Made by a program: the position numbers and the translations under genes. DNA of 64,000 nucleotides from CBDFMG01 sp965221205 [NCBI: bacterium] (GTDB taxonomy: Bacteria > SM23-31): the NCBI GenBank assembly GCA_965221205.1, contig OZ244870.1, forward strand, positions 2,418,001 through 2,482,000, written 5' to 3'. The notes beneath the pieces are model-generated. The model saw nothing but the letters and a program-made list of their open reading frames with translations. It ran no database searches and was not told the origin of the DNA. Positions 1-64,000 of this stretch are shown piece by piece (the first letter of the stretch is position 1; each line of letters opens with the position of its first letter).

Positions 1-1100
1 CACTTAGAATAGGTTTTTTGTTTTCCCGGAAGAAAGCGAAGAAGCGATCATTTACAGAGATGTCTCGCAAACAGAAGATTTTTCGTTTCTTGGAAGGATT
101 TATCTTTATACCCGATTCTAAGATACTTTGGATTCCTTTTGCGTTTTTCCGTACATTGTTTTTCATGAAACGTGACAATATTCAGGCAATTATTTCAACC
201 GGACCTCCATTTTCCGTGCACCTGCTTGGTATGCTGTTGGCAAAATCGTTTCGATTACCATGGATAGCCGATTTCAGAGACGGCTGGACAAATAATAATT
301 TTATAAATCACCACAGTAAGATACATTTTTCATTACACAGATTATTGGAAAAAATAACTCTTAAGAATGCAGATAAGGTTACATGTATTTCTAATACTTT
401 GTATTCATATCAGAGTATGCTATACTCTGATATGAAAGAAAAACTCAATCTTATTTATAACGGTTTTGACCTATCTGATTTTTCATTTAGTGTAAAAGAT
501 GACAATAAATTTACTGTTACTTTTACTGGTGCCATAACAGAGTGGGCTAATCCAAATGTTTTTATATCAGTGATTTTACGTTTGATCGGATTAAATCCTG
601 AAATTAAAGACAATCTTCGAATCAGAATAATCGGCAGGGTGTTTGAAAAGCAATTTATAAAAGAACTTGAGAAATCGTTTTCAGGTGATTGTATAGAACT
701 GTGCGGTTATCTTTCGCATAAACTGGCTGTCGAAAAAATGCTGAATAGCAATTTGCTATTATTCCCAATAACCAAAAATGATACTCCGGGTATTATAACG
801 AGTAAACTTTTTGAATACTTGGCGACAGGAATACCAATTCTTGCCCATATTCCTTCTGGTGAAGCACGGTCACTATTGGAAGAATATGCTTCTGATGTTT
901 TCTTCCAAACAAGAGATAATATTGTTGAAACAACAGAGTATATTTACAGAATATTCATGCGCTGGTCTCAGGAAAAGCATAACACTGTCAAGAAGAGTGA
1001 ATATGTTCAAAGCGAAAAGCTTGAACAGTTTAATCGCCAGAACCAGTCGAAAGCGATGGCATTGATTTTAAATGATCTTCAAGAGGTTTCGCACAAATGA
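1..1100 (+). CDS. Glycosyltransferase, group 1 family (5' end outside window)
   Basis: Probable cytoplasmic glycosyltransferase that moves a sugar from a nucleotide-sugar donor during surface polysaccharide or glycolipid synthesis. The reading frame is open to the first base of the window, so roughly the first hundred residues are missing and the TTG at 18 is probably not the start. Visible signatures are the STGPPFS segment followed by IADFRDGW, typical of the N-terminal Rossmann half, and a C-terminal half containing TFTGAITEWANP and a PGIITSKLFEYLATGIPILA segment that matches the donor-site region of GT4-like enzymes. It ends just before a GNAT/FemAB-like gene in the same direction. Acceptor and sugar cannot be told from the sequence. 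Confidence 0.8.
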   Translation, partial: LRIGFLFSRKKAKKRSFTEMSRKQKIFRFLEGFIFIPDSKILWIPFAFFRTLFFMKRDNIQAIISTGPPFSVHLLGMLLAKSFRLPWIADFRDGWTNNNFINHHSKIHFSLHRLLEKITLKNADKVTCISNTLYSYQSMLYSDMKEKLNLIYNGFDLSDFSFSVKDDNKFTVTFTGAITEWANPNVFISVILRLIGLNPEIKDNLRIRIIGRVFEKQFIKELEKSFSGDCIELCGYLSHKLAVEKMLNSNLLLFPITKNDTPGIITSKLFEYLATGIPILAHIPSGEARSLLEEYASDVFFQTRDNIVETTEYIYRIFMRWSQEKHNTVKKSEYVQSEKLEQFNRQNQSKAMALILNDLQEVSHK

Positions 1101-1113
1101 GTCGGAGAATTTG

Positions 1114-2085
1114 ATGGGTTTTAAAGCTGTTAGGTATACGAATAAACACGAACAGGAATGGGATGATTTTGTGAATGCATCACGTGAGGGGACGCTGTTT
1201 CATTACCGAAAATTCCTCAATTACCATCGGAAAGGACGTTTTCAAGATGCGTCGATTCTTGTAAAAGATCAAAATTCACAATTCGCAGTTGTACCTGCCG
1301 CTGTAGTTAAATTGGAAGGGGAATCGGTCCTGTACTCACATCCAGGCGCATCGTACGGAGGTCCGGTCACATTGAATCCAGTTACACTCAGCGAAGCTGA
1401 GCACATTGTGCAATTACTCATAAAACATGCAGAATCAGTCGATGCTCAACAGATAATTTTAACTATACCGCCGGTCTATTATTGTTCTACACTATCTAAC
1501 AATTTTGAATTCGCTTTACACACACACGGATTTTCCTACCATAGACGCGAGCTTTCATCTGTTTTACTTCTTGAAAATTCGCTTGAAACAATATTTGATC
1601 GTTTTCCCGAAAGTCTCAAAAGGGCACTGAAGAAAGCAGAGAGGTTGGATGTTCGAATTGTCGAGTCCAGCAATATCAATCCTTTTTATGCTATTTTACA
1701 GAACAATCTTGAGTTACGTCATAATGCTACTCCTACACATACTCCTGGTGAACTTAAGAGGTTACTTGCGTTGTTTCCGAATGATATTAAACTCTATGTA
1801 GCACATTTGAACGACAGAGTTATAGGAGGGATTGTTACTTTTACCTGTAATTCAAGAGTGAATTTAACATTTTACATTGCTCATGATCATGAATTTCAAA
1901 CCTTTAGAGTTGTTGATAGTCTCATCTGGCATATTATTCAGGAATCGAAAAAGAATAGATTTGCATTGCTTGACTTTGGGACTTTTACCCTCAAAGAAAA
2001 GCCTAACAGGGGGCTGTGTCGTTATAAAGAAAAATTCGGTGCCCGTGGTGTATTTCGCAACACCTTCAAACGCCGAATTTCTTGA
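1114..2085 (+). CDS. GNAT/FemAB-like aminoacyl- or acyltransferase
   Basis: About 323 residues, with the two-lobed layout of FemAB/GNAT-fold transferases. Supporting segments are the N-terminal WDDFVNAS...FHYRKFLNYH, a central RALKKAERLDVRIVE, and a C-terminal DFGTFTLKEKPNRGLCRYKEKFGA; the last resembles the 'lipid II:glycine transferase-like / GNAT_6' proteins found in polysaccharide clusters. I chose ATG 1114 because GGAG at 1104-1107 sits six bases upstream; an in-frame start at 1072 would overlap the preceding gene. Its place directly behind a glycosyltransferase suggests modification of a surface glycan or glycolipid, which is inference. Confidence 0.7.
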   Translation: MGFKAVRYTNKHEQEWDDFVNASREGTLFHYRKFLNYHRKGRFQDASILVKDQNSQFAVVPAAVVKLEGESVLYSHPGASYGGPVTLNPVTLSEAEHIVQLLIKHAESVDAQQIILTIPPVYYCSTLSNNFEFALHTHGFSYHRRELSSVLLLENSLETIFDRFPESLKRALKKAERLDVRIVESSNINPFYAILQNNLELRHNATPTHTPGELKRLLALFPNDIKLYVAHLNDRVIGGIVTFTCNSRVNLTFYIAHDHEFQTFRVVDSLIWHIIQESKKNRFALLDFGTFTLKEKPNRGLCRYKEKFGARGVFRNTFKRRIS

Positions 2086-2104
2086 CGGAATGTTCGGTTA
2101 TATA

Positions 2105-3964
2105 CTACCGGGTAAAAAATTTGCTTCTGTAGTCTTTAATATCTGCATTATCACGCTGCTGTTGCATCCATGCGCCAAATGTCTGATCTATTTTTCGTTG
2201 ATATAAACGGCTTGTAAGGGTGCTTTTTTGTTGTGCGAACAGCTCTGCATCAAACTCATCTTTTTCAATCAGTCTAATTAAATATCCGCCGTTGTTACCT
2301 GCTACAGGGCGTGATACTTCACCAGCATCAAGTTCGAATGCTGTAGACGTGAATTGAATTTCTGTGCCGACACCAGGTAAATAGTCATTCAGTTTAAAAG
2401 GATTTGTAGTTTCAATAGTTAAATTTTCATTGCTTACAGCATCAGCAAATGATGTGTTGCTGTCAATAGTAGCTTTAATTATGGCCAATAAATTCAGAGT
2501 CATAATTTGTTGTTTTTCTGTCCTGATATTCTGCTCAATTATAAAACGGACATTGTCGTCATTAAGAGCTTTAGTATGCGATTCATTTACTGCAATGAGT
2601 TGCAATACCGCAAAACCTGCAGGAGTTTCAATCACTTCACTGATTGGTTGATTGTCATCAGCATAAACACTCGCAAAGATAAAACTTGAAATCTCAGGGT
2701 TTGTGCCAAAGCCGGGTATGAAATCGTTGTCAGAGAATGGTAATGTCGAAGATATTGTAAGTTCATTTGCATTCGCCGCCGATTCAAAACCATCTTCTCG
2801 TGCAGATATCACAAAATAACGTGCGTCGTATTCAACTTTTTCAAGCGTACTGGCACTCGCTGTATATGTAAATAACATGTGTTTTGCTTCGACAGAATCG
2901 ACAGCGCCTCTCCGTGTAACCAGACGCTCAACTTTTATGATGTGTCTGCCGAATTGTGTATCCACCGGGCCAATAATATCACCTTCCCGGACATTGTTGC
3001 TAAATACTGCTTCCTCAAACGCTGGGACCATTGCTCCTTTTGCGAATGTTCCCAAATTACCATCTGAATCGGAATATTCAACAGCCAGCTCAGCAAATTC
3101 TTCACCACTTTGGGCTCTTTCTAATGCTTCTTGAATTTGAGCATCAGTAGCTGCGGAATCAGAGTTTGTCGGTTGTGCATTAAACAACGCGTATTGTATT
3201 TGCCGCGTTTCTTCTTGGTAAAAATTATCTGAATTAGTGCGGTAATATTGATTGATATCTTCTTCTGTTATGTCAATTTCCGAATCTGCAAACCGGTTAT
3301 ATTCAATCTGAACATATTCGACAGTTGCTGTCAGCTCATCTTTAATAAACTGTTGTTTAAGTTCATTATCGGTAACTCGGACGGTAGCACCGATAGTATT
3401 TCTTAATTTATATTCGGGAATATGGGACCTCGCATCTGCATCAAGAAAGCGAATATCAGCAGCATTCATTTGTGCAAGTTGTCTCAGTACAGTTTCATAT
3501 TTGTTTTTGTCAAATTTACCATCTTCGGTGGAGAAATCAGGATTATTGAGAAACTCAGGCCTTGGCCTGTTGTAAACTTCCTGAATAACTTCTGCATCGG
3601 TCGCTGCGAAACCCATATTTTCAACTGCGGCCTGAACTAGGATTGCATTGACCATTTCATTAAAAACCTGATCGCGTACCGTACGCATAGTTTGCTCATC
3701 AGGAGCTGTTCCGAAACGATCTCTGAGAAGAGCGAATTGTCTTTGAACATTATCCCAGAATGCTTGATAAGTGATTTCCTGATTGTTAACTTCACCAATA
3801 GTACCCTGATTAGAAGGAGAACGGAGACCGACAATATCCATTCCCCATTCAAAAACTATCAAGCCAACAAATGAGAATACAAGGATCCATAGAACGATAT
3901 GCGTTTGCTCTCGCATTCTGTTCATTATTCCGCGTGTTTCAGATTTTTGGACAGGTTCAGTCAT
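2105..3964 (-). CDS. PpiD/SurA-type peptidyl-prolyl isomerase, membrane-anchored
   Basis: About 619 residues. A short cytoplasmic N-terminus (NRMREQTHIVLW) is followed by one membrane helix around residues 25-45, then a SurA-type N-terminal chaperone region and a parvulin rotamase domain near residues 255-355, ending with the IGPVDTQFGRHIIKVE signature. A second, degenerate parvulin-like stretch follows towards the C-terminus. This is the architecture of PpiD, a periplasmic foldase anchored in the inner membrane that helps newly exported proteins fold. ATG 3964 is preferred over the upstream 3991 start because AAGGA lies about nine bases before it. The gene converges with the GNAT-like gene. 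Confidence 0.85.
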   Translation of the reverse strand: MTEPVQKSETRGIMNRMREQTHIVLWILVFSFVGLIVFEWGMDIVGLRSPSNQGTIGEVNNQEITYQAFWDNVQRQFALLRDRFGTAPDEQTMRTVRDQVFNEMVNAILVQAAVENMGFAATDAEVIQEVYNRPRPEFLNNPDFSTEDGKFDKNKYETVLRQLAQMNAADIRFLDADARSHIPEYKLRNTIGATVRVTDNELKQQFIKDELTATVEYVQIEYNRFADSEIDITEEDINQYYRTNSDNFYQEETRQIQYALFNAQPTNSDSAATDAQIQEALERAQSGEEFAELAVEYSDSDGNLGTFAKGAMVPAFEEAVFSNNVREGDIIGPVDTQFGRHIIKVERLVTRRGAVDSVEAKHMLFTYTASASTLEKVEYDARYFVISAREDGFESAANANELTISSTLPFSDNDFIPGFGTNPEISSFIFASVYADDNQPISEVIETPAGFAVLQLIAVNESHTKALNDDNVRFIIEQNIRTEKQQIMTLNLLAIIKATIDSNTSFADAVSNENLTIETTNPFKLNDYLPGVGTEIQFTSTAFELDAGEVSRPVAGNNGGYLIRLIEKDEFDAELFAQQKSTLTSRLYQRKIDQTFGAWMQQQRDNADIKDYRSKFFTR

Positions 3965-4110
3965 AAAATTAAATCCTTTAGATAAATACAATTAGGTTAC
4001 GTTCTGATATGCTGTTGATTTTAAACGAAAACACTAATTTTACGACTTAAATACGAAAAAGTCAAACAAAAAGAGAGTGAAGAAAATCTGTAATTTAAAG
4101 TTAGGTACTT

Positions 4111-4873
4111 AGGTTATTTTCGGACCACGTGTTACAGTATACTTGGAATGGGAGAAAAAGTCACTAGATTGATTGTGGGTACATCATGTCCTTTTTGTTC
4201 TGGGGATCGTCTGTACCGTTTGCGTGATAATCGTTTTACAGGTAATGGATGTTCTCTTGTAAAGAGAGCCCGAAGCGGTTCAAGGACGATCTTGCTCTAC
4301 TGCATTATGTTTCTTTGGAGATACCTGCCAATAAAGCTGCCAGGGATCTTGGTTTTTACTCCACGACGGTGCGAAGCAAATAGATGCTTTATCGACAGGA
4401 GATTTATGATTTCAGGAAGTGAGAAGACTTTCCGGCGAGAATAGGATGTGATGCACGCTGCTTTGGTGGGAAACGTACGGGAACCAGCGGTTGCGGAAGT
4501 GCCGGTACAATAAAGGTTTTCGGCATGGTGGAACGTCACGGGGAGCTATTTACTACGATGTGACTGCCGCTTGATGAACGAGATCAGGGACACCGCTGAG
4601 CAAGGGAGCGTCTTCTCCACTGCTCCGTTCCGTTCGTATACATCGCTGAAGTTTTTTGGTAAACAGCGTACGGTCGACCATAACACATAGTGCATCACGG
4701 AACGTCGTTATAGTAACGGCCTTGAGGGGTTCTGGTCATGTGCACAAGAAAGACGCTTACAGTACCATGGTGTTAGCAAAAGTCATTGCCTGGTATACCG
4801 CAAGGATATGACTATTATTAGGTAATTAAAGTTTTAATCCTTACTAAATTATCACTATGGTCGGAAATAACCT
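4111..4873 (+). mobile_element. Degenerate IS1595-family (IS1016-like) insertion sequence
   Basis: Inactive insertion sequence of about 763 bp. The left end (4111-4127, AGGTTATTTTCGGACCA) is inverted at the right end (4858-4873) with one base missing and one mismatch-like shift, so both terminal inverted repeats are visible. Conceptual translation across frames gives an IS1595-type transposase: an N-terminal CPFC zinc knuckle, a helix-turn-helix stretch (IPANKAARDLG), FGGKRTG...GSAGTIKVFGMVERHG, and a late GFWS-like region, interrupted by several stops and frameshifts. I see no convincing 8-bp target duplication, so the element is old or its flanks have changed. Confidence 0.8.
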
Positions 4874-4910
4874 GAATACAAAAAAATAAACTTGTATAAT
4901 CCAAAAGTCT

Positions 4911-6008
4911 TCAGTGATTATTCGCAATTTTCCAGAATGCTATCCCGCCTGCCTGTTTACCAACATCGGCAGATGCAACATGTTTGATTGCCTGCAGGTC
5001 TATGACGTCTACGGAGCCCGGCTCGGAACCTTTTCCCTCAACCGAAGCAAAACCAAACCGGCTATCGGGAGAAATAACAATTCCATGTGAAACTTCTCTG
5101 CTGTTGGTAATCCTGGCAAGTTCCTCACCGCTGTTCAAATCCCACACCCCCGTGGAACCGTCTATTTTATATGTGACCACCATTCGGTTTCCATCAGGAC
5201 TGACGGCAATATTATAGGGACCGGGAGCTGTTTTGAAATTCCTTGTGATCTCCCATTGTTCAAGATCGACCTCAATAACTTCTGCGGTTCCATAATTAGC
5301 TACATAGACAACATCCTTAAACGGATGCGGTATTGCCCATGTAGGATTGTAGGTCGGCATGGCGTGTCCGGAAAGTCTCATATCACCCATGGACATCATA
5401 TCAGGCATATCTCCTACAAACAATTTACGTTTTAATTCAAAGGTCACTGCATCTATCTCATATAATTCATTCGACATCATTGCGACCGAATAGTGATTCA
5501 AACCGTCCGGAGAAAGTCGTGATCCGTGAGGCATGATTCCGGTCGTTACCCGCTCCAGCTCAATCATCGTTTCAGGATCGACAATCGACACCGAACTTGG
5601 AACATGATCTCCGTGCAAATTAAAATTTACGACATATAACAATCCTGTTGCCTTAGAAATTTCCATTGTTGCCGGAAAAAAGCCCAGTTCAAGTTCTCCA
5701 ATCAATTCATCTGTCCCGGTCGCATATTTATAAACCTTCCCATAGGGTTTACCGTGTGCAATGGAAAGGAACCAGAAATTACCGTCGGGGCTTATAGTAA
5801 GTCCGTGCGGTCCTTCAATCTCAACAGGCCATACACCAACCGGTATTTTTTTATCTACTAATGCCTTTTTTCCATCAAAACGAACGACTGAGACTTCGTC
5901 TTCCGACTCCGAGGCAACATAGATATAATAATCCTGCGCCTGTGATAGATCATACCCGAAAACAGTCAAGCAGATCATTACTATGAAAGTCAATTTATTT
6001 AAAGTCAT
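4911..6008 (-). CDS. Secreted YVTN-type beta-propeller protein
   Basis: 365 residues with a signal peptide ending near the SQAQ-DYY boundary, so it should be exported. The rest is a chain of beta-propeller blades with repeated motifs such as PHGLTISPDGNFWFLS, GSRLSPDGLNHYSV, PYNIAVSPDGNRMVVTY and SHGIVISPDSRFGFAS. This is the YVTN/lactonase-like or amine-dehydrogenase-like fold. No catalytic residues can be assigned, so binding or a scaffolding role is as likely as enzymatic activity. Its ATG follows the TGA of the LVIVD gene directly (TGAATG), so the two form an operon with this gene second. Confidence 0.8.
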   Translation of the reverse strand: MTLNKLTFIVMICLTVFGYDLSQAQDYYIYVASESEDEVSVVRFDGKKALVDKKIPVGVWPVEIEGPHGLTISPDGNFWFLSIAHGKPYGKVYKYATGTDELIGELELGFFPATMEISKATGLLYVVNFNLHGDHVPSSVSIVDPETMIELERVTTGIMPHGSRLSPDGLNHYSVAMMSNELYEIDAVTFELKRKLFVGDMPDMMSMGDMRLSGHAMPTYNPTWAIPHPFKDVVYVANYGTAEVIEVDLEQWEITRNFKTAPGPYNIAVSPDGNRMVVTYKIDGSTGVWDLNSGEELARITNSREVSHGIVISPDSRFGFASVEGKGSEPGSVDVIDLQAIKHVASADVGKQAGGIAFWKIANNH

Positions 6009-8129
6009 TCAATCGATCCCCTGCATTGCTATTGGCTCTCTCTGCACAAGTCTGACCGCCCAAAGTCCGCTGTTATGGTCTGTGAAATAGATTATTCCTT
6101 TATGCGGCATCGGGCCCCAAACCATTGGAGCGTTTGGAACAATACCTTTATGATGCATCGGATAGAATCTGGCTACTTCCCTTCCTTGATTGTACAAATC
6201 TCCCATGAGATCACCGGACATATCGACAACGCGGAATCCACCGTTGTAAAATGCTGCGTAGAGCAAATCGCCATCTACCCAAAAATTGTGAGAACCTGCT
6301 TCAGCTACTCTGTAGTAAGCCTCTTCCTTTGGTTTAGAAAGATTGGAAAAATCAATAAAATGTATCCAGCCGTCGGCAATTGTCGGCATTGGTATATCAT
6401 TTCTGACGCCCAAACCGGTCGGGAAAGTCTCATCCCCGGCAAGAACGTAGAATTTACCGGTTGATTGGCTCCTAAATGGAAAAGCAGCATGATTCCATCC
6501 GCTGGGATACTGGTAACTCGCAAATTGGACCGGATTTTCCGGAGAGCCGGCCATTTTTGTTGGAGAACTGAATTCCGGACCGAGTGTGTGCTGTATATCA
6601 TCGAGAGGGCTCTCCTCAAGAGATCCACCAACATTAACAAGTTGGACACCATCGTGCCAATTGGAAGAATAGGCTATACCTTTTTCTATCCAAACATCAT
6701 GGACGCTGTGGCCTGGAGTATCTAATTCAAAACTACCGACCCTAAATGGATTTTTAGGGTCTTTGATATTAATAATATCGTAACGTACACCGTTGTTTAC
6801 AGCATACACATAGTCCTGATATATGAAAACATTATGAACTCCGCCCGTAAGACCGTCGTCGAACCGTGAAATAATTTCCACATTATACGGATCAGAAACG
6901 TCAAGTATTACCAGCCCGTTTTTCCGGTTCGAGGCACCTTCTCTACTGATTACCGCTATCCGGGCGTCTTCCGATACTTTTACATCATTTACCGTACGGG
7001 CATCGACTGTGACCGTATCGATAAGTACCATGTTTGAAGGATCTGTTACATCCCAAAAATAAGCCTCACCGTTTGCGCCCCAGGTCCCTGTTACGACATA
7101 ATCTCTGCCATCTATTCCTTCCCATACCCAAAGATCGGAAGTATAAACTTCTTCTACCGCTCCGTGTGATACTATCTCCAGCTTTTGGTTGTACGACCGC
7201 TGCACAATTTTTACAGTCCTCCGGTCCTGAAAATTGCCTGATGAGGCGATTATTGTATAGAATCCTGGTGTTTCCGCAACAAACCTGCCATCCTCAGCAA
7301 TTTCCCCTGCAGGAGTTTTACCGAGTTTTTCTATAGGTTTTCCAGAAAATGTATACATAACCGGTGCATCATCAATCGGATTATTATTACCATCCATGGC
7401 AACAGCGGAAAATTGTAACACATCTCCGGTCCGTGCTTCTACAACATCATTTTTGAGTACGAGTGATTGCAGCGGATTTTCTACAACATGTATCTCTGCA
7501 TTCTCTCGAACATTATCAACATGCGCCGTGATATTAATTGTTCCGGGAGAATGTGCGGTCAAATTACCGAACTCGTCAAACGAAGCAATATCGTTATCAC
7601 TGCTCAACATACTGACTTCCATTTCGTTTCTCAGCATATTTGCAGCATCGTAGACCTCGGATTCGATGGAGATAGTCGTTCCGGTATACATAAGGTCACC
7701 TTGATATGACAATGTAATTCTTTCAAGTGGCGGAAAAGAGACCGCTATGGGAATGACTGCCTGAAATTGATCTTCATCTTCATCGTCAAATTCCGGTCCA
7801 CTTAACATCCGGGCAATTAATTCATAATTGCCCGATTTGTGTGCTTGTACTTGAGTGTCTAACGACCCGCCATCCATGCTGTTGCGCTGACTTAACGTCA
7901 ATGCACGACGTGCGTCACGGCCGCTGATGAACACGATAAATGGCTGCTCGACGTTATTTCCATCAGTATCCAGTAGTTCTATAGTTAGGTCGGCGACCTC
8001 GCCGATTTCCAGTTCAAGAGAAGATGGATCAAATACAAAAGAAAACTCTTGCGCATATCCGTTAACGCATATTTGTAAACTAATAAAAAGAGACCAAAAG
8101 AATCTATGTGTTGAGAAAAAAAACTTCAT
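6009..8129 (-). CDS. Secreted protein with Ig-like (Big2) domains and LVIVD beta-propeller
   Basis: 706 residues with a signal peptide cut near NGYAQ-EFS. The first ~330 residues look like bacterial Ig-like domains, with segments such as TISIESEVYDAANM and AHSPGTINITAHV typical of Big2 folds. The C-terminal half carries LVIVD-type repeats (GLVILDVSDPYNVEIISRF, YDIINIKDPKNPFRVGSF, GGFRVVDMSG), which form a beta-propeller in surface and secreted proteins. It is the first gene of a two-gene operon with a second secreted propeller. The pair may act together at the cell surface on a carbohydrate or metal-bound ligand, but nothing in the sequence names the substrate. Confidence 0.8.
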   Translation of the reverse strand: MKFFFSTHRFFWSLFISLQICVNGYAQEFSFVFDPSSLELEIGEVADLTIELLDTDGNNVEQPFIVFISGRDARRALTLSQRNSMDGGSLDTQVQAHKSGNYELIARMLSGPEFDDEDEDQFQAVIPIAVSFPPLERITLSYQGDLMYTGTTISIESEVYDAANMLRNEMEVSMLSSDNDIASFDEFGNLTAHSPGTINITAHVDNVRENAEIHVVENPLQSLVLKNDVVEARTGDVLQFSAVAMDGNNNPIDDAPVMYTFSGKPIEKLGKTPAGEIAEDGRFVAETPGFYTIIASSGNFQDRRTVKIVQRSYNQKLEIVSHGAVEEVYTSDLWVWEGIDGRDYVVTGTWGANGEAYFWDVTDPSNMVLIDTVTVDARTVNDVKVSEDARIAVISREGASNRKNGLVILDVSDPYNVEIISRFDDGLTGGVHNVFIYQDYVYAVNNGVRYDIINIKDPKNPFRVGSFELDTPGHSVHDVWIEKGIAYSSNWHDGVQLVNVGGSLEESPLDDIQHTLGPEFSSPTKMAGSPENPVQFASYQYPSGWNHAAFPFRSQSTGKFYVLAGDETFPTGLGVRNDIPMPTIADGWIHFIDFSNLSKPKEEAYYRVAEAGSHNFWVDGDLLYAAFYNGGFRVVDMSGDLMGDLYNQGREVARFYPMHHKGIVPNAPMVWGPMPHKGIIYFTDHNSGLWAVRLVQREPIAMQGID

Positions 8130-9125
8130 ATTTCTTCCTCCTGTTTGTATTGAACTAAAAATCCTTAATTCAATCTGTCATATATTTAAGGAAAAAAGAG
8201 GGCGAGAACTTATCATGATTTCTAAAACTCGTAGTTTAGAGTCAATATTTTGAAAGAGGTTGTCTTGGGATTTTTCAAAATTATTGTGTCAAGTTAATAA
8301 ATGAACCATCCAATTACAAGCAATAATTGCCTTTTGAAATAATTAGCTGCTCGTTTATCCTGGCTCTTTTGTATTCTTGCAGTAGTGAAAATTCAACGAT
8401 ATTGGCGATAGGGTGAGGGAGTGCGGTGACTAATTCGCCGGCAACTCCATGCGGTACACTTGCCTTTATGAAAACGACCGAGGAAAAACAGTTGAAGAAG
8501 CGTACCGTGTCTTTTTAATTAATCCCCTTAACATAAAGCACTGAATTTTTAACATTGACATCAAAAATCGGACTGTATCCAAATGCTCATCTTTTCACAC
8601 CTGCAATATTCACATCAATTGTCTCTTGTTTTTCTGGTGTCGAACCAACAAATAAATAAAATATCATTGCCATTGCAATAATAATCAGCATAATGTTTTG
8701 CCAGATTTGAAAAAATTTCTTCGTTTCAACCTCTTTTTAGTGTCACAATTCCTCCTGTGACTTCGTTAAACCTTGCTCATTAACAGGCACATAACAGTCA
8801 AGCAATCGCACACTACTTGCTGATACAGGATTCGGGCTTGGACCCTCTATCCTAAACTGAAATGGTGGTTTAAACGTTCCATTTGAACTTGTACCATGGC
8901 ATAGCTTTTCTGGCTCCCGCAGCTTCTGCAAACACTCAAGTGGGATTTTATCCAGCAGCTCATATTCGACAGTGAAGAAGAGCATCCTCTTTATAAAAGA
9001 GTATATGACGTGCATATTCATGTTCCCTTTCAATTGGGCACTTTTAGAATCCTTAAAATAAGTGATTTGCACGAGATAATAGAAAAGTTTGCTATCGTAA
9101 TAGTAAACGTTTACAGAGCTTGACG
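8130..9125. other. Long intergenic stretch with only weak small ORFs
   Basis: Nearly one kilobase between the propeller operon and the M24 peptidase gene. On the minus strand there is a 109-codon frame at 8743-9072 with no recognisable family, preceded by no good ribosome site, and a 34-codon frame at 8587-8691. A short GC-richer piece around 8395-8520 stands out from AT-rich surroundings and could be remnant DNA, but its translations match nothing I know. I see no tRNA, repeat array or clear terminator here. Confidence 0.5.
8587..8691 (-). CDS. Possible 34-residue single-pass membrane peptide
   Basis: A short frame starting at ATG 8691 encodes a strongly hydrophobic start (MLIIIAMAMIFYLFVG) followed by a short polar tail ending in GVKR. 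It could be a small membrane peptide or the remaining end of a longer gene, since the same frame is open for some 15 codons upstream to a TAA. There is no clear ribosome binding site at the ATG. Treat it as a weak candidate. Confidence 0.2.
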   Translation of the reverse strand: MLIIIAMAMIFYLFVGSTPEKQETIDVNIAGVKR

Positions 9126-10457
9126 TTAACGAATTAAATTAATCCGTTCGATTGGTGGATAAAGCCACTCAACACCATGTTCTGTGATAATCACATCGTC
9201 TTCGAGGCCAAAGATCAATTTTTTACCATCCCATTCTGGTAATGGCACCAAAACGAAAAATTCAAAAGCCAGGAGGTGTGTTGGTTTAAGCACCATCTCA
9301 CGGCGTAGTGGCTTTTCTGTCCAAATCGCAGGACCAACACCATGAACCCAGTTTCCAACACTGTGCATACCAATGTTGACTTGAGTGTTGTTGCTGTCGG
9401 AAATATCGAATTCTATTTCACTGCGCTCAAATCCGGCTTCTTCCAATTTGCGATAAAGGAGTTCCAGCGTCTCGATACCGGAGCGGCCAGGCTTGACGTG
9501 TTTTCTGAGAATATTACGCACTTTCAGTCCCTGCTCGAAAGTGTTTTTAATCGAAGGGGGCAGCTCGGTTTCTCCTTCCCTGAGTACATACGCATGCCGT
9601 TTTATATCACCATAAAAGCTCATTATATTAAAACTTTCGTCCATGCTCAACAGGTCACCCCGCTGGATGATATAATCTAAGGAACGAGCCCTCTTAGGAT
9701 AACTAACACCGGGAAATCCTGAGGATGTGGGTGTTGGTGTAGGTTTATGACCACGAGCTAGAAGTTGATCCGCAACCCACCAGCCGACATCTTCCCGAGT
9801 CGTTACACCCGGTGTGATGACCTCATTTGATAAGGCCCTCTCCATAATATGGCTGGTCAATTCAGCTACCTCTTTGAAGAGAGCAATCTCACTGGCCACC
9901 CGTCTCGAACGGAAGTCACTGATAAGCTTTTCGGCCGAAACAAGCCTTGCTGCATACTTCTCGCCCAAAGCTTTGGCCAGAGACAGGTAATTGGTATAAG
10001 AAAGTCCGTCTGCCGCCCCAACTCTTTCTGACATGTTAATTCCGATGCGCCTGGGATCACGTTCTGCGACAAACTTCCTCAGATCTCCTGTAGAACCAAA
10101 AATATCATAAATATCTCTATGTAGAAGCCCAACACCTAAGGATGCCCGTTCAATCCTTTCACCACCACGGTCCGTAAAAATGATATAGCCCAGAAATTCT
10201 CCAATACTCCATTTATCAGAGGGATTACCAATACCCAAGTCTTCAGAAAGCGGGTCAGGACGTCCAAACTTCATTACTACGATCCACATGTCGATGTCAT
10301 TCTCCCGCATAGCATCAGGCAAGATGAGATCGAACTTCTCCTCGCGAATCAGATTCATCATATCCCAGCGAGCTTTTGCTTCCTGGGCGTGAACATGGAA
10401 TCCCCGGGCAAGGAAGAGGACTGAAAAAAATGTGAGTACAATCCATGTCTTACGCAT
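9126..10457 (-). CDS. Secreted M24-family metallopeptidase (Xaa-Pro peptidase-like)
   Basis: 443 residues with a signal peptide (hydrophobic FFSVLFLARG, cut near HVHAQ). The C-terminal pita-bread domain keeps all five usual metal ligands: Asp in LLSMDES, Asp in FYGDIKRHAYV, His in GNWVHGVGP, Glu in LLAFEFFV and Glu in IFGLEDDVI. The family comprises aminopeptidases acting on X-Pro bonds, prolidases and creatinase. Because it carries a signal peptide, a periplasmic or secreted peptidase is more likely than a cytoplasmic one. Two decayed relatives lie at 10557-10987 and 12346-13431, either side of an amidinotransferase gene. Confidence 0.85.
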   Translation of the reverse strand: MRKTWIVLTFFSVLFLARGFHVHAQEAKARWDMMNLIREEKFDLILPDAMRENDIDMWIVVMKFGRPDPLSEDLGIGNPSDKWSIGEFLGYIIFTDRGGERIERASLGVGLLHRDIYDIFGSTGDLRKFVAERDPRRIGINMSERVGAADGLSYTNYLSLAKALGEKYAARLVSAEKLISDFRSRRVASEIALFKEVAELTSHIMERALSNEVITPGVTTREDVGWWVADQLLARGHKPTPTPTSSGFPGVSYPKRARSLDYIIQRGDLLSMDESFNIMSFYGDIKRHAYVLREGETELPPSIKNTFEQGLKVRNILRKHVKPGRSGIETLELLYRKLEEAGFERSEIEFDISDSNNTQVNIGMHSVGNWVHGVGPAIWTEKPLRREMVLKPTHLLAFEFFVLVPLPEWDGKKLIFGLEDDVIITEHGVEWLYPPIERINLIR

Positions 10458-10556
10458 TATGTGCCCCTCTTTATAATGATTTGTATGTGCCTAACTTTTG
10501 TATCTTTTGCAGCAATTAATCATTGTGACCATTTCAAATCTCATTCATCTACATCG

Positions 10557-10987
10557 TCAGAACAGTGATTCTCTTGTTGATCCAAGCTCGTTTGGCGGCT
10601 GAATAAACTCAACTCCCTTGCTGATTATAATTTGAGGATTTGTAATATTAAATGCAAGTGGATAGCCTGATCTTTCAGCAATATTTTTATGAACCATATA
10701 TTCAATAACAAAGAGATGATTCTCCTGAATTTTCACATGATGTGTGGACATACGAAATGGTCCCTCTCCCTGGTGTCGATGTCATTATTACCCATATTGT
10801 GATTATCTATGAAAAATCCCGGCAAATGACTGACAATGCCCGGACCTAATTTTTGCAATTGAAGACCCCTTAATGTATTACCACATTTTGTCCAATTTGT
10901 TCTGAAGTGCTGCAAATATAACTTGAAAAAGGAGGACAATAAAAAAATCTTGCATAGACTCACTGTACCTTTTAACTTATAAATCAA
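10557..10987 (-). pseudogene. Decayed C-terminal piece of an M24-family gene
   Basis: Reading the minus strand across two frames gives weak but ordered similarity to the C-terminal half of M24 enzymes: a KLGPGIVSHLPGF...NHNMG stretch where the metal-binding His segment should be, then ENHLFVIEYMV where the Glu-containing strand sits, and finally IISKGVEFIQPP, which matches the ITEHGVEWLYPP end of the intact neighbour at 9126-10457. At least one frameshift separates the two parts near 10740. The N-terminal half is absent. This is a judgement from pattern only; a profile search would settle it. Confidence 0.45.
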
Positions 10988-11055
10988 ATGACTTTATTAT
11001 GTTCTGACGAAGTACATGTTGGAGCGGAATCTTGAATAAACAGGAGGATATTGTA

Positions 11056-12237
11056 ATGGCAAAGATAGTGAATTCCTGGAATGAGTGGGACCAGTTGCAA
11101 CGTGTAATAATAGGAAGACCTGAGGGCACAAATATTCCTGCTCCTGAGCCGGCATGGTGGTATGATCTCCCTGATGCGGGCTATCCGCTGGGCTCGTTCG
11201 GGCCGTTCCCACAGGAGATGGTGGATAAGGCAAACGAGCAGATGAACTATTTCGTACAGCAGCTGGAGTCGCGGGGTGTTGTCGTTGACCGGGTAGAAGT
11301 TCAGGATTTTATGCACGACACACCGGTTTCTACTCCGGATTGGACACAGCTTAACAACCATGGTATCAACAACGTACGCGACATAACTATGATACATGGC
11401 AACTATATTATTGAATCGACAACTACCCGCCGCTCGCGGTGGTATGAGTATGTGAACCTGAGGCCGATCTTTGAGCGGTACTTCAACGAGGACCCTGAAA
11501 TGGTCCATTTTGCCGCACCCAAACCGCGGCTAACGGACGAGTCCTACGTTAAAAATTACTATCACGACTTTAACAATGTCTGGACTCCTGAAGAAAAGCG
11601 TCAGAAATTGTATAATTGGGAGTTCCAATTATCGGAAAAGGAGCCGCTCTGGGACGCTGCAGATGCGATGCGGTTTGGCAAAGACATCTTCCACCAGTGT
11701 TCAAGCGTGACCAACAGAGCAGGGATGGACTGGCTCAAGCGGATGTTTTCGGCGCTCGGCATCAGGCTCCACCATGTACTGTTCGACACTCCTGAGGATC
11801 TCAAAAAGCCGAACAACTTTCATCCATGGCATATCGATGTGACCTTTGTGCCTTTGCGTCCCGGGCTGGTAATGTATAATCCGGATTGGCGGCCACGCAC
11901 ACAAGAGACATTGGAGTTGTTCAAAAAGAACGATTGGGAGCTGGTTCCCGCGGCACGGCCGGTACACGTGAACAAGAGTCACTGTTTATTGTTCGGTGCG
12001 TACAATGAACCATCATGGATTTCTATGAACACCTTCTCGATCGATTCGAAGACGATCTGTGTCGAGGCGCATGAGACTGCCTATATGGAGCAGCTTGACA
12101 AACTCGGGATGGAGGTTATTCCAATACCGTATGAGCACGTGATACCGTTTGGTGGAGCGTTACACTGTACTACATTGGATGTGTATCGTGGAGGAAATTG
12201 CGAAGACTACTTTCCGAAGCAGATTGAGGGGTATTAA
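11056..12237 (+). CDS. Amidinotransferase (glycine/inosamine amidinotransferase family)
   Basis: 393 residues. Members of this family move the amidino group from arginine to an amine such as glycine, an aminocyclitol or an amino sugar, through a covalent enzyme-thiol intermediate. The catalytic set is present: Asp in WDAADAMRFGKDIF, His in HPWHIDVTFVPL and the nucleophilic Cys in GGALHCTTLDVYR near the C-terminus. The start at ATG 11056 is supported by AGGAGG about nine bases upstream; the TTG at 11032 would precede the ribosome site. The gene is GC-richer than most of the window and is flanked by M24-family genes, hinting at transfer. The product (guanidinoacetate or another guanidino compound) is not decided by sequence. 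Confidence 0.88.
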   Translation: MAKIVNSWNEWDQLQRVIIGRPEGTNIPAPEPAWWYDLPDAGYPLGSFGPFPQEMVDKANEQMNYFVQQLESRGVVVDRVEVQDFMHDTPVSTPDWTQLNNHGINNVRDITMIHGNYIIESTTTRRSRWYEYVNLRPIFERYFNEDPEMVHFAAPKPRLTDESYVKNYYHDFNNVWTPEEKRQKLYNWEFQLSEKEPLWDAADAMRFGKDIFHQCSSVTNRAGMDWLKRMFSALGIRLHHVLFDTPEDLKKPNNFHPWHIDVTFVPLRPGLVMYNPDWRPRTQETLELFKKNDWELVPAARPVHVNKSHCLLFGAYNEPSWISMNTFSIDSKTICVEAHETAYMEQLDKLGMEVIPIPYEHVIPFGGALHCTTLDVYRGGNCEDYFPKQIEGY

Positions 12238-12345
12238 GGTGCCTCAACTAAGTAATTTAGACACTCTGTGTTAATAACGGAAAGATGCTTTAAGCCAAAT
12301 ATCCTCTTTTTGAGAATTGATATGGAGAATATATACTTATTTTTT

Positions 12346-13431
12346 ATGCAATCCTTTCATTGTCGTTACTTCTGAGCTTCTGCAGTTTGGAAACGGCTGA
12401 ATCAGTATCGACCGAAATTACAATGAGTAATGTTCAGGCACATGATGAGGCAGAACGCAGAGAATTACAGGAATTGCAGCATCAGATTCGCCGGAACAAA
12501 TATGACTGGATTCTGCCGCAAATCATGCGGGAATATGGTGTGGACATATGGATTCATGTGAATAGAGATGGAATTGTTCATTCCTTATGATTTCCAGGTA
12601 AATTCCGGTTTGTATGCAGACCTGGGCAGCAACTCCGGTGTTTTCATCTTCACGGATCATGGCGGTGACAGGATCGAATGTGCGGTTCCCGGCCGTCGAT
12701 GGAAAGGTGAAGAACCCCGAGTGCAAAATGAAAATGATGTGGTTGAAGAAAGTGGAGCCTGCGACATAATCGTTGAAGCACATGAACGAATAGAACTGCC
12801 GGTAGACTCTGATACAGAATTTGATCACCGATATAAGGGTATCGGAGAGTTTGCTGCAGAACGTGACCCTAAACGTATTGCTGTAAATCACCTGGATAAG
12901 CGCGGACCGCACGTGACTTCACCCTCCAGCGATGGCATTTTACATACCGACTACATTCTGTTGACTGAAGAACCCGGTGAACAATATGCAAAGAGACTGG
13001 TTTCATCCGAATATTTGATGTATGATTACGTACAGAGACCGGTGGAGAGCGGACTTGCAATGTATAAGAAAATTCGTACGTGGATCGACGAAGATAGAGA
13101 GAGGAAATTTGCTGAAATCGTTCCAGGTGTCACCACAAGAAATGGCCGTGAGATCCAGAGAGGCGACTTTATATCAATAAGCGGTGGTTTTGAAGGTGAG
13201 TACAATCCGCCAGAATGAGGAGGTTTTCCTGCTGACTACATAAAGGTGCCCCGCAGTTGGAAATTCGGGAACTTCCGGGAGCTTACATCAGAAAGAGCCT
13301 ATGTGCTCCGTGAAGGAGAGGCTGAACCGCATCCGGACCTCAAAAAAACTCTGGTCAGAAGCGATGACAATCCGTAAGGTTTTAGAAGATACCAGCACGG
13401 TTGGCCGTACCGGTCGTGCAACGTGGGTGAA
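12346..13431 (+). pseudogene. Broken M24-family peptidase gene
   Basis: Paralogue of the intact peptidase at 9126-10457, damaged by several frameshifts and stops. Matching blocks appear in order: WILPQIMREYGVDIWI, VFIFTDHGGDRIEC, FAAERDPKRIAVN, GEQYAKRLVSSEYLMYDY, IQRGDFISI, ERAYVLREGEAE and IRKVLEDTSTVGRTG. Frame changes occur near 12360, 12580 and 13218-13300. Most of the catalytic domain after the second Asp block is missing, because the sequence switches abruptly to the C-terminus of an HsdM gene near 13420-13435. It cannot encode a working enzyme. Confidence 0.8.
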
Positions 13432-13652
13432 TACCGTTGAAAGATAATATTGATGCGTATTTTGAGCGCAAAGTAAAACCGCATGTCCCCGATGCATGGA
13501 TGGACAGAGGCAGGGACAAAATAGGGTATGGAATCAGTTTTGCGAAGTATTTCTACACGTATAAACCGCTTCGTTCACTTGAAGATATTAAAGCCGATAT
13601 TCTTAAGCTTGAAGATGAAACCGAAGGATTGTTGAAAGAGATACTGAAATAA
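13432..13652 (+). pseudogene. hsdM: C-terminal fragment of type I DNA methylase HsdM
   Basis: About 70 codons matching the conserved end of N6-adenine methylase subunits of type I restriction systems: NIDAYFERKVKPHVPDAW, then KIGYGISFAKYFYTYKPLRSLEDI and ETEGLLKEILK. The whole catalytic part, including the NPPF-type motif and the SAM-binding site, is absent; upstream sequence belongs to a broken M24 gene. A stop lies directly before the fragment in its own frame. HsdS and HsdR genes follow in the same direction, so this is the remains of the first gene of a type I operon, and the operon lacks its own methylase here. Confidence 0.8.
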
Positions 13653-13744
13653 AATGAAATTCGAAAACACAAATAATTCCGAGTTCAACAATACCAACAT
13701 CTCTTTATATAATATAAAATTCGCTTATAGGAAACTAAAGTCGA

Positions 13745-13846
13745 ATGTTTATGCTGAAAGCGGAATTTGAAGAACAGTTGAAAGAAGAAGCAAAGCTGAA
13801 TGCTTTGATATTGGAGAACTTGAAGAAAGTGAAAGTCAATGAGTGA
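13745..13846 (+). CDS. Small 33-residue ORF overlapping the hsdS start
   Basis: A short, highly charged helical peptide (EFEEQLKEEAKLNALILENL) whose TGA overlaps the hsdS ATG (ATGAGTGA), a pattern of translational coupling. Composition and position resemble the charged C-terminal tails of some HsdM proteins, so it may be a detached tail of the methylase gene or a small conserved ORF of this operon. There is no strong ribosome site. It is too short for firm assignment. Confidence 0.4.
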   Translation: MFMLKAEFEEQLKEEAKLNALILENLKKVKVNE

Positions 13847-15023
13847 GTGGAAAGAAATCGAACTTGATAATATCGCCGAACTTGTAAAAGATAAGTATAC
13901 TCCTCAAAAAGGTGATAAACTGCATTACATCGGATTAGAACATATACAAGAGCAATCACTAAGGTTAAAAGGTCTTGGAAACTCTGATGAAATTACTAGT
14001 GATAAGTTTCATTTTAATTCTGGTGATATTCTTTTTGGAAAACTTCGACCATATCTTAAAAAAGTAATCATACCAAAGTTTGACGGTGTATGTTCTACAG
14101 ATATTTGGGTAGTGCGTTCAAAAATTCAAAAATATGATATAAATCAAAGATATCTATTCTACCTATTTGCCAGTAAAGAATTTGTTGATTTATCAGACTC
14201 AAGTGCATCTGGGACACGGATGCCACGAGCAGACTGGAAATTTATGAGAAATACAATCTGGGTCATTCCTATTAATGAAACAGAGCAGAAAACCATAGCC
14301 GATTTCCTCGACCGAAAAACAGGGCAAATCGACACGCTGATTGAAAAGAAGCAGCAACAGATTGAACTGCTCAAGGAACAGCGTACGGCGATAATCAATC
14401 AGGCAGTAACAAAAGGTCTCAATCCCGATGTCACAATGAAAGACTCTGGATGGCCGATGGTGGAGGTGGGGAAAGTGTGTGAAATCAAACGAGGTTCAAC
14501 TATTACAAAGAAGCAAATTGTCGCTGGCAATGTTCCAGTTATCTCAGGAGGTAAGCAACCAGCTTATTATCACAACAAATCAAATCGGGAAGTTCCTATT
14601 GTTACGGTTAGTTCATCTGGAGCATATGCAGGCTTTGTAAATTTTTTCAATCAACCAATTTATGCTTCCGATTGTTTTACAATTCAATCAAAAGATAAGA
14701 AAATTGTAGATGTTCAATTTATCTACCGATTTTTGAAGTCTCAGCAAGACGGAATTTATCAGCACCAACAAGGTAGCGCCTTGCCCCATGTCTATCCAAA
14801 AGATTTACAGAAAATCAAAACCCCCCTCCCCCCTCTCCCAGAACAAAAAGCCATTGCCGACTACCTCGACCGAAAAACAGAGCAAATCGACACGCTGACT
14901 GAAAAGAAGCAGAAACAGATTGAACTATTATCAGAATATCGCACCGCATTAATCACAAATGCTGTAACAGGCACAATCGATATTAGAAATGAAGTGGAGG
15001 GAGTAGAAAATTCCTATTCTTAA
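13839..15023 (+). CDS. hsdS: Type I restriction-modification specificity subunit HsdS
   Basis: 394 residues with the two-target-recognition-domain layout of HsdS, the subunit that chooses the DNA sequence for the type I complex. Each half ends with a nearly identical helix: QKTIADFLDRKTGQIDTLIE around residue 150 and QKAIADYLDRKTEQIDTLTE around residue 340; these form the coiled-coil spacers that set the gap between half sites. The first recognition domain starts at ELDNIAELVKDKY, the second at WPMVEVGKVCEIKRG. The start overlaps the previous small frame. The gene is intact although hsdM is truncated, so a partner methylase must come from elsewhere or the protein is idle. Confidence 0.92.
   Translation: MSEWKEIELDNIAELVKDKYTPQKGDKLHYIGLEHIQEQSLRLKGLGNSDEITSDKFHFNSGDILFGKLRPYLKKVIIPKFDGVCSTDIWVVRSKIQKYDINQRYLFYLFASKEFVDLSDSSASGTRMPRADWKFMRNTIWVIPINETEQKTIADFLDRKTGQIDTLIEKKQQQIELLKEQRTAIINQAVTKGLNPDVTMKDSGWPMVEVGKVCEIKRGSTITKKQIVAGNVPVISGGKQPAYYHNKSNREVPIVTVSSSGAYAGFVNFFNQPIYASDCFTIQSKDKKIVDVQFIYRFLKSQQDGIYQHQQGSALPHVYPKDLQKIKTPLPPLPEQKAIADYLDRKTEQIDTLTEKKQKQIELLSEYRTALITNAVTGTIDIRNEVEGVENSYS
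14298..14368 (+). repeat. Direct repeat in hsdS, copy 1
   Basis: 71 bases encoding the first conserved spacer helix of HsdS; it differs from the second copy at 14856-14926 at about five positions. Such repeats can recombine to swap or delete recognition domains. Confidence 0.85.
14856..14926 (+). repeat. Direct repeat in hsdS, copy 2
   Basis: Second copy of the 71-base repeat, encoding the C-terminal spacer helix of HsdS. It is preceded at 14821-14840 by a tract of C runs interrupted by single T residues, encoding Pro/Leu-rich residues, which could also be prone to slippage. Confidence 0.85.
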
Positions 15024-15054
15024 TAAAAAGCAACAAAAATGTGCCATCGAAGTG

Positions 15055-16425
15055 ATGAGAGAGTACCAGAAGTACCAGAGTGCATCTCCCGATTTTTCTC
15101 AGGAAATACCTGTTAAAATCGATAAGATGATTGATGCTGCACGAGTCAATATTATAAAGAAGGAATTAAAACCTCTTTTGCAGGATTTTATCGACGGGAA
15201 GGTACAAATATTGGAGTTTAAATCAAAAATAGACAGTATCAATAAAACTAAAAGTCGGCAATTCTGGGGATTCAAAGGCATCAAAGGACAGATGTTTTTT
15301 AACATGGTTGTTAATACAGCTCAAGAAGTAGGTGATATAAATGAGTGTACCAAAGAATTAAAATCCGTTTTCAGTCTTCCTGCAAATGAAAATGCCGCTT
15401 CAAGCAGGTTGAAAACATTCAAGTGTTATGTTAACCGACTTGGCGATGCATGGGTAAATGCTGGAAATACACGACACAAACGTCCGAAACCGGGAAGCAT
15501 ACCGTTCTTTGTTTCTTACTTCTGGCAGATTCTTGATAGAGATGTTTGGCCTGTATATTACACCTCATCTGTACGAGTCATGACAGAACTGAACTTGTGG
15601 CATCCCTCTGGAGATGATGCAAAAGACTTTATCGATTATAAGAAGATAAATGAAGAATTAATCGACCTTTTCAGTCGGTACAGCGGCAGCCGGTATGATT
15701 TCTATAAGGTTGAACATGTATTCTGGTTTAAGAGTGAAAATCAATGTCAAGCTGTATCAGAACAGGGTAAGAAGAAGGACGATGATAAAAAACCGAAGAA
15801 ACTTGTCGGAACTGATCTCCTTCCTCAAAGCTACATACCGCCGATTATAGAAATTATTCCTCAGATAGCATTGAATGGTGAGGGTGTGAGCAAAGCTGCC
15901 AAGAATTCAGGCATTTCACTCGAGAAAGCCTTTGAAAAACATGTGGATGCCGCATTTAAAATCATTGGTTTTGCAACGCGTCTGCTCGGACAGGGAAAAG
16001 GACGTGTCCCTGATGGTACTGCGGAATCAGTTGATGACTGTTATGCAATAATATGGGATTCGAAAGCAAGAAGCAGCGGGTACAGTATGGGTACGGATGA
16101 CAGGACAATACGGGAATACATCACTACTGAGAGCAGAGATATCAAGAAACGAAAAAAGTTCAGAAATATCTATTATATGATTATTTCGAGTTCATTTGCC
16201 GATGATTTCGATGATACGATACGGTCAATCAAGATGGACACAGATGTGAATGAAGTATTATTGCTCGAAGCCGAAGCATTAGTTGCAATGGTTGATGTAA
16301 AGCTGAGAGACCCTCTTCAAATCACGCTTGGTTCGGACGGTATTCAATATCTATTTTCAAGCAGTGGAGTCATCACTCCACAGATGGTCAAAGAACAACC
16401 AGAATACAACACCAACCTTATATAA
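15055..16425 (+). CDS. FokI-like restriction endonuclease domain protein
   Basis: About 456 residues. The C-terminal third (roughly 290-445) resembles the FokI cleavage domain: RVPDG, then about 15 residues later IIWDSKARSSGYSMG, equivalent to the PD...DTKAYSGGY arrangement that binds metal in FokI; the following RTIREYI and MIISSSFADDF fit the later helix and strand. The N-terminal 230 residues are a separate domain with FWGFKGIKGQMFFNM and FFVSYFWQILDRDVWPVYY, which I associate loosely with N-terminal regions of some restriction proteins. A charged linker (KKKDDDKKPKK) joins the two. It lies 31 bases after hsdS and before hsdR, so it is probably co-transcribed with the type I system. Start ATG 15055 or GTG 15052; no good ribosome site for either. 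Confidence 0.75.
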   Translation: MREYQKYQSASPDFSQEIPVKIDKMIDAARVNIIKKELKPLLQDFIDGKVQILEFKSKIDSINKTKSRQFWGFKGIKGQMFFNMVVNTAQEVGDINECTKELKSVFSLPANENAASSRLKTFKCYVNRLGDAWVNAGNTRHKRPKPGSIPFFVSYFWQILDRDVWPVYYTSSVRVMTELNLWHPSGDDAKDFIDYKKINEELIDLFSRYSGSRYDFYKVEHVFWFKSENQCQAVSEQGKKKDDDKKPKKLVGTDLLPQSYIPPIIEIIPQIALNGEGVSKAAKNSGISLEKAFEKHVDAAFKIIGFATRLLGQGKGRVPDGTAESVDDCYAIIWDSKARSSGYSMGTDDRTIREYITTESRDIKKRKKFRNIYYMIISSSFADDFDDTIRSIKMDTDVNEVLLLEAEALVAMVDVKLRDPLQITLGSDGIQYLFSSSGVITPQMVKEQPEYNTNLI

Positions 16426-16457
16426 GTCATACTGGTTGTCCGCTGTCTGGTATAATC

Positions 16458-16847
16458 ATGAAACTAACAGTAGAACAGCGTATAAAGCTTGCAGAAATCA
16501 ATACGACGTACAACGGGAAGAAATGGAAAATATTTCCGAATCCAGCTGATACTGATTTTTTAGATGCTCCAATCGGAGCAGGTGTATATCATGTCAAACA
16601 ATGTTATAACACGAGAGTATATATTCTTCGGCACGGGAGAATGTATTTCAAATCGGTTTACTCCATTATACACAGGACGTAAGGGGGTGCACGTTCATCG
16701 AGTAGAAATAATACGAAAAAGCACGATTATGTTATTGATAATTTTGGAGATTTAAAATAGAGAACAGCAGCCTGTTTAGATAGTAGTGAAGCCGAAAAAA
16801 TCAAAAATGAATTGAAACTCCTTACCATCCATACATTCAATACATGA
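16458..16847 (+). pseudogene. Frameshifted GIY-YIG nuclease-like gene
   Basis: Joined across frames, the translation reads as a small GIY-YIG family protein: an N-terminal APIGAGVYHV (GIY strand), then TREYIFFGTGECISNR (YIG strand and the Arg region), NNTKKHDYVIDNFGDLK and EAEKIKNELKLLTIHTFNT at the end. At least two frameshifts and an in-frame TAG near 16758 break it. The final TGA overlaps the hsdR ATG (ATGA), so before decay it was translated together with hsdR. GIY-YIG domains are nucleases in repair, restriction or mobile elements; which applies here is unknown. Confidence 0.6.
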
Positions 16848-19810
16848 AAGATATGACACCGCAGACCTACAAAGAGCAGGATTTTGAAGAGCATATTGAA
16901 AATCATCTGTTGAACTCGGGCTATTGTAAGCAGGAATCTGAGAGTTATGATAAGGGTTTGTGTTTAATCCGTGAAGAACTTCTTCAGTTTATCACGGCAA
17001 CACAGCCAAAAGAATATAAAAAACTCGAAAAACAGTATGGCTCATCTCTATCTGAGAAATTCTGCCGCAATATAGCGAAAGAGATTGAGAAAAAAGGCAC
17101 GCTTCATGTTCTTCGTAACGTGTACAAAGACAGAGGCACAAAATTCAGTTTAGCTTATTTTAAGCCGTCCAGCGGTATGAATTCTGAGCATTTGAGACTC
17201 TATAAGCAAAACAGATTTTCGGTTGTCAGACAGCTTAAATACAGCAACAGGAATGAAAACGCATTAGATATTACAATAGTTCTCAATGGGCTGCCAATAA
17301 TAACCGCGGAACTGAAAAACTCTTTGACGGGACAATTTGTTGAGAACGCAATAAAGCAGTATCAATATGATCGAGACCCGAAAGAATCACTGTTTCAGTT
17401 TAAACGATGTATTGTACACTTTGCTGTCGGGAACGAAAAAGTATATATGACCACAAGGCTGCAGGGCAGTGGAACAAGGTTTTTACCGTTTAATATCGAC
17501 ACGGAGAATCCAATAAATCCGAACGGACATGCAAGTGCATATCTCTGGGAAGATATACTACAGCCCAATACATTGCTCAATCTAATAAAGAACTATCTGC
17601 ATATTCAGAAGAATACGGAGAAATATTACGACACGCACAAGGGGCTTGTTGGGAGAAAATATGACACCTTCATATTTCCCCGGTTTCATCAGCTTGATTC
17701 AGTGCGAAGGATGCTCGATTCTGTTAAGAATGACGGGGTTGGTAATAGATACCTGATCCAGCATTCCGCTGGTTCAGGCAAGTCAAACTCAATTGCCTGG
17801 CTCGCACATCAATTAGCGAGCTTTTACCGGCATGAGAAAGACAAAAAGCGCCTTTTTGATTCAATCATTGTCGTTACTGATAGAAAAGTGCTTGATAAGC
17901 AGCTACAAAACACTATTAAGCAGTTCGAACAGACCGCAGGAGTTGTCAAGCCGATTGATATAAATTCTGCTCAGTTGAAAGGTGCATTAGAGACAGGAAA
18001 AGATATTATCATATCGACCTTGCAGAAATTCCCCGTCATTTCTGCGGGCATGACCGAACTAAAGGGGAAAAATTTTGCGGTAATAATTGATGAAGCTCAT
18101 TCGAGTCAGTCAGGTGAATCGGCTGCACATTTGCATAGAACACTCAGTGTAAAGCTGGAAGATGCAGAGGAAGCAGACGGCGTAGCTATTGACATTGAAG
18201 ATAAAGTCGTAGAAGAAATCAGAGCGCGCGGATTACAACCTCATATTTCATATTTTGCCTTTACAGCAACGCCAAAAAATAAAACGCTTGAATTGTTTGG
18301 CAGAAAAAATGCTGAAAACAAGTTTGAAGCTTTTCATACCTATTCTATGCGACAAGCGATTGAAGAACGGTTTATTCTTGATGTACTTGAAAAATATACT
18401 ACGTTCAAGCGGTTTTTTAAGCTCGCGAAAAAGATCAACGATGATAAGGAATATGAGAAGAAGAAAGCAATTCGTCTCTTAACCTCATACGTTGATTTAC
18501 AGCCACACGCAATTGAGATGAAAACGCAGATTATGTTAGACCATTTTCTCGAGAAATCTGCCACTACAATACAGGGACGCGGTAGAGCTATGGTTGTGAC
18601 GCGGTCACGGCTTCACGCGGTAAGATTTTATCACGTGTTTAAAAAAGTGATGATTGAAAAGCGCCTGCCATTCAAACCGCTTGTCGCATTTTCCGGTACG
18701 GTAAGAGACCCTGATTCTTTTGAAGAATGTACTGAAACTGGCCTGAATGCCCTACCTCCGAGAGTAAGTATTCCCGATGCATTTAAAACGCCGGAGTTCC
18801 GTATTCTCATCGTTGCAAACAAATTTCAGACAGGTTTCGATGAACCGTTCCTGCACACGATGTATGTTGATAAGAAGCTTGGTGGTGTGAATGCCGTTCA
18901 GGCGCTAAGCAGGTTGAACAGAACAATTAAAGGGAAAGATGATACACTGGTATTAGATTTTGTTAATGAAGCCGCAGAAATACAGCAGGCGTTTCAACCG
19001 TATTATCAGACAACATTCCTTGAAGAAGAAACCGACCAGAATAAACTGTACAGCCTGCAATATGACCTTGAACAATTCGAAGTATATACAGAAGATGATG
19101 TGAAAGAATTTGCGCATATTTTCTTCAATCCAAACGAGCAGCAGGAGAAACTTCAGCCGATTTTAGATAAGGTTGTGATACGGTGGAAATATAAGAACGA
19201 AGATGAACGAGAGGATTTCAGGTCATCATTGCAGAGTTATGTACGACTTTATGGATTCCTGTCTCAGCTTGTTACTTTTGAAGACGTGGACCTTGAAAAA
19301 TTATATGTTTTTGCAAAGAATCTGAATCGAAAGCTTCCGAAGCGTAAAAATCGCCTTCCCTATGAGATTCGAGACGCCGTTGACTTAGATTCCTTCAGAA
19401 TACAGAGAACGTTCAAAGGCAATCTTGAACTCGAAAACGAAGATGCAGATGTCCCGGGGATTCACAGCGAAACCGGGGGAGGAGTATCTGAGGAAGAGAA
19501 AGACCTGCTTTCAAACATCGTTAGAACGCTCAATGATGTTTACGGGTTAAATCTCACAGATGAAGATAAAGTCGATATGAAGACTATAAAGCAAAAGCTT
19601 GAAGAGAATGAAGAGCTTCGTGCCGTAATGACCGCGAATAACACGCGTGAAAACATGAAATATAAGTTCAATCGAGAAGTCGATAATCTGCTGTTACGTT
19701 TCGCGCATTCCAAGCTTGACCTGTACAAGAAGCTGTCCGAACCGAAAGTAAATGCGCTCTTCAAGCGGCAATGGTTCGACGGCTTTTATCGACAAGTAAG
19801 TAAATTATAG
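16844..19810 (+). CDS. hsdR: Type I restriction enzyme endonuclease subunit HsdR
   Basis: 988 residues, full length for HsdR, the motor and nuclease subunit of type I restriction complexes. An N-terminal PD-(D/E)XK nuclease is visible as ALDITIVLNG with Asp near 142 and TAELKNS with Glu156 and Lys158. The helicase part has Walker A HSAGSGKS near 307-314, DEAH near 416-419, FTATP, and late motifs KFQTGFDEPF and QALSRLNRT. The C-terminus is a helical region for binding the methylase core. The gene is intact. Since HsdR acts only bound to HsdM2-HsdS and hsdM is truncated here, restriction by this locus alone should not occur. Confidence 0.95.
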   Translation: MKDMTPQTYKEQDFEEHIENHLLNSGYCKQESESYDKGLCLIREELLQFITATQPKEYKKLEKQYGSSLSEKFCRNIAKEIEKKGTLHVLRNVYKDRGTKFSLAYFKPSSGMNSEHLRLYKQNRFSVVRQLKYSNRNENALDITIVLNGLPIITAELKNSLTGQFVENAIKQYQYDRDPKESLFQFKRCIVHFAVGNEKVYMTTRLQGSGTRFLPFNIDTENPINPNGHASAYLWEDILQPNTLLNLIKNYLHIQKNTEKYYDTHKGLVGRKYDTFIFPRFHQLDSVRRMLDSVKNDGVGNRYLIQHSAGSGKSNSIAWLAHQLASFYRHEKDKKRLFDSIIVVTDRKVLDKQLQNTIKQFEQTAGVVKPIDINSAQLKGALETGKDIIISTLQKFPVISAGMTELKGKNFAVIIDEAHSSQSGESAAHLHRTLSVKLEDAEEADGVAIDIEDKVVEEIRARGLQPHISYFAFTATPKNKTLELFGRKNAENKFEAFHTYSMRQAIEERFILDVLEKYTTFKRFFKLAKKINDDKEYEKKKAIRLLTSYVDLQPHAIEMKTQIMLDHFLEKSATTIQGRGRAMVVTRSRLHAVRFYHVFKKVMIEKRLPFKPLVAFSGTVRDPDSFEECTETGLNALPPRVSIPDAFKTPEFRILIVANKFQTGFDEPFLHTMYVDKKLGGVNAVQALSRLNRTIKGKDDTLVLDFVNEAAEIQQAFQPYYQTTFLEEETDQNKLYSLQYDLEQFEVYTEDDVKEFAHIFFNPNEQQEKLQPILDKVVIRWKYKNEDEREDFRSSLQSYVRLYGFLSQLVTFEDVDLEKLYVFAKNLNRKLPKRKNRLPYEIRDAVDLDSFRIQRTFKGNLELENEDADVPGIHSETGGGVSEEEKDLLSNIVRTLNDVYGLNLTDEDKVDMKTIKQKLEENEELRAVMTANNTRENMKYKFNREVDNLLLRFAHSKLDLYKKLSEPKVNALFKRQWFDGFYRQVSKL

Positions 19811-19844
19811 TATTGAAATCTCAATAATTAAAGCATAGCTAAAC

Positions 19845-19973
19845 ATGAAAGAATTCTCTAAAGATCAGAAATTACTTCTTCAAACTGTCTTTAATCATTT
19901 TGCAAATAATATTCAATGGCCGAAGAGCGCAATATCAGAGATTCAGTTTCATTCAAAGGGCTTTGTTAGATGA
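19845..19973 (+). pseudogene. N-terminal gene fragment after hsdR
   Basis: A 42-codon frame beginning MKEFSKDQKLLLQTVFNHF and continuing with IQWPKSAI, ending at TGA. The pattern looks like the first helix of a longer bacterial protein with a 'QKxLLQTxFxxFxxxxxWP' beginning. Nothing matching continues downstream, so it is likely a truncated gene of the restriction island. Confidence 0.35.
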
Positions 19974-20007
19974 AACAGGCAATAAATAAGGATTAATCCA
20001 CGTGGAT

Positions 20008-20047
20008 TGGGAATAGAGGTGCAGAACTGGGAATAGAGGTGCAGAAC
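20008..20047. repeat. Perfect 20-base tandem duplication
   Basis: The unit TGGGAATAGAGGTGCAGAAC occurs twice head to tail with no spacer. It lies in the non-coding stretch between hsdR and the tRNA gene, and may be a replication-slippage scar or the trace of an excision. Confidence 0.9.
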
Positions 20048-20190
20048 AATAAAAGAACACATAAATGATGTCATGAATAGATTCTTCAGAAACAAATGAG
20101 GGAACGATGCATTGCCTATCTCATCTTAATTCTTCTATAATTATCATAAAGTTCCCTCCATAACCATTCGCAGCTTACAGGCAGCCAACC

Positions 20191-20235
20191 AAAACTGAAA
20201 AACCCGTAACTCCTTGATTTACTGAAAGTTACGGG
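20191..20235 (-). terminator. Intrinsic terminator of tRNA-Leu
   Basis: On the minus strand, a nine-base-pair stem (arms 20227-20235 and 20203-20211, CCCGTAACT/AGTTACGGG) with a 15-base loop is followed by five U and further U-rich sequence. It begins eight bases after the tRNA 3' end, so it probably ends the tRNA transcript. Confidence 0.85.
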
Positions 20236-20242
20236 GATATTG

Positions 20243-20326
20243 TGCCGAAGGGGGGACTCGAACCCCCACAGGATTGCTCCCACACGGCCCTGAACCGTGC
20301 GCGTCTACCAATTTCACCACTTCGGC
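20243..20326 (-). tRNA. tRNA-Leu (anticodon CAG)
   Basis: Read on the minus strand it folds into a class II cloverleaf: acceptor stem GCCGAAG/CTTCGGC with discriminator A, D arm with GGTAGACGC, anticodon stem CACGG/CCGTG enclosing TTCAGGG (anticodon CAG), a long variable arm and T arm GGGGGTTCGAGTCCCCC. The CCA end is only partly encoded. Length 84 bases is normal for leucine tRNA. It reads CUG codons. The 3' end faces the restriction island, the usual side for integration, although I see no integrase or duplicated tRNA end. Confidence 0.95.
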
Positions 20327-20349
20327 ATAGGCGGTATTTGAAGAAGTAA

Positions 20350-20378
20350 AATCTACTAAATATTCGTCACAATGTCAA
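20350..20378 (-). promoter_or_regulatory. Sigma-70-type promoter for tRNA-Leu
   Basis: Minus strand: TTGACA (20373-20378), 17-base spacer, TAGATT (20350-20355). The start would fall about 17 bases before the tRNA, which agrees with the placement. Confidence 0.75.
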
Positions 20379-20467
20379 GCGTCTGCCAGACAATATTTCC
20401 CGCTTTGGCTTGATTATGTCCGTTTTTTATAGTATCTTTTTCGCGTTAATTGCCGGAGCATGCGGAA

Positions 20468-20926
20468 ATGTCTGATGATGCCGTTCGTATTATAGCTACG
20501 AACAGAAAAGCGCGGTTTGAATACCATATACTTTCAAAAGTCGAAGCCGGTGTGGTTTTGATCGGTTCTGAGGTGAAATCTATCCGCAATGGAGGGATCA
20601 ACCTCAAAGATAGTTATGCAACCGTGCGTAACGGGGAGGTGATTCTTGTCGGGGTTCACATCAGCCACTATCCGCCTGCCAGTAAATATAATCATAAACC
20701 TGAACGTGACCGGAAACTCCTCTTAAATCGGAAAGAGATAAATAAACTGGAGTGGAAGGTAAGTGAGAAAGGTATTTCGCTTATTCCTCTTAGTGTCTAC
20801 ACAAAAAACGGCAGGATCAAGGTCGAACTGGCAACGGCAAAAGGGAAGAAATTATATGACAAGCGTGAAGCCATAGCGAAAAAAGACATGGACCGTGAAC
20901 AAGAGCGGGAATTGAAATACAAATAG
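20468..20926 (+). CDS. smpB: SsrA-binding protein SmpB
   Basis: About 152 residues, normal size for SmpB, which binds tmRNA and brings it to stalled ribosomes for trans-translation. Family hallmarks: TNRKARFEYHIL at the N-terminus, GSEVKSIRNGGINLKDSYA, and the basic tail KGKKLYDKREAIAKKDMDRE. ATG 20468 is chosen over the upstream TTG 20450 because GGAG sits ten bases before it and the family starts close to this point. It is followed by tyrS in the same direction. Confidence 0.95.
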   Translation: MSDDAVRIIATNRKARFEYHILSKVEAGVVLIGSEVKSIRNGGINLKDSYATVRNGEVILVGVHISHYPPASKYNHKPERDRKLLLNRKEINKLEWKVSEKGISLIPLSVYTKNGRIKVELATAKGKKLYDKREAIAKKDMDREQERELKYK

Positions 20927-20962
20927 TGAGCAATGTATTGTTTGAAATAGAGCGAGTATCGT

Positions 20963-22177
20963 ATGTTTTCTGATATAAATGAACAAATGGATGTTATAAA
21001 ACGGGGTGTTGAGGAGATTATTTCGGAAGATGAACTAGTTAAGAAATTAGAAAAAAGCAAAAAAACGAATAAGCCACTGATTGTAAAAGAAGGGTTTGAT
21101 CCTACTGCACCCGATCTGCATATCGGCCATATGGTTTCAATCAGGAAATTGAAGGATTTTCAAGTTCTTGGCCACACAGTTGTGTTTCTTATTGGTGATT
21201 TTACCGGAATGGTTGGGGACCCATCCGGCAAAAACGAAATGCGGAAAATGCTGACCCTTGAAGAAGTGGCGCAAAACGCCGAGACATACAAGGAACAGAT
21301 ATTTAAAGTTCTCGACCCAGTCAAGACAGAGATACGTTTCAACAGTGAGTGGTTAGGAAGGTTGACTATCTATGATTTTCTTGAGTTAACATCAAAACAG
21401 ACTGTTGCAAGGATGCTTGAGCGTGATGACTTCAAGGAACGCTTTAAGAATGAAGTTGATATCAGTATGCTCGAATTTTGCTATCCGCTACTCCAGGGAT
21501 ATGACTCGGTAGCTCTGAAAGCGGACGTTGAACTAGGGGGAACGGATCAGAAATTCAATCTCATTATGGCTCGTCTTATTCAAAAGCGGTTTGATCTGGA
21601 AAGCCAAGTCATTGTCACACTGCCACTTCTCGAGGGGATTCGCGGTGTTGAAAAGATGAGCAAAAGCCTCAATAATTATATTGGTATCAATGAAGAAGCA
21701 AATAATATTTTTGGCAAAGTCATGTCGATTCCGGATACTTTAATCAGTCGTTATTTTCTCCTTGCCACTCGGATATCCAGGGAAGAGCTCATTGTAATCG
21801 AAAAGCGGCTCAACGATCCCGTGGCCAATCCATCGACATTAAAACGCCAATTAGCCCGCGAAATTGTTGCTGAGTATTATTCAGATGATGAAGCAAGCGT
21901 AGCTGAACAGGAATTCGATAAAGTGTTCAAACAAAAAGAAGATCCGACCGATATAGAAGAGGTAACATTAACATTATCACAGCCAGTATGGATCGTTAAA
22001 TTGCTTTCTCATTCGGGATTAGTTTCAACAAATGCTGAAGGTAGAAGAATGGTAAAGCAGGGTGCGGTATCAATTAATGGAGAGCAGTATACAGATGAAA
22101 ACAGTGAATTAACGGTTGAAAATGGGACGATTCTCAAAGTCGGAAAAAGACGTTTCAAAAAAATCAGAATCCCATAA
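20963..22177 (+). CDS. tyrS: Tyrosyl-tRNA synthetase
   Basis: 404 residues. Class I synthetase charging tRNA-Tyr in the cytoplasm. The HIGH-type motif appears as [12 protein letters not shown] near residue 50 and KMSKS near 230; the C-terminus has an S4-like RNA-binding domain ([28 protein letters not shown]). The long form with '[12 protein letters not shown]' belongs to the TyrRS type 2 group (TyrZ-like) rather than the short E. coli type. It follows smpB by 36 bases and may share its transcript. Confidence 0.95.
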
Positions 22178-22640
22178 CGTAGATATCTCATGCTAAATGC
22201 TCCAAAATCAGTGTCAAGAGATTGGGAATGAGTCCCGATACGCTCAGCCATCAGTCGACAATTTGCTTACGATATTTTCCCTTCCGAATTTTAAAAAGTT
22301 ACCGATTATTTGAGCCTTGTAATACTTTCCTGTCCTGAACATTTAAAAACAAACGTTAGCGGTCAGCGTGTAGTTCCAACGGTTCGGCGCTGAGCAACTA
22401 TCACGACAAAAATGCTCCAGACACTCACCTCTAAAAACCGTAATATTGTACCAATGCTCATGCCGTGGAAACCGAAGCAACTCAAAGCACTGACTCAATT
22501 TTCACGAAAACAGACGCTCATGCTTGCCGGACGAGTCTATTCTGTTGTTGATGATGGCTGACCTTCCGGAAAGTTAGAAAAGAGAGAGCTATCGGTGTTA
22601 TCCAGACGATAAACAATACAGAACACCGCGTCTCCAGAAT
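22178..22640. other. Non-coding or decayed stretch after tyrS
   Basis: About 460 bases with no intact frame. Short translated pieces (for example MLQTLTSKNRNIVPMLMP on the plus strand around 22411) may be the upstream part of the decayed gene that follows, but I cannot assign them. No RNA gene or terminator is evident. Confidence 0.4.
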
Positions 22641-23325
22641 TTGAGTTACGCATTGAAAGATTTAGGGATGGTTGCGCTTATTCATGATGTAAGTATGATT
22701 GTGTACGAGCAGAAATTAAATAAACTTACAGGAATGGGCGGCCAAATGCTCGAACCTGCAGCAATTAAGAAAATATTTGATCAACATCCTTATATGGCTG
22801 TCGTTGAGGAGTTTGTCGAAAATTTTCATGAAATGGAATTTTCTGAAAGCGTGCTTTACGCAGGTGACAATAAGAGGTAGTTTTTCCCGGCGAACCGGGG
22901 GAAAACGATTTTTGTCTATCCCTTCTCAGATATTACACATTGCTGAGTTTTATGTTACTCTCCTGTCGCATGCAAAAAATAAAGGGATTAAAAAAATCCC
23001 CATAAAAAAGTAATTCAAAAAATGCTGCAAATAGCAGGTGATAGTATTAACAGCCAAATATTCGAGATATTTTTCAACTATCTTGAGCCAATCAGCTGCT
23101 AAGCCGGATAATCTGACAGTGAAGCTTTATTTCAGAGATACGACAAAAAATGACAATCATTCCGGTGCAATTGTAACCGTAAAAGATTTAAGCAATCAAA
23201 CACGTAAAATGATTCATGTTGTTAAAACACCGGATGGTGAAGAAATTTCGCCACGGCCTTCATTTGACCTTGTCTATGACAAACCTCACCTTTATATGAG
23301 ACTTAAAGATTGGAACGTAGAGTGA
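22641..23325 (+). pseudogene. Decayed HD-GYP-like phosphodiesterase gene
   Basis: Fragments in different frames line up with the C-terminal half of HD-GYP proteins, which hydrolyse cyclic di-GMP: LGMVALIHDVSMIVYE (His-Asp pair), IKKIFDQHPYMAV, then a destroyed GYP region near 22870-22910, DITHIAEFYVTLLSHAK where the second Asp helix lies, IPIKKVIQKMLQIAG, and a tail DLSNQTRKMIHVVKTPDGEE with DLVYDKPHLYMR. Stops and frameshifts occur near 22880, 22950 and 23010-23040. The catalytic centre is not intact. A second broken HD-GYP-like gene lies at 52874-54796. Confidence 0.5.
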
Positions 23326-23357
23326 TATGTTCCGCAAATGCACAAGGTATTACTTCA

Positions 23358-24116
23358 CTAACCGCATAAAACAGCGCCGCCATTTACATTGATCACCTCT
23401 CCCGTTATATGCCGGGCAAAATCTGATGCGAGGAAAAGAATCGGTCCGGCAATGTCCTCAGGTGATGGAATACGTTTTAAGGGGATACCATCTGAAATTT
23501 CCTTTTTGATCTTCGCATCTAAAAAAACGCTGGTATTAAGATCGGTATCGACCCAACCCGGAGCAACACTGTTAACAAGAATATTGTCCTGAGCAAGCTC
23601 TGCCGCGAGCGACTTAGTGAATGAGATGATAGCACCCTTTGTAGCTGCATAGTGGGAATGGAGAGCTTCACCACGTTGACCTGCTGTAGAAGACAGGTTA
23701 ATAATTCTACCGCCGCCCTGTTTCCGCATTACTCTAACACCAGCCTGGCAGAGAAGAAAAAAGCTTTTGAGATTGACATCCATCATCTTGTCCCATGTTT
23801 CTTCAGACATTTCTCCAATTGGGCCGTCGTTCCAGATACCATGATTATTCACCAGAATATCAATTTTGCCAAGTTTTTTCATTGTTGCATCAATAAACTT
23901 TTTCACATCCTCAGAATGGGAAAGATCGGCCTGAACTGTAACGCACATTCTATCCAGCTTTTCAACGTCTTGTTGTATTTTAGCTGCTGCTTCTTTATTT
24001 GTGTTAAAGTTGATTGCGACATCTGATCCTGCCTGAGCGAACAGAATAGCAGTAGCAGCGCCAATTCCACGGGAACCACCGGTTATAATCGTTACTTTGC
24101 CCTTTAAATTAATCAT
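23358..24116 (-). CDS. Short-chain dehydrogenase/reductase, FabG-like
   Basis: 252 residues. NAD(P)-dependent oxidoreductase with the TGGSRGIG cofactor loop at the N-terminus, NNHG, the catalytic Ser in INLSSTAG and the YxxxK pair in HYAATKGAI, and a C-terminal HITGEVINVNGG typical of FabG and related enzymes. The ATG at 24116 is favoured over 24143 because GAGG lies eight bases before it. It may reduce 3-oxoacyl-ACP or another ketone; it stands alone, away from fatty-acid genes, so a specific substrate cannot be named. It converges with the decayed HD-GYP gene. Confidence 0.88.
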   Translation of the reverse strand: MINLKGKVTIITGGSRGIGAATAILFAQAGSDVAINFNTNKEAAAKIQQDVEKLDRMCVTVQADLSHSEDVKKFIDATMKKLGKIDILVNNHGIWNDGPIGEMSEETWDKMMDVNLKSFFLLCQAGVRVMRKQGGGRIINLSSTAGQRGEALHSHYAATKGAIISFTKSLAAELAQDNILVNSVAPGWVDTDLNTSVFLDAKIKKEISDGIPLKRIPSPEDIAGPILFLASDFARHITGEVINVNGGAVLCG

Positions 24117-24337
24117 AAAGCCCCTCAAATAGGTTGCACACAAAAAATGTTAAAGGCAATTGTAATCATTTTTTAGGATATTTTCAATTGATTTTTCAAT
24201 TCTGTTCAATTCTGTTCATTGGTGATTTTTCTTGCTTTTATATGAGTGTTTCGCTATTTTTTTAATAAGTATTGTTACAAATATGCTCAACTTGCCCGAG
24301 AATAAAGTCTAAAATAAATCCTCAATTGTCTAATGAA

Positions 24338-25369
24338 ATGATTGAATTTCAACGCTTACCGGAGCTCTATAAAAGAATTCTGAAAATCCTTCTTCTTATA
24401 GGATTGCTCATAATTTTTGGTACGACCGGTTTTACGATAATTCAACCTGAGCACACACTTTTTGATGCATTTTATATGACGACCATAACACTTTCGACAG
24501 TTGGATACCAGGAAGTACTCCCTTTATCAACAGGAGCACGTGCGTTTACAATGGTTTTGATTGGAATCGGAATTGGCTGTCTCGGATACTGTGTCAGCTC
24601 GATAACGTCATTTATAGTAGAAGGTGAAATCAAAAATACATTCAGGAATCGAAAAATGGATAATACTATTAAAAAACTGAAAAATCATATCATTGTGTGC
24701 GGTCATGGCAGATTGGGAAACCATGCAGCAAAAGAAATACTCAATTGGAAGCAGCCATTTGTTGTCATTGAGAGCAACCGGGAAAATGCCGAATCACTCA
24801 AAAAAAGCGGTGAGATTTTCTGCATACACGGTAACGCAACAGAAGACGCGGTCCTGATTAAGGCGGGAATTCAGCACGCTAAAGGACTAATTGCTGCATT
24901 ATCGGAAGATGTCGACAACCTGTTTGTTGCGCTGTCAGCACGGCGTTTGAACAAGGATTTAACTATAATATCACGTGTTGAATACATGAGTTCGGAAGAA
25001 AAACTCATCACCGCCGGTGCCGATAAAGTCATGTCTCCTGCTCAAATTGCGGGGAGGAGGATGGCATCAATGCTTATAAATCCTGAAGTAACTGATTTTC
25101 CGGATGTGTTTGTCGATTCGTGGGATCTGAATCTATCGCTTCAGGAACTTCATGTCAGGAAAGGGTGCGAACTTGACGGTGTTCCGATCAAAAATTCAAA
25201 CCTGCCTCATGAAATCAATGTTATCGGTCTGAAAGACGAAAATGGAAAAATGGAAATTAATCCTGGCGGTGATTCTATTATCAATGCCAAAAAAACATTG
25301 ATCATTCTTGGTTCACGAGAGAAGATTGACCAGCTCCGTGCACATTCCGGTATTAAATCTTCAACGTGA
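24338..25369 (+). CDS. Potassium channel with TrkA-N (RCK) domains
   Basis: 343 residues. Two membrane helices flank a pore loop with the filter-like sequence TLSTVGYQEV, close to the TVGYGD of MthK-type channels but with Gln-Glu in place of Gly-Asp. After residue 110 comes a Rossmann domain (IIVCGHGRLGNHAAKEI) typical of RCK/TrkA-N regulatory domains binding NAD or Ca2+, followed by a TrkA-C-like end (LQELHVRKGCELDGVPIKNS). Probably a ligand-gated K+ channel of the inner membrane. Start ATG 24338 is chosen since the hydrophobic helix follows soon after; the ribosome site is weak. Confidence 0.88.
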   Translation: MIEFQRLPELYKRILKILLLIGLLIIFGTTGFTIIQPEHTLFDAFYMTTITLSTVGYQEVLPLSTGARAFTMVLIGIGIGCLGYCVSSITSFIVEGEIKNTFRNRKMDNTIKKLKNHIIVCGHGRLGNHAAKEILNWKQPFVVIESNRENAESLKKSGEIFCIHGNATEDAVLIKAGIQHAKGLIAALSEDVDNLFVALSARRLNKDLTIISRVEYMSSEEKLITAGADKVMSPAQIAGRRMASMLINPEVTDFPDVFVDSWDLNLSLQELHVRKGCELDGVPIKNSNLPHEINVIGLKDENGKMEINPGGDSIINAKKTLIILGSREKIDQLRAHSGIKSST

Positions 25370-25428
25370 TTGAGTCACACTATTTTAAATTTAATTACTG
25401 AAAATACCATTAACCGGCGTGTATTATC

Positions 25429-26280
25429 ATGAATATAAGACTCCAATATGCAGAAAATTTTTATCCTGGAAAGCTGCAGAACCAGATTGAGGGCTTTATT
25501 TCTGAATTTGAACAACCGGATGATTTAACTTCACCAGTGGCCGGTGTAGTTCCGCATGCAGGATGGATGTTTTCGGGGAAAATTGCTGCTCAAGTTTTTG
25601 CAGTTTTTAAGCAATGCAGCAAGCCTGATACCTTCATATTGTTCGGTACGGTTCACAATATACGTCAGGTTCCGAAGTCTGCTGTTTACGGTGAGGGGTG
25701 TTGGAAAACACCTTTTGGAAACATTGATATTGACGAGGATATAGCAGAATACATTATGGAAAGTATTCCTGAACTCATCGTGAACAATATAGACGCACAT
25801 AATGGAGAACACTCTCTTGAAGTGCAAATTCCGTTTATAAAGTATTTGTTTCCAGGTTCAAAGATAGTTCCTATTGCTGTTCGTCCCGAAATGAATGCTG
25901 TAGAAATAGGAAATAAAATATCTTCTATTGTGCAGAATAGTCAGGGGTCTATCAAGGTCGTTGGAACCACCGATTTAACCCATTACGGACATAATTACGG
26001 ATTTGCACCCGCAGGTCAAGGAGATAAAGCGCTTGACTGGATGAACGAAAATGACAAATCGATTATAAATCTCGCTCTGTCGATGAATGCGGATGAAATT
26101 GTTGAAGAAGCTCAAACGAATCACAATGCTTGTGGATCAGGAGCGTTGGCTGCTACTGTTTCTTTTGCACGCTCAATCGGAGTCCAACGTGGCAGACTCC
26201 TCGACTATGCTACAAGTTATGATGTTATACCGGATCCAGAGTTTACAATGGGAGTAGGATATGCCGGAATTGTATTCTGA
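25429..26280 (+). CDS. MEMO1-family protein (AmmeMemoRadiSam system protein B)
   Basis: 283 residues with the signature of the MEMO/AmmeMemoRadiSam B family: GVVPHAGWMFSGKIAAQVF, the DAHNGEHSLEVQIPFIKY segment, GTTDLTHYGHNYG and NACGSGALAATVSFA. Residues that bind metal in human MEMO1 have equivalents here (His in PHAGW, His in GEHS). The family usually occurs with an AMMECR1 protein and a radical SAM enzyme in a system of unknown chemistry; neither is near this gene. It follows the K+ channel in the same direction. Confidence 0.88.
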   Translation: MNIRLQYAENFYPGKLQNQIEGFISEFEQPDDLTSPVAGVVPHAGWMFSGKIAAQVFAVFKQCSKPDTFILFGTVHNIRQVPKSAVYGEGCWKTPFGNIDIDEDIAEYIMESIPELIVNNIDAHNGEHSLEVQIPFIKYLFPGSKIVPIAVRPEMNAVEIGNKISSIVQNSQGSIKVVGTTDLTHYGHNYGFAPAGQGDKALDWMNENDKSIINLALSMNADEIVEEAQTNHNACGSGALAATVSFARSIGVQRGRLLDYATSYDVIPDPEFTMGVGYAGIVF

Positions 26281-26363
26281 TGAGATTTGTCAAGATCGCA
26301 ACCAAAGCAGTCAGGCAAAGCAGAAATGTTATTTTTTAATTGCCAAAGTGACGATAATTAGAG

Positions 26364-27608
26364 ATGATTTTATCAAAACCAGAGGCACTTGTGAAAAATA
26401 AGCCATTCAGTCACATTTTTTTTTGTGCATTAATATCATTTGTCATTGGGTGTTCTCAGAATGAACCAGTGACATTAGATCAAGAATCCATCCAAGAGAT
26501 CAAAACTTCTTCAGGAAAAGGTAGCAAGGGACCAAATCTTGTAGCCGGAGATGACGGAAATGTATATTTAAGCTGGATTGAACCTGACGAAGAAAAAGGT
26601 AATATATTCAAGTATGCATTGTATAAAGAGAGTAAATGGTCTCAGCCCAGCATAATTACTCAAGGGGATGATTGGTTTGTGAGTGAAGCCGATTATTCTT
26701 CTCTTACTGTTCGAAGTGATGGTTCAATGGCGGCGCATTGGTTACCTAAAACGGGTGAGGAATATTATGCATATGACATTAATATTACACAATCATCAAA
26801 TGGCGGAAAGATATGGAAAACTCCTTTTAGTCCTCATGATGACGGCGTAAAGTCTGATCATGGCTTTGTATCTATTTTGCCGTGGGATGATAACCGTTTT
26901 TTCATTACATGGTTAGACGGACGTAATAATTTCACAACAAAGGAGATGATGTTGCGTTTTGCACTATTTGACAACGATGGTCTATTGTATAATGAAGAAG
27001 TTTTTGATTACCGTGTTTGCGATTGTTGTCAGACTTCGGCTGTTCGGACGAAAAATGGCGCTGTCGTAGTCTATCGTGATCGTTCCGAGGAAGAAATTCG
27101 CGACATTTCATACATACGATATCATGAGGGTACATGGACTGAACCTCAGACTTTATACAAAGACGACTGGGTGATTAAAGGCTGTCCTGTTAACGGACCA
27201 TCTGTTGCAGCGTTAGACGAAATTGTAGCTGTTGCCTGGTTCACAGGAGCAAACTTAAAATCAGAGGTCAAAGTCATTTTTTCCAAAAATGAAGGCGAGA
27301 ATTTCGGCCAACCTATCGTTGTAGATGACGGAAAACCAATCGGACGTGTAGATATTGTCATGCTCCCGGATGGTACAGCATTAGTAAGCTGGTTGGAATT
27401 TGTCGGAATAAGTAGCGAAATTCGTGTCCGTCGTGTTTATCCTAATGGGATGAAAGATACCTCATCTACTTTAGAAAAAGCAGGTGGTGGCAGTGTAAGC
27501 GGCTGGCCACAAATAGAAATCATTAATGATGAAATAATTTTTGCCTGGACCGATACAGAAAGCCCTTCTACTATCAGATCAGCAACAGCGAAACTGACAA
27601 GATTTTAG
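26364..27608 (+). CDS. Probable lipoprotein with BNR/sialidase-like repeats
   Basis: 414 residues. The N-terminus has a lipoprotein-like signal (FCALISFVIGC), so it is likely lipid-anchored outside the inner membrane. The rest is a beta-propeller with BNR/Asp-box-like turns (SSNGGKIWKTPF, KNEGENFGQPIV) as in exo-sialidase folds. A Cys-rich spot, CDCCQTS, in the middle may bind a metal. The catalytic residues of true sialidases are not identifiable. It converges with aroE. Confidence 0.7.
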   Translation: MILSKPEALVKNKPFSHIFFCALISFVIGCSQNEPVTLDQESIQEIKTSSGKGSKGPNLVAGDDGNVYLSWIEPDEEKGNIFKYALYKESKWSQPSIITQGDDWFVSEADYSSLTVRSDGSMAAHWLPKTGEEYYAYDINITQSSNGGKIWKTPFSPHDDGVKSDHGFVSILPWDDNRFFITWLDGRNNFTTKEMMLRFALFDNDGLLYNEEVFDYRVCDCCQTSAVRTKNGAVVVYRDRSEEEIRDISYIRYHEGTWTEPQTLYKDDWVIKGCPVNGPSVAALDEIVAVAWFTGANLKSEVKVIFSKNEGENFGQPIVVDDGKPIGRVDIVMLPDGTALVSWLEFVGISSEIRVRRVYPNGMKDTSSTLEKAGGGSVSGWPQIEIINDEIIFAWTDTESPSTIRSATAKLTRF

Positions 27609-27653
27609 AATGTTTGTCGTTGAAATTTTGGTTTAATTGACGGTAGAAAATAC

Positions 27654-28607
27654 TTACTCTTCTTGAGATGTAAAGTGATTGAGTAGAAGTTCCTTGATCG
27701 GATCTATGGGCATGTCGATTCCCGTCCAAATTTTAAACGATTGTGCTCCCTGATGGATGAACATGTCGAGCCCCGAAAGTGTTAAAGCACCTCGTTTCTC
27801 TGCATTCTGAATAAATGATGTGCGGAGAGGGGTATAGATAATATCATATGCTATTTGACCGGGACGAAAAAAGCGGGTACAATAGTCGGGAAAATCCTGT
27901 TTGAAGCTTTTCATTCCTAACGGAGTACAATTAACAAGCAGTCTGCTCTCCCAGATATGTTCCCCCAGTTCTGCGCTGTTGTTTAATTCCACCCAATCCA
28001 GCATTGTCGACCCTTTTTTCCATTTTTCTGCGTTGTCCAACAGGTTTTCCGCTTGTTTCTTGTCTTCAATCCGCGTAATCATGGTGAGCTGCGGAAAGTT
28101 GAAATTGTGCAGCAGTCCGAATAAAACTGTCCTGGCTACACCTCCCGAACCAAAAACCGTTACCTGTTCGTGTTCAATGGGTTTCACATGTTCCCGTAAG
28201 GATGTGAGAAATCCTTCAAGGTCTGTGTTGTAGCCTTTTCGTTTGCCGTTAGCAAAATGTATTGTATTGACAGATCCAATACCTGCTGCTTCAGGAGAAA
28301 TGTCATCAAGATATTGCTCAATATGCTCTTTTAATGGGATAGTGACATTCAAACCAGTCAGCCCACTATCAAAAACTTCCTTTAATGCCAATTCAAGATC
28401 GGGAACATCGACAGAGAATGGAAGATAGACAGCATCAATATTGGTAAGGTTGTAAGCTTTGTTGTGCATAAGAGGAGAGAGACTGTGGGACACCGGAAAC
28501 CCAAAGAGTCCGAACACATTTTTCCCCGATTCAATTTCCGGACGGATTTTAGCAAAATTTTCCAAAGATTTTTCCTTATCAGTGATGGTGATAACAAGAA
28601 GTAGCAT
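27654..28607 (-). CDS. aroE: Shikimate dehydrogenase
   Basis: 317 residues. NADPH-dependent reduction of 3-dehydroshikimate to shikimate. Family marks: FGFPVSHSLSPLMHN, the Lys/Asp region NVTIPLKEHI, YNTDLEGF, the cofactor loop GSGGVARTV and a C-terminal GLDMFIHQGAQSFKIWTG. An N-terminal extension of some 30 residues precedes the conserved core and could be a real tail or the result of an early start; no ribosome site decides this. Last gene of the aromatic cluster, 14 bases after aroQ. Confidence 0.93.
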   Translation of the reverse strand: MLLLVITITDKEKSLENFAKIRPEIESGKNVFGLFGFPVSHSLSPLMHNKAYNLTNIDAVYLPFSVDVPDLELALKEVFDSGLTGLNVTIPLKEHIEQYLDDISPEAAGIGSVNTIHFANGKRKGYNTDLEGFLTSLREHVKPIEHEQVTVFGSGGVARTVLFGLLHNFNFPQLTMITRIEDKKQAENLLDNAEKWKKGSTMLDWVELNNSAELGEHIWESRLLVNCTPLGMKSFKQDFPDYCTRFFRPGQIAYDIIYTPLRTSFIQNAEKRGALTLSGLDMFIHQGAQSFKIWTGIDMPIDPIKELLLNHFTSQEE

Positions 28608-28621
28608 ACAACCGCATGCTC

Positions 28622-29059
28622 TTAGGCAAGGTCATGCATTGCATCAACTGCCAGGAGATACCCTCGTGCACCGATTCCGAAAACGCCTCCAGTCGCTGCC
28701 TTAGATGTATAGGAATGGTGGCGGAACGATTCACGTCTATAGATATTAGAGAGATGCACCTCGATTATCGGACACGAAAGCGCCGTAAGTGCGTCATAGA
28801 GAGCAATGCTGGTATGTGTATATGCTCCGGGATTGATAATCAGTCCATCCATCCATGTGCGGTTTTTATGAACAGCATCCAGTATTACGCCTTCATGATT
28901 TGACTGGAAAAAACGGCACTCAATACCATGTAATTCTGCTTTTTTCTCAATAAGTATATTGATATCCTGCAGGGTTTGTGAACCGTAAATTTCCGGTTCC
29001 CGCTCTCCGAGTAGATTCAAATTCGGACCATGAACAACAAGTATTTTTTTCATGTTCAC
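28622..29059 (-). CDS. aroQ: 3-dehydroquinate dehydratase, type II
   Basis: 145 residues, the compact size of type II dehydroquinases, which remove water from 3-dehydroquinate as dodecamers. Signatures: VHGPNLNLLGEREPEIYG at the N-terminus with the active-site Tyr loop, INPGAYTHTSIALYDAL and EVHLSNIYRRESFRHHSY containing the catalytic His. It sits between aroB and aroE in the cluster, matching the order of steps. Confidence 0.95.
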   Translation of the reverse strand: MNMKKILVVHGPNLNLLGEREPEIYGSQTLQDINILIEKKAELHGIECRFFQSNHEGVILDAVHKNRTWMDGLIINPGAYTHTSIALYDALTALSCPIIEVHLSNIYRRESFRHHSYTSKAATGGVFGIGARGYLLAVDAMHDLA

Positions 29060-29078
29060 ACCATAGTTTTTATGATAA

Positions 29079-30170
29079 TTAGTTATGTTTAATATAGGTA
29101 AATGCGTCTTCCATATCCGATTCAGAAATTTCGGTTGAAATCTGAGTATTGCCTATTGATTCGAGTAAAACAAACCGGAGTTTTGCATCTACATTTTTTT
29201 TATCTTTCTTAATGTACTCTCGAATAGTATCAAAATCGAGACCTTTCAGATCAATTCCTCCAATTAGATGTTTAAGGTCAGTATCAACACGCACGTAATC
29301 GTCATCAGACAATACTTTTTTCTGGTGCGAAACACGGAGCGCGGCGCGCATTCCTAACAAAACAGCCTCACCGTGAATTATAGTGCCGGCGCCTAATGCC
29401 CCTTCCAGGGCATGTCCGATTGTGTGGCCAAAATTGAGAATTCTTCGAATTCCCGATTCTTTTTCATCTTGACTGACCACATCTGCTTTGACGAGTACAC
29501 TTTTTCTGATAATATCTGCAACAAGGTCGAGATCAGATAACGAAATAATTTCATCGAGGTTCGAATAAATAGTGTGATACAATTCCGGATCACTGATGAG
29601 CCCGGTTTTAACAACCTCTGCTAATCCTGCAACGATCTGTCTTTGGGAAAGCGTTTTCAGTACTTCCGGATCGATAAATACAGCTTTGGGCTGGTAAAAA
29701 GAACCAACTAAGTTTTTAATACCGTCCAAATTTACTCCGACTTTACCGCCAACCGAACTATCACATACTGACAGAAGAGTAGTTGGTATCTGGACATAAT
29801 GAATTCCTCTTAAGTAGATTGCAGCAGCAAAACCGCCGACATCGCCAACAACTCCGCCTCCAAATGCAATAACGGCAGAATTTCTGTCTAATTGGTCATT
29901 AACAAGCTGTCTGCAGAGATCGGTAACGACTTCCGTTGTTTTCGATTGTTCTCCTGGCTCAAATATGTGTTGTGTACAGTTAAATCCAGACTCCTTAAGT
30001 GTTTGTAATAATGGAACTCCATGGAGTTCAAAAACTGTTGTATCACTTATAATTGCCAATCGTTTACCCGTCAACACCTTTTTAAGGTAATCACCTACAT
30101 GCCGGAGAAGTCCAGATTCAATCACTATATCATAACTTCGATCATCCAAATCAACATGAATATTTGACAT
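29079..30170 (-). CDS. aroB: 3-dehydroquinate synthase
   Basis: 363 residues. Converts DAHP to 3-dehydroquinate with NAD and a metal. Diagnostic segments are GGGVVGDVGGFAAAIYLRG, PTTLLSVCDSSVGGK and the metal-ligand helix RRILNFGHTIGHALEG, with a further HGEAVLLGM. Lies 23 bases downstream of aroC. Confidence 0.95.
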   Translation of the reverse strand: MSNIHVDLDDRSYDIVIESGLLRHVGDYLKKVLTGKRLAIISDTTVFELHGVPLLQTLKESGFNCTQHIFEPGEQSKTTEVVTDLCRQLVNDQLDRNSAVIAFGGGVVGDVGGFAAAIYLRGIHYVQIPTTLLSVCDSSVGGKVGVNLDGIKNLVGSFYQPKAVFIDPEVLKTLSQRQIVAGLAEVVKTGLISDPELYHTIYSNLDEIISLSDLDLVADIIRKSVLVKADVVSQDEKESGIRRILNFGHTIGHALEGALGAGTIIHGEAVLLGMRAALRVSHQKKVLSDDDYVRVDTDLKHLIGGIDLKGLDFDTIREYIKKDKKNVDAKLRFVLLESIGNTQISTEISESDMEDAFTYIKHN

Positions 30171-30193
30171 TGTGCTATAATTCTCCTGTTGGA

Positions 30194-31354
30194 TTAGACT
30201 CTTCTTCTTGTATCATATGTTGCGCGTATATCATCAATATGATCACCACTGAATTTTTCGAGAAATGCTTGTGCAAGGACAAGCGATAAAACAGCTTCCC
30301 CCACAACACCTGCTGCGGGTACTGCACAAATATCTGATCGTTCAACACGTGCTAAAACAGCCTCCTGAGTTTTCATGTCAACCGAATCGAGAGCAGAGAG
30401 GAGGGTGGAGATCGGCTTCATAGTGATTGTCACAACTAGCGGTTGACCGTTTGTAATCCCCCCTTCGAGTCCACCGGCGTTATTGGTTCTTCGCACTATC
30501 GTCTGTGTTGACTGATCCTTGTCTATCGGATCATGTACTTTAGAACCGAATCTCCGTCCACATTCTATTCCAAGTCCAATCTCAACTGCTTTAATTGCTG
30601 GAATCGACATCATTGCTTCAGCGATTCGTCCGTCAAGTTTTCTATCCCAATGTGTGTGGCTTCCCAGTCCGACAGGCAAGCCCGATGCAATTATCTCTAT
30701 TCTACCGCCGACAGTGTCTCCATTTTCTTTTGCTTCATCGATAACTGCGATCATTGCTTTTTCAGCTTGCGAGTCGAGGCATCTGACAGGAGACTCATCC
30801 GCACGCTGTGATTCGTGTAATGTTTTGTTGAAATCGAATGAAGCGCCGCTTTTAACTTGATGCATTTCTATTACATGGCTGCCGATTTGAATTCCGAATT
30901 CTTCCAGAAATTGACGAGTGATACCACTGAGTGCTGTACGGACTGCTGTTTCTCGTGCACTTGCCCTGTCGATTATGTTTCGCATATCTGTATGGCCGTA
31001 TTTGACTGCACCGGCAAAGTCAGCGTGTCCCGGACGTGGAATGGTGATTTCTGATGGTTTATCTTCATCCGGAATCGGCTCGGAATTCATTCGATTTTTC
31101 CAATTAACCCAGTCTTTATTTTCAACTTCGACAGCGATTGGTGCACCAGTTGTATTCCCAAATCGGATTCCGGAAAGAAAAGTGACAGTGTCACTTTCTA
31201 TCTTCATCCGGCCACCTCTACCATAGCCCTGCTGCCTTCGGAAAAGCTGATGATTTATTTTATCATTGTCAATAATAGCACCGGCTGGCATTCCTTCAAG
31301 AATTCCAATAAGTGTTTTTCCATGCGATTCACCACTTGTCATATATCTCAACAT
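30194..31354 (-). CDS. aroC: Chorismate synthase
   Basis: 386 residues. Last step of the common pathway, making chorismate from 5-enolpyruvylshikimate 3-phosphate with reduced FMN. Family marks are MTSGESHGKTLIGILEGMP at the N-terminus, RPGHADFAGAVKYGHTDMRN and GGLEGGITNGQPLVV. 56 bases separate it from aroA; I see no terminator there. Confidence 0.95.
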   Translation of the reverse strand: MLRYMTSGESHGKTLIGILEGMPAGAIIDNDKINHQLFRRQQGYGRGGRMKIESDTVTFLSGIRFGNTTGAPIAVEVENKDWVNWKNRMNSEPIPDEDKPSEITIPRPGHADFAGAVKYGHTDMRNIIDRASARETAVRTALSGITRQFLEEFGIQIGSHVIEMHQVKSGASFDFNKTLHESQRADESPVRCLDSQAEKAMIAVIDEAKENGDTVGGRIEIIASGLPVGLGSHTHWDRKLDGRIAEAMMSIPAIKAVEIGLGIECGRRFGSKVHDPIDKDQSTQTIVRRTNNAGGLEGGITNGQPLVVTITMKPISTLLSALDSVDMKTQEAVLARVERSDICAVPAAGVVGEAVLSLVLAQAFLEKFSGDHIDDIRATYDTRRRV

Positions 31355-31410
31355 AATATTATCCTGTAAATATTTACGCCAAATATATCTAGTTATACTT
31401 TATCACCGAG

Positions 31411-32715
31411 TTACTTCCTGATGCTATTTATCAAATCATAAAATCCGGGAAAAGAAATGTTTGCCCAATGGCCTTCTTTAATACTAGTGTTTCCATCCAA
31501 AGCAGTACCGGCAACTGCAAAGGCCATAGCTATTCTATGATCTCCGAAAGAGTCAAATTCCGCACTATGTCTGTTACGGTTTGAAGATATAATCAGCCCA
31601 TCAGAAAACTCTTCAACATCAACACCCATATTCTCAAGATTTTTGCAAAGAGCGTGGATTCTGTCAGTTTCTTTTACTCGTAGCTCTTGTGCATCTCTAA
31701 TTTCTGTTTTACCTTCAGAAAAAGCCCCTGCAACGGCTATAATCGGAAGTTCATCTATTACTCTCGGTATAATATCGCCACTTATCGTAATACCTTTGAG
31801 CTTTGAAGATTTAATTACCAGATCAGCTATTTCTTCTCCTCCGGTAACAGTAGCACTATGTTCTTCTATATCTGCACCCATCAATCTGAGAACATCGATA
31901 ATACCGGTACGGGTTTTATTCATCCCAACATTTTTGATCGTAAGGTGTGATCCAGGCAGGAGACATGCCAATACCGCAAAAAAAGCCGCACCTGATATAT
32001 CGCCCGGAATTGTAAGGTCAAATGGCATTAATGAATCAATTCCAGTTATGGATATACTATTTGTGCTTGTTTCAGTCTGTACAGGCACGCCACACGAAGA
32101 TAGCAGACGTTCGGTATGATCCCTCGAAGGAAGTGGTTCAATCACTGTTGTGGTGCCATGTGCATAAAGTCCCGCAAGTAGTACCGCAGATTTAACCTGT
32201 GCACTCGCAACCGGCAATTCATAAGTGATTGGCTGAAGTTGGGCGGAATTAACGGTGTAGAGGAGATTCCCGTCAGTACCCGAGCAGATAATGTCGGCAC
32301 CCATTTTTCTTAATGGAATTAAAATTCTATTCATCGGCCGCTGTTGTAATGATGCATCACCGGTTAGTTCAAACGAATTGCGTTGGCCTGCAAGAATCCC
32401 TGTTAATAGTCGGAATGTTGTACCGGAATTGCCGCAATCGAGTTTTTCCTGAATTGAATTAAAACCGTACAGTCCATTTCCCTCTATTATGATAGAATTG
32501 GAGCCGGATGTTTTTGTATAAATTCCAAGCTTTTGTACACAATTGAGAGCACTTTGGATATCTTCTCCACTACCGAGACCTCTTATGCTGCTTACTCCAT
32601 CAGCCAAGGCGGCAAAAAGAACAGCGCGAATCGATATTGATTTGTCTCCCGGTATATGAATTGTTCCCTGTGCTGACCCTCCTGGAACGATCTCTAAAGC
32701 ATTCTCTGCGATCAC
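31411..32715 (-). CDS. aroA: 5-enolpyruvylshikimate-3-phosphate synthase
   Basis: 434 residues. Joins shikimate 3-phosphate with phosphoenolpyruvate. Two alike lobes; signatures are PGDKSISIRAVLFAAL near the N-terminus, LDCGNSGTTFRLLTG, and the C-terminal DHRIAMAFAVAG. Its ATG overlaps the stop of the preceding DAHP synthase by four bases, so translation is probably coupled. Confidence 0.95.
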   Translation of the reverse strand: MIAENALEIVPGGSAQGTIHIPGDKSISIRAVLFAALADGVSSIRGLGSGEDIQSALNCVQKLGIYTKTSGSNSIIIEGNGLYGFNSIQEKLDCGNSGTTFRLLTGILAGQRNSFELTGDASLQQRPMNRILIPLRKMGADIICSGTDGNLLYTVNSAQLQPITYELPVASAQVKSAVLLAGLYAHGTTTVIEPLPSRDHTERLLSSCGVPVQTETSTNSISITGIDSLMPFDLTIPGDISGAAFFAVLACLLPGSHLTIKNVGMNKTRTGIIDVLRLMGADIEEHSATVTGGEEIADLVIKSSKLKGITISGDIIPRVIDELPIIAVAGAFSEGKTEIRDAQELRVKETDRIHALCKNLENMGVDVEEFSDGLIISSNRNRHSAEFDSFGDHRIAMAFAVAGTALDGNTSIKEGHWANISFPGFYDLINSIRK

Positions 32716-33737
32716 TGTATCTCCGGTAACTTTCTATCAAGAGCAGGAGCTATAATTCTCATTTTGTTCATAAGTTGCTCGAATTGCCGAGGATAAAGAG
32801 ATTGGCGCCCATCAGAAATTGCTTTGTCCGGCTCTGGGTGTACCTCGACGATTAGTCCGTCTGCTCCGGCGCTAATTGAACCGAGCGATAAGGGCAATAC
32901 GTTTTCCCGTACTCCTGCAGCATGGCTCGGATCGACAATGATAGGCAAATGGCTCAATTTTTTTACTGCAGGAATGATGCTGATGTCCAGGGTAAATCGT
33001 GAGTGCTGGGCAAATGTCCGGACACCCCTTTCACATAATATAACATTATAATTTCCTTCAACCATAATATATTCGGCTGACATCAAGAATTCCTCTAATG
33101 TTGCAGAGAACCCCCGCTTCAAGAGAATCGGTTTTCTGGTTTTCCCCGCGGCTTTCAATAAGGAATAGTTCTGCATGTTCCGAGCACCTATTTGAAGCAT
33201 ATCTGCATATTGAGCAACAAGAAAAAGAGAATCATTGTCAATGACTTCGGTCACGAACGGCAATTCGGTTTTTTCTCTTACATTTGCGAGGATTTCGAGA
33301 CCTTCTTGACCTAATCCCTGAAAGGAATAGGGTGAAGTGCGAGGTTTGAAAACTCCGCCTCTAAGCATACTGGCGCCTGATTGCTGCAGACGATCAGCAA
33401 GAACTGTAATTTGCTCTTTACTTTCTACAGCGCATGGACCTGCTATTATTTGAATTTTTTTATCCCCGAACCGGACTCCGCTTATATTCAGTATTGTGTT
33501 TTCAGGCTTTGTTTCTCTGCTGACAAGTTTATAGGGTGTCGTTACTCTGATAACCTGAACAACGTCAGGGAGGCTTTCAAAACGGTTCGTATCGATCTGG
33601 CCTGTATTCCCGGTGACACCAATTGAGGTCCTGAGCGAACCCGGAATACAGTGAGACACAAGACCGGAATCCTGTATGGCTTTGGTCACATTTTCAATGC
33701 TTTTCTCATTAGCATTTTGTGACATCACGACGAGCAT
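32712..33737 (-). CDS. DAHP synthase, type I-beta, copy 2 of cluster
   Basis: 341 residues. Condenses phosphoenolpyruvate with erythrose 4-phosphate, the first step of the shikimate pathway. The N-terminal ~75 residues form a ferredoxin-like regulatory domain as in Thermotoga-type enzymes, where Tyr or Phe can inhibit. The TIM-barrel core keeps IAGPCAVESKEQ, RGGVFKPRTSPYSFQG and QIGARNMQNYSLLK with the usual Lys, Arg and Cys/His. A close paralogue lies at 34623-35666 on the far side of tyrA, so the two may differ in feedback control. Confidence 0.93.
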   Translation of the reverse strand: MLVVMSQNANEKSIENVTKAIQDSGLVSHCIPGSLRTSIGVTGNTGQIDTNRFESLPDVVQVIRVTTPYKLVSRETKPENTILNISGVRFGDKKIQIIAGPCAVESKEQITVLADRLQQSGASMLRGGVFKPRTSPYSFQGLGQEGLEILANVREKTELPFVTEVIDNDSLFLVAQYADMLQIGARNMQNYSLLKAAGKTRKPILLKRGFSATLEEFLMSAEYIMVEGNYNVILCERGVRTFAQHSRFTLDISIIPAVKKLSHLPIIVDPSHAAGVRENVLPLSLGSISAGADGLIVEVHPEPDKAISDGRQSLYPRQFEQLMNKMRIIAPALDRKLPEIQ

Positions 33738-33746
33738 TATAGATCC

Positions 33747-34607
33747 TTATTGTGTTGCAATAAATTCTTTTCTGAATGTATTGGCAGCTTGAAATGCATC
33801 ATTAAGCTCTGGTTTATCTAGCTGTAATTTTAAACGTTTTAGTTCATCTATATACGTTTGCAGTTGTGTTGCTATATTTTTTCTATTTGACACAAAAATA
33901 TCCTTCCAGACTGAAAAATCACTTTCAGCTATCCGGGTCATATCATTTAATGCAGGACCGCTCATGGTAAAATATCGTTCATCAAATTTGCTCTCATTAC
34001 CAACAAGATTCATTAGTGTGGTTGATAATAACTGCGGAAGATGACTGATACTTGAAACAATTTTGTCGTGCATTACTGAATCGATAACGACCTGATTAGC
34101 GCCTATTGCTTCAACCATACGTGTCAATCGGTCGAAAACTTCTTTTGGTGTATTACCATCCTGAATCAGGGCATATGCCCGGTCACGAAATAACTCCGGC
34201 GAGCTGTTTAGCATGCCTGTTTTTTCTGAGCCGGCCATTGGATGCCCACCTACAAAATAGGTGTCTCCGCTTTGAAATGTTTGAGCAACTTCCATGATCA
34301 CATGTTTCGTACTGCCGATATCAGTTACAATACAGCCCTTTTTAACAGCCGGCATGACTTCAGGAATGAGCATACAGATAATCCCGATAGGCACAGCAAG
34401 GACAACAAGATCAGCATCTTGAAGAGCTTTTTTCATTTCTGACAAGGGATAACCTGAATCGATCAAATCTTGTTTGAGAGCGTGTGTATAGGCATCCGAG
34501 CGGGTAATGCCGGTCACATGTTCACTTACCTTATATTTTTTTAATGCTCCGGCAAGAGAGCCGCCAATAATGCCAAGACCGATAATCGTTGTCTTCTGAA
34601 ATAACAT
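33747..34607 (-). CDS. tyrA: Prephenate dehydrogenase
   Basis: 286 residues. NAD(P)-dependent conversion of prephenate to 4-hydroxyphenylpyruvate, the tyrosine branch. The cofactor loop is IIGLGIIGGSLAGALKK at the N-terminus; the active-site part shows DIGSTKHVIMEV and GGHPMAGSEKTG, with SSISHLPQLLSTTL in the helical C-terminal domain. There is no ACT domain, so feedback regulation, if any, is elsewhere. It lies between two DAHP synthase genes. Confidence 0.93.
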   Translation of the reverse strand: MLFQKTTIIGLGIIGGSLAGALKKYKVSEHVTGITRSDAYTHALKQDLIDSGYPLSEMKKALQDADLVVLAVPIGIICMLIPEVMPAVKKGCIVTDIGSTKHVIMEVAQTFQSGDTYFVGGHPMAGSEKTGMLNSSPELFRDRAYALIQDGNTPKEVFDRLTRMVEAIGANQVVIDSVMHDKIVSSISHLPQLLSTTLMNLVGNESKFDERYFTMSGPALNDMTRIAESDFSVWKDIFVSNRKNIATQLQTYIDELKRLKLQLDKPELNDAFQAANTFRKEFIATQ

Positions 34608-34622
34608 AGTAAAGATTCCTGA

Positions 34623-35666
34623 TCATACTGCGGCTGTTTCTTTTTCAGCTTGTGCAATGTTTCTTCCAACGACTTTTGCTATTGATCGGAGCTCTTTCAT
34701 CATTTGATTAAACTGCTCCGGTTTCAGTGACTGCGGTCCATCTGAAAGAGCTTTATCCGGATCAGTATGAACTTCGACCATGATTCCATCAGCACCTGCT
34801 GCAATTGCCGCTCTCGCCATAGGAATTACCATGTTTCTGATGCCCACAGCATGGCTGGGATCGGCAAATACAGGGAGATGACTGTGCTGTTGTGCAGCAG
34901 GAATTGCACTTACATCGAAGGTGTTCCTTGTATATTTTTCGAAAGTACGAATACCCCGCTCACACAGAATAACCCGGTCATTACCTCCGGAAAATATGTA
35001 TTCTGCGCTTAGAAGCCATTCCTCTATGGTAGCGGAAAGGCCACGTTTCAAAAAGACCGGTATGTTAGTACTGCCGACGGCCTTCAGCATTGAGTAATTT
35101 TGCATGTTTCTGGCACCAATCTGCATGATGTCTGCATACTCGGAAATAAGCGACACCTGACTAAAATCCATTAGTTCCGTAACAACCAGCAAGTCATTTC
35201 TATCGGCTGCTTTCCTTATCATTTTCAGACCTTCTTCACCAAGCCCCTGAAAGCTGTAGGGAGATGTACGGGGTTTAAATGCACCGCCGCGCAGCACTTT
35301 GACGCCGTTTTCAGCAAGAAGTGCCGCAATTTCCTCAATCTGGTCTACATTTTCAATAGAGCATGGTCCAGCCATTACTATTATTTCATTACCGCCAATT
35401 TCAACACCCTGTAAATCGAAAACGGAGTTATCCGGATGAAAATGTCTACCAACCCGTTTAAACGGTTCGGTAACACGCACAACTTCTTGGACGCCTTCCA
35501 GAATTTCGAATTCACGTATATCAATATCGCGTCTATCGCCAATAGCACCAAGCACGGTTTTCAATGAACCCGTCGATTTATGGATATCAAATCCTTTTGA
35601 TGTAAGGTGCGATACAACGTTTTCGATTTGACTTTCAGTGGCCCGATCGTCCATTACTATAATCAT
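34623..35666 (-). CDS. DAHP synthase, type I-beta, copy 1 of cluster
   Basis: 347 residues, paralogue of the 32712-33737 product with the same layout: N-terminal ferredoxin-like regulatory domain (MIIVMDDRATESQIENV), then the barrel with MAGPCSIENVDQ, RGGAFKPRTSPYSFQG and QIGARNMQNYSMLK. The regulatory domains of the two copies are clearly less alike than their catalytic cores. It follows chorismate mutase by about 22 bases. Confidence 0.93.
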   Translation of the reverse strand: MIIVMDDRATESQIENVVSHLTSKGFDIHKSTGSLKTVLGAIGDRRDIDIREFEILEGVQEVVRVTEPFKRVGRHFHPDNSVFDLQGVEIGGNEIIVMAGPCSIENVDQIEEIAALLAENGVKVLRGGAFKPRTSPYSFQGLGEEGLKMIRKAADRNDLLVVTELMDFSQVSLISEYADIMQIGARNMQNYSMLKAVGSTNIPVFLKRGLSATIEEWLLSAEYIFSGGNDRVILCERGIRTFEKYTRNTFDVSAIPAAQQHSHLPVFADPSHAVGIRNMVIPMARAAIAAGADGIMVEVHTDPDKALSDGPQSLKPEQFNQMMKELRSIAKVVGRNIAQAEKETAAV

Positions 35667-35688
35667 AATATTTTACTCTATCACTAAT

Positions 35689-35967
35689 TTATTCATGATT
35701 TGAAATTTTACGTTCAATATGTCTTGATTCATCTATTATTCTCTCAAAAAGCGTTTTGATACTTTTTTCATTTAAAGGGCCTTTATTTTGAGCAGCTAAC
35801 CGTACAAAAATAGCTTTTTCCCGCTCAGGAGAATAAATTGCTTTGTTTATCGATTTTTTTATCTTCCCAACTTCAATTGCACACGTTGCCCGCTCATTGA
35901 GGAGCTGCAAAATTTGGTTATCAATTACGTCGATTTTATTGCGCCAGTCATCAATAGTCATGTTCAT
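35689..35967 (-). CDS. Chorismate mutase, AroQ class
   Basis: About 92 residues, all helical, rearranging chorismate to prephenate. The first helix DWRNKIDVIDNQILQLLNER and the following VGKIKKS give the usual Arg, Lys and Asp active-site residues; IYSPEREKAIFVRL completes the family pattern. A GTG at 35973 overlaps the trpA stop, but ATG 35967 or 35961 are also possible starts; the ribosome site is unclear. It is a free-standing mutase with no dehydratase or dehydrogenase fused. Confidence 0.9.
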   Translation of the reverse strand: MNMTIDDWRNKIDVIDNQILQLLNERATCAIEVGKIKKSINKAIYSPEREKAIFVRLAAQNKGPLNEKSIKTLFERIIDESRHIERKISNHE

Positions 35968-35969
35968 TC

Positions 35970-36770
35970 TCACTTTTCTGAGATACTTGTGCTGATGTCT
36001 TTAGCAAAATTACGGACACGCTCTGTTAGATTGTCGCATCCGGCATTTTGTCGTAACAAATTAATCAAAGCACTTCCTACAACAACACCGTCGCTGAATT
36101 TGCAGATTTTCCGCGCATCAACACTGTTGCTTACTCCAAATCCGACCATAATCGGTTTTATAACAGTATTTCTGACATTTTTGAGATAGTTTCCTATCTG
36201 GGAGAATAGTTGTGTGCGTGCTCCGGTCACTCCCGCCACCGATACACAATATAAAAAATCATCAGATAATTTCTCAATTCTTTTCATCCGTTTTTCGGAT
36301 GTCAATGGAGAAACAAGGAATACCATACGGAGATTTTCTCTGTGTGCACTTTTAACAAACTGATCTGCCTCTTCGAGAGGTAAATCTGGTATCAGTAAAC
36401 CGTCTCCACCATGAGCGGATAGCTTTCGCATAAATGATTCAATACCGATATGCATTACGATATTTGTGTAGGTGAAAACGATGAGAGGAATTTCGCTTTT
36501 GGCACGGATTTTTTTGATATAATCGAATACAACATCCGGAGTTACACCATTTTCTATCGCCTGATATGACGATGTCTGTATTGTCGGTCCATCCGCAAGC
36601 GGATCCGAAAACGGCATGCCTAATTCGACTATTGAAGCACCACCCGATTCAAGTGCCCATACAAGCTCAGGTGTTATCGCTATATTAGGATACCCCGCCG
36701 TTAGAAATGGGATGAAAGCTTTTTGTCCCTGATTTTTGAGAAGATCGATTTCTTCAGAAATTCTATTCAA
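35970..36770 (-). CDS. trpA: Tryptophan synthase alpha chain
   Basis: 266 residues. Cleaves indole-3-glycerol phosphate to indole, which passes to TrpB. Marks: FIPFLTAGYPN, the catalytic Glu in SIVELGMPFSDPLADGP, DGLLIPDLPLEEAD and the loop SVAGVTGAR, with VGFGVSNSVDARK in the phosphate site. It lies 15 bases downstream of trpB. Confidence 0.95.
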   Translation of the reverse strand: MNRISEEIDLLKNQGQKAFIPFLTAGYPNIAITPELVWALESGGASIVELGMPFSDPLADGPTIQTSSYQAIENGVTPDVVFDYIKKIRAKSEIPLIVFTYTNIVMHIGIESFMRKLSAHGGDGLLIPDLPLEEADQFVKSAHRENLRMVFLVSPLTSEKRMKRIEKLSDDFLYCVSVAGVTGARTQLFSQIGNYLKNVRNTVIKPIMVGFGVSNSVDARKICKFSDGVVVGSALINLLRQNAGCDNLTERVRNFAKDISTSISEK

Positions 36771-36785
36771 GATTCCTTGACCTTA

Positions 36786-37970
36786 CTATTTAGTGTTTAA
36801 GTATTCTGTAACAATATCCATATCTTTATCACCACGACCCGATAGATTGATAATGATAGACTCATCCCGGGGGAGCGATGGGACAATTTTAATTGCTGCA
36901 GCTACTGCATGAGCACTTTCGAGTGCCGGAATGATTCCCTCTTTTTGCGTTAGAAGCTCAAATGCCTCCACAGCTTCTTTATCCGTTACGGCAATATATT
37001 TTACTCTTTTCGAATCTTTTAGAAAACTGTGTTCGGGGCCGACACCGGGATAATCGAGTCCGGCAGATATAGAGTGGGCAATTTCAATCTGACCGAACTG
37101 ATTCTGCAGGACATAACTTTTTGAGCCGTGCAAAACTCCCGGTGAACCTTTTGACAGTGTAGCAGAATGATATTCTGTGCCAAGTCCAGAACCGGCAGCT
37201 TCGACACCAATCATTTTTATTTCGCTTGACCGGATAAAAGGATAAAACAGGCCGATTGAATTGCTGCCACCGCCTACGGATGCAAAAAGATGGGAAACAT
37301 TTGTGAGACCGAGTTTCCTAATCTGGTGTTTCGTTTCTTTCCCGATAACGATCTGAAAATTTCGGACAATCTTTGGATAGGGGTGAGGACCGACCGTTGA
37401 TCCGATACAGTAATAAGTGCTCTCGGCATTGGTGACCCAGTCGCGAATCGCTTCTGAGGTAGCATCTTTCAATGTTTTTGAACCGGATGACACACCCCGC
37501 ACTTCAGCACCCAGAAGTTTCATCTTAAACACATTAAGACTCTGCCTTTTCATGTCCTCTTCGCCCATGTAGACAATACAATTTTTTTCAAACTTTGCTG
37601 CAACGGTTGCCGTAGCCAATCCGTGCTGTCCTGCACCGGTTTCGGCGATGATCCGGTCTTTTTTCATATAGTCTGCCAGAAGAATCTGACCAATTGTGTT
37701 GTTTATTTTATGGGCTCCGGTATGGAGGAGGTCTTCCCGTTTCAGATAAATGTTGGCGCCGTTAAGTTCCTGGGTTAACTGATCAGCATAATAAAGCGGC
37801 GTCGGACGTCCGGCAAACTGCGTGAGATAATAATCAACTTTATCTTTTTGCGACCGATCTTTGGTAAACGATGCATAAGCATTATCAAGTTCTTCAAGAA
37901 CACTGATGAGTGTCTCGGGAACAAACCGCCCTCCAAAATCACCAAAATATCCTTTTCTGTTAGGCAGCAT
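36786..37970 (-). CDS. trpB: Tryptophan synthase beta chain
   Basis: About 394 residues. PLP enzyme joining indole and serine. The PLP lysine is in [15 protein letters not shown], the COOH loop in [13 protein letters not shown] and the phosphate site in [16 protein letters not shown] 37970 is preferred over 37982 because GAGG lies six bases upstream and the family begins near [15 protein letters not shown]. It is the TrpB1 type that pairs with TrpA. Confidence 0.95.
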
Positions 37971-37992
37971 TATGTTCCTCATATTGTATCAA

Positions 37993-38613
37993 TCATACTG
38001 CAGCACATGCTGCAATAAACCGTTTTATTTTCTGACTGTCTTTTTGCCCGGGTTTTGATTCAACTGCAGAAGAAACATCAACCATGTACGGATTAACATT
38101 CCGAACTGCTTCAGCAACATTATGCTTGTTCAACCCTCCGGAAAGTATAATCGGATGCGTTCTGGGCACTTCTTGGAGAATACTCCAATCAAAAGATTTG
38201 CCTGAACCGCCGTACACGTTTTGCACTTTTGTGTCGAATAAAAACATGGCACAGTCTGTGAAATTGTTGACTTGTAAAACGTCAAAAGTGTCATCGACTC
38301 GAAAGGCTTTAATAGCTTTCCCTTTAAATTGGTTACAACGTTCAGGAGGCTCATCTCCATGAAATTGAAAATAGTCGAGAAAATTCATCTTGGACAATTT
38401 ATTTAAAAAACCTTCATTCGCATTGACAACTACACCAATTTTTGAAATATTGCCGGGTAATGTTGCACAAATAGACTCTGCTTCAGCAGGGTTTATTGAA
38501 CGCGGACTCTTCTTATAAAACACAAAACCGAGCGCATGAGCACCGAGTGAAACTGCCATATCAGCATCAGTTTTGTTGGTAATGCCGCAAATTTTAACAG
38601 GTGTTTGTAGCAT
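37993..38613 (-). CDS. trpF: Phosphoribosylanthranilate isomerase
   Basis: 206 residues. Amadori rearrangement of phosphoribosylanthranilate. Catalytic Cys in VKICGITNKTDAD, then FVFYKKSPRSINP, QFHGDEPPE and SGGLNKHNVAEAV for the phosphate site. Its start overlaps the end of trpC by 20 bases, so the two are translated together. Confidence 0.95.
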   Translation of the reverse strand: MLQTPVKICGITNKTDADMAVSLGAHALGFVFYKKSPRSINPAEAESICATLPGNISKIGVVVNANEGFLNKLSKMNFLDYFQFHGDEPPERCNQFKGKAIKAFRVDDTFDVLQVNNFTDCAMFLFDTKVQNVYGGSGKSFDWSILQEVPRTHPIILSGGLNKHNVAEAVRNVNPYMVDVSSAVESKPGQKDSQKIKRFIAACAAV

Positions 38614-39397
38614 CGTTTTTTCTAAATCTATGTATGAGTGATTCCAATTGCTGACCAGGATTTTCCGATCTCATTAAAGTTTCACCAATAAGAAAGCCAT
38701 CATACCCTGTTTTATCGAGTTCAAGTAGTTGATCTACATTTTCTAAGGCACTCTCACTGATTTTAATGCTCGAAGAGGGGAGAGAGTTGTATAACTGGAA
38801 ACTGTTGTCAATAGTCTGTTCAAACGTACGAAGATTTCTATTATTGACACCGACGATATCGGGGACAAGGTCATCCAGTTTAGCAATATCTTCCTCATTT
38901 TCTGTTTCAATCAATACTTCAAGCCTATTTTCATGTGCACATTCTATTAATTCGGATAATTGATCTTTGCTTAGACAGCTTGAAATTAAGAGGATGGCAT
39001 CCGCGCCGTAATATCGCGACTCGACCACTTGATATGGATCAATAATAAAATCCTTTCTCAAGATCGGAATACTTACTGATTGCTTAATTTTTTGTAAATC
39101 GAGCAAATTACCCCCAAAAAAATTAGTATCTGTAAGTACTGAAATTCCTGATGCTCCCGATTGCTCATATGATTTGGCTAATAATTCCGGATTAGCTATG
39201 GTTCTCAACTCACCTTTAGATGGAGATTTGCGCTTGATCTCTGCTACTATTGCAGGCCTGTGTGCATTGATAGAATCTTTTAATGAAATTGGAGTTTTGC
39301 CGGAATCGGATTCTTGGAAATATGATAATGTGCGCTTCTTCTTAGCCTGCTCAATTTCAGATCGCTTATTTTGTAATATTTTATCAAGAAAACTCAT
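38594..39397 (-). CDS. trpC: Indole-3-glycerol phosphate synthase
   Basis: 267 residues. Ring closure to indole-3-glycerol phosphate. Family blocks: VAEIKRKSPSKGEL, SVLTDTNFFGGNL, LRKDFIIDPYQV, VGVNNRNLRTFE and GFLIGETLMRSENP. It is not fused to TrpF, though the genes overlap. Confidence 0.95.
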   Translation of the reverse strand: MSFLDKILQNKRSEIEQAKKKRTLSYFQESDSGKTPISLKDSINAHRPAIVAEIKRKSPSKGELRTIANPELLAKSYEQSGASGISVLTDTNFFGGNLLDLQKIKQSVSIPILRKDFIIDPYQVVESRYYGADAILLISSCLSKDQLSELIECAHENRLEVLIETENEEDIAKLDDLVPDIVGVNNRNLRTFEQTIDNSFQLYNSLPSSSIKISESALENVDQLLELDKTGYDGFLIGETLMRSENPGQQLESLIHRFRKNDATNTC

Positions 39398-39406
39398 GAA
39401 TTAGTA

Positions 39407-40420
39407 TTAGCGTGAGTTTGACATTTGTATTAATTGTTCGAGTTTCTCCATTGCCTTTCCTGTGTCGATTGACTCGGCCGCTAATTCCATTCCTTTTTGG
39501 ATGGAAAACGAATCATCCGATGCCGCAATTGCAAATCCGGCATTGAGAACTACCATATCACGCTGCGTACCTTTCTTCCCGTTTAATAGTTCAAGTGCTA
39601 TTTTTTTGTTGTCTTCAATGTCTCCACCGACTACTTCGGTTATCGGTTTTCTCTTGATTCCAAAATCTTCGGGAACAACGGTGTAGCTCGAAATTTTTCC
39701 TTGTGATAGCTCTGTAATGTCGGTAGTACCAGAGATTGAGATTTCGTCTAATCCTTCTTCTCCGTAAACTACAAAAACCCGTTCGGAGCCAAGCTTGTTT
39801 AATACCGCAGCAATTTGTTCACGCAATGCTCCGTCAAACACACCGATTACCTGTCGCTTTACTCTTGCAGGATTAGTCATAGGGCCTAAAATGTTAAAAA
39901 ATGTTCTGAGCCCAATCTCCTTCCTTGGTCCTACAGCATGCTTGATTGCCTGATGAAGTTTCGGTGCGAAAAGGAATCCCATCCCGATCTTTTCTATGCA
40001 TTCTTCAACTTTGTTAGGATCAGCATCAATGTCAATACCAAGTGCCAAAAGTAGATCAGCACTACCACATTTGCTTGAGACCGATCTGTTGCCGTGTTTT
40101 GCAACAGTCGCACCAGCACCTGCAGCAACAAACGCACTTAATGTCGAAACATTCAATGTATGCTGTAAATCTCCTCCGGTACCACAAGTGTCGATTGCAT
40201 TACTGCTGGAAATAGAGATAGGAATAACGTTATTGCGCATTGTTTGAGTAAATCCGGCAATTTCATCTATGGTTTCACCCTTTATTCTGCAAGCAATAAT
40301 AAAGGCGCCAATCTGTGCATGAGTTGCATTACCATCCATGATGATTTGCAATGCTTCCTGTGCTTCCTGTTGAGTAAGATCGTTTGACTCAACAACTTTT
40401 GCGATATAGTCTTTTAGCAT
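39407..40420 (-). CDS. trpD: Anthranilate phosphoribosyltransferase
   Basis: 337 residues. Adds phosphoribose to anthranilate. Diagnostic sites are DTCGTGGDLQHTLNVST (PRPP site), KHGNRSVSSKCGSADLL and GPMTNPARVKRQVIGVF. It starts 54 bases after trpG; I see no terminator in that gap, so they are probably one transcript. Confidence 0.95.
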   Translation of the reverse strand: MLKDYIAKVVESNDLTQQEAQEALQIIMDGNATHAQIGAFIIACRIKGETIDEIAGFTQTMRNNVIPISISSSNAIDTCGTGGDLQHTLNVSTLSAFVAAGAGATVAKHGNRSVSSKCGSADLLLALGIDIDADPNKVEECIEKIGMGFLFAPKLHQAIKHAVGPRKEIGLRTFFNILGPMTNPARVKRQVIGVFDGALREQIAAVLNKLGSERVFVVYGEEGLDEISISGTTDITELSQGKISSYTVVPEDFGIKRKPITEVVGGDIEDNKKIALELLNGKKGTQRDMVVLNAGFAIAASDDSFSIQKGMELAAESIDTGKAMEKLEQLIQMSNSR

Positions 40421-40474
40421 ACAAGCACCTACGGTTTAGTCATTGTAAAAACTGAAGTAATTAAAACAGCTAAT

Positions 40475-41044
40475 TCAATACTTTAAGAGAAGAAAATTAA
40501 GTAACAGTTGTTTTCCTTCAGTAGTGAGAATAGACTCAGGGTGAAATTGTACTCCTTCAACAGGGTGTTTTTTATGGCGAATTCCCATTATTATGCCGTC
40601 ATCCGTTTCTGCGGAAATAGTAAAACAGTCCGGTAATGATTTTCGGTCAACAATCAATGAGTGGTACCGTGTCGCTGTTAACGGATTTTCAATTCCTTTA
40701 AAAATAGATTCAGAATCGTGAAAAATTTGAGACGTTTTACCATGAACCAGTGACAGTGCGCGGACAACGTCTCCTCCAAATACCTCTCCAATTACCTGAT
40801 GACCGAGGCAAACTCCGAGAATCGGGATGGTTTGATGGAAGCGGGAAATAACTTCCGGACAAATTCCGCTATTTTCCGGTCGACCAGGCCCAGGTGAAAT
40901 TATAATCTTTTCAGGGCCAATTTTTTCTATATCATCTGCTGTAGTTTCATCATTCCGGTACACAACGACATGAGAACCGGATTCGCCGACATATTGGACA
41001 AGGTTATACGTAAAAGAATCGTAATTGTCAATTACCACTATCAT
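40475..41044 (-). CDS. trpG: Anthranilate synthase glutamine amidotransferase subunit
   Basis: 189 residues. Class I glutamine amidotransferase giving ammonia to TrpE. The catalytic Cys is in ILGVCLGHQVIGE, with His and Glu in GVQFHPESILT, and the oxyanion loop in ISPGPGRPENSG. It may also serve p-aminobenzoate synthesis. The start overlaps the trpE end by 17 bases. Confidence 0.95.
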   Translation of the reverse strand: MIVVIDNYDSFTYNLVQYVGESGSHVVVYRNDETTADDIEKIGPEKIIISPGPGRPENSGICPEVISRFHQTIPILGVCLGHQVIGEVFGGDVVRALSLVHGKTSQIFHDSESIFKGIENPLTATRYHSLIVDRKSLPDCFTISAETDDGIIMGIRHKKHPVEGVQFHPESILTTEGKQLLLNFLLLKY

Positions 41045-42521
41045 ATATCTTGCCTTCTGCAGACGCTACTGCTTTTATAAGAGCCTGCGCTTTGTGAAGT
41101 GTTTCGAAATATTCATTTTCAGGTACTGAGTCTGCAACAATTCCCGCACCTGCCTGAATGTAAACTCTTTTGTCTTTAATGAATAGTGTGCGTATGGCAA
41201 TGCAGGTGTCGATATTATCTTGAAAATCTATATATCCAACCGCACCGGCATATATTCCACGTCGTGTCGGTTCAAGTTCATCGATAATTTCCATTGCTCT
41301 GATTTTTGGTGCACCAGAAACCGTTCCGGCTGGAAATGTTCCCCGAAGAACATCAAAACTGTCTTTTGATTGTTCTAATTGCCCTGTTACTTCGGACACG
41401 ATATGCATAACATGTGAATATCGCTCGATTCCCATAAATTCAGGTATAGTAATGGAGCCGAATTTGCAAAATCTACCGAGATCGTTTCTGCTAAGGTCGA
41501 CGAGCATGACATGTTCAGCCCTCTCTTTCTTATCCTTCAGCAATTCCTCCGCATTTTTGTTGTCCTCAAAGCGTGAGAGTCCGCGCGGTCTTGTTCCGGC
41601 AAGCGGCCTCGTTGTCACAAGTCCGTCGGAACATTTAACCAAAACTTCCGGCGATGATCCAGTAACAACCAATCCGTTTATGTCAATATAAAACATATAT
41701 GGGGATGGGTTTGTGCTCCGCAATCGCCGGTATGTATCAAAACTGTCGCGGTGAAGAGGAGCAGAGAATTGCTGAGAAAGAACAACCTGAAAAATATCGC
41801 CCTGCGCAATAAATTCTTTTGCATCTTCAACGTTCTTCTCAAATTTGTCCTTCGTCATGTTGGATACTATTTCGAGTGTTCCGTTTGTATTTGTAGCAAG
41901 ATCATCGTAGCTGTATTCAAGAGGTTTTTTGAGTAAGTCCGCTATTTCATTGATTTTTTTACATCCAGCAGCATATTCTGTTTTTAAACCATCACCGCAT
42001 TTGATAATTGTTACAATTTCAATGTTGTGATGATAATGGTCGTACACTATTACTGTATCAACAAGTAGTAAACTATAGCGGTCAAGCTCATATTCTGATT
42101 TGTTTTTGTCAGGGATCGATTCAAAAAACCGAACAGAATCATAGTTGAATAAACCTACAAGACCGCCGATAAACCGAGGCAGGTCCGAATCTTTTTGAAT
42201 TGAATACTCTCCTAACAACGATCTAAGCGTTGCAATGGAATTTCCGGGTACTATGCGTTGATTACCATTTTCTTCGATAGAAGTCGAATCTGCTGTGCAG
42301 CGAATAACATTTTTCGGTGCAAATCCTATAAATGAATATCGCCCGCTTGAACCGCTTTGCAATGCGCTTTCAAGAAGAAAGGAGTAGGGTGATTGATAAC
42401 GGATTTTTTGGTACAAGCTGACCGGAGTATCGAAATCACCACTCATTTCATATATAAGTGGAACATGAGAGTAGCCTTCACCGAGAGCTGCACACTCTTC
42501 GTATGTTTGTTTTATCGGCAT
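41028..42521 (-). CDS. trpE: Anthranilate synthase component I
   Basis: About 497 residues from ATG 42521. Makes anthranilate from chorismate with TrpG. The feedback site for tryptophan is visible as FLLESALQSGSSGRYSF near the N-terminus; the chorismate-binding core has RPLAGTRPRG, DLSRNDLGRF and PAGTVSGAPKIRAMEII. The frame is open upstream to 42620, but that part runs through the attenuator terminator, so I reject the longer start. The ribosome site at 42521 is weak. First structural gene of a 16-gene cluster. Confidence 0.95.
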   Translation of the reverse strand: MPIKQTYEECAALGEGYSHVPLIYEMSGDFDTPVSLYQKIRYQSPYSFLLESALQSGSSGRYSFIGFAPKNVIRCTADSTSIEENGNQRIVPGNSIATLRSLLGEYSIQKDSDLPRFIGGLVGLFNYDSVRFFESIPDKNKSEYELDRYSLLLVDTVIVYDHYHHNIEIVTIIKCGDGLKTEYAAGCKKINEIADLLKKPLEYSYDDLATNTNGTLEIVSNMTKDKFEKNVEDAKEFIAQGDIFQVVLSQQFSAPLHRDSFDTYRRLRSTNPSPYMFYIDINGLVVTGSSPEVLVKCSDGLVTTRPLAGTRPRGLSRFEDNKNAEELLKDKKERAEHVMLVDLSRNDLGRFCKFGSITIPEFMGIERYSHVMHIVSEVTGQLEQSKDSFDVLRGTFPAGTVSGAPKIRAMEIIDELEPTRRGIYAGAVGYIDFQDNIDTCIAIRTLFIKDKRVYIQAGAGIVADSVPENEYFETLHKAQALIKAVASAEGKIYDSGN

Positions 42522-42546
42522 TGTACTTTTCGCATTTGGTTTAGGG

Positions 42547-42588
42547 ATTAAAATAAAAAGCCGCGAAACATGAGCGGTTCTGCGGCTT
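42547..42588 (-). terminator. Attenuator terminator before trpE
   Basis: Minus strand: stem AAGCCGC/GCGGCTT (arms 42582-42588 and 42558-42564) with a 17-base loop, followed by a U-rich run (TTTTATTTT in part). It lies between the leader peptide stop and the trpE start and is positioned as the stop-or-go element of an attenuator. Confidence 0.85.
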
Positions 42589-42590
42589 AA

Positions 42591-42624
42591 ATAATTGATT
42601 TTTGTTATAGTTAGAGTCAATTAT
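42591..42624 (-). promoter_or_regulatory. Hairpin spanning the trp leader stop codon
   Basis: Arms ATAATTGA (42617-42624) and TCAATTAT (42591-42598) pair over eight bases with an 18-base loop. The first arm contains the leader stop codon, so a ribosome ending there would block this hairpin; the second arm ends two bases before the terminator stem. It may be part of the switch, but I could not resolve a full set of alternative pairings by eye. Confidence 0.5.
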
Positions 42625-42694
42625 GCAAAAACAGCGGAATATCCCCTCCGTAAAACCAATACCACCAATAATATGTTGCACTGTTATTATTCAT
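42617..42694 (-). CDS. trpL: Aromatic leader peptide (25 residues), trp attenuator
   Basis: A 25-codon frame with ATG at 42694 and TGA at 42619-42617. Residues 8-15 are eight consecutive aromatic residues, YYWWYWFY, with another Phe at 22. It sits between a consensus-like promoter and an intrinsic terminator ahead of trpE. This is the layout of transcription attenuation: ribosome progress across the aromatic codons should sense charged tRNA-Trp and, unusually, tRNA-Tyr and tRNA-Phe. The peptide itself is not expected to have a function. No strong ribosome site is visible, which is common in this kind of genome. Confidence 0.85.
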   Translation of the reverse strand: MNNNSATYYWWYWFYGGDIPLFLHN

Positions 42695-42725
42695 TATGAC
42701 TCAATAAGTTCGATTAAGCGTTTTA

Positions 42726-42754
42726 AAAGTACGAAAATATGATTAGCGTGTCAA
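42726..42754 (-). promoter_or_regulatory. Promoter of the aromatic/trp operon
   Basis: Minus strand: perfect TTGACA (42749-42754), 17-base spacer, TACTTT (42726-42731). The transcript would begin about 24 bases before the leader ATG. No obvious TrpR-like operator palindrome overlaps it. Confidence 0.75.
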
Positions 42755-42762
42755 GAAAAAAG

Positions 42763-42791
42763 TTGCATGTTTTTGGTTTAATCGTTACAAT
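42763..42791 (+). promoter_or_regulatory. Rightward promoter towards mutL
   Basis: TTGCAT (42763-42768), 17 bases, TACAAT (42786-42791). It is divergent from and next to the trp promoter. Transcripts from here run into the terminator-like hairpin at 42905-42931 before reaching mutL. Confidence 0.55.
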
Positions 42792-42852
42792 AGACAGGCT
42801 TTATACAAGTAACAAAAGTACTTTTATTCTCCCATTTAAGTAGTATCATGTT

Positions 42853-42861
42853 TGGTATAAT
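42853..42861 (+). promoter_or_regulatory. Extended -10 promoter element TGGTATAAT
   Basis: Exact extended -10 sequence TG-N-TATAAT. A transcript starting near 42868 would be about 64 bases long up to the downstream terminator. A good -35 is not visible, which the extended -10 may replace. Confidence 0.55.
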
Positions 42862-42867
42862 CGCATT

Positions 42868-42931
42868 CATTGTACAGGAAGAGAGAACGTAGTATCTGTA
42901 TATAAAATCCCTCATCACAAGGGATTTTTTT
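42868..42931 (+). ncRNA. Candidate small RNA or mutL leader
   Basis: Between the extended -10 element and a terminator hairpin lies a 64-base stretch with no frame. It contains a possible first hairpin (TACAG 42873-42877 with CTGTA 42896-42900) holding a purine-rich loop with AGGAAGAGAGAA, then the terminator stem. This is the shape of a short regulatory RNA or of a terminated leader upstream of mutL. No known family is recognised; support is only promoter plus terminator. Confidence 0.35.
42905..42931 (+). terminator. Intrinsic terminator upstream of mutL
   Basis: Stem AAATCCC/GGGATTT (42905-42911 and 42921-42927), nine-base loop, then a run of T to 42931. It faces mutL, so either it ends a short transcript or it attenuates mutL. 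Confidence 0.75.
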
Positions 42932-42994
42932 AATTCATTATTAAAATATAGCATTTATAATTATTCCGATTAATCTGTAATTTTTATTAATTAG

Positions 42995-44785
42995 ATGAAC
43001 ATGAATCAGATAAAGCGGCTGCCGCCAACAGTAACGAATAAAATTGCTGCAGGGGAAGTGATTGACCGTCCTGCATCGGTCGTAAAGGAATTGGTGGAAA
43101 ACGCACTGGATGCAGGTGGGAGACATATTGAGATACATATAATAAAAGGCGGTAAAGAGAAAATCCTTATTATAGATGACGGGTTCGGTATAGGAATTGA
43201 AGATGCTGCAATTGCATTTGAGCGGTTTTCTACCAGTAAAATTGATTCATTTGAAGATTTAGAACATCTCTCTACGTTCGGATTCAGAGGTGAAGCTTTG
43301 GCAAGTATTGCCGCCGTATCAATAATTGAATTGAAAACAAAGACTGCCGATGTTGATGAAGGTACGTTTATGAGAATAGAAGGGGGCATTGTTGTCAATT
43401 CAAAAGAGATTTCCTGGAATAAAGGTACCTCTATTGCCGTCAATAACATCTTTTATAATACACCGGCTCGGAGGAAATTTCAGAAAAATGCATTGAGTGA
43501 GACTCGCCAGACTTATAGAGTATTTCGCAGTTATGCCCTCGCCAATCCGGATGTCGCATTTAAACTGAACAATAACGACAAGCTGGTCTGGAACTTACAA
43601 CAATCAGAACTCTCAACCAGGATTTCCGACCTTTTTGATGCAAACATTCAGCAATATCTTGTTGAGGTGGACGGTCATAGCGACCTTTTTTCACTCCATG
43701 GCTATATCAGTATTCCTGAATTAACGAGAAGTACCCGTAATGATCAGTATCTTTTCTTAAATCAAAGATATATAAAAAACAGATCTATTGAGCATGCTGT
43801 CTATCAGGGATATGGGGAAACATTAAGCCATAGCCATGGCCATCCGATTTATGTCCTGATGCTCACGGTTCCTCCGGATAGATTTGATGTCAATATTCAC
43901 CCCACAAAATTTGAGGCACGGTTTCAGGATGAGCGGGAAATACACAGATTAGTTGCCAATTCGGTGAAAAATACTCTTGGATTCACCGGCACAGGAGTGA
44001 TGAAACCACTCACTACTACTTACCACAATGCATCAATATCCGGAAGTGGGCCGATGCCGCAAAATAAAGCTGATATGCAGGAATCTGCAGCTATTCCGTT
44101 CATAAATAATTTATTCATGAGTACAAAAGTAAGTGCAAAAGAGCCGTTGGAATTTACTCAATCACCTCAGATCAATATCGTTGCATCAAAGGTGGGTGAC
44201 GACAGCAAAGAAATCCATATCGATCCTGAGAAAGTTTGGCAGGTACATCAATGCTTTATTTTTTCACAAGTAAAAAACGGCCTGGTTATTATTGACCAGC
44301 ATACTGCTCATGAGAGGATTCTCTATGAAAAGGCGCTTCGGATGCTCAATGAAGGAGAAAAGCCGTCACAACAACTACTGTTCCCTCAGACTGTACAATT
44401 TAACAAAGATGAAATGATTGTACTAACCGAACTAATTTCGCTTCTAGAAAAGCTAGGATTTGACATCAGATTATTTGGAAGCGATACGGCTGTAATTGAA
44501 TCAGTTCCGCTCAATATAAAAATGGGCAGAGAAGTTGAATCTCTCCAAAAAATTCTTGACGAATACCAAAAAGATGAATATAAAGATATGGACATACATG
44601 AAAGAGTAGCCCAGTCGTTTGCGTGCCGGTCGGCAATTATGAAAGGCGATAAATTAACACCTGAAGAAATGTATAAGTTGATTGATGATCTTTTTGCCAC
44701 GCAGTTCCCGTATTACTGTCCACACGGCAGGCCTACTATTGTCGATCTAAGTTTAAAAGAGCTTAATTCTAGATTTTTTCGCTAA
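42995..44785 (+). CDS. mutL: DNA mismatch repair protein MutL (endonuclease type)
   Basis: 596 residues. GHKL ATPase matchmaker of mismatch repair: motifs NKIAAGEVIDRPASVVKEL, LIIDDGFGIG, TFGFRGEAL and GTSIAVNNIFYNTPAR in the first 150 residues. The C-terminal domain carries DQHTAHERILYE, matching the DQHA(X)2E(X)4E endonuclease motif, and CPHGRP, so this MutL should nick the new strand itself, as in organisms without MutH. The start may also be ATG 43001. Lies divergent from the trp operon. Confidence 0.95.
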   Translation: MNMNQIKRLPPTVTNKIAAGEVIDRPASVVKELVENALDAGGRHIEIHIIKGGKEKILIIDDGFGIGIEDAAIAFERFSTSKIDSFEDLEHLSTFGFRGEALASIAAVSIIELKTKTADVDEGTFMRIEGGIVVNSKEISWNKGTSIAVNNIFYNTPARRKFQKNALSETRQTYRVFRSYALANPDVAFKLNNNDKLVWNLQQSELSTRISDLFDANIQQYLVEVDGHSDLFSLHGYISIPELTRSTRNDQYLFLNQRYIKNRSIEHAVYQGYGETLSHSHGHPIYVLMLTVPPDRFDVNIHPTKFEARFQDEREIHRLVANSVKNTLGFTGTGVMKPLTTTYHNASISGSGPMPQNKADMQESAAIPFINNLFMSTKVSAKEPLEFTQSPQINIVASKVGDDSKEIHIDPEKVWQVHQCFIFSQVKNGLVIIDQHTAHERILYEKALRMLNEGEKPSQQLLFPQTVQFNKDEMIVLTELISLLEKLGFDIRLFGSDTAVIESVPLNIKMGREVESLQKILDEYQKDEYKDMDIHERVAQSFACRSAIMKGDKLTPEEMYKLIDDLFATQFPYYCPHGRPTIVDLSLKELNSRFFR

Positions 44786-44895
44786 AATTTTGATGTTGAA
44801 TTTATGAGAGTTTCAGCATGAGATTTCGGCTTGCATTTCAAATTGGATATTGCTACATTGCTTGTTATTGTTGCATGATCCACTGACCTTTCAAA

Positions 44896-44922
44896 TTAAT
44901 ATCTATAATCTATAGATATTAA
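44896..44922. promoter_or_regulatory. Perfect 12-bp palindrome before the EF-G-like gene
   Basis: TTAATATCTATA, three bases, TATAGATATTAA: fully complementary arms, all AT-rich except one C/G pair each. It ends 43 bases before the start codon. It could be an operator for a dimeric regulator or an RNA hairpin; without a T-run it is not a normal terminator. Confidence 0.6.
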
Positions 44923-44965
44923 TAATCCAAAACCAGCAAATCCGTAAGAGTAATTGGAGGGTGAT

Positions 44966-47050
44966 GTGCAGGAAGTCAAGATTGAAAACATTCGAAATAT
45001 TGCTCTGATTGGACACGGAGATGCCGGGAAAACAACACTTGCGGAAGGAATCCTTTTCGCAGCAAATGAAACACAGCGATTTGGTTCTGTTGACGATGGA
45101 TCAACAGTATCTGATTACAATCAAGATGAAATTGATAGAAAAATATCGATTAATGCCGCATTAATGCATTGTGAGTGGAATGATTACAAGATCAATATTA
45201 TTGATACTCCCGGGTATATGGATTTCACAGGAGAAGTTAAAGGGGGACTGCATGCTGTTGAATTAGGTTTGCTCGTTGTGAACGCTGTATCAGGACTTGA
45301 AGTAGGCTCGGAAATAGTCTGGGGTTATTGTGAAAATAAAGGCATCCCAAGAGCCATTCTTATTAATAAACTTAATAAAGAACATGCGGATTTTAAAAAA
45401 ATATTAGGAACGCTGAAAAGCAGTTTCAGTAAAAATGTAATTCCTGTTCAAATCCCCATTAGTGAAGGCTTGGCATTTGAAAGCTTTGCGGATGTTATCA
45501 ATGGTATATCTTACAAATTTTCAAAAGACAAATCAGGAAATTTCACAAAAGAAGATGTCCCTGATTCAGTTAAAGCGGAAGTGGACAGTATTAGAAATGA
45601 ATTAAAAGAAGCAGTTGCCGAAAGTAACGATGAACTCTTGGAGAAATATCTTGAAGAAGGTGATATTTCTGAAGAAGAATTTAACCAAGGAATAAGGTCG
45701 GCTATTGCCACCGGTGCAATCTTTCCTCTTTTGTGCACTGCTGCCGATACGAATCTAGGCACAAAACCGCTTCTCGATTTTATAGCGGAATATTTTCCGA
45801 GCCCTCAGGATTCCAAAAGCATAAAAGGTAGAAACCCAAAATCAGGAGAGGAACAGGAAGTTCCATATGACTTGGCCGGTAAAGCTGTTTTACAGGTTTT
45901 TAAAACAGTTTCTGAACCGCATGTCGGTGAGCTTTCTTTTTTTAAATGTTTATCCGGTTGTATAAAGCCAGGTCTGGAATTAATGAATACATCCAGAGAA
46001 CAGGTCGAACGTATCGGGCAAATTTACTCGATGAATGGACATATCAGGAATGAAGTATCTCAAATTCAGGCCGGAGATATCGGTGGAGTAGTAAAGTTGA
46101 AAAACACACATACAGGTGACACTTTGTGTGATAAGGCTAATCCGATAATTCTCGAAGAAATTGATTTTCCAAGTCCTATTATTCGGATGGCAGTTGCACC
46201 GAAATCAAAAGGCGATGAAGATAAAATATCGACGGGATTGCACACATTGCATGAGGAAGATCCATCATTTATTGTGGCGGTTGACAATGAGTTAAAGCAA
46301 ATTATTATCTCGGGACAAGGGGAACTCCATTTAGATGTTATTGTCAAACGTTTGAAGCAAAAAATGGGAGTGGAAGTACTTATAGAGGATCCAAAGATAC
46401 CATACCGTGAAACGATACGTGGAACTGCAAAAGCACAGGGTAAATATAAAAAACAGAGTGGTGGTAAAGGACAGTATGGTGACACGTGGATTAAATTAGA
46501 ACCAATGAAGAGGGGAGAGGGTTTTCAATTTGTGAACAAAATATTTGGCGGTTCTATTCCTACGAAATTCATTCCCGCTGTCGAAAAGGGGATTGTCGAA
46601 ACGATGGCAACCGGGATTCTTTGCGGTTGTAATGTTGTCGACATTAAAGTGACTTTATATGATGGATCGTATCACGCTGTTGATTCCTCAGATATGGCAT
46701 TTAAAATTGCCGGTTCTATGGCCTTAAAAAAGGCTTTTGTTGATGCTAAGCCCACTCTTTTGGAGCCTGTTTATGAAATTGAGGTTGTCGTTCCTGAAGA
46801 ATTTATGGGTGATGTCATGGGCGATTTGTCTGGACGAAGAGGAAAAATCCAAGGTATGGAGGCAGAAGGGCATTTTCAAAAAATAAAAGCTTTGGTTCCA
46901 CTTGCTGAACTTTATAAGTATTCGACAACTCTAAGGTCGATTACGAGTGGCAGAGGAATGCACCGGAGAAAAATTCACGGATACGAAGGGGTGCCGCGAG
47001 AAGTATCCGATAAAATCATTCGGGAGTATAAATCAGAAGATCAGGAATAG
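44966..47050 (+). CDS. EF-G2-like translational GTPase
   Basis: 694 residues with the five-domain EF-G layout, close to the EF-G2 / EF-G-like group rather than the main FusA. P loop GHGDAGKT near residues 16-23; the switch II motif is DTPGYMDF, with Tyr where normal EF-G has the catalytic His; the base-recognition motif reads NKLN in place of NKxD. Domain IV and V segments (GKGQYGDTWI, PEEFMGDVMGDLSGRRGKIQGME) are well kept. GTG 44966 is chosen because GGAGG lies five bases before it. Such paralogues often have little GTPase activity and act in ribosome recycling or stress, which is inference here. A second, canonical EF-G must exist elsewhere. Confidence 0.9.
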   Translation: MQEVKIENIRNIALIGHGDAGKTTLAEGILFAANETQRFGSVDDGSTVSDYNQDEIDRKISINAALMHCEWNDYKINIIDTPGYMDFTGEVKGGLHAVELGLLVVNAVSGLEVGSEIVWGYCENKGIPRAILINKLNKEHADFKKILGTLKSSFSKNVIPVQIPISEGLAFESFADVINGISYKFSKDKSGNFTKEDVPDSVKAEVDSIRNELKEAVAESNDELLEKYLEEGDISEEEFNQGIRSAIATGAIFPLLCTAADTNLGTKPLLDFIAEYFPSPQDSKSIKGRNPKSGEEQEVPYDLAGKAVLQVFKTVSEPHVGELSFFKCLSGCIKPGLELMNTSREQVERIGQIYSMNGHIRNEVSQIQAGDIGGVVKLKNTHTGDTLCDKANPIILEEIDFPSPIIRMAVAPKSKGDEDKISTGLHTLHEEDPSFIVAVDNELKQIIISGQGELHLDVIVKRLKQKMGVEVLIEDPKIPYRETIRGTAKAQGKYKKQSGGKGQYGDTWIKLEPMKRGEGFQFVNKIFGGSIPTKFIPAVEKGIVETMATGILCGCNVVDIKVTLYDGSYHAVDSSDMAFKIAGSMALKKAFVDAKPTLLEPVYEIEVVVPEEFMGDVMGDLSGRRGKIQGMEAEGHFQKIKALVPLAELYKYSTTLRSITSGRGMHRRKIHGYEGVPREVSDKIIREYKSEDQE

Positions 47051-47109
47051 TAGTACTATGGGATTTAATCTGCCCGTATAAATATTTTTGATATTTCGGC
47101 TTTAATATT

Positions 47110-47601
47110 ATGATGGAACAATTATGGTCGCCTTGGCGAATGAAGTATGTTAAAACACTCAAATCGTCAAAAAACGGGTGCGAATTCTGCGGCATTGACA
47201 GGGATAAAAATGATACAGAGAACTTTATTGTAATTAGAAGCAAATATAACTTTGTAGTGATGAATATTTATCCCTATAACAGTGGACATTTACTCATAGT
47301 ACCGTATAAGCATACGCAAAATTTTACTGCTCTCCCTGTCAAGACTCTGAATGAATCAATGGCATTGATCCATTCATCTGTAGAGGTCTTGAAGAGTATT
47401 TATAAACCGGATGGATTTAATGTTGGCCTGAATATCGGCTCTGCTGCCGGAGCTGGGATTGTTGACCATATTCATTTTCACGTTGTACCGAGATGGAAGG
47501 GCGATACAAATTTTCTTCCGGTATTTGGCGAAACAAAAGTGATTTCCCAGGACCTCAAAGAGAGCTATGATTTGATTCGTGCAGGATTTCAGGGAATATA
47601 A
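47110..47601 (+). CDS. HIT-family nucleotide hydrolase or phosphorylase
   Basis: 163 residues. The histidine triad is DHIHFHVVPRW, with the catalytic central His; a zinc pair CEFCGID lies near the N-terminus. This form resembles the Ap4A-phosphorylase-like HIT proteins acting on dinucleotides such as Ap4A. It follows the EF-G-like gene by 59 bases and precedes a glycosyltransferase. Confidence 0.88.
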   Translation: MMEQLWSPWRMKYVKTLKSSKNGCEFCGIDRDKNDTENFIVIRSKYNFVVMNIYPYNSGHLLIVPYKHTQNFTALPVKTLNESMALIHSSVEVLKSIYKPDGFNVGLNIGSAAGAGIVDHIHFHVVPRWKGDTNFLPVFGETKVISQDLKESYDLIRAGFQGI

Positions 47602-47634
47602 TTCAACTCAATCATAACGTGATCTTATCCAAAT

Positions 47635-48756
47635 GTGAATAGAGCACCACCACACAAAAAAAACTCCTTTCGAGTATTACATATTTCTCCATTTAATACT
47701 GCCGGAGTGCCTTATACCTTTGTAAAAGCTGAACAAGAACTTGGACTTGAAAGTCGGTTGATCACTCTCAAAAAGCATACATTTGAATTTGGCGAAGACA
47801 TATGTCTCAATGCCCCTTTCGTCACCACTCCCGGTATGAAGACATTCAAGTCTGTGCTGCAGTATTTAAAAAGAAGACAGCCTCTTATAAAGCATTCTAT
47901 TCCTCTTATTAGAAACCACTCAGAAATAGAAAAAAGGTTTTTTGCGATACGGGATGCGCTATGGAAAGTGAAATTTGGATCATTTTTTAAAAAATTTGAT
48001 GTATTTTCCTTTAATCTTGTTCATCTCGATGGAGGAAAAGGGGTTTTTTTAGATTCCCGGATTATTAAAGAAATGAATAACCGGAGTATTCCGGTTATCT
48101 GTACCTATTTGGGCAGTGATTTACGAGTGCATGGTGTCGATCCTGAAATCGATCGGTTGAGTAGTTGTAATTTTACGGTAGAAGTTGATCACATAAAGAT
48201 TTATCCTGGCATACATTGGCTGCCGTTTCCTTTTGATTTTTCAGACTTTCACTTTAAAGCTGATGTTGCTCGATCGCCGGTTGTGGTTGGTCATGCTCCA
48301 TCGAATCGTGTAGTAAAAGGAACCGATTTCATTCTTGAAACCCTGTATCGACTGAAAAAAAAACTCGATTTTGAAATTCTGCTTATTGAGAATCTAACAC
48401 ATCAGCAAGCCTTAAGTCTAAAAAGTACCTGTTCGATTTTTATCGACCAATTGACAGATATTGGATTCGGCATTAATGCCATAGAGTCTCTTGCTATGGG
48501 AATACCGACTTTAACAAGCCTAGTCCCTGAATATAGAGATATGTTTCCAGATGCTCCATTTATAGAAATTACAAAAGAAAATCTTGAACAAGAACTGTCT
48601 TTCTATATCGCAAGTGTAGATAAAAGAACGGCACTAGGCGTAGAATCATACGATTGGGTGCGGAAAAACCACGATAAATGTGAAGTATTAAAGCAAATGT
48701 ATCGCCGGGCAGCCGAATATATTCCTTCACTAAAAGATATCTGTTCTCATTTTTAG
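47635..48756 (+). CDS. Glycosyltransferase, group 1-like
   Basis: 373 residues starting at GTG 47635. A GT-B fold is suggested by VLHISPFNTAGVPYTF at the N-terminus and a C-terminal SIFIDQLTDIGFGINAIESLAMGIPTL with the donor-site Glu, followed by the E-P-rich PEYRDMFPDAPF. Acts probably in the cytoplasm on a surface glycan. The donor and acceptor are unknown. Confidence 0.78.
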   Translation: MNRAPPHKKNSFRVLHISPFNTAGVPYTFVKAEQELGLESRLITLKKHTFEFGEDICLNAPFVTTPGMKTFKSVLQYLKRRQPLIKHSIPLIRNHSEIEKRFFAIRDALWKVKFGSFFKKFDVFSFNLVHLDGGKGVFLDSRIIKEMNNRSIPVICTYLGSDLRVHGVDPEIDRLSSCNFTVEVDHIKIYPGIHWLPFPFDFSDFHFKADVARSPVVVGHAPSNRVVKGTDFILETLYRLKKKLDFEILLIENLTHQQALSLKSTCSIFIDQLTDIGFGINAIESLAMGIPTLTSLVPEYRDMFPDAPFIEITKENLEQELSFYIASVDKRTALGVESYDWVRKNHDKCEVLKQMYRRAAEYIPSLKDICSHF

Positions 48757-48790
48757 TGAATTTTACGGAAAATTAACTGGTTTTATTAAT

Positions 48791-50458
48791 ATGAAGTTGA
48801 TACCACTAATAAATACAATTTCATATCTAACAAGAAAGCTATCTTCAATGGTGCCCGAGAGTTTACCTCGGTTTTTTGTTGCCGTGTTCGTTATTGTATA
48901 CGTATTTTCAGCACAAGCTCAATCAACGGTAACTGACAGTGAATTAGACTCAAATGCCAATAACTTGTCTACAAATATTTTTGACATTTCCGATCTTTCA
49001 GAAAAATATAGAGAAATAGCGCATTCGGGAATCACATCGGCGTATAGAGATGCTCCGTTTTTGGATAATGCACTTGCTTTATTTGATACCCTTGTACTCA
49101 TGAGGCCTGACCGGCCTGAAGGATTTTTCCTCAATGCAGCACTATATTACTCAATTGCACTCTTTGATCGTACGGAAGAAGTTGCCGAAAAATTTACTTA
49201 CAACTCTGAAAAAGCAATAGAACTGACCAATACATTATTAGAAGAAGATCCGGGAAATCCCTATTATTACTTCTATCTTGGTGCAGTACATGGAAATCTT
49301 GGTTTGCAGAGTTTGAAACTGAGAAGTTATTGGAGTGCGTACAGAAACGGATCAAAAGGAAAGAGCTATCTGGAAAAAGCTCTCGAAATTGATTCTGAGT
49401 TTGCAGACGCGAAATTAGGTATTGGAATGTTCCAATACTATCTGGATATTCTACCGAAATACCTTAAATTCATTCTGTTTTTTGCAAGATTTAAGGGGGA
49501 CAGAGAAGAGGGATTGGAAAATGTTCATAGTGCAACGCAAGAGGGCTCAATTACACGCATTGAAGCAAATTATTTTCTTGCCCATGTATATAATAAATAT
49601 GAAGGCAGGGTAAATGAAGCTGAAAAATTATTTCAATCCCTTTATAAAGCATTTCCAGATAACTACTATTTTCGTTGGTCATTAGCGAGATTCTATTACG
49701 AAAATGGAAACTTGTTGGCTGCGCACGATTTGTTTGAGGAATTTCTCAAAGTTCAGCATAAATATTACAATCAGAGTATTCGTTATTACCTCGGTGTCAT
49801 TGCGCATGAAATAGGTAATTACAGCACATCAAATGGTCATTTTTATGTTCTCCTCAATCTTATTAAATCGAGTGATAAAGAGCTAAATAAAAGCAGGCTG
49901 CGTGATATATATTACCGGATCGGGTTAAATTATGAATATCAATCGGACAGAAAAAACGCTGTACGGTACTATTCAATGGCTCTGAATGTTGACTCAGACA
50001 ACTTAAAGGACGAGTTGAATGAACGCAGTAATTCTCCCATTTCTTCAGGCGAATTGCATATTCGATCAATAGAAGCTTTATTAAAGGCAGGCAATTATAA
50101 TACAGTTCTTAATACGGATGACAACCAATTTCCTGCTGCTCATAATGGTAATGATGGAGTCGATATATATTCCAATATCGCACTCCTGAAAGCAGAAGCA
50201 TTATTTTATTTGGATGATATAGATTCTGTACGTAATTTTCTCAATAGCCATTCTGAAGATGATTATAAAAGTAATGAATATCGTATACGCTTTAATCTTC
50301 TTGGTGCAAGATTAGGAATGAATAGTAGCAATATGGATATTGTAGAGATGTATATAAAAAAAGCAAATGAGTTGGATTTACAAGAGATGCCGATATTCTA
50401 TGTGAGATTGTTCAACAGCATACAACATCAGGCTTTTGGTTCAGTGCGATACAGATGA
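48791..50458 (+). CDS. Exported TPR-repeat protein
   Basis: 555 residues with a signal-type helix (FFVAVFVIVYVFSAQAQ) near residues 28-45, so it is exported or anchored. The remainder is helical with tetratricopeptide-like repeats (NPYYYFYLGAVHGNLGL, ARFYYENGNLLAAHDLFEEFL, YYRIGLNYEYQSDRKNAVRYYSMAL), which bind partner proteins. The end at 50458 is abrupt, and related TPR/SLH sequence continues downstream in other frames, so the gene may once have been longer. Confidence 0.75.
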   Translation: MKLIPLINTISYLTRKLSSMVPESLPRFFVAVFVIVYVFSAQAQSTVTDSELDSNANNLSTNIFDISDLSEKYREIAHSGITSAYRDAPFLDNALALFDTLVLMRPDRPEGFFLNAALYYSIALFDRTEEVAEKFTYNSEKAIELTNTLLEEDPGNPYYYFYLGAVHGNLGLQSLKLRSYWSAYRNGSKGKSYLEKALEIDSEFADAKLGIGMFQYYLDILPKYLKFILFFARFKGDREEGLENVHSATQEGSITRIEANYFLAHVYNKYEGRVNEAEKLFQSLYKAFPDNYYFRWSLARFYYENGNLLAAHDLFEEFLKVQHKYYNQSIRYYLGVIAHEIGNYSTSNGHFYVLLNLIKSSDKELNKSRLRDIYYRIGLNYEYQSDRKNAVRYYSMALNVDSDNLKDELNERSNSPISSGELHIRSIEALLKAGNYNTVLNTDDNQFPAAHNGNDGVDIYSNIALLKAEALFYLDDIDSVRNFLNSHSEDDYKSNEYRIRFNLLGARLGMNSSNMDIVEMYIKKANELDLQEMPIFYVRLFNSIQHQAFGSVRYR

Positions 50459-51263
50459 ACGTATGTCTTGAGCTCAATCCCGAATACTATCCAGCAAATG
50501 GAACTGCTCGGATACACTTTGTTTTCCTCCGGCGAATATGAAGAAGCTTTGTAGCAATTTTCAAATGCATTGCGTGGCAATGCATACTCGGTAAACGCTC
50601 ATTTGGGAAAAGGGCGAATTCACATGATGCGGAGAGAATTTGAAAATGCAATTGTGGAGCTATCGGCTGCTCTGCGGATTGATCCGGCAAATGCAGGAAT
50701 CCCACATTGCGCGACTGTTTCAGGATGAATATTTTACAATCGAACAAAAGACAGCAATCAGCAGAGCTGATGCAGCAACCTTAGTAGCTGTTATTATTCT
50801 TGAGAATCCTGCGTTTATAAATGTTCCGTTGCGTGGTGATTTTCGGACTCCCCGGCAATTTCAAACTATACAATCAACAATTAAAGTTGCAGATGTGCCT
50901 GAAATATATTGGGCTTATGACGTGATCAATGTGGCAGTTACAACAAGAATCATGCAGCTTGATTTGGAAAATTTTTTTAAGCCTGAACAGGATTCGACAA
51001 AATTAGAATATGCCTTATATGCCTAAATTCTCCAAGAACTGCATATAGGTGTATTGGATGAACCTGAACTCAACACACGATATTTTAGCAGAGGTGAATC
51101 ATTTCCCGATTTGAACAGTTCACATTGGGCGTACAACGTCGCACGATTGTGTATCGAATATGGATATTTACAACCACATGATTCAGGAGCATTCGGTACG
51201 GATGACACTGTTAGGGCATACGATGTGATATCCACTTTTGAATCAATAGTAGAAATAAGATAG
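50459..51263 (+). pseudogene. Broken gene with TPR and S-layer homology-like domains
   Basis: Across frames, one or two TPR units (LGYTLFSSGEYEEAL, NAHLGKGRIHMMRREFENAIVEL) are followed by ISRADAATLVAVII and two SLH-like repeats (VADVPEIYWAYDVINVAV and FPDLNSSHWAYNVARLCIEYGYL). SLH domains attach proteins to cell-wall or outer-membrane-linked polymers. Stops occur near 50552 and 51026 and a frameshift near 50740. It could be a separate gene or the lost end of the TPR gene immediately before it. Confidence 0.6.
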
Positions 51264-51509
51264 AAGCAATTTTCAAATTAATGTCATTCTGTTATAATGA
51301 AAGCCTTAAACTGAAGCATCTTACCTGAATCCCCTTGATTTTTTCGTTAATATTTACTAAGTTTCACTGCCTTTATTGCACGTAAACCTTTAAAGCCTCA
51401 CTGTTTTTCAAGGAATAATTTCATTACTTCGTAAATTATCGTAAGTTACATTATATTGCTATTCATATTTTGAATTGTGTCTATGAACCATTGAATATTT
51501 GGGGTAACT

Positions 51510-52067
51510 ATGATACCTGCAACACAATTAAAAGTTGGAATGATCATCAAGTTTAAAAATTCAATGTATCGTATCAATACAATACTGCACCAAGCTATGG
51601 GACGGGGAGCAGGGAAGGTTGTCGCAAAAATGAAAGATATTAAAACGGGAGCGAACATTGAACAGCGGTTCAGGTCGACTGAAAGTCTGGAACCTGTTCG
51701 AATTGAGGGGCACGAGATGGAGTATCTCTATTCTTCTGGTGCAGAATACTGTTTTATGTATGCAGATACGTATGAGCAAATTATGCTTAATGCTGAACTT
51801 ATCGATGACATTAGAGCATATCTCCTCCCCAATGCAAAATATAGTGTTGATTTTTATGAGGAAAATCCCATCGGTATTCAGCCTCCGCGTACATTGGAGT
51901 TGAAAGTGATTGAAACAGACCCTTCCATCAAAGGAGCTACTGCATCTGCATCAATGAAACCGGCTAGGCTCGAAACTGGACTTGTTGTTGGAGTTCCTCC
52001 TTTTATTGAAATCGGTGATGTGATAAAAGTAGACACCAGCGAAAAAAAATATCTTGAACGTGCATAA
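51510..52067 (+). CDS. efp: Elongation factor P with Arg at the loop tip
   Basis: 185 residues, three beta-barrel domains as usual for EF-P, which relieves ribosomes stalled at proline runs. Marks: STESLEP, GHEMEYLYSSGAEYCFM, and the C-terminal TGLVVGVPPFIEIGDVIKVDT. The loop that carries the modified residue reads HQAMGRGAGKVV; counted against E. coli EF-P, the modified Lys34 position is Arg32 here. EF-P with Arg at this place is rhamnosylated by EarP in some bacteria, but the surrounding residues are not those of that group. No modification gene is in the window. Confidence 0.9.
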   Translation: MIPATQLKVGMIIKFKNSMYRINTILHQAMGRGAGKVVAKMKDIKTGANIEQRFRSTESLEPVRIEGHEMEYLYSSGAEYCFMYADTYEQIMLNAELIDDIRAYLLPNAKYSVDFYEENPIGIQPPRTLELKVIETDPSIKGATASASMKPARLETGLVVGVPPFIEIGDVIKVDTSEKKYLERA

Positions 52068-52145
52068 CTTTTCGAATGTATAATCTCATCAGAGGTGAGT
52101 GAATGGATTGAATTCGACAAAGCATTAATTCTCAATTTTCAATAG

Positions 52146-52819
52146 CCATTTAATTAGGAAATTGAAAGTAAAACTGGCAATCCTGTGTTGTCCTATCCGG
52201 CTGATGTTACAAGCATTAACGAAATAAAAAGCTATATTGATGCAACAATTGCAGAATTCGGTGATATAAATATTTTGATTTGTAATGCTGGGGGACCACC
52301 ATCTACACACTTTGAAGATACAGACGAACAACTTTGAGAAAAAAGCCTTACACTAAATCTGAAAAGTGCAATCCGATTAACGGGAGTTGTTCTTCCTTTG
52401 ATGAAGAAAACAGAATGGGGACGTATACTCTACATAACGTTCGGTGGTCGGTAAAATCTCCGATTGATGATCTCATTCTCTCTAATGTAGGCAGAGCAGA
52501 TGTAGCAAGTCTTTCAAAGACAGTGGCAAAAGAGTTTGCACAATATAACATTCTTGTCAATACAATATGTCCGGGTTTCATTTCGACACAGCGCACTCTT
52601 GAACTTGACAAACCATCCATCTCACAAAAAAAGAGAATTCCCCAGAAAGAAGTTGAGCCATCCTTTGTGTCTGATATTCCGCTTCAGAGGATGGGAACAC
52701 CAGATGAATTTGCTAATCTTGCTGTATTCCTTGTGTCAAAAAAAGCGAGTTACATTACTGGTATTGCAATTCAGGTCGACGGAGGTAAATATCCCGGATT
52801 ACTGATTGTTGTACAATAG
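52146..52819 (+). pseudogene. Broken short-chain dehydrogenase gene
   Basis: Pieces of an SDR in different frames: YPADVTSINEIKSYIDATIAEFG, INILICNAGGP, LNLKSAIRLTGVVLPLMKK, then ADVASLSKTVAKEFAQYNILVN, CPGFISTQRT and ITGIAIQVDGG at the end. The N-terminal cofactor loop and the catalytic Ser/Tyr region are damaged (stop near 52336, frame changes near 52430). It follows EF-P and is unrelated to it in function. Confidence 0.75.
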
Positions 52820-52873
52820 CACTTTAAACTATAATAGTCGGCTATATCTTAGGTTATGCGATATATGCGATAA

Positions 52874-54796
52874 ATGAACCGTATCATACATACGCATATT
52901 GAAAAAAAACTCCATCGGCAAATTCATGTTCTGGATGAAAATCTCTACGAGCGTTTAAGTCATATAATAAATACAGATAATATTGAAGTGAATGTGTCTC
53001 ACAAGCTGCGAACCATTCGTGACAATAGGGTGCTTAATATATTCTTACTGACACAAGATTTCTTTGAAAACAACAGACTTTCACTCTTAACACTCAAAAA
53101 AAATATATCTCATCAGGCGGCACTCTTTTTCTATGTTGGGAATTCAGCAAGTTCAGGTGAATTTTCAGAGCTTATCGATTTTTCAATTCCTGAACCGGTC
53201 AATGAAACATTTTTGAACCATGCGATCGATAATGGGTTTGAACTTCTTAAACAGCGTTATGAAATCAGACACTTGCGGGATGAACTTTCTTCGCGCAACG
53301 CCCAGATTCAGGAACTTGCCCATATCGGTCAACGGCTTATGATGGTGAAAGACCTCTCTACTCTATTAAATCTGATTCTTCGTAAAAGCAGAGAAGTAAC
53401 ACTGGCAGATGCCGGAAGCCTATATTTTGTTGAAGAACAATGAAGAGATGGGGGAAACACCTCAGGTTTATGATAACGCAAAATGATTCTGTCTCCTTAT
53501 GATTTTAAAGAATTCATTTTACCTATATCGCGTATCGCGCAAGAGTATCTCCGGATATGTTGCCGACACAGGAAAAATGCTGAATATCCCTGACGTCCAT
53601 ACAATATCTAAAAAAGTGTGTACTCTTTTTAATAAAGAATTTGATATAAAACTTGGTTATGAACTTAATCAATGCTAGTTATTCCGCTTCGTAACCATGT
53701 TGATGAAATCATCGGTGTACTTCAGTTGATAAATCGAAAAACGAGCTGGAATAAGCGTCTGAAAACGCAAGCAGATTTTGAACATTTGAAAATAATTTTC
53801 TCTACAGGAGCATTGAGAATCTTTTTGAAGGATTCGTAAACGTTTCGGTCACAGCTATTGAATCCCGGGGTCAGATCACATCAGGCCATTCTTCTCGCGT
53901 TGCTCTTCTAACGGAAAATCTTGCAATATTGGTTGATAAAGTAATCAGCAGTTTGTTACGCTCAGTCACCTTCAACAGAGATCAGATTAAAGAAATCAGA
54001 TATGCTTCTCTTCTTCACGATTTTGGCAAAGTTGGCGTAAGAGAGCAGGTGCTTTTAAAGGCGAAGAAATTATATCCTTACGAACTCAAAGATATCATGT
54101 TTCGGTTATGATTTCCGAAATAGTCTGAAAAAATTAAAAACATGCAGAAACGGATTCAATTTCTTCTCGATTACGGCATTGAAAATCACCACGTGATATT
54201 ACGTGATATGGATGTAGAATTGGATGAGAATATGGCGGAGCTCGATGAAGTCATAAATCTTATCTGTGAATTGAATGAGCCTTCCGTAATGGAAATTGAC
54301 AGATCGCTCATACTCAAGGAATTAGCAGGGCGGACGTTTTTTGACTATAATAATGAGATTAAAGAGATATTGAACATTCAGGAAATCAATGTGCTTTCAA
54401 TTAAACGAAGAAGTCTCGATGATCGTGAACGACTGGAAATCGAATCGCATGTTAACCATACATTCAACTTTCTCTCAAAAGTATCGTGGACGAAAGATAT
54501 ACAGAATATTCCCGAAATTGCTGTTGCACATCATGAAAAACTGAATGGGGATGGCTATCCGAATAATCTGACTTCATCTGACTTCAAAAGATATACCAGT
54601 CCAGATGAAAATAATGACGATTTCAGATATTTTCGATGCGCTGACCGCAGCGCATAGGCCGTACAAAAAGGCTGTTCCGTATGAGCGAGCACTCACAATA
54701 TTGCAATACGAAGTTGAAGATAATCATATTGATCCCGATTTAGTAAGTGTGTTTATTGAAGCGGAAATATATAAATGTGTTTTAAAATCAAATTGA
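52874..54796 (+). pseudogene. Broken GAF-HD-GYP response-type gene
   Basis: The first 189 codons (52874-53443) are open and end at the beginning of a GAF domain (LSTLLNLILRKSREVTLADAGSLYF). Then, over several frames, come GAF remains (IPLRNHVDEIIGVLQLINRK), an HD helix with [35 protein letters not shown] and [20 protein letters not shown]. This is the sensor-plus-HD-GYP design that degrades cyclic di-GMP. At least five frameshifts or stops break it. The key HD and GYP motifs are still readable, so decay is fairly recent. Confidence 0.8.
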
Positions 54797-54814
54797 AAGG
54801 TGCAGTATAGTATC

Positions 54815-55282
54815 ATGACACCTAATAAAGAACATTCTGATGAGCTATTGCTTCCCGAAGCGACAGTTGGGGGGCTTATATTTAATGCAAACGGTGAACT
54901 GTTTCTGATGAAATCAGATAAGTGGAATGGCAAGTTCTGTATTCCGGGAGGGCATATCGAGCTTGGGGAGACAATGAAAGAGGCAGTAGAGCGGGAGATT
55001 AAAGAAGAAACAAATCTTGATGTGTCAGATGTGCAGTTTCACTCACTCCAGGATTGTGTTTTCTCAAAATATTTTCATAAAAAACGCCATTTCATATTTG
55101 TCGATTTTGTGTGTAAAGCGGTGTCGGATGCTGTAGTACTCAATAACGAAGCAACCGACTATACATGGATCAAATTGAATGAAATTGAGAAATATCCTAT
55201 TGAAGCGTATACGCTACAGTCTATAAACCATTTTTTGAATAAAGAGAATAAATCCCCATATATAATCTCAACAAATGCTTGA
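54815..55282 (+). CDS. Nudix hydrolase
   Basis: 155 residues. The Nudix box is visible as GGHIELGETMKEAVEREIKEETNLDV in pattern, with the required Gly, Glu, Arg-Glu and Glu-Glu residues; it binds Mg2+ and splits nucleoside diphosphate-linked compounds. The substrate is not predictable. Start is ATG 54815, or GTG 54800 with an AAAGG just before it; the spacing does not decide. It is followed by a dehydrogenase 9 bases later. Confidence 0.88.
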   Translation: MTPNKEHSDELLLPEATVGGLIFNANGELFLMKSDKWNGKFCIPGGHIELGETMKEAVEREIKEETNLDVSDVQFHSLQDCVFSKYFHKKRHFIFVDFVCKAVSDAVVLNNEATDYTWIKLNEIEKYPIEAYTLQSINHFLNKENKSPYIISTNA

Positions 55283-55291
55283 AGATCAATT

Positions 55292-56386
55292 ATGGTACGT
55301 GCTGCAGTTTTAAACGCTCCTCATGAAAATATAGTTGTCAAGGAATTTCCTTATCCGGATATGGAAGAGGGAAGTGTTACTCTCCGTACCCTTTATAGTG
55401 AAGTTTGTGGAACAGATGTGCATCTTTTTCATGGTAAATTGTCGGAAGTTCCTTATCCAATCATACCCGGCCATGTAAATGTAGGTGTTATAGACAAAAT
55501 AAAAGGGAACATTACCGATATTGAGGGACACACATTTCGTGAAGGAGAAATTGTTTCATTTTATGATGTACATGAAACATGTAATCAATGCTGGTATTGT
55601 CAAATAGGCAAAGAATCCACCCGATGTCCCAACCGTAAAGTCTACGGGATAACCTACTCAAGTAATGATGGTCTGCTTGGTGGCTGGAGTGAATATACTT
55701 ATCTCAAGCCGGGAATCAAGCTGATACTGCTTGGTGATAAACTCGACCCACTCGTATTTATTGCAGGAGGGTGCGGCCTAGTTACTTCGTTCCATGCTGT
55801 TGAACGGAGTAATATGAAAATTGGTGATACGATTGTGATTCAGGGAACCGGACCAGTTGGATTAAGTGCAATTGCATGGGCACGTACTGCGGGAGCATAT
55901 AAAATCATCTCACTCGGAGCACCAAATATTCGCAATGAAATGGCATTGAGAATGGGTGCAGATACAGTTATTAACATCGATAATTACAATCCAGAAGAAC
56001 GGGTAAAAGAAATTTTTGAGCACACCCATGGCCGGGGAGCAGATATAACAATTGAGTGCTCCGGCAATCCATATGCAATACCGGAAGGCATTGGCATGAC
56101 ACGGGATGGTGGTACCTATGTTGTTGTCGGGCAATATACAGATTCTGGTGCTGTTGAGATAAATCCCCACTACGATATCAACAAAAAGCATATTGCCATA
56201 AAAGGGTGTTGGGGGGTTGATTTCAGCCATATGTTTAAAGTGGTATCAATGTTAAAAAAATACCATGAAGAGTTTCCTTGGAAAGAGTTCATAACCAAAG
56301 TATACAAACTAAATGAAGCGAACAAAGCAATAAAAGCTGTTGAAAATCTATCCGTTGTTAAAGCGATAATACAGCCAACAGCATAA
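55292..56386 (+). CDS. Zinc-binding medium-chain dehydrogenase
   Basis: 364 residues. Alcohol/polyol-type MDR enzyme. The structural zinc site has four Cys in CNQCWYCQIGKESTRC; the catalytic Cys is in VCGTDVH. The normal GHE motif is GHVNVG, so the Glu often found at the active site is replaced by Val. The NAD loop is IQGTGPVGLSAIAWARTAGA near residue 190. Closest in feel to threonine- or sorbitol-dehydrogenase-like proteins, but the substrate is open. It may be co-transcribed with the Nudix gene. Confidence 0.85.
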   Translation: MVRAAVLNAPHENIVVKEFPYPDMEEGSVTLRTLYSEVCGTDVHLFHGKLSEVPYPIIPGHVNVGVIDKIKGNITDIEGHTFREGEIVSFYDVHETCNQCWYCQIGKESTRCPNRKVYGITYSSNDGLLGGWSEYTYLKPGIKLILLGDKLDPLVFIAGGCGLVTSFHAVERSNMKIGDTIVIQGTGPVGLSAIAWARTAGAYKIISLGAPNIRNEMALRMGADTVINIDNYNPEERVKEIFEHTHGRGADITIECSGNPYAIPEGIGMTRDGGTYVVVGQYTDSGAVEINPHYDINKKHIAIKGCWGVDFSHMFKVVSMLKKYHEEFPWKEFITKVYKLNEANKAIKAVENLSVVKAIIQPTA

Positions 56387-57010
56387 AAAAATATTGATAT
56401 AAATAATAATATTTTTTTCTTAAATTAATTAAACAAAACATTGAGTTTATAATAAAATAAATAGTATCCTGTTTGTGTGAATATGTAAATTCTATATTAT
56501 CAACAAAATTTTCGAAAGTCCAAAAAAATATTATACCGAAAAAAATCCTGAGTTAATATGAATTGGTATTGAAATAATTAAATTCATTTATTGCAATGGG
56601 GATTATGGTGGTGCATATGGCTTATTTGAAGCAATACCGATTCGATTTCAAAGAAACGATCGCGAGGAAAGACGAAAAGATGTCAAGCGGTTCCGTTTGA
56701 GTGAAGATGTGACGATCGCGAATTTGTCAGGGGATTGAATTCCGGACATGATGGAGTTCAATATTTAGTCGATCTGAGCAAAACATTCAAAAAGAAGATG
56801 GAAGCATGTAGTAAAATAAGACTTTCAAATACGATAAAAAATTAATAGCAGCAGATATTTTAGATTATATAGCTTATTTTTTCAAACATATATTCGGTCT
56901 GTGTTAGCCGACGAAACTTATGTGAGAAAGAGCTTGACTAACTAACGATAAAAATGTAACTTTCTATTTGTATTCATATAAAATTTATACAAAATTACAT
57001 ACTCTAAAGA
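56387..57010. other. AT-rich intergenic stretch without a recognisable gene
   Basis: About 620 bases. It starts with an AT-only hairpin just after the dehydrogenase stop (AAAAAATATT paired with AATATTTTTT, 56387-56418), which could end transcription. A slightly GC-richer piece at 56590-56780 contains ACGATCGCGA twice (near 56658 and 56711), and its frames have early stops; it may be the remnant of a gene. No RNA gene seen. Confidence 0.45.
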
Positions 57011-58234
57011 ATGAACTATATGAGTGAGCAGTCGAAACTGATTACAGTTATTGTATGGGGCGGAGCGAATGAAGAGAAAACTACTTCTCCGACACGCTGG
57101 ATGCATGATTATATTCTTTTTGCATCACGGGAAGAAAAACTTTCTATCCTGGATGATCCCGAGATTTTGTTGCCTTACATATTTGATGCTGACCTGAATG
57201 ATATTAGCTCGCAGGAATTGTATGATGGCGTATTCGAATATAAAACAAGTGATTTAATAGTTGAACTTGTTACAGGTTTACACTATACAGAATACAAGTT
57301 ATATAGTGATAAAGTCGATTTTGATACAGTTACGCAGCGATTAAAGAAGGCGGGTGTAAAGTTCCAGAAACCTGAAATTATCATTGATGTTCCCGGAAGA
57401 CCTCCTATAGTTGATGTAGAGAAGCTTAAAAAACAGAGGTATGACTATCACGAAAACATACATGATCGCGATGTTGCAGTGGCAAAAAGTACAACGATAA
57501 AAGCTGCAATTAAAACAGTTGTTGGGTTCGCTGTATTTATTGTGATGACAACCTTTTTCGGTATAGAAATACTTGTACCTAAATACCAGAATGTCACTCC
57601 GGTGGCTGAAGATATGTTTATAACTATGAGAGGTAATTATCTTGTATACAATATCAATAACAGAATGACTGTATATAAATTTGCTGAATTGGTAGAAGAA
57701 ACTGGATATGACAGTACATATAAAATGTATGTTCCTGATCTTGCAGAAATAACCGACCAGATTACGGTGACCCGTATGACAGATGCTAATGATAATGTAG
57801 TATATGAACTTGGCAATAGAGCTGTTAGTTATGAAAGCAATCCCTCTGACTATAACTTTGTCAATGGTAAAACTTTTGAATTTAATACTTATGGATCCAA
57901 GGATGAAAACGATTGGTCTCAATACGGTTCTTTAGATGAGGGGAACGCTGATAAAATAGCGTTGCAGGGAAGAATTGTTGAACGGGAAGGCCGGTATATG
58001 ATGCTTCTGGGTACAGTCTGGGCAGTTTTAGGCGATATTTCAGAAGGAGAACCTCAATTTTATGATTTATTGAGAGACGATTTAAGTTATGCAACTGTTC
58101 AGTACTCTTTAAAAGCTCGGAAAGTTGTCAATTTGTTTGGACAGATAGATAAAACCTATACAAGCCGTGAAGGCAGAAACAGTGTTGACAAACTTGTCTT
58201 TTTATTCAAGTCTGATTACGCCCGTAAACGGTAG
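57011..58234 (+). CDS. Unknown single-pass membrane protein
   Basis: 407 residues, no recognised family. A cytoplasmic-looking N-terminal part of about 160 residues (SEQSKLITVIVWGGANEEK at the start, with a basic stretch KLKKQRYDYH) is followed by one membrane helix near 168-190 (TVVGFAVFIVMTTFFGIEIL) and a larger C-terminal part of about 215 residues, rich in beta-type sequence, that would be outside. Start ATG 57011 or 57020. A strong terminator follows at 58302. The layout resembles a transmembrane sensor or anchor. Confidence 0.6.
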   Translation: MNYMSEQSKLITVIVWGGANEEKTTSPTRWMHDYILFASREEKLSILDDPEILLPYIFDADLNDISSQELYDGVFEYKTSDLIVELVTGLHYTEYKLYSDKVDFDTVTQRLKKAGVKFQKPEIIIDVPGRPPIVDVEKLKKQRYDYHENIHDRDVAVAKSTTIKAAIKTVVGFAVFIVMTTFFGIEILVPKYQNVTPVAEDMFITMRGNYLVYNINNRMTVYKFAELVEETGYDSTYKMYVPDLAEITDQITVTRMTDANDNVVYELGNRAVSYESNPSDYNFVNGKTFEFNTYGSKDENDWSQYGSLDEGNADKIALQGRIVEREGRYMMLLGTVWAVLGDISEGEPQFYDLLRDDLSYATVQYSLKARKVVNLFGQIDKTYTSREGRNSVDKLVFLFKSDYARKR

Positions 58235-58301
58235 ATATAAGTTACATGACTATGTATCAACACGTGCGTATCAATTGCTGTTGAATGAACGCTTGATTAT
58301 T

Positions 58302-58332
58302 AAGAAACCCTTTCAAGGGTTTCTTTTTTTTT
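58302..58332 (+). terminator. Intrinsic terminator after the unknown membrane protein
   Basis: Nine-base-pair stem AAGAAACCC/GGGTTTCTT (58302-58310 and 58317-58325) with a six-base loop, followed by a run of T. It ends the 57011 gene and separates it from the GvpL/F-like gene. Confidence 0.9.
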
Positions 58333-58359
58333 GAACAAGTTATTAATCGGAATATATAG

Positions 58360-59100
58360 ATGAAACTCTGCATATATTGTGTGATGCAAAACTTCAGCGG
58401 TAAAGAAATTAAGTTGAAAAGCATTGATAATCAAAAAATAATCCTCATTCGCAACAATGACCTCTATGCAGCAGTCAGCTATACACGCTTTAAACAGTTT
58501 GACGATACACCTGTTGACGATACACCTGTGAATCGCAAAAGGTATGAACAAATTATTAATGCAGTACGGAAGCAGGTGCCGGTTGTGCCTTTTCCTATCA
58601 GTGCTATAGTAGGAGAGACTATTGGAAAGGGGATTCTACACAAAAACTATGATCGACTCAAGGAGATGTTGAAGATAATTGGAGGAAAAGAGGAATTCGC
58701 TGTTTATGTTGACCGGGATACAGATAATAAGACTAAAACATTTTTAACGCTCTCACGTGCTCAAAGTGCTGGATCCGCACAAAGCACTGCAAAAAAGCCA
58801 TATAATAAAGTGCTCAACATTGTTGCTCATAAAATTGCCTCGCGAATTCATAATCAATTTGAACAATTAGCAGATGCCTCGATGTATGAAAGGAAGACAT
58901 CCGACACACGGTTTATGGAAGGATTTTATCTTGTGTTTCAAGAAAAAACAGACTCCTTTCAGCAAACATTTAAATGGGTCCAATCGTTATCAGATTTAGT
59001 ATTTATATTAAACGGACCACAAATTCCCTATCACTTTAATACAATAAACTTAGTGCAGCAGAACACAAACTTATTTGGAAACAGACATAACGGACAGTAA
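58360..59100 (+). CDS. GvpL/GvpF-family gas vesicle-like protein
   Basis: 246 residues. The pattern fits GvpL/GvpF: LYAAVSYTRFKQFDD at the N-terminus, KRYEQIINAVRKQVPVVPFPISAIVG in the middle, a helix with LKEMLKIIGGKEEFAVYVD, and a GPQIPYHFNTINL near the end like the G-x-x-P-Y-x-F close of the family. In gas-vesicle clusters these proteins are assembly factors. Here it stands alone, with no gvpA or other gvp gene in the window, so a role in another shell or membrane process is possible. A short DNA repeat encodes DDTPVDDTPV near residue 50. Confidence 0.65.
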   Translation: MKLCIYCVMQNFSGKEIKLKSIDNQKIILIRNNDLYAAVSYTRFKQFDDTPVDDTPVNRKRYEQIINAVRKQVPVVPFPISAIVGETIGKGILHKNYDRLKEMLKIIGGKEEFAVYVDRDTDNKTKTFLTLSRAQSAGSAQSTAKKPYNKVLNIVAHKIASRIHNQFEQLADASMYERKTSDTRFMEGFYLVFQEKTDSFQQTFKWVQSLSDLVFILNGPQIPYHFNTINLVQQNTNLFGNRHNGQ

Positions 59101-59202
59101 TTTTCTTTGAATTACAATCAACTTTTTACTTGCGTATACTTGAGACTCTCAGTACATTTTATCTAATTTTGACGAGAATTGTATATTCCTCAGGAGTAAT
59201 GT

Positions 59203-60285
59203 GTGTTACGATCTAACAAATACGATCTTGACAGTATATTCAGGTTGCTTGTCTCACTTGTAACGTTAGTCCTTTTTTTTGTTCTGGTATATCATCTGAG
59301 GACAATCTTAATTCCTTTTACTATTGCTTTTCTTATCGCCAATATTCTCGATCCTGCTGTAGATTTTTTTGAAGAGAAAAAAATACCTCGCATGGTGTCC
59401 ATACTTATCGTCTTTATCATTATATCGGGAGCGTTATTTCTGCTGTTTTTTGTGGGAATTCCTTATGTCATAAAGGAATTAAGCCAGTTCAGTACAATTT
59501 TCCCTCAATATATTTCAAATATCTATCAATATATCAGCAAATATATAAATGAAAGCTCCGTACAAAATTACCGAGAATATTTAGATACGTTAATAACAAA
59601 CCTGCAAACATCGCAAATTGTAGATACTCTTTTAGGCTATGTAACTAACATATTCTCCCAGTTATTAAATTTGATATACGTTCTGATCGGATTTGTGATA
59701 GTTGTGATGTATGTATTTTTTCTGCTTCGAGACATTGACCGAATGAGATCCCGTTGGTATTATTACATACCGGAACAATACCGTGAGCCTGTCAGAGTAT
59801 TTGTAAAAGATGCTTACGGATATACGGCTAGCTTTTTTCGCGGACAATTAACCGTTGTATCAATACTTGGTGTTCTTTTTTCCATAGGATTTTCCATTGT
59901 CGATATAAGATTATCGATTCTTATAGGAGTTGCAGCAGGTTTCTTGAATCTAATTCCAAATTTCGGAACGCTGGTAGCAATTATACCTGCAGTACTGCTG
60001 GCAATTGGCCGAGCGCTTGAAGAAGGCGGTGATCCTCTCTTGCGTATTGGTGGAATTCTCATAGTATTTGTTGTTGTGCAAATAATTCAGGAGATGATTC
60101 TGGTCCCGAACATTATGGGTAAAAGGACAGGACTTAGGCCTGCCACTATTCTCATTTCAGTTTTTGTATGGGGCAAACTACTGGGTTTTCTTGGTGTGAT
60201 CCTTGCAATTCCCTTGACATGTTTAGTGAAAGTATATTTCATTCGAATTGTTCTGAACGATGATCCGAAGCTGATCGATCCATGA
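59203..60285 (+). CDS. AI-2E transporter family permease (PerM-like)
   Basis: 360 residues with about seven or eight membrane helices (for instance LLVSLVTLVLFFVLVYHL near the start and VSILIVFIIISGALFLLFFVG). The family's C-terminal block (GFLNLIPNFGTLVAIIPAVL and EMILVPNIMGKRTGLRPATI) is clear. Members export small molecules or ions (AI-2, Na+/H+). GTG 59203 is preceded by AGGAG six bases upstream, which fixes the start. Next gene follows by 16 bases. Confidence 0.92.
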   Translation: MLRSNKYDLDSIFRLLVSLVTLVLFFVLVYHLRTILIPFTIAFLIANILDPAVDFFEEKKIPRMVSILIVFIIISGALFLLFFVGIPYVIKELSQFSTIFPQYISNIYQYISKYINESSVQNYREYLDTLITNLQTSQIVDTLLGYVTNIFSQLLNLIYVLIGFVIVVMYVFFLLRDIDRMRSRWYYYIPEQYREPVRVFVKDAYGYTASFFRGQLTVVSILGVLFSIGFSIVDIRLSILIGVAAGFLNLIPNFGTLVAIIPAVLLAIGRALEEGGDPLLRIGGILIVFVVVQIIQEMILVPNIMGKRTGLRPATILISVFVWGKLLGFLGVILAIPLTCLVKVYFIRIVLNDDPKLIDP

Positions 60286-60301
60286 AAGTGAGAATTTTGA
60301 T

Positions 60302-61045
60302 ATGAATCTTGAATTCTGTAAAGTGGTTGGAATACTCGGAGGTATGGGGCCGGAAGCAACATTGGATTTGTGTGATCAAATCATAAAATTGACACCTGCA
60401 GAAAAAGACCAGGACCATATTCCAATCCTTATCTACAATAATCCCCGCATTCCTGATAGGACTTCCAATATGCTCGCAAACAATATAAGCGAGTTGAAAA
60501 TAATAATCGAGGAACTCCAAAAAGGTGCTCGTATCTTGGAACAAGGTGGAGCAGATTTTGTATTGATGCCCTGTAATACGGCACACAAATTTGCAGAGGA
60601 AATTCAAGCTGCGATATCTATTCCGTTCATCAACATGATTGAAGTAACCGTACAGTATATTGCCGATGTATTTCCGGATACTGCAAAAGCTGGGATTCTC
60701 GGTACCGACGGAACACTTCAATCATATTTGTATCAGAAATTTCTTGAAGAAAAGAATATAAAGCCTGTTATTCCAGATAATGATATACAAAAAGAGTACG
60801 TTATGAAAGCAATCTATAATATTAAAAGAGGAAAAAAGGATGAGAAAACGAAATGGCTGTTCTTAAAAGCAAAACGTCACTTGGAAGACAAAGCAGCTTC
60901 GGTAATTATATTTGGCTGCACAGAGCTTCCGCTGATATTTGATGTGAATACGCCAAATAGCTCAATAATTAATCCGACGAAAATTCTTGCCGATCTCGCA
61001 ATTGAAAAATGTATGAACACACCTGTGCTTGCCGTTAAAGGATGA
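60302..61045 (+). CDS. Aspartate/glutamate racemase family protein
   Basis: 247 residues. Cofactor-independent amino acid racemase with the two catalytic Cys in MPCNTAHKF and IFGCTELPL; VGILGGMGPEATLDL is the usual beginning. Likely interconverts L- and D-Asp or Glu. It may supply D-amino acids for cell wall, but the precise substrate is not shown. The end overlaps the general region of the next start. Confidence 0.9.
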   Translation: MNLEFCKVVGILGGMGPEATLDLCDQIIKLTPAEKDQDHIPILIYNNPRIPDRTSNMLANNISELKIIIEELQKGARILEQGGADFVLMPCNTAHKFAEEIQAAISIPFINMIEVTVQYIADVFPDTAKAGILGTDGTLQSYLYQKFLEEKNIKPVIPDNDIQKEYVMKAIYNIKRGKKDEKTKWLFLKAKRHLEDKAASVIIFGCTELPLIFDVNTPNSSIINPTKILADLAIEKCMNTPVLAVKG

Positions 61046-61052
61046 ATTAACG

Positions 61053-61865
61053 ATGGATGAAAATATGTCACACTCACAGTCAGAGTTTCCGACTCAATTT
61101 GACTCATTTTTCTTCAAAAGAGTCTGGTATATTTTTCAGGATTACCGGAAATTTCTAGTTCTGCTCATTTTTGCCACATCGATAACAGCAATAGTGTTCG
61201 GTTATTTTGCAGAATCGATCATGGGTAGTTTTGTTGATGGTCCATTTGAACCAGATGCTGCTGAACCGTCTCAAGTAATAGCATTTACACTGTCCCAATT
61301 TGCAGAGATGTTGCTCATCCTTATTCCCAAAGTGTTTTTCTTAGTTGTGTTTATTTCGGTATTGCCGAAAATGTACGAAAATGAACAAATAGTATTTTCT
61401 GAATCGATAGGGTTGGGATTTACAAAATTGCTCTCACTTTATATGTATTCTTCTTTTGTGCTGGGATTCATGTTTCTCGGAATTATGATGTTGATTATTC
61501 CCGGCCTGATTGTGTTAGTCCAGTGCACATTTCTACAATTTGTCATCGTACTGGAAGGAAATACCAAAGCAATTCCCCGCGCATTTCATTTAATATCCGG
61601 CAAACAGTGGCAAGTATTTTCAATTTATATAATAAAATTTGGGGTTATGATGCTTATTATGATACCAGCATTCATGCAAATAATTGCCGGTGCAAATGGG
61701 ATTGACCCAGTAACACCCTCTGAAGGTGGTATGAGCTACATTGTAGGTTTTATCCAGGAATTCATCTTAGAGGGAACGACCTATTTTATAACCGCACTTT
61801 TTTTTCAGCTTTATATGGTAGCTAGAATTGAGAATAAAGAAATTGAGATTGTACAGGATAAGTGA
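61053..61865 (+). CDS. Multi-pass membrane protein of unknown function
   Basis: About 270 residues with five to six membrane helices (KFLVLLIFATSITAIVFGYF, LLILIPKVFFLVVFISVL, FMFLGIMMLIIPGLIVLVQ, FGVMMLIMIPAFMQII). The segment LEGNTKAIPRAFHLISGKQW resembles membrane domains of the glycerophosphodiester-phosphodiesterase-like / YciC-type proteins. ATG 61053 is preferred because AGGA lies ten bases before it; 61029 would overlap the racemase. Follows the racemase in the same direction. Confidence 0.65.
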   Translation: MDENMSHSQSEFPTQFDSFFFKRVWYIFQDYRKFLVLLIFATSITAIVFGYFAESIMGSFVDGPFEPDAAEPSQVIAFTLSQFAEMLLILIPKVFFLVVFISVLPKMYENEQIVFSESIGLGFTKLLSLYMYSSFVLGFMFLGIMMLIIPGLIVLVQCTFLQFVIVLEGNTKAIPRAFHLISGKQWQVFSIYIIKFGVMMLIMIPAFMQIIAGANGIDPVTPSEGGMSYIVGFIQEFILEGTTYFITALFFQLYMVARIENKEIEIVQDK

Positions 61866-62046
61866 TCACTATTACAGGTAAATTATGTATAAAAGACAAA
61901 ATTTAAATTATTTTCTGGGCTGTAATAGCTGGGAATAGATATATAAAATTTGGAAATAATAGAATTTCAATATATATTTCTCTATTTGCATCAACTTATT
62001 GAATAATTAAAAAGATATCTAAGACATTCTAATAAGAGACATCTCA

Positions 62047-62339
62047 ATGCGCCTTATAGCAAGAGGAGATGCCGATGGGTTGGCTTGTGCTGTATTCATT
62101 ACTATAATTGAAAAAATTGAGTCTATCAAATTTGTCCATTAATTATTCAATCCGAAAGATATGCAGGATGGTAAAGTTGATGTTACACAAAATGACATTA
62201 TTTGTAATTTACCATATCATCCAGATTGTTATACGAGGTTTGACCACCACGTCTCTGAAGAAGACCGCGAAGACAAGGTCAAAACGGGTGACTATAAAGG
62301 CAAATTTTGAATGGCTCGGAGTGCAGCACGGTTAGTATA
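62047..62339 (+). pseudogene. N-terminal remnant of a DHH-type phosphoesterase gene
   Basis: Starts MRLIARGDADGLACAVF, the DHH-family beginning (RGDxDGL metal motif), continues past an in-frame TAA after FVH with NPKDMQDGKVDVTQNDIICN and CYTRFDHHVSE (the DHH motif), to an in-frame TGA before MARSAARLVYE. The remainder of the protein is missing and the next DNA is a different, GC-rich piece. It resembles exopolyphosphatase-related proteins. Confidence 0.65.
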
Positions 62340-62372
62340 CGAATAATATAAGGTGATTAACAAAATAAAGGC

Positions 62373-62401
62373 TTGACAAACTGCCTTTGTGTTTATATTA
62401 T
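62373..62401 (+). promoter_or_regulatory. Strong promoter before the second IS1595-type remnant
   Basis: TTGACA (62373-62378), 17 bases, TATTAT (62396-62401). It would start transcripts some 30 bases before the transposase remnant and towards the methyltransferase remnant. Confidence 0.6.
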
Positions 62402-62438
62402 ACGTGTAATTTTGGTAAAAAACAAGCTTTAGGGCTCC

Positions 62439-62888
62439 ATGAACCTGCTGAATATCGTGGATCGATTCCCAGACCAACAATCCTGCATCAAACACCTCGA
62501 AAATCTACGCTTTTGCGATGACCCTTTTTGTCCGCTTTGTAGCAGCTGTCGGCGGCAAGCCCCGCAGGCGTAAAAAACGGGGTGATGACATACCTTTCCA
62601 GCCCGGCAAGCGCGGGTGCGGTACGAAGAAAACACCGGTTATCGGTACCGTTGAACGTGGCGGCACTGTAATGACTCGGATCGCCACCGATATGACCGGA
62701 AGGGGTATCATTGACTTCATTAACAAGGTTATCGATCCGCAAGGTTCGATCCTGATATCACTGGTATGGTGTTCCCATCACCACTATCGGAAACACTACA
62801 TGCTCCTCTATATTGTTGAATCGTGCTGGAAATACAACGAGCGTAAGAACGATAATGCTTTTGGCACCTTCCTTAAATGTTGCTTCGT
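62439..62888 (+). mobile_element. Remnant IS1595-type transposase, internally deleted
   Basis: Begins like an IS1595 transposase (MNLLNIVDRFPDQQSCIKHL, then a zinc knuckle in FCDDPFCPLC), continues in another frame with GKRGCGTKKTPVIGTVERGG and RGIIDFINKVIDPQGSIL, and ends with ESCWKYNERKNDNAFGTFL; the middle part with further catalytic residues is deleted. No terminal inverted repeats could be matched by eye. It belongs to a different branch than the element at 4111-4873, and the DNA is GC-richer than the rest of the window. Confidence 0.7.
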
Positions 62889-64000
62889 ATGAACAAACCT
62901 AACTGGAAAAACCGGACCATGTGGACCGGGGATAATCTTGATATCATGCGGGGTATGAATTCCGACACGGTTAACTTGATCTATCTTGATCCGCCGTTTA
63001 ACGCCAACAAGACGTATTCCGCCCCCTATCGGGAGCGAAGCCGCTGGAGTTGCCTTTAAAGATACGTGGACGCTGGATGACCTTGATGTCGCATGGCATG
63101 GCGAGATTGCTGACAAGCACCCGCGGTTTTGTACTCGATCATCGATTCGGCGGGCATGGCGCATGGTAAGGGCATGAAATCGTATCTGATCATGATGGCT
63201 GTGCGGCTGCTTGAACTGCGGCGGCTTCTCAAGCCTGCCGCTTCGATTTATCTCCACTGCGACCCCACGGCCAGCCACTATCTCAAGACGTTGATGGACG
63301 CGATATTCGGGCCAAGGCAGTTCCGAAACGAAGTGGTTTGGAAGCGGACCTCAAGCCATAACCGCGCCAAACGATGGGGCCCGATCCACGACACCATTTT
63401 GTTCTATTCGGCGGGGCCTAAATTCACATGGAACCGCGTTTTGCAACCCCTCGATGCCGTCTATGTTGAAAGATTCTATCGCCACAAAGACGACAAGGGG
63501 CGCTACCGGGTGAGCGATCTTACCGGGCCGGGATTGCGCGACGGCGACACCGGCCAACCCTGGCAAGGTATCGATCCAGCATCTCGAAGTCGCCATTGGG
63601 AACTGCCTCCCGATCACGCCTTGCCTAAATGGTTCACCTTCCCGAACGGATACGCCGACATGCTCGCCCGTGGTCGCTTGGACGTTCTAGATAAGCAAGG
63701 GCTGATCTACTGGCCAGCGAAGCAAAGCGGGATGCCGGGGTTCAAGCGCTATCTTGGGGCTCGTAGCGGATCACCTGTGCAAGACCTGATCCTAGACATA
63801 AACCCGCTTTCTGCCGCCTCCATGGTAGAATGTTAACTATCCGACCCAAAAGCCCCTCAAGCTCCTGGACCGCATCATCAAAGCCAGTATCAAAGAAGGC
63901 GACATGATGCTTGATCCGTTCGCCGGTTGCGCGACGGCCTGCGTTGCTGCCGAACGGCTGGACCGTCAATGGGTCGGTATTGACATCGCTGAAAAGGCGG
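62889..64000 (+). pseudogene. Frameshifted DNA methyltransferase, class beta (runs off window)
   Basis: Adenine- or cytosine-N4 DNA methylase. The catalytic DPPF appears in LIYLDPPFNANKTY near the start; the SAM site DPFAGCATACVAAERL with VGIDI comes at the end, so the motif order is class beta. Between them are the recognition region (FKDTWTLDDLDVAWHGEI, KGMKSYLIMMAVRLLELRRL, YPTQKPLKLLDRIIKASI). Frame changes near 63020, 63120 and 63835 break it. Direct start after the transposase remnant and high GC suggest transfer. The C-terminal end is beyond 64000. Confidence 0.75.

What the first reader, a model, noticed from the sequence alone, without database searches (positions are those of the whole stretch)
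42547..42754. An attenuator that seems to read all three aromatic amino acids
Directly visible: a TTGACA-N17-TACTTT promoter, a 25-codon leader peptide with eight consecutive aromatic codons YYWWYWFY, an eight-base-pair hairpin over its stop codon, and an intrinsic terminator just before trpE. Classical trp leaders carry only Trp codons, and pheA leaders only Phe (and Tyr-poor) runs. Mixed Tyr/Trp/Phe codons fit the operon behind it, which contains the common pathway, tyrA and trp genes. If real, one ribosome-sensing switch balances the whole aromatic family.
Basis: partly seen in the sequence, partly recalled or inferred. Interest (0 to 1): 0.88.

Follow-up and report, generated by a model that had tools for sequence, protein, structure and literature searches.

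The report
Tryptophan-tyrosine attenuator of an aromatic operon
A short leader gene packed with tyrosine and tryptophan codons sits in front of one long operon for making these two amino acids and probably lets a stalled ribosome switch the operon on when either runs short; the mechanism is classical, the two-amino-acid mix is unusual.

Summary
The reported elements are all present, on the minus strand: a TTGACA-N17-TACTTT promoter, a 25-codon leader peptide with eight aromatic codons in a row (YYWWYWFY), a hairpin over its stop codon, and an intrinsic terminator before trpE. In 145 trpE upstreams of at least 300 nt, only these three had such a Trp/Tyr-rich run with a terminator. Each leader has an antiterminator competing with the terminator. 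In a downstream-only stalled-ribosome folding model it stays open for a ribosome on the aromatic codons and is lost by the stop codon, as in the E. coli trpL control; a model with free upstream folding did not show this. The cluster behind it has trpEGDCFBA, chorismate mutase, two DAHP synthases, tyrA and five aro genes, but no pheA, which fits a Trp+Tyr sensor. Phe is not supported: it is absent from both relatives' runs, and the window's single Phe codon sits where the antiterminator is no better than chance. Verdict: a classical ribosome-mediated attenuator of a new Trp-or-Tyr variety. Computational only; no expression data.

The parts
42749..42754 (-). -35 element TTGACA
   Evidence: TTGAC(A/T) with spacer 17 in 3 of 3 leaders
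42726..42731 (-). -10 element TACTTT (TAAATT in L001, TAAACT in L004)
42617..42694 (-). leader peptide ORF MNNNSATYYWWYWFYGGDIPLFLHN, stop TGA; weak Shine-Dalgarno at best (by eye)
42650..42673 (-). eight consecutive aromatic codons TAT TAT TGG TGG TAT TGG TTT TAC (codons 8-15)
   Evidence: YYWWWY in L001 and YWWYYWY in L004
42648..42658 (-). antiterminator 5' strand, first option (UGGUUUUACGG, pairs with CCGCAGAACCG of the terminator); in the model fully open only when the ribosome stalls at Tyr8/Tyr9
42629..42639 (-). antiterminator 5' strand, second option (UUCCGCUGUUU, aligned with the L001 antiterminator strand); in the model used from Trp10 on, weaker
42617..42624 (-). apical helix of the antiterminator, 5' strand AUAAUUGA (overlaps the leader stop codon)
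42591..42598 (-). apical helix of the antiterminator, 3' strand UCAAUUAU
42547..42588 (-). intrinsic terminator: hairpin AAGCCGC.AGAAC...GUUU.GCGGCUU (42588-42558) and T-rich tract
   Evidence: -13.0 kcal/mol; third pair G-C here, A-U in L001 and L004
41028..42521 (-). trpE
   Evidence: TIGR00564 above cut-off
40475..41044 (-). trpG
   Evidence: TIGR00566
39407..40420 (-). trpD
   Evidence: TIGR01245
38594..39397 (-). trpC
   Evidence: NF001377
37993..38613 (-). trpF
   Evidence: NF002298
36786..37982 (-). trpB
   Evidence: TIGR00263
35970..36770 (-). trpA
   Evidence: TIGR00262
35689..35973 (-). chorismate mutase type II
   Evidence: PF01817, 88.3 bits
34623..35666 (-). DAHP synthase, copy 1
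   Evidence: TIGR01361
33747..34607 (-). tyrA, prephenate dehydrogenase
   Evidence: PF02153 and PF20463
32712..33737 (-). DAHP synthase, copy 2
   Evidence: TIGR01361
31411..32715 (-). aroA
   Evidence: TIGR01356
30194..31354 (-). aroC
   Evidence: TIGR00033
29079..30170 (-). aroB
   Evidence: TIGR01357
28622..29059 (-). aroQ, type II dehydroquinase
   Evidence: TIGR01088
27654..28607 (-). aroE; end of the 16-gene cluster, largest gap between neighbouring genes 56 nt
   Evidence: TIGR00507; coordinates

Best explanation
This is a classical ribosome-mediated transcription attenuator that reads charged tRNA-Trp and tRNA-Tyr together. RNA polymerase starts at the TTGACA promoter, and a ribosome follows on the leader ORF. 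If Trp or Tyr is short, the ribosome stalls in the YYWWYWFY run. The RNA ahead of it then folds into an antiterminator that captures the 5' arm of the terminator, and transcription enters the 16-gene cluster. If both are plentiful, the ribosome runs to the stop codon and covers the antiterminator strand; the terminator forms and transcription stops. Because either shortage is enough, the run acts as an OR gate over the two end products whose branch genes are in the cluster. Shown here: sequence elements, conservation in three genomes, mutually exclusive structures, codon geometry in one folding model, gene content. Inferred: that the cluster is one transcript, that the leader is transcribed and translated, that the switch works kinetically, and that Tyr and Trp each act.
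For: Conservation: two diverged relatives (TrpE 65% and 51% identical) keep the promoter with spacer 17, a leader ORF with a mixed Tyr/Trp run, and a terminator before trpE. Geometry: with a ribosome edge 12 nt beyond the first base of the A-site codon, folding energy of the RNA before the terminator's 3' arm is -17.5 to -8.7 kcal/mol for the window's eight aromatic codons and -0.9 at the stop. It is -14.5 for all six in L001 and -0.7 at the stop, and -26.6 to -21.9 for all seven in L004 and 0 at the stop. The E. coli trpL control gives -15.6 at both Trp codons and -4.4 at the stop; edges of 9 and 15 nt give a similar picture. Of 500 shuffles per leader, those reaching the observed difference were 2-6 (L001), 0 (L004), 2 and 5 (E. 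coli), and 13-28 for Y8, Y9, W10, W11, Y12 of the window. Shuffles with as much pairing of the terminator arm at the last aromatic codon and little at the stop: 12, 2, 1 and 10 of 400 for window, L001, L004 and E. coli. The third terminator pair is G-C in the window and A-U in the other two. Content: the window cluster holds all seven trp genes plus chorismate mutase and tyrA, and no pheA was found in the window. Contrast: four of six leader candidates that I followed up before clusters with only trp genes detected have WWWW, WWW, WWW and WWWY.
Against: No expression or translation data exist. In the window itself the later codons are weak: W13 68, F14 150, Y15 123 of 500 shuffles do as well, and 103 of 400 in an earlier test of the last codon. 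At full length the terminator is favoured at almost every stall position (probability 0.85-0.94; 0.47 at Trp14 of L004; 0.98 in E. coli), so the switch must be kinetic. When RNA upstream of the ribosome may also fold, a ribosome on the stop codon did not abolish pairing of the terminator arm in our three leaders (0.59-0.68; E. coli 0.00), and the pairing falls to 0.00-0.02 at W13-Y15 of the window and 0.22 at Tyr13 of L001; the downstream-only model was adopted after seeing this. Without a ribosome the terminator arm was half paired upstream in all three leaders (0.50-0.53) against 0.00 in E. coli, so a protector hairpin is not evident. Two of the four readable relatives lack the leader. Clusters with only trp genes detected can have other aromatic codons beside Trp: WWFFW in G270, WYW in G287, WWWY in G196, so an extra aromatic codon is not proof of sensing. 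In G003 tyrA lies on another contig than trpE, so the linkage there is inferred.
Confidence: 0.75

Rival explanations
1. A Trp-only attenuator: Trp codons do the sensing, and the Tyr (and Phe) codons are incidental fillers.
For: Trp codons are present in all three runs and trpE is the first gene. In C. glutamicum a Phe-Tyr-Phe leader responds to Phe but not to Tyr (reviewed in PMC11802643, passages seen). Clusters in which only trp genes were detected have WWFFW (G270), WYW (G287) and WWWY (G196), so neighbours of Trp can be other aromatics.
Against: Tyr codons are kept in number (4, 3, 4) in three diverged runs and stand first in each run, and they fit tyrA and chorismate mutase in the cluster. 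None of the other upstreams scanned has a run with two or more Tyr among six aromatic residues in seven.
Confidence: 0.15
2. A three-input attenuator that also reads Phe.
For: The window run contains one Phe codon (TTT, codon 14), and the common-pathway genes in the cluster also feed Phe.
Against: No Phe in the run of L001 or L004. Codon 14 is the worst position of the eight (150 of 500 shuffles as good). No pheA found in the window.
Confidence: 0.06
3. A plain promoter and terminator with a chance ORF; no sensing.
For: Leader ORFs have weak or no Shine-Dalgarno sequence (by eye). The antiterminator of the window alone is only modestly better than shuffles.
Against: Runs of 6 or more aromatic codons occur in at most about 1 of 1000 shuffles per leader, yet all three have one at the same place. 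The switch boundary falls just behind the run in L001 and L004.
Confidence: 0.03
4. A T-box or protein-dependent (TRAP-type) leader.
For: Such leaders control aromatic operons in Firmicutes (recalled; TRAP is described in the abstract start of PMC4027176, search listing only).
Against: No Rfam family in the leader at the gathering score, T-box included. The weak scan up to E 10 listed five families, GcvB at 21 bits (gathering 42), His_leader at 20.9 (49), trpB at 17.3 (59), snR46 and RefA1, and no T-box. TRAP-type repeats were not searched for.
Confidence: 0.01

Closest known systems
E. coli trpL attenuator (Rfam Trp_leader; RF00513 is named in PMC4046766, passage seen)
   Same: Promoter, short leader ORF with control codons, antiterminator and terminator sharing one strand, U-tract, directly before trpE; similar stall geometry in the same downstream-only model.
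   Different: Control codons are Tyr and Trp in one run, not Trp only. The cluster also carries tyrA, chorismate mutase and the common pathway. No clear protector hairpin, and E. coli behaves differently when upstream RNA may fold. No Rfam match at the gathering score.
Corynebacterium glutamicum aroR leader (Phe-Tyr-Phe) before aroF
   Same: A leader peptide with two kinds of aromatic codon before a DAHP synthase operon (PMC11802643 and PMC4046766, passages seen).
   Different: No Trp in the described Phe-Tyr-Phe stretch, and reported to respond to Phe, not Tyr; the operon differs.
Multivalent leaders of branched-chain operons (ilvGMEDA, ilvBN)
   Same: One leader with control codons for several amino acids made by one operon (the codon mix is recalled; both operons are named among attenuated operons in PMC1183508, passage seen).
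   Different: Branched-chain, not aromatic amino acids; no sequence relation tested.
Attenuator-preceded tyrA supraoperons, such as that of Desulfovibrio vulgaris (five genes next to a seven-gene trp operon)
   Different: The section gives no leader peptide or codon content; I could not examine that genome.

Membership tests
Classical ribosome-mediated transcription attenuator | Promoter followed by a short leader ORF before a biosynthetic operon | tested here: met
   3 of 3 leaders: TTGAC(A/T)-N17-TA element, ORF of 20-30 codons, trpE next; promoter activity itself untested
Classical ribosome-mediated transcription attenuator | Run of control codons cognate to the products of the operon | tested here: met
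   YYWWYWFY and YYWWWY before clusters with trp genes, chorismate mutase and tyrA; YWWYYWY before trp genes in G003, whose tyrA-aro block is on another contig
Classical ribosome-mediated transcription attenuator | Intrinsic terminator with U-tract between leader ORF and first gene | tested here: met
   -13.0, -17.2 and -15.9 kcal/mol
Classical ribosome-mediated transcription attenuator | Antiterminator sharing the 5' arm of the terminator | tested here: met
   helices of 9-12 pairs with one mismatch in 3 of 3; folding difference better than 494-500 of 500 shuffles in L001 and L004, weaker in the window
Classical ribosome-mediated transcription attenuator | Stall at control codons leaves the antiterminator open, arrival at the stop codon closes it | tested here: inconclusive
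   met in the downstream-only fold with E. coli trpL as control; not reproduced when upstream RNA may fold too
Classical ribosome-mediated transcription attenuator | Pause/protector hairpin (1:2) that favours termination without translation | tested here: inconclusive
   terminator arm half paired upstream without a ribosome (0.50-0.53) against 0.00 in E. coli
Classical ribosome-mediated transcription attenuator | Readthrough changes with tRNA charging | not testable with these tools
   needs an experiment
Rfam Trp_leader RF00513 | Match to the covariance model | tested here: not met
   no match at the gathering score; not among the five weak matches up to E 10; window only, the two relatives were not scanned
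T-box leader | Match to the T-box model | tested here: not met
   window only

The most novel reading that the evidence does not exclude
One ribosome-sensing switch serves all three aromatic amino acids in this organism with a built-in ranking: strongest for Tyr8/Tyr9, middle for Trp10/Trp11/Tyr12, weakest for Phe14/Tyr15, so a single leader weighs the whole aromatic family for a 16-gene operon.
Probability: 0.06. Interest if true: 0.75.

Novelty: new variant of a known kind. Interest (0 to 1): 0.5.

Why it matters
If true, it is an aromatic counterpart of the multivalent branched-chain leaders: one ribosome integrates Trp and Tyr charging to control both branches and the shared pathway at once. 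It would also be a leader peptide that answers to Tyr, of which I saw no responsive example in the listings and passages read, and it places classical attenuation in a small lineage whose one named genome here is a metagenome assembly. It would support the idea that the codon mix of a leader follows the content of the operon behind it.

Tried and rejected
All-three reading: rejected as the main claim for the reasons in the rivals. T-box/TRAP: no T-box model match; TRAP repeats not searched. Rows labelled 'pheA' were my error: the script had picked a neighbouring dehydratase-like ORF (probably ilvD, by eye); repeated with the prephenate dehydratase of G005, which found none in the window. The first stalled-ribosome model, with upstream RNA free to fold, did not separate the stop codon from the run in our three leaders and is reported as evidence against; the downstream-only model was adopted after seeing it, so the choice is not blind. 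G002, the closest relative by the TrpE C-terminus (77%), has its contig cut inside trpE, so its leader could not be seen. G004 had no TrpE match at E 0.01. A pattern search for TAYTGGTGGTR in the six genomes gave 64 places against 43 for its reversed control. I scanned the 30 that came with a locus; beside the two known leaders I followed none up. A look for runs of His or aromatic codons around the his-trp-aro cluster of G005 found nothing convincing.

Literature: nine searches and the passages opened showed no leader with mixed Trp and Tyr control codons. The library holds only open-licence papers, so the specialist reviews on trp leaders (recalled: Merino and Yanofsky; Vitreschak and colleagues) were not read, and prior description there cannot be excluded.

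Changes on re-check: I had left out a sixth followed-up candidate (G287, WYW before a trp cluster) and had written that G003's cluster contains tyrA although its contigs are split; for these the best explanation goes from 0.77 to 0.75 and the Trp-only rival from 0.13 to 0.15. The novel case goes from 0.08 to 0.06 to agree with the three-input rival.

Full report
What is there. The finding lies on the minus strand between the divergent genes mutL (from 42995, plus) and trpE (42521-41028, minus). Searches show TTGACA-N17-TACTTT (42754-42726) and a leader ORF (42694-42617) reading MNNNSATYYWWYWFYGGDIPLFLHN. They also show an 8-bp helix AUAAUUGA/UCAAUUAU over the stop codon, and a terminator hairpin at 42588-42558 of -13.0 kcal/mol. 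The eight-codon aromatic run is the only run longer than five in any of the six frames of the 64-kb window, and 21 of 20,000 dinucleotide shuffles of the 214 nt before trpE have a run of six or more.

What it controls. The genes behind it are trpE, trpG, trpD, trpC, trpF, trpB, trpA, a type II chorismate mutase, DAHP synthase, tyrA, a second DAHP synthase, aroA, aroC, aroB, aroQ and aroE. The largest gap between neighbours is 56 nt (coordinates); that they form one transcript is inferred. So the Trp branch, the Tyr branch and most of the common pathway are in one cluster. A prephenate dehydratase query (Phe branch) found nothing in the window.

Relatives. No whole genome is held for the window. 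Its phylum has six held genomes. L001 has the leader MILFSVKYYWWWYIMEESAV, and G003 (L004, TrpE 51%) has MAELKLHKVRESYWWYYWYCKQYEFTDWCD. In all three the promoter spacer is 17 nt and the first gene is trpE. The gene order of the window is kept in L001 up to the end of its contig in aroA. In G003 it is kept on two contigs (trpE-G-D-C, and DAHP synthase-tyrA-DAHP synthase-aroA-C-B-Q-E), and in G002 on two others. G005 and G006 have trpE behind his genes (named by eye) and no such leader. In G002 trpE is cut by the contig end, and G004 gave no TrpE match. So the leader is present in 2 of the 4 relatives whose upstream can be read, and in the window.

Antiterminator and terminator. In each leader a strand inside or at the end of the ORF can pair with the 5' arm of the terminator: UGGUUUUACGG/CCGCAGAACCG in the window, GUCCGCUGUUUAG/UUAAACCGCGGAU in L001 and GAGUUCACGG/CCGCGAACUC in L004, each with one mismatch. 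The third pair of the terminator is G-C in the window and A-U in the two relatives.

Stall geometry. I folded only the RNA ahead of a ribosome whose front edge lies 12 nt beyond the first base of the A-site codon, before the 3' arm of the terminator is made. In L001 the energy is -14.5 kcal/mol for all six aromatic codons and -0.7 at the stop codon. In L004 it is -26.6 to -21.9 for all seven and 0 at the stop. In the window it is -17.5 and -17.4 (Tyr8, Tyr9), -14.8 (Trp10, Trp11, Tyr12), -11.5 (Trp13) and -8.7 (Phe14, Tyr15), and -0.9 at the stop. E. coli trpL, the control, gives -15.6 at both Trp codons and -4.4 at the stop. Edges of 9 and 15 nt give a similar picture. Of 500 shuffles of the segment between run and terminator, 2-6 (L001), 0 (L004) and 5 and 2 (E. 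coli) reach the observed difference. For the window, 13-28 do for codons 8-12, 68 for Trp13, 150 for Phe14 and 123 for Tyr15. An earlier shuffle test of the last aromatic codon gave 103 of 400 for the window, 0 of 400 for each of the two relatives and 2 of 400 for E. coli; on the pairing measure the counts were 12, 2, 1 and 10 of 400.

Results against. With the whole leader allowed to fold, the terminator is preferred at almost every stall position (0.85-0.94, one L004 codon 0.47; E. coli 0.98). A ribosome on the stop codon did not free the terminator arm in our three leaders (0.59-0.68) though it did in E. coli (0.00). A ribosome on codons 13-15 left the arm unpaired in the window (0.00-0.02), and on Tyr13 of L001 nearly so (0.22). 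The switch is therefore inferred to be kinetic, and the downstream-only model was adopted after that result. No protector hairpin is evident. Shine-Dalgarno sequences are weak or absent by eye.

How common is the mix. I scanned 151 upstreams of TrpE matches, 145 with at least 300 nt: the window, 70 loci of the first survey (L002 dropped as a duplicate of L001) and 80 loci from the second survey of 386 genomes, of which 217 had a match. I did not fetch all listed matches, and some of those scanned are second, weaker TrpE-like genes of a genome. Only 700 nt before each match was scanned. Short ORFs with at least six aromatic residues in seven, two Trp and two Tyr among them, followed by a terminator, were found only in the window, L001 and L004. 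The rule listed 20 candidates in all; the other 17 have weaker mixes, and many may be chance. I followed up six of these 17 for gene content, by tblastn with the window's genes on the stretch fetched. WWWW (G079), WWW (G051) and WWW (G027) precede trpE-G-D-C-F-B-A with no tyrA or aro gene detected. WYW (G287, RWYWRRF) precedes trpE-G-D-C and a distant trpB match. WWFFW (G270) precedes trpEGDCF. WWWY (G196) precedes trpE-trpG followed by a purD-like gene. The first three fit leader composition following operon content; the last three are a caution that other aromatic codons beside Trp can be incidental. The other eleven were not checked.

Which amino acids. Tyr and Trp are in all three runs (4+3, 3+3, 4+3). 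Phe is in the run of the window only, once, at a position where the antiterminator is no better than chance. The Pfam prephenate dehydratase model found no match in G001, G003 and G004 and matches in G002, G005 and G006; the assemblies are in many contigs and their completeness is not given, so absence is weak evidence. I conclude Trp and Tyr, not all three.

Known systems. Classical attenuation by leader peptides is well known. In the open-licence library, passages of PMC11802643 and PMC4046766 describe the C. glutamicum aroR leader (Phe-Tyr-Phe), which the former says responds to Phe and not Tyr, and a Trp leader of its trp operon. Section 36 of PMC1173090 (read) discusses putative attenuators before tyrA supraoperons, one next to a trp operon, without codon content. 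[quoted passage not shown] PMC1183508 (passages) treats mixed codons in the control region in theory. The nine searches named under Tried and rejected showed no Trp+Tyr leader. Multivalent ilv leaders are recalled. Hence: a new variant of a known kind.

Noticed in passing
42906-42926 (window); 405, 413 and 377 nt before the TrpE match in W, L001 and L004: A conserved hairpin AATCCCT...AGGGATT lies upstream of the promoter in all three genomes and is the only one of its pattern in the window; possibly a terminator for the divergent neighbour.
   Followed up: partly
L001 3266-9412; L004 3325-4482 and L115 4850-9565: In L001 carAB-like genes lie between mutL and the trpE promoter, and a carA-like gene lies there in G003; in the window mutL is the direct neighbour (car names by eye).
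   Followed up: no
L126 2032-6852, L003 3166-3585 and L117: G005 has hisG-hisD-hisC-hisB-hisA-hisI-like genes (by eye) directly before trpE...aroE, a candidate his-trp-aro mega-cluster without an aromatic leader.
   Followed up: partly
L154 and L207 13600-14014: Leader candidate MKLKGIKSIIYRLWWFFWQGGLHASA with a terminator, before a trpEGDCF cluster: a Trp/Phe mixed run outside this phylum.
   Followed up: partly
L001 14737-15892: trpB of bacterium SM23_31 is split into two ORFs, a frameshift or assembly error.
   Followed up: no
34623-35666 and 32712-33737: Two DAHP synthase paralogues of the same type flank tyrA; they may differ in feedback inhibition.
   Followed up: no
20963-22177: A tyrosyl-tRNA synthetase-like ORF (by eye, not searched) lies about 5.5 kb beyond the end of the aromatic cluster on the other strand.
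   Followed up: no
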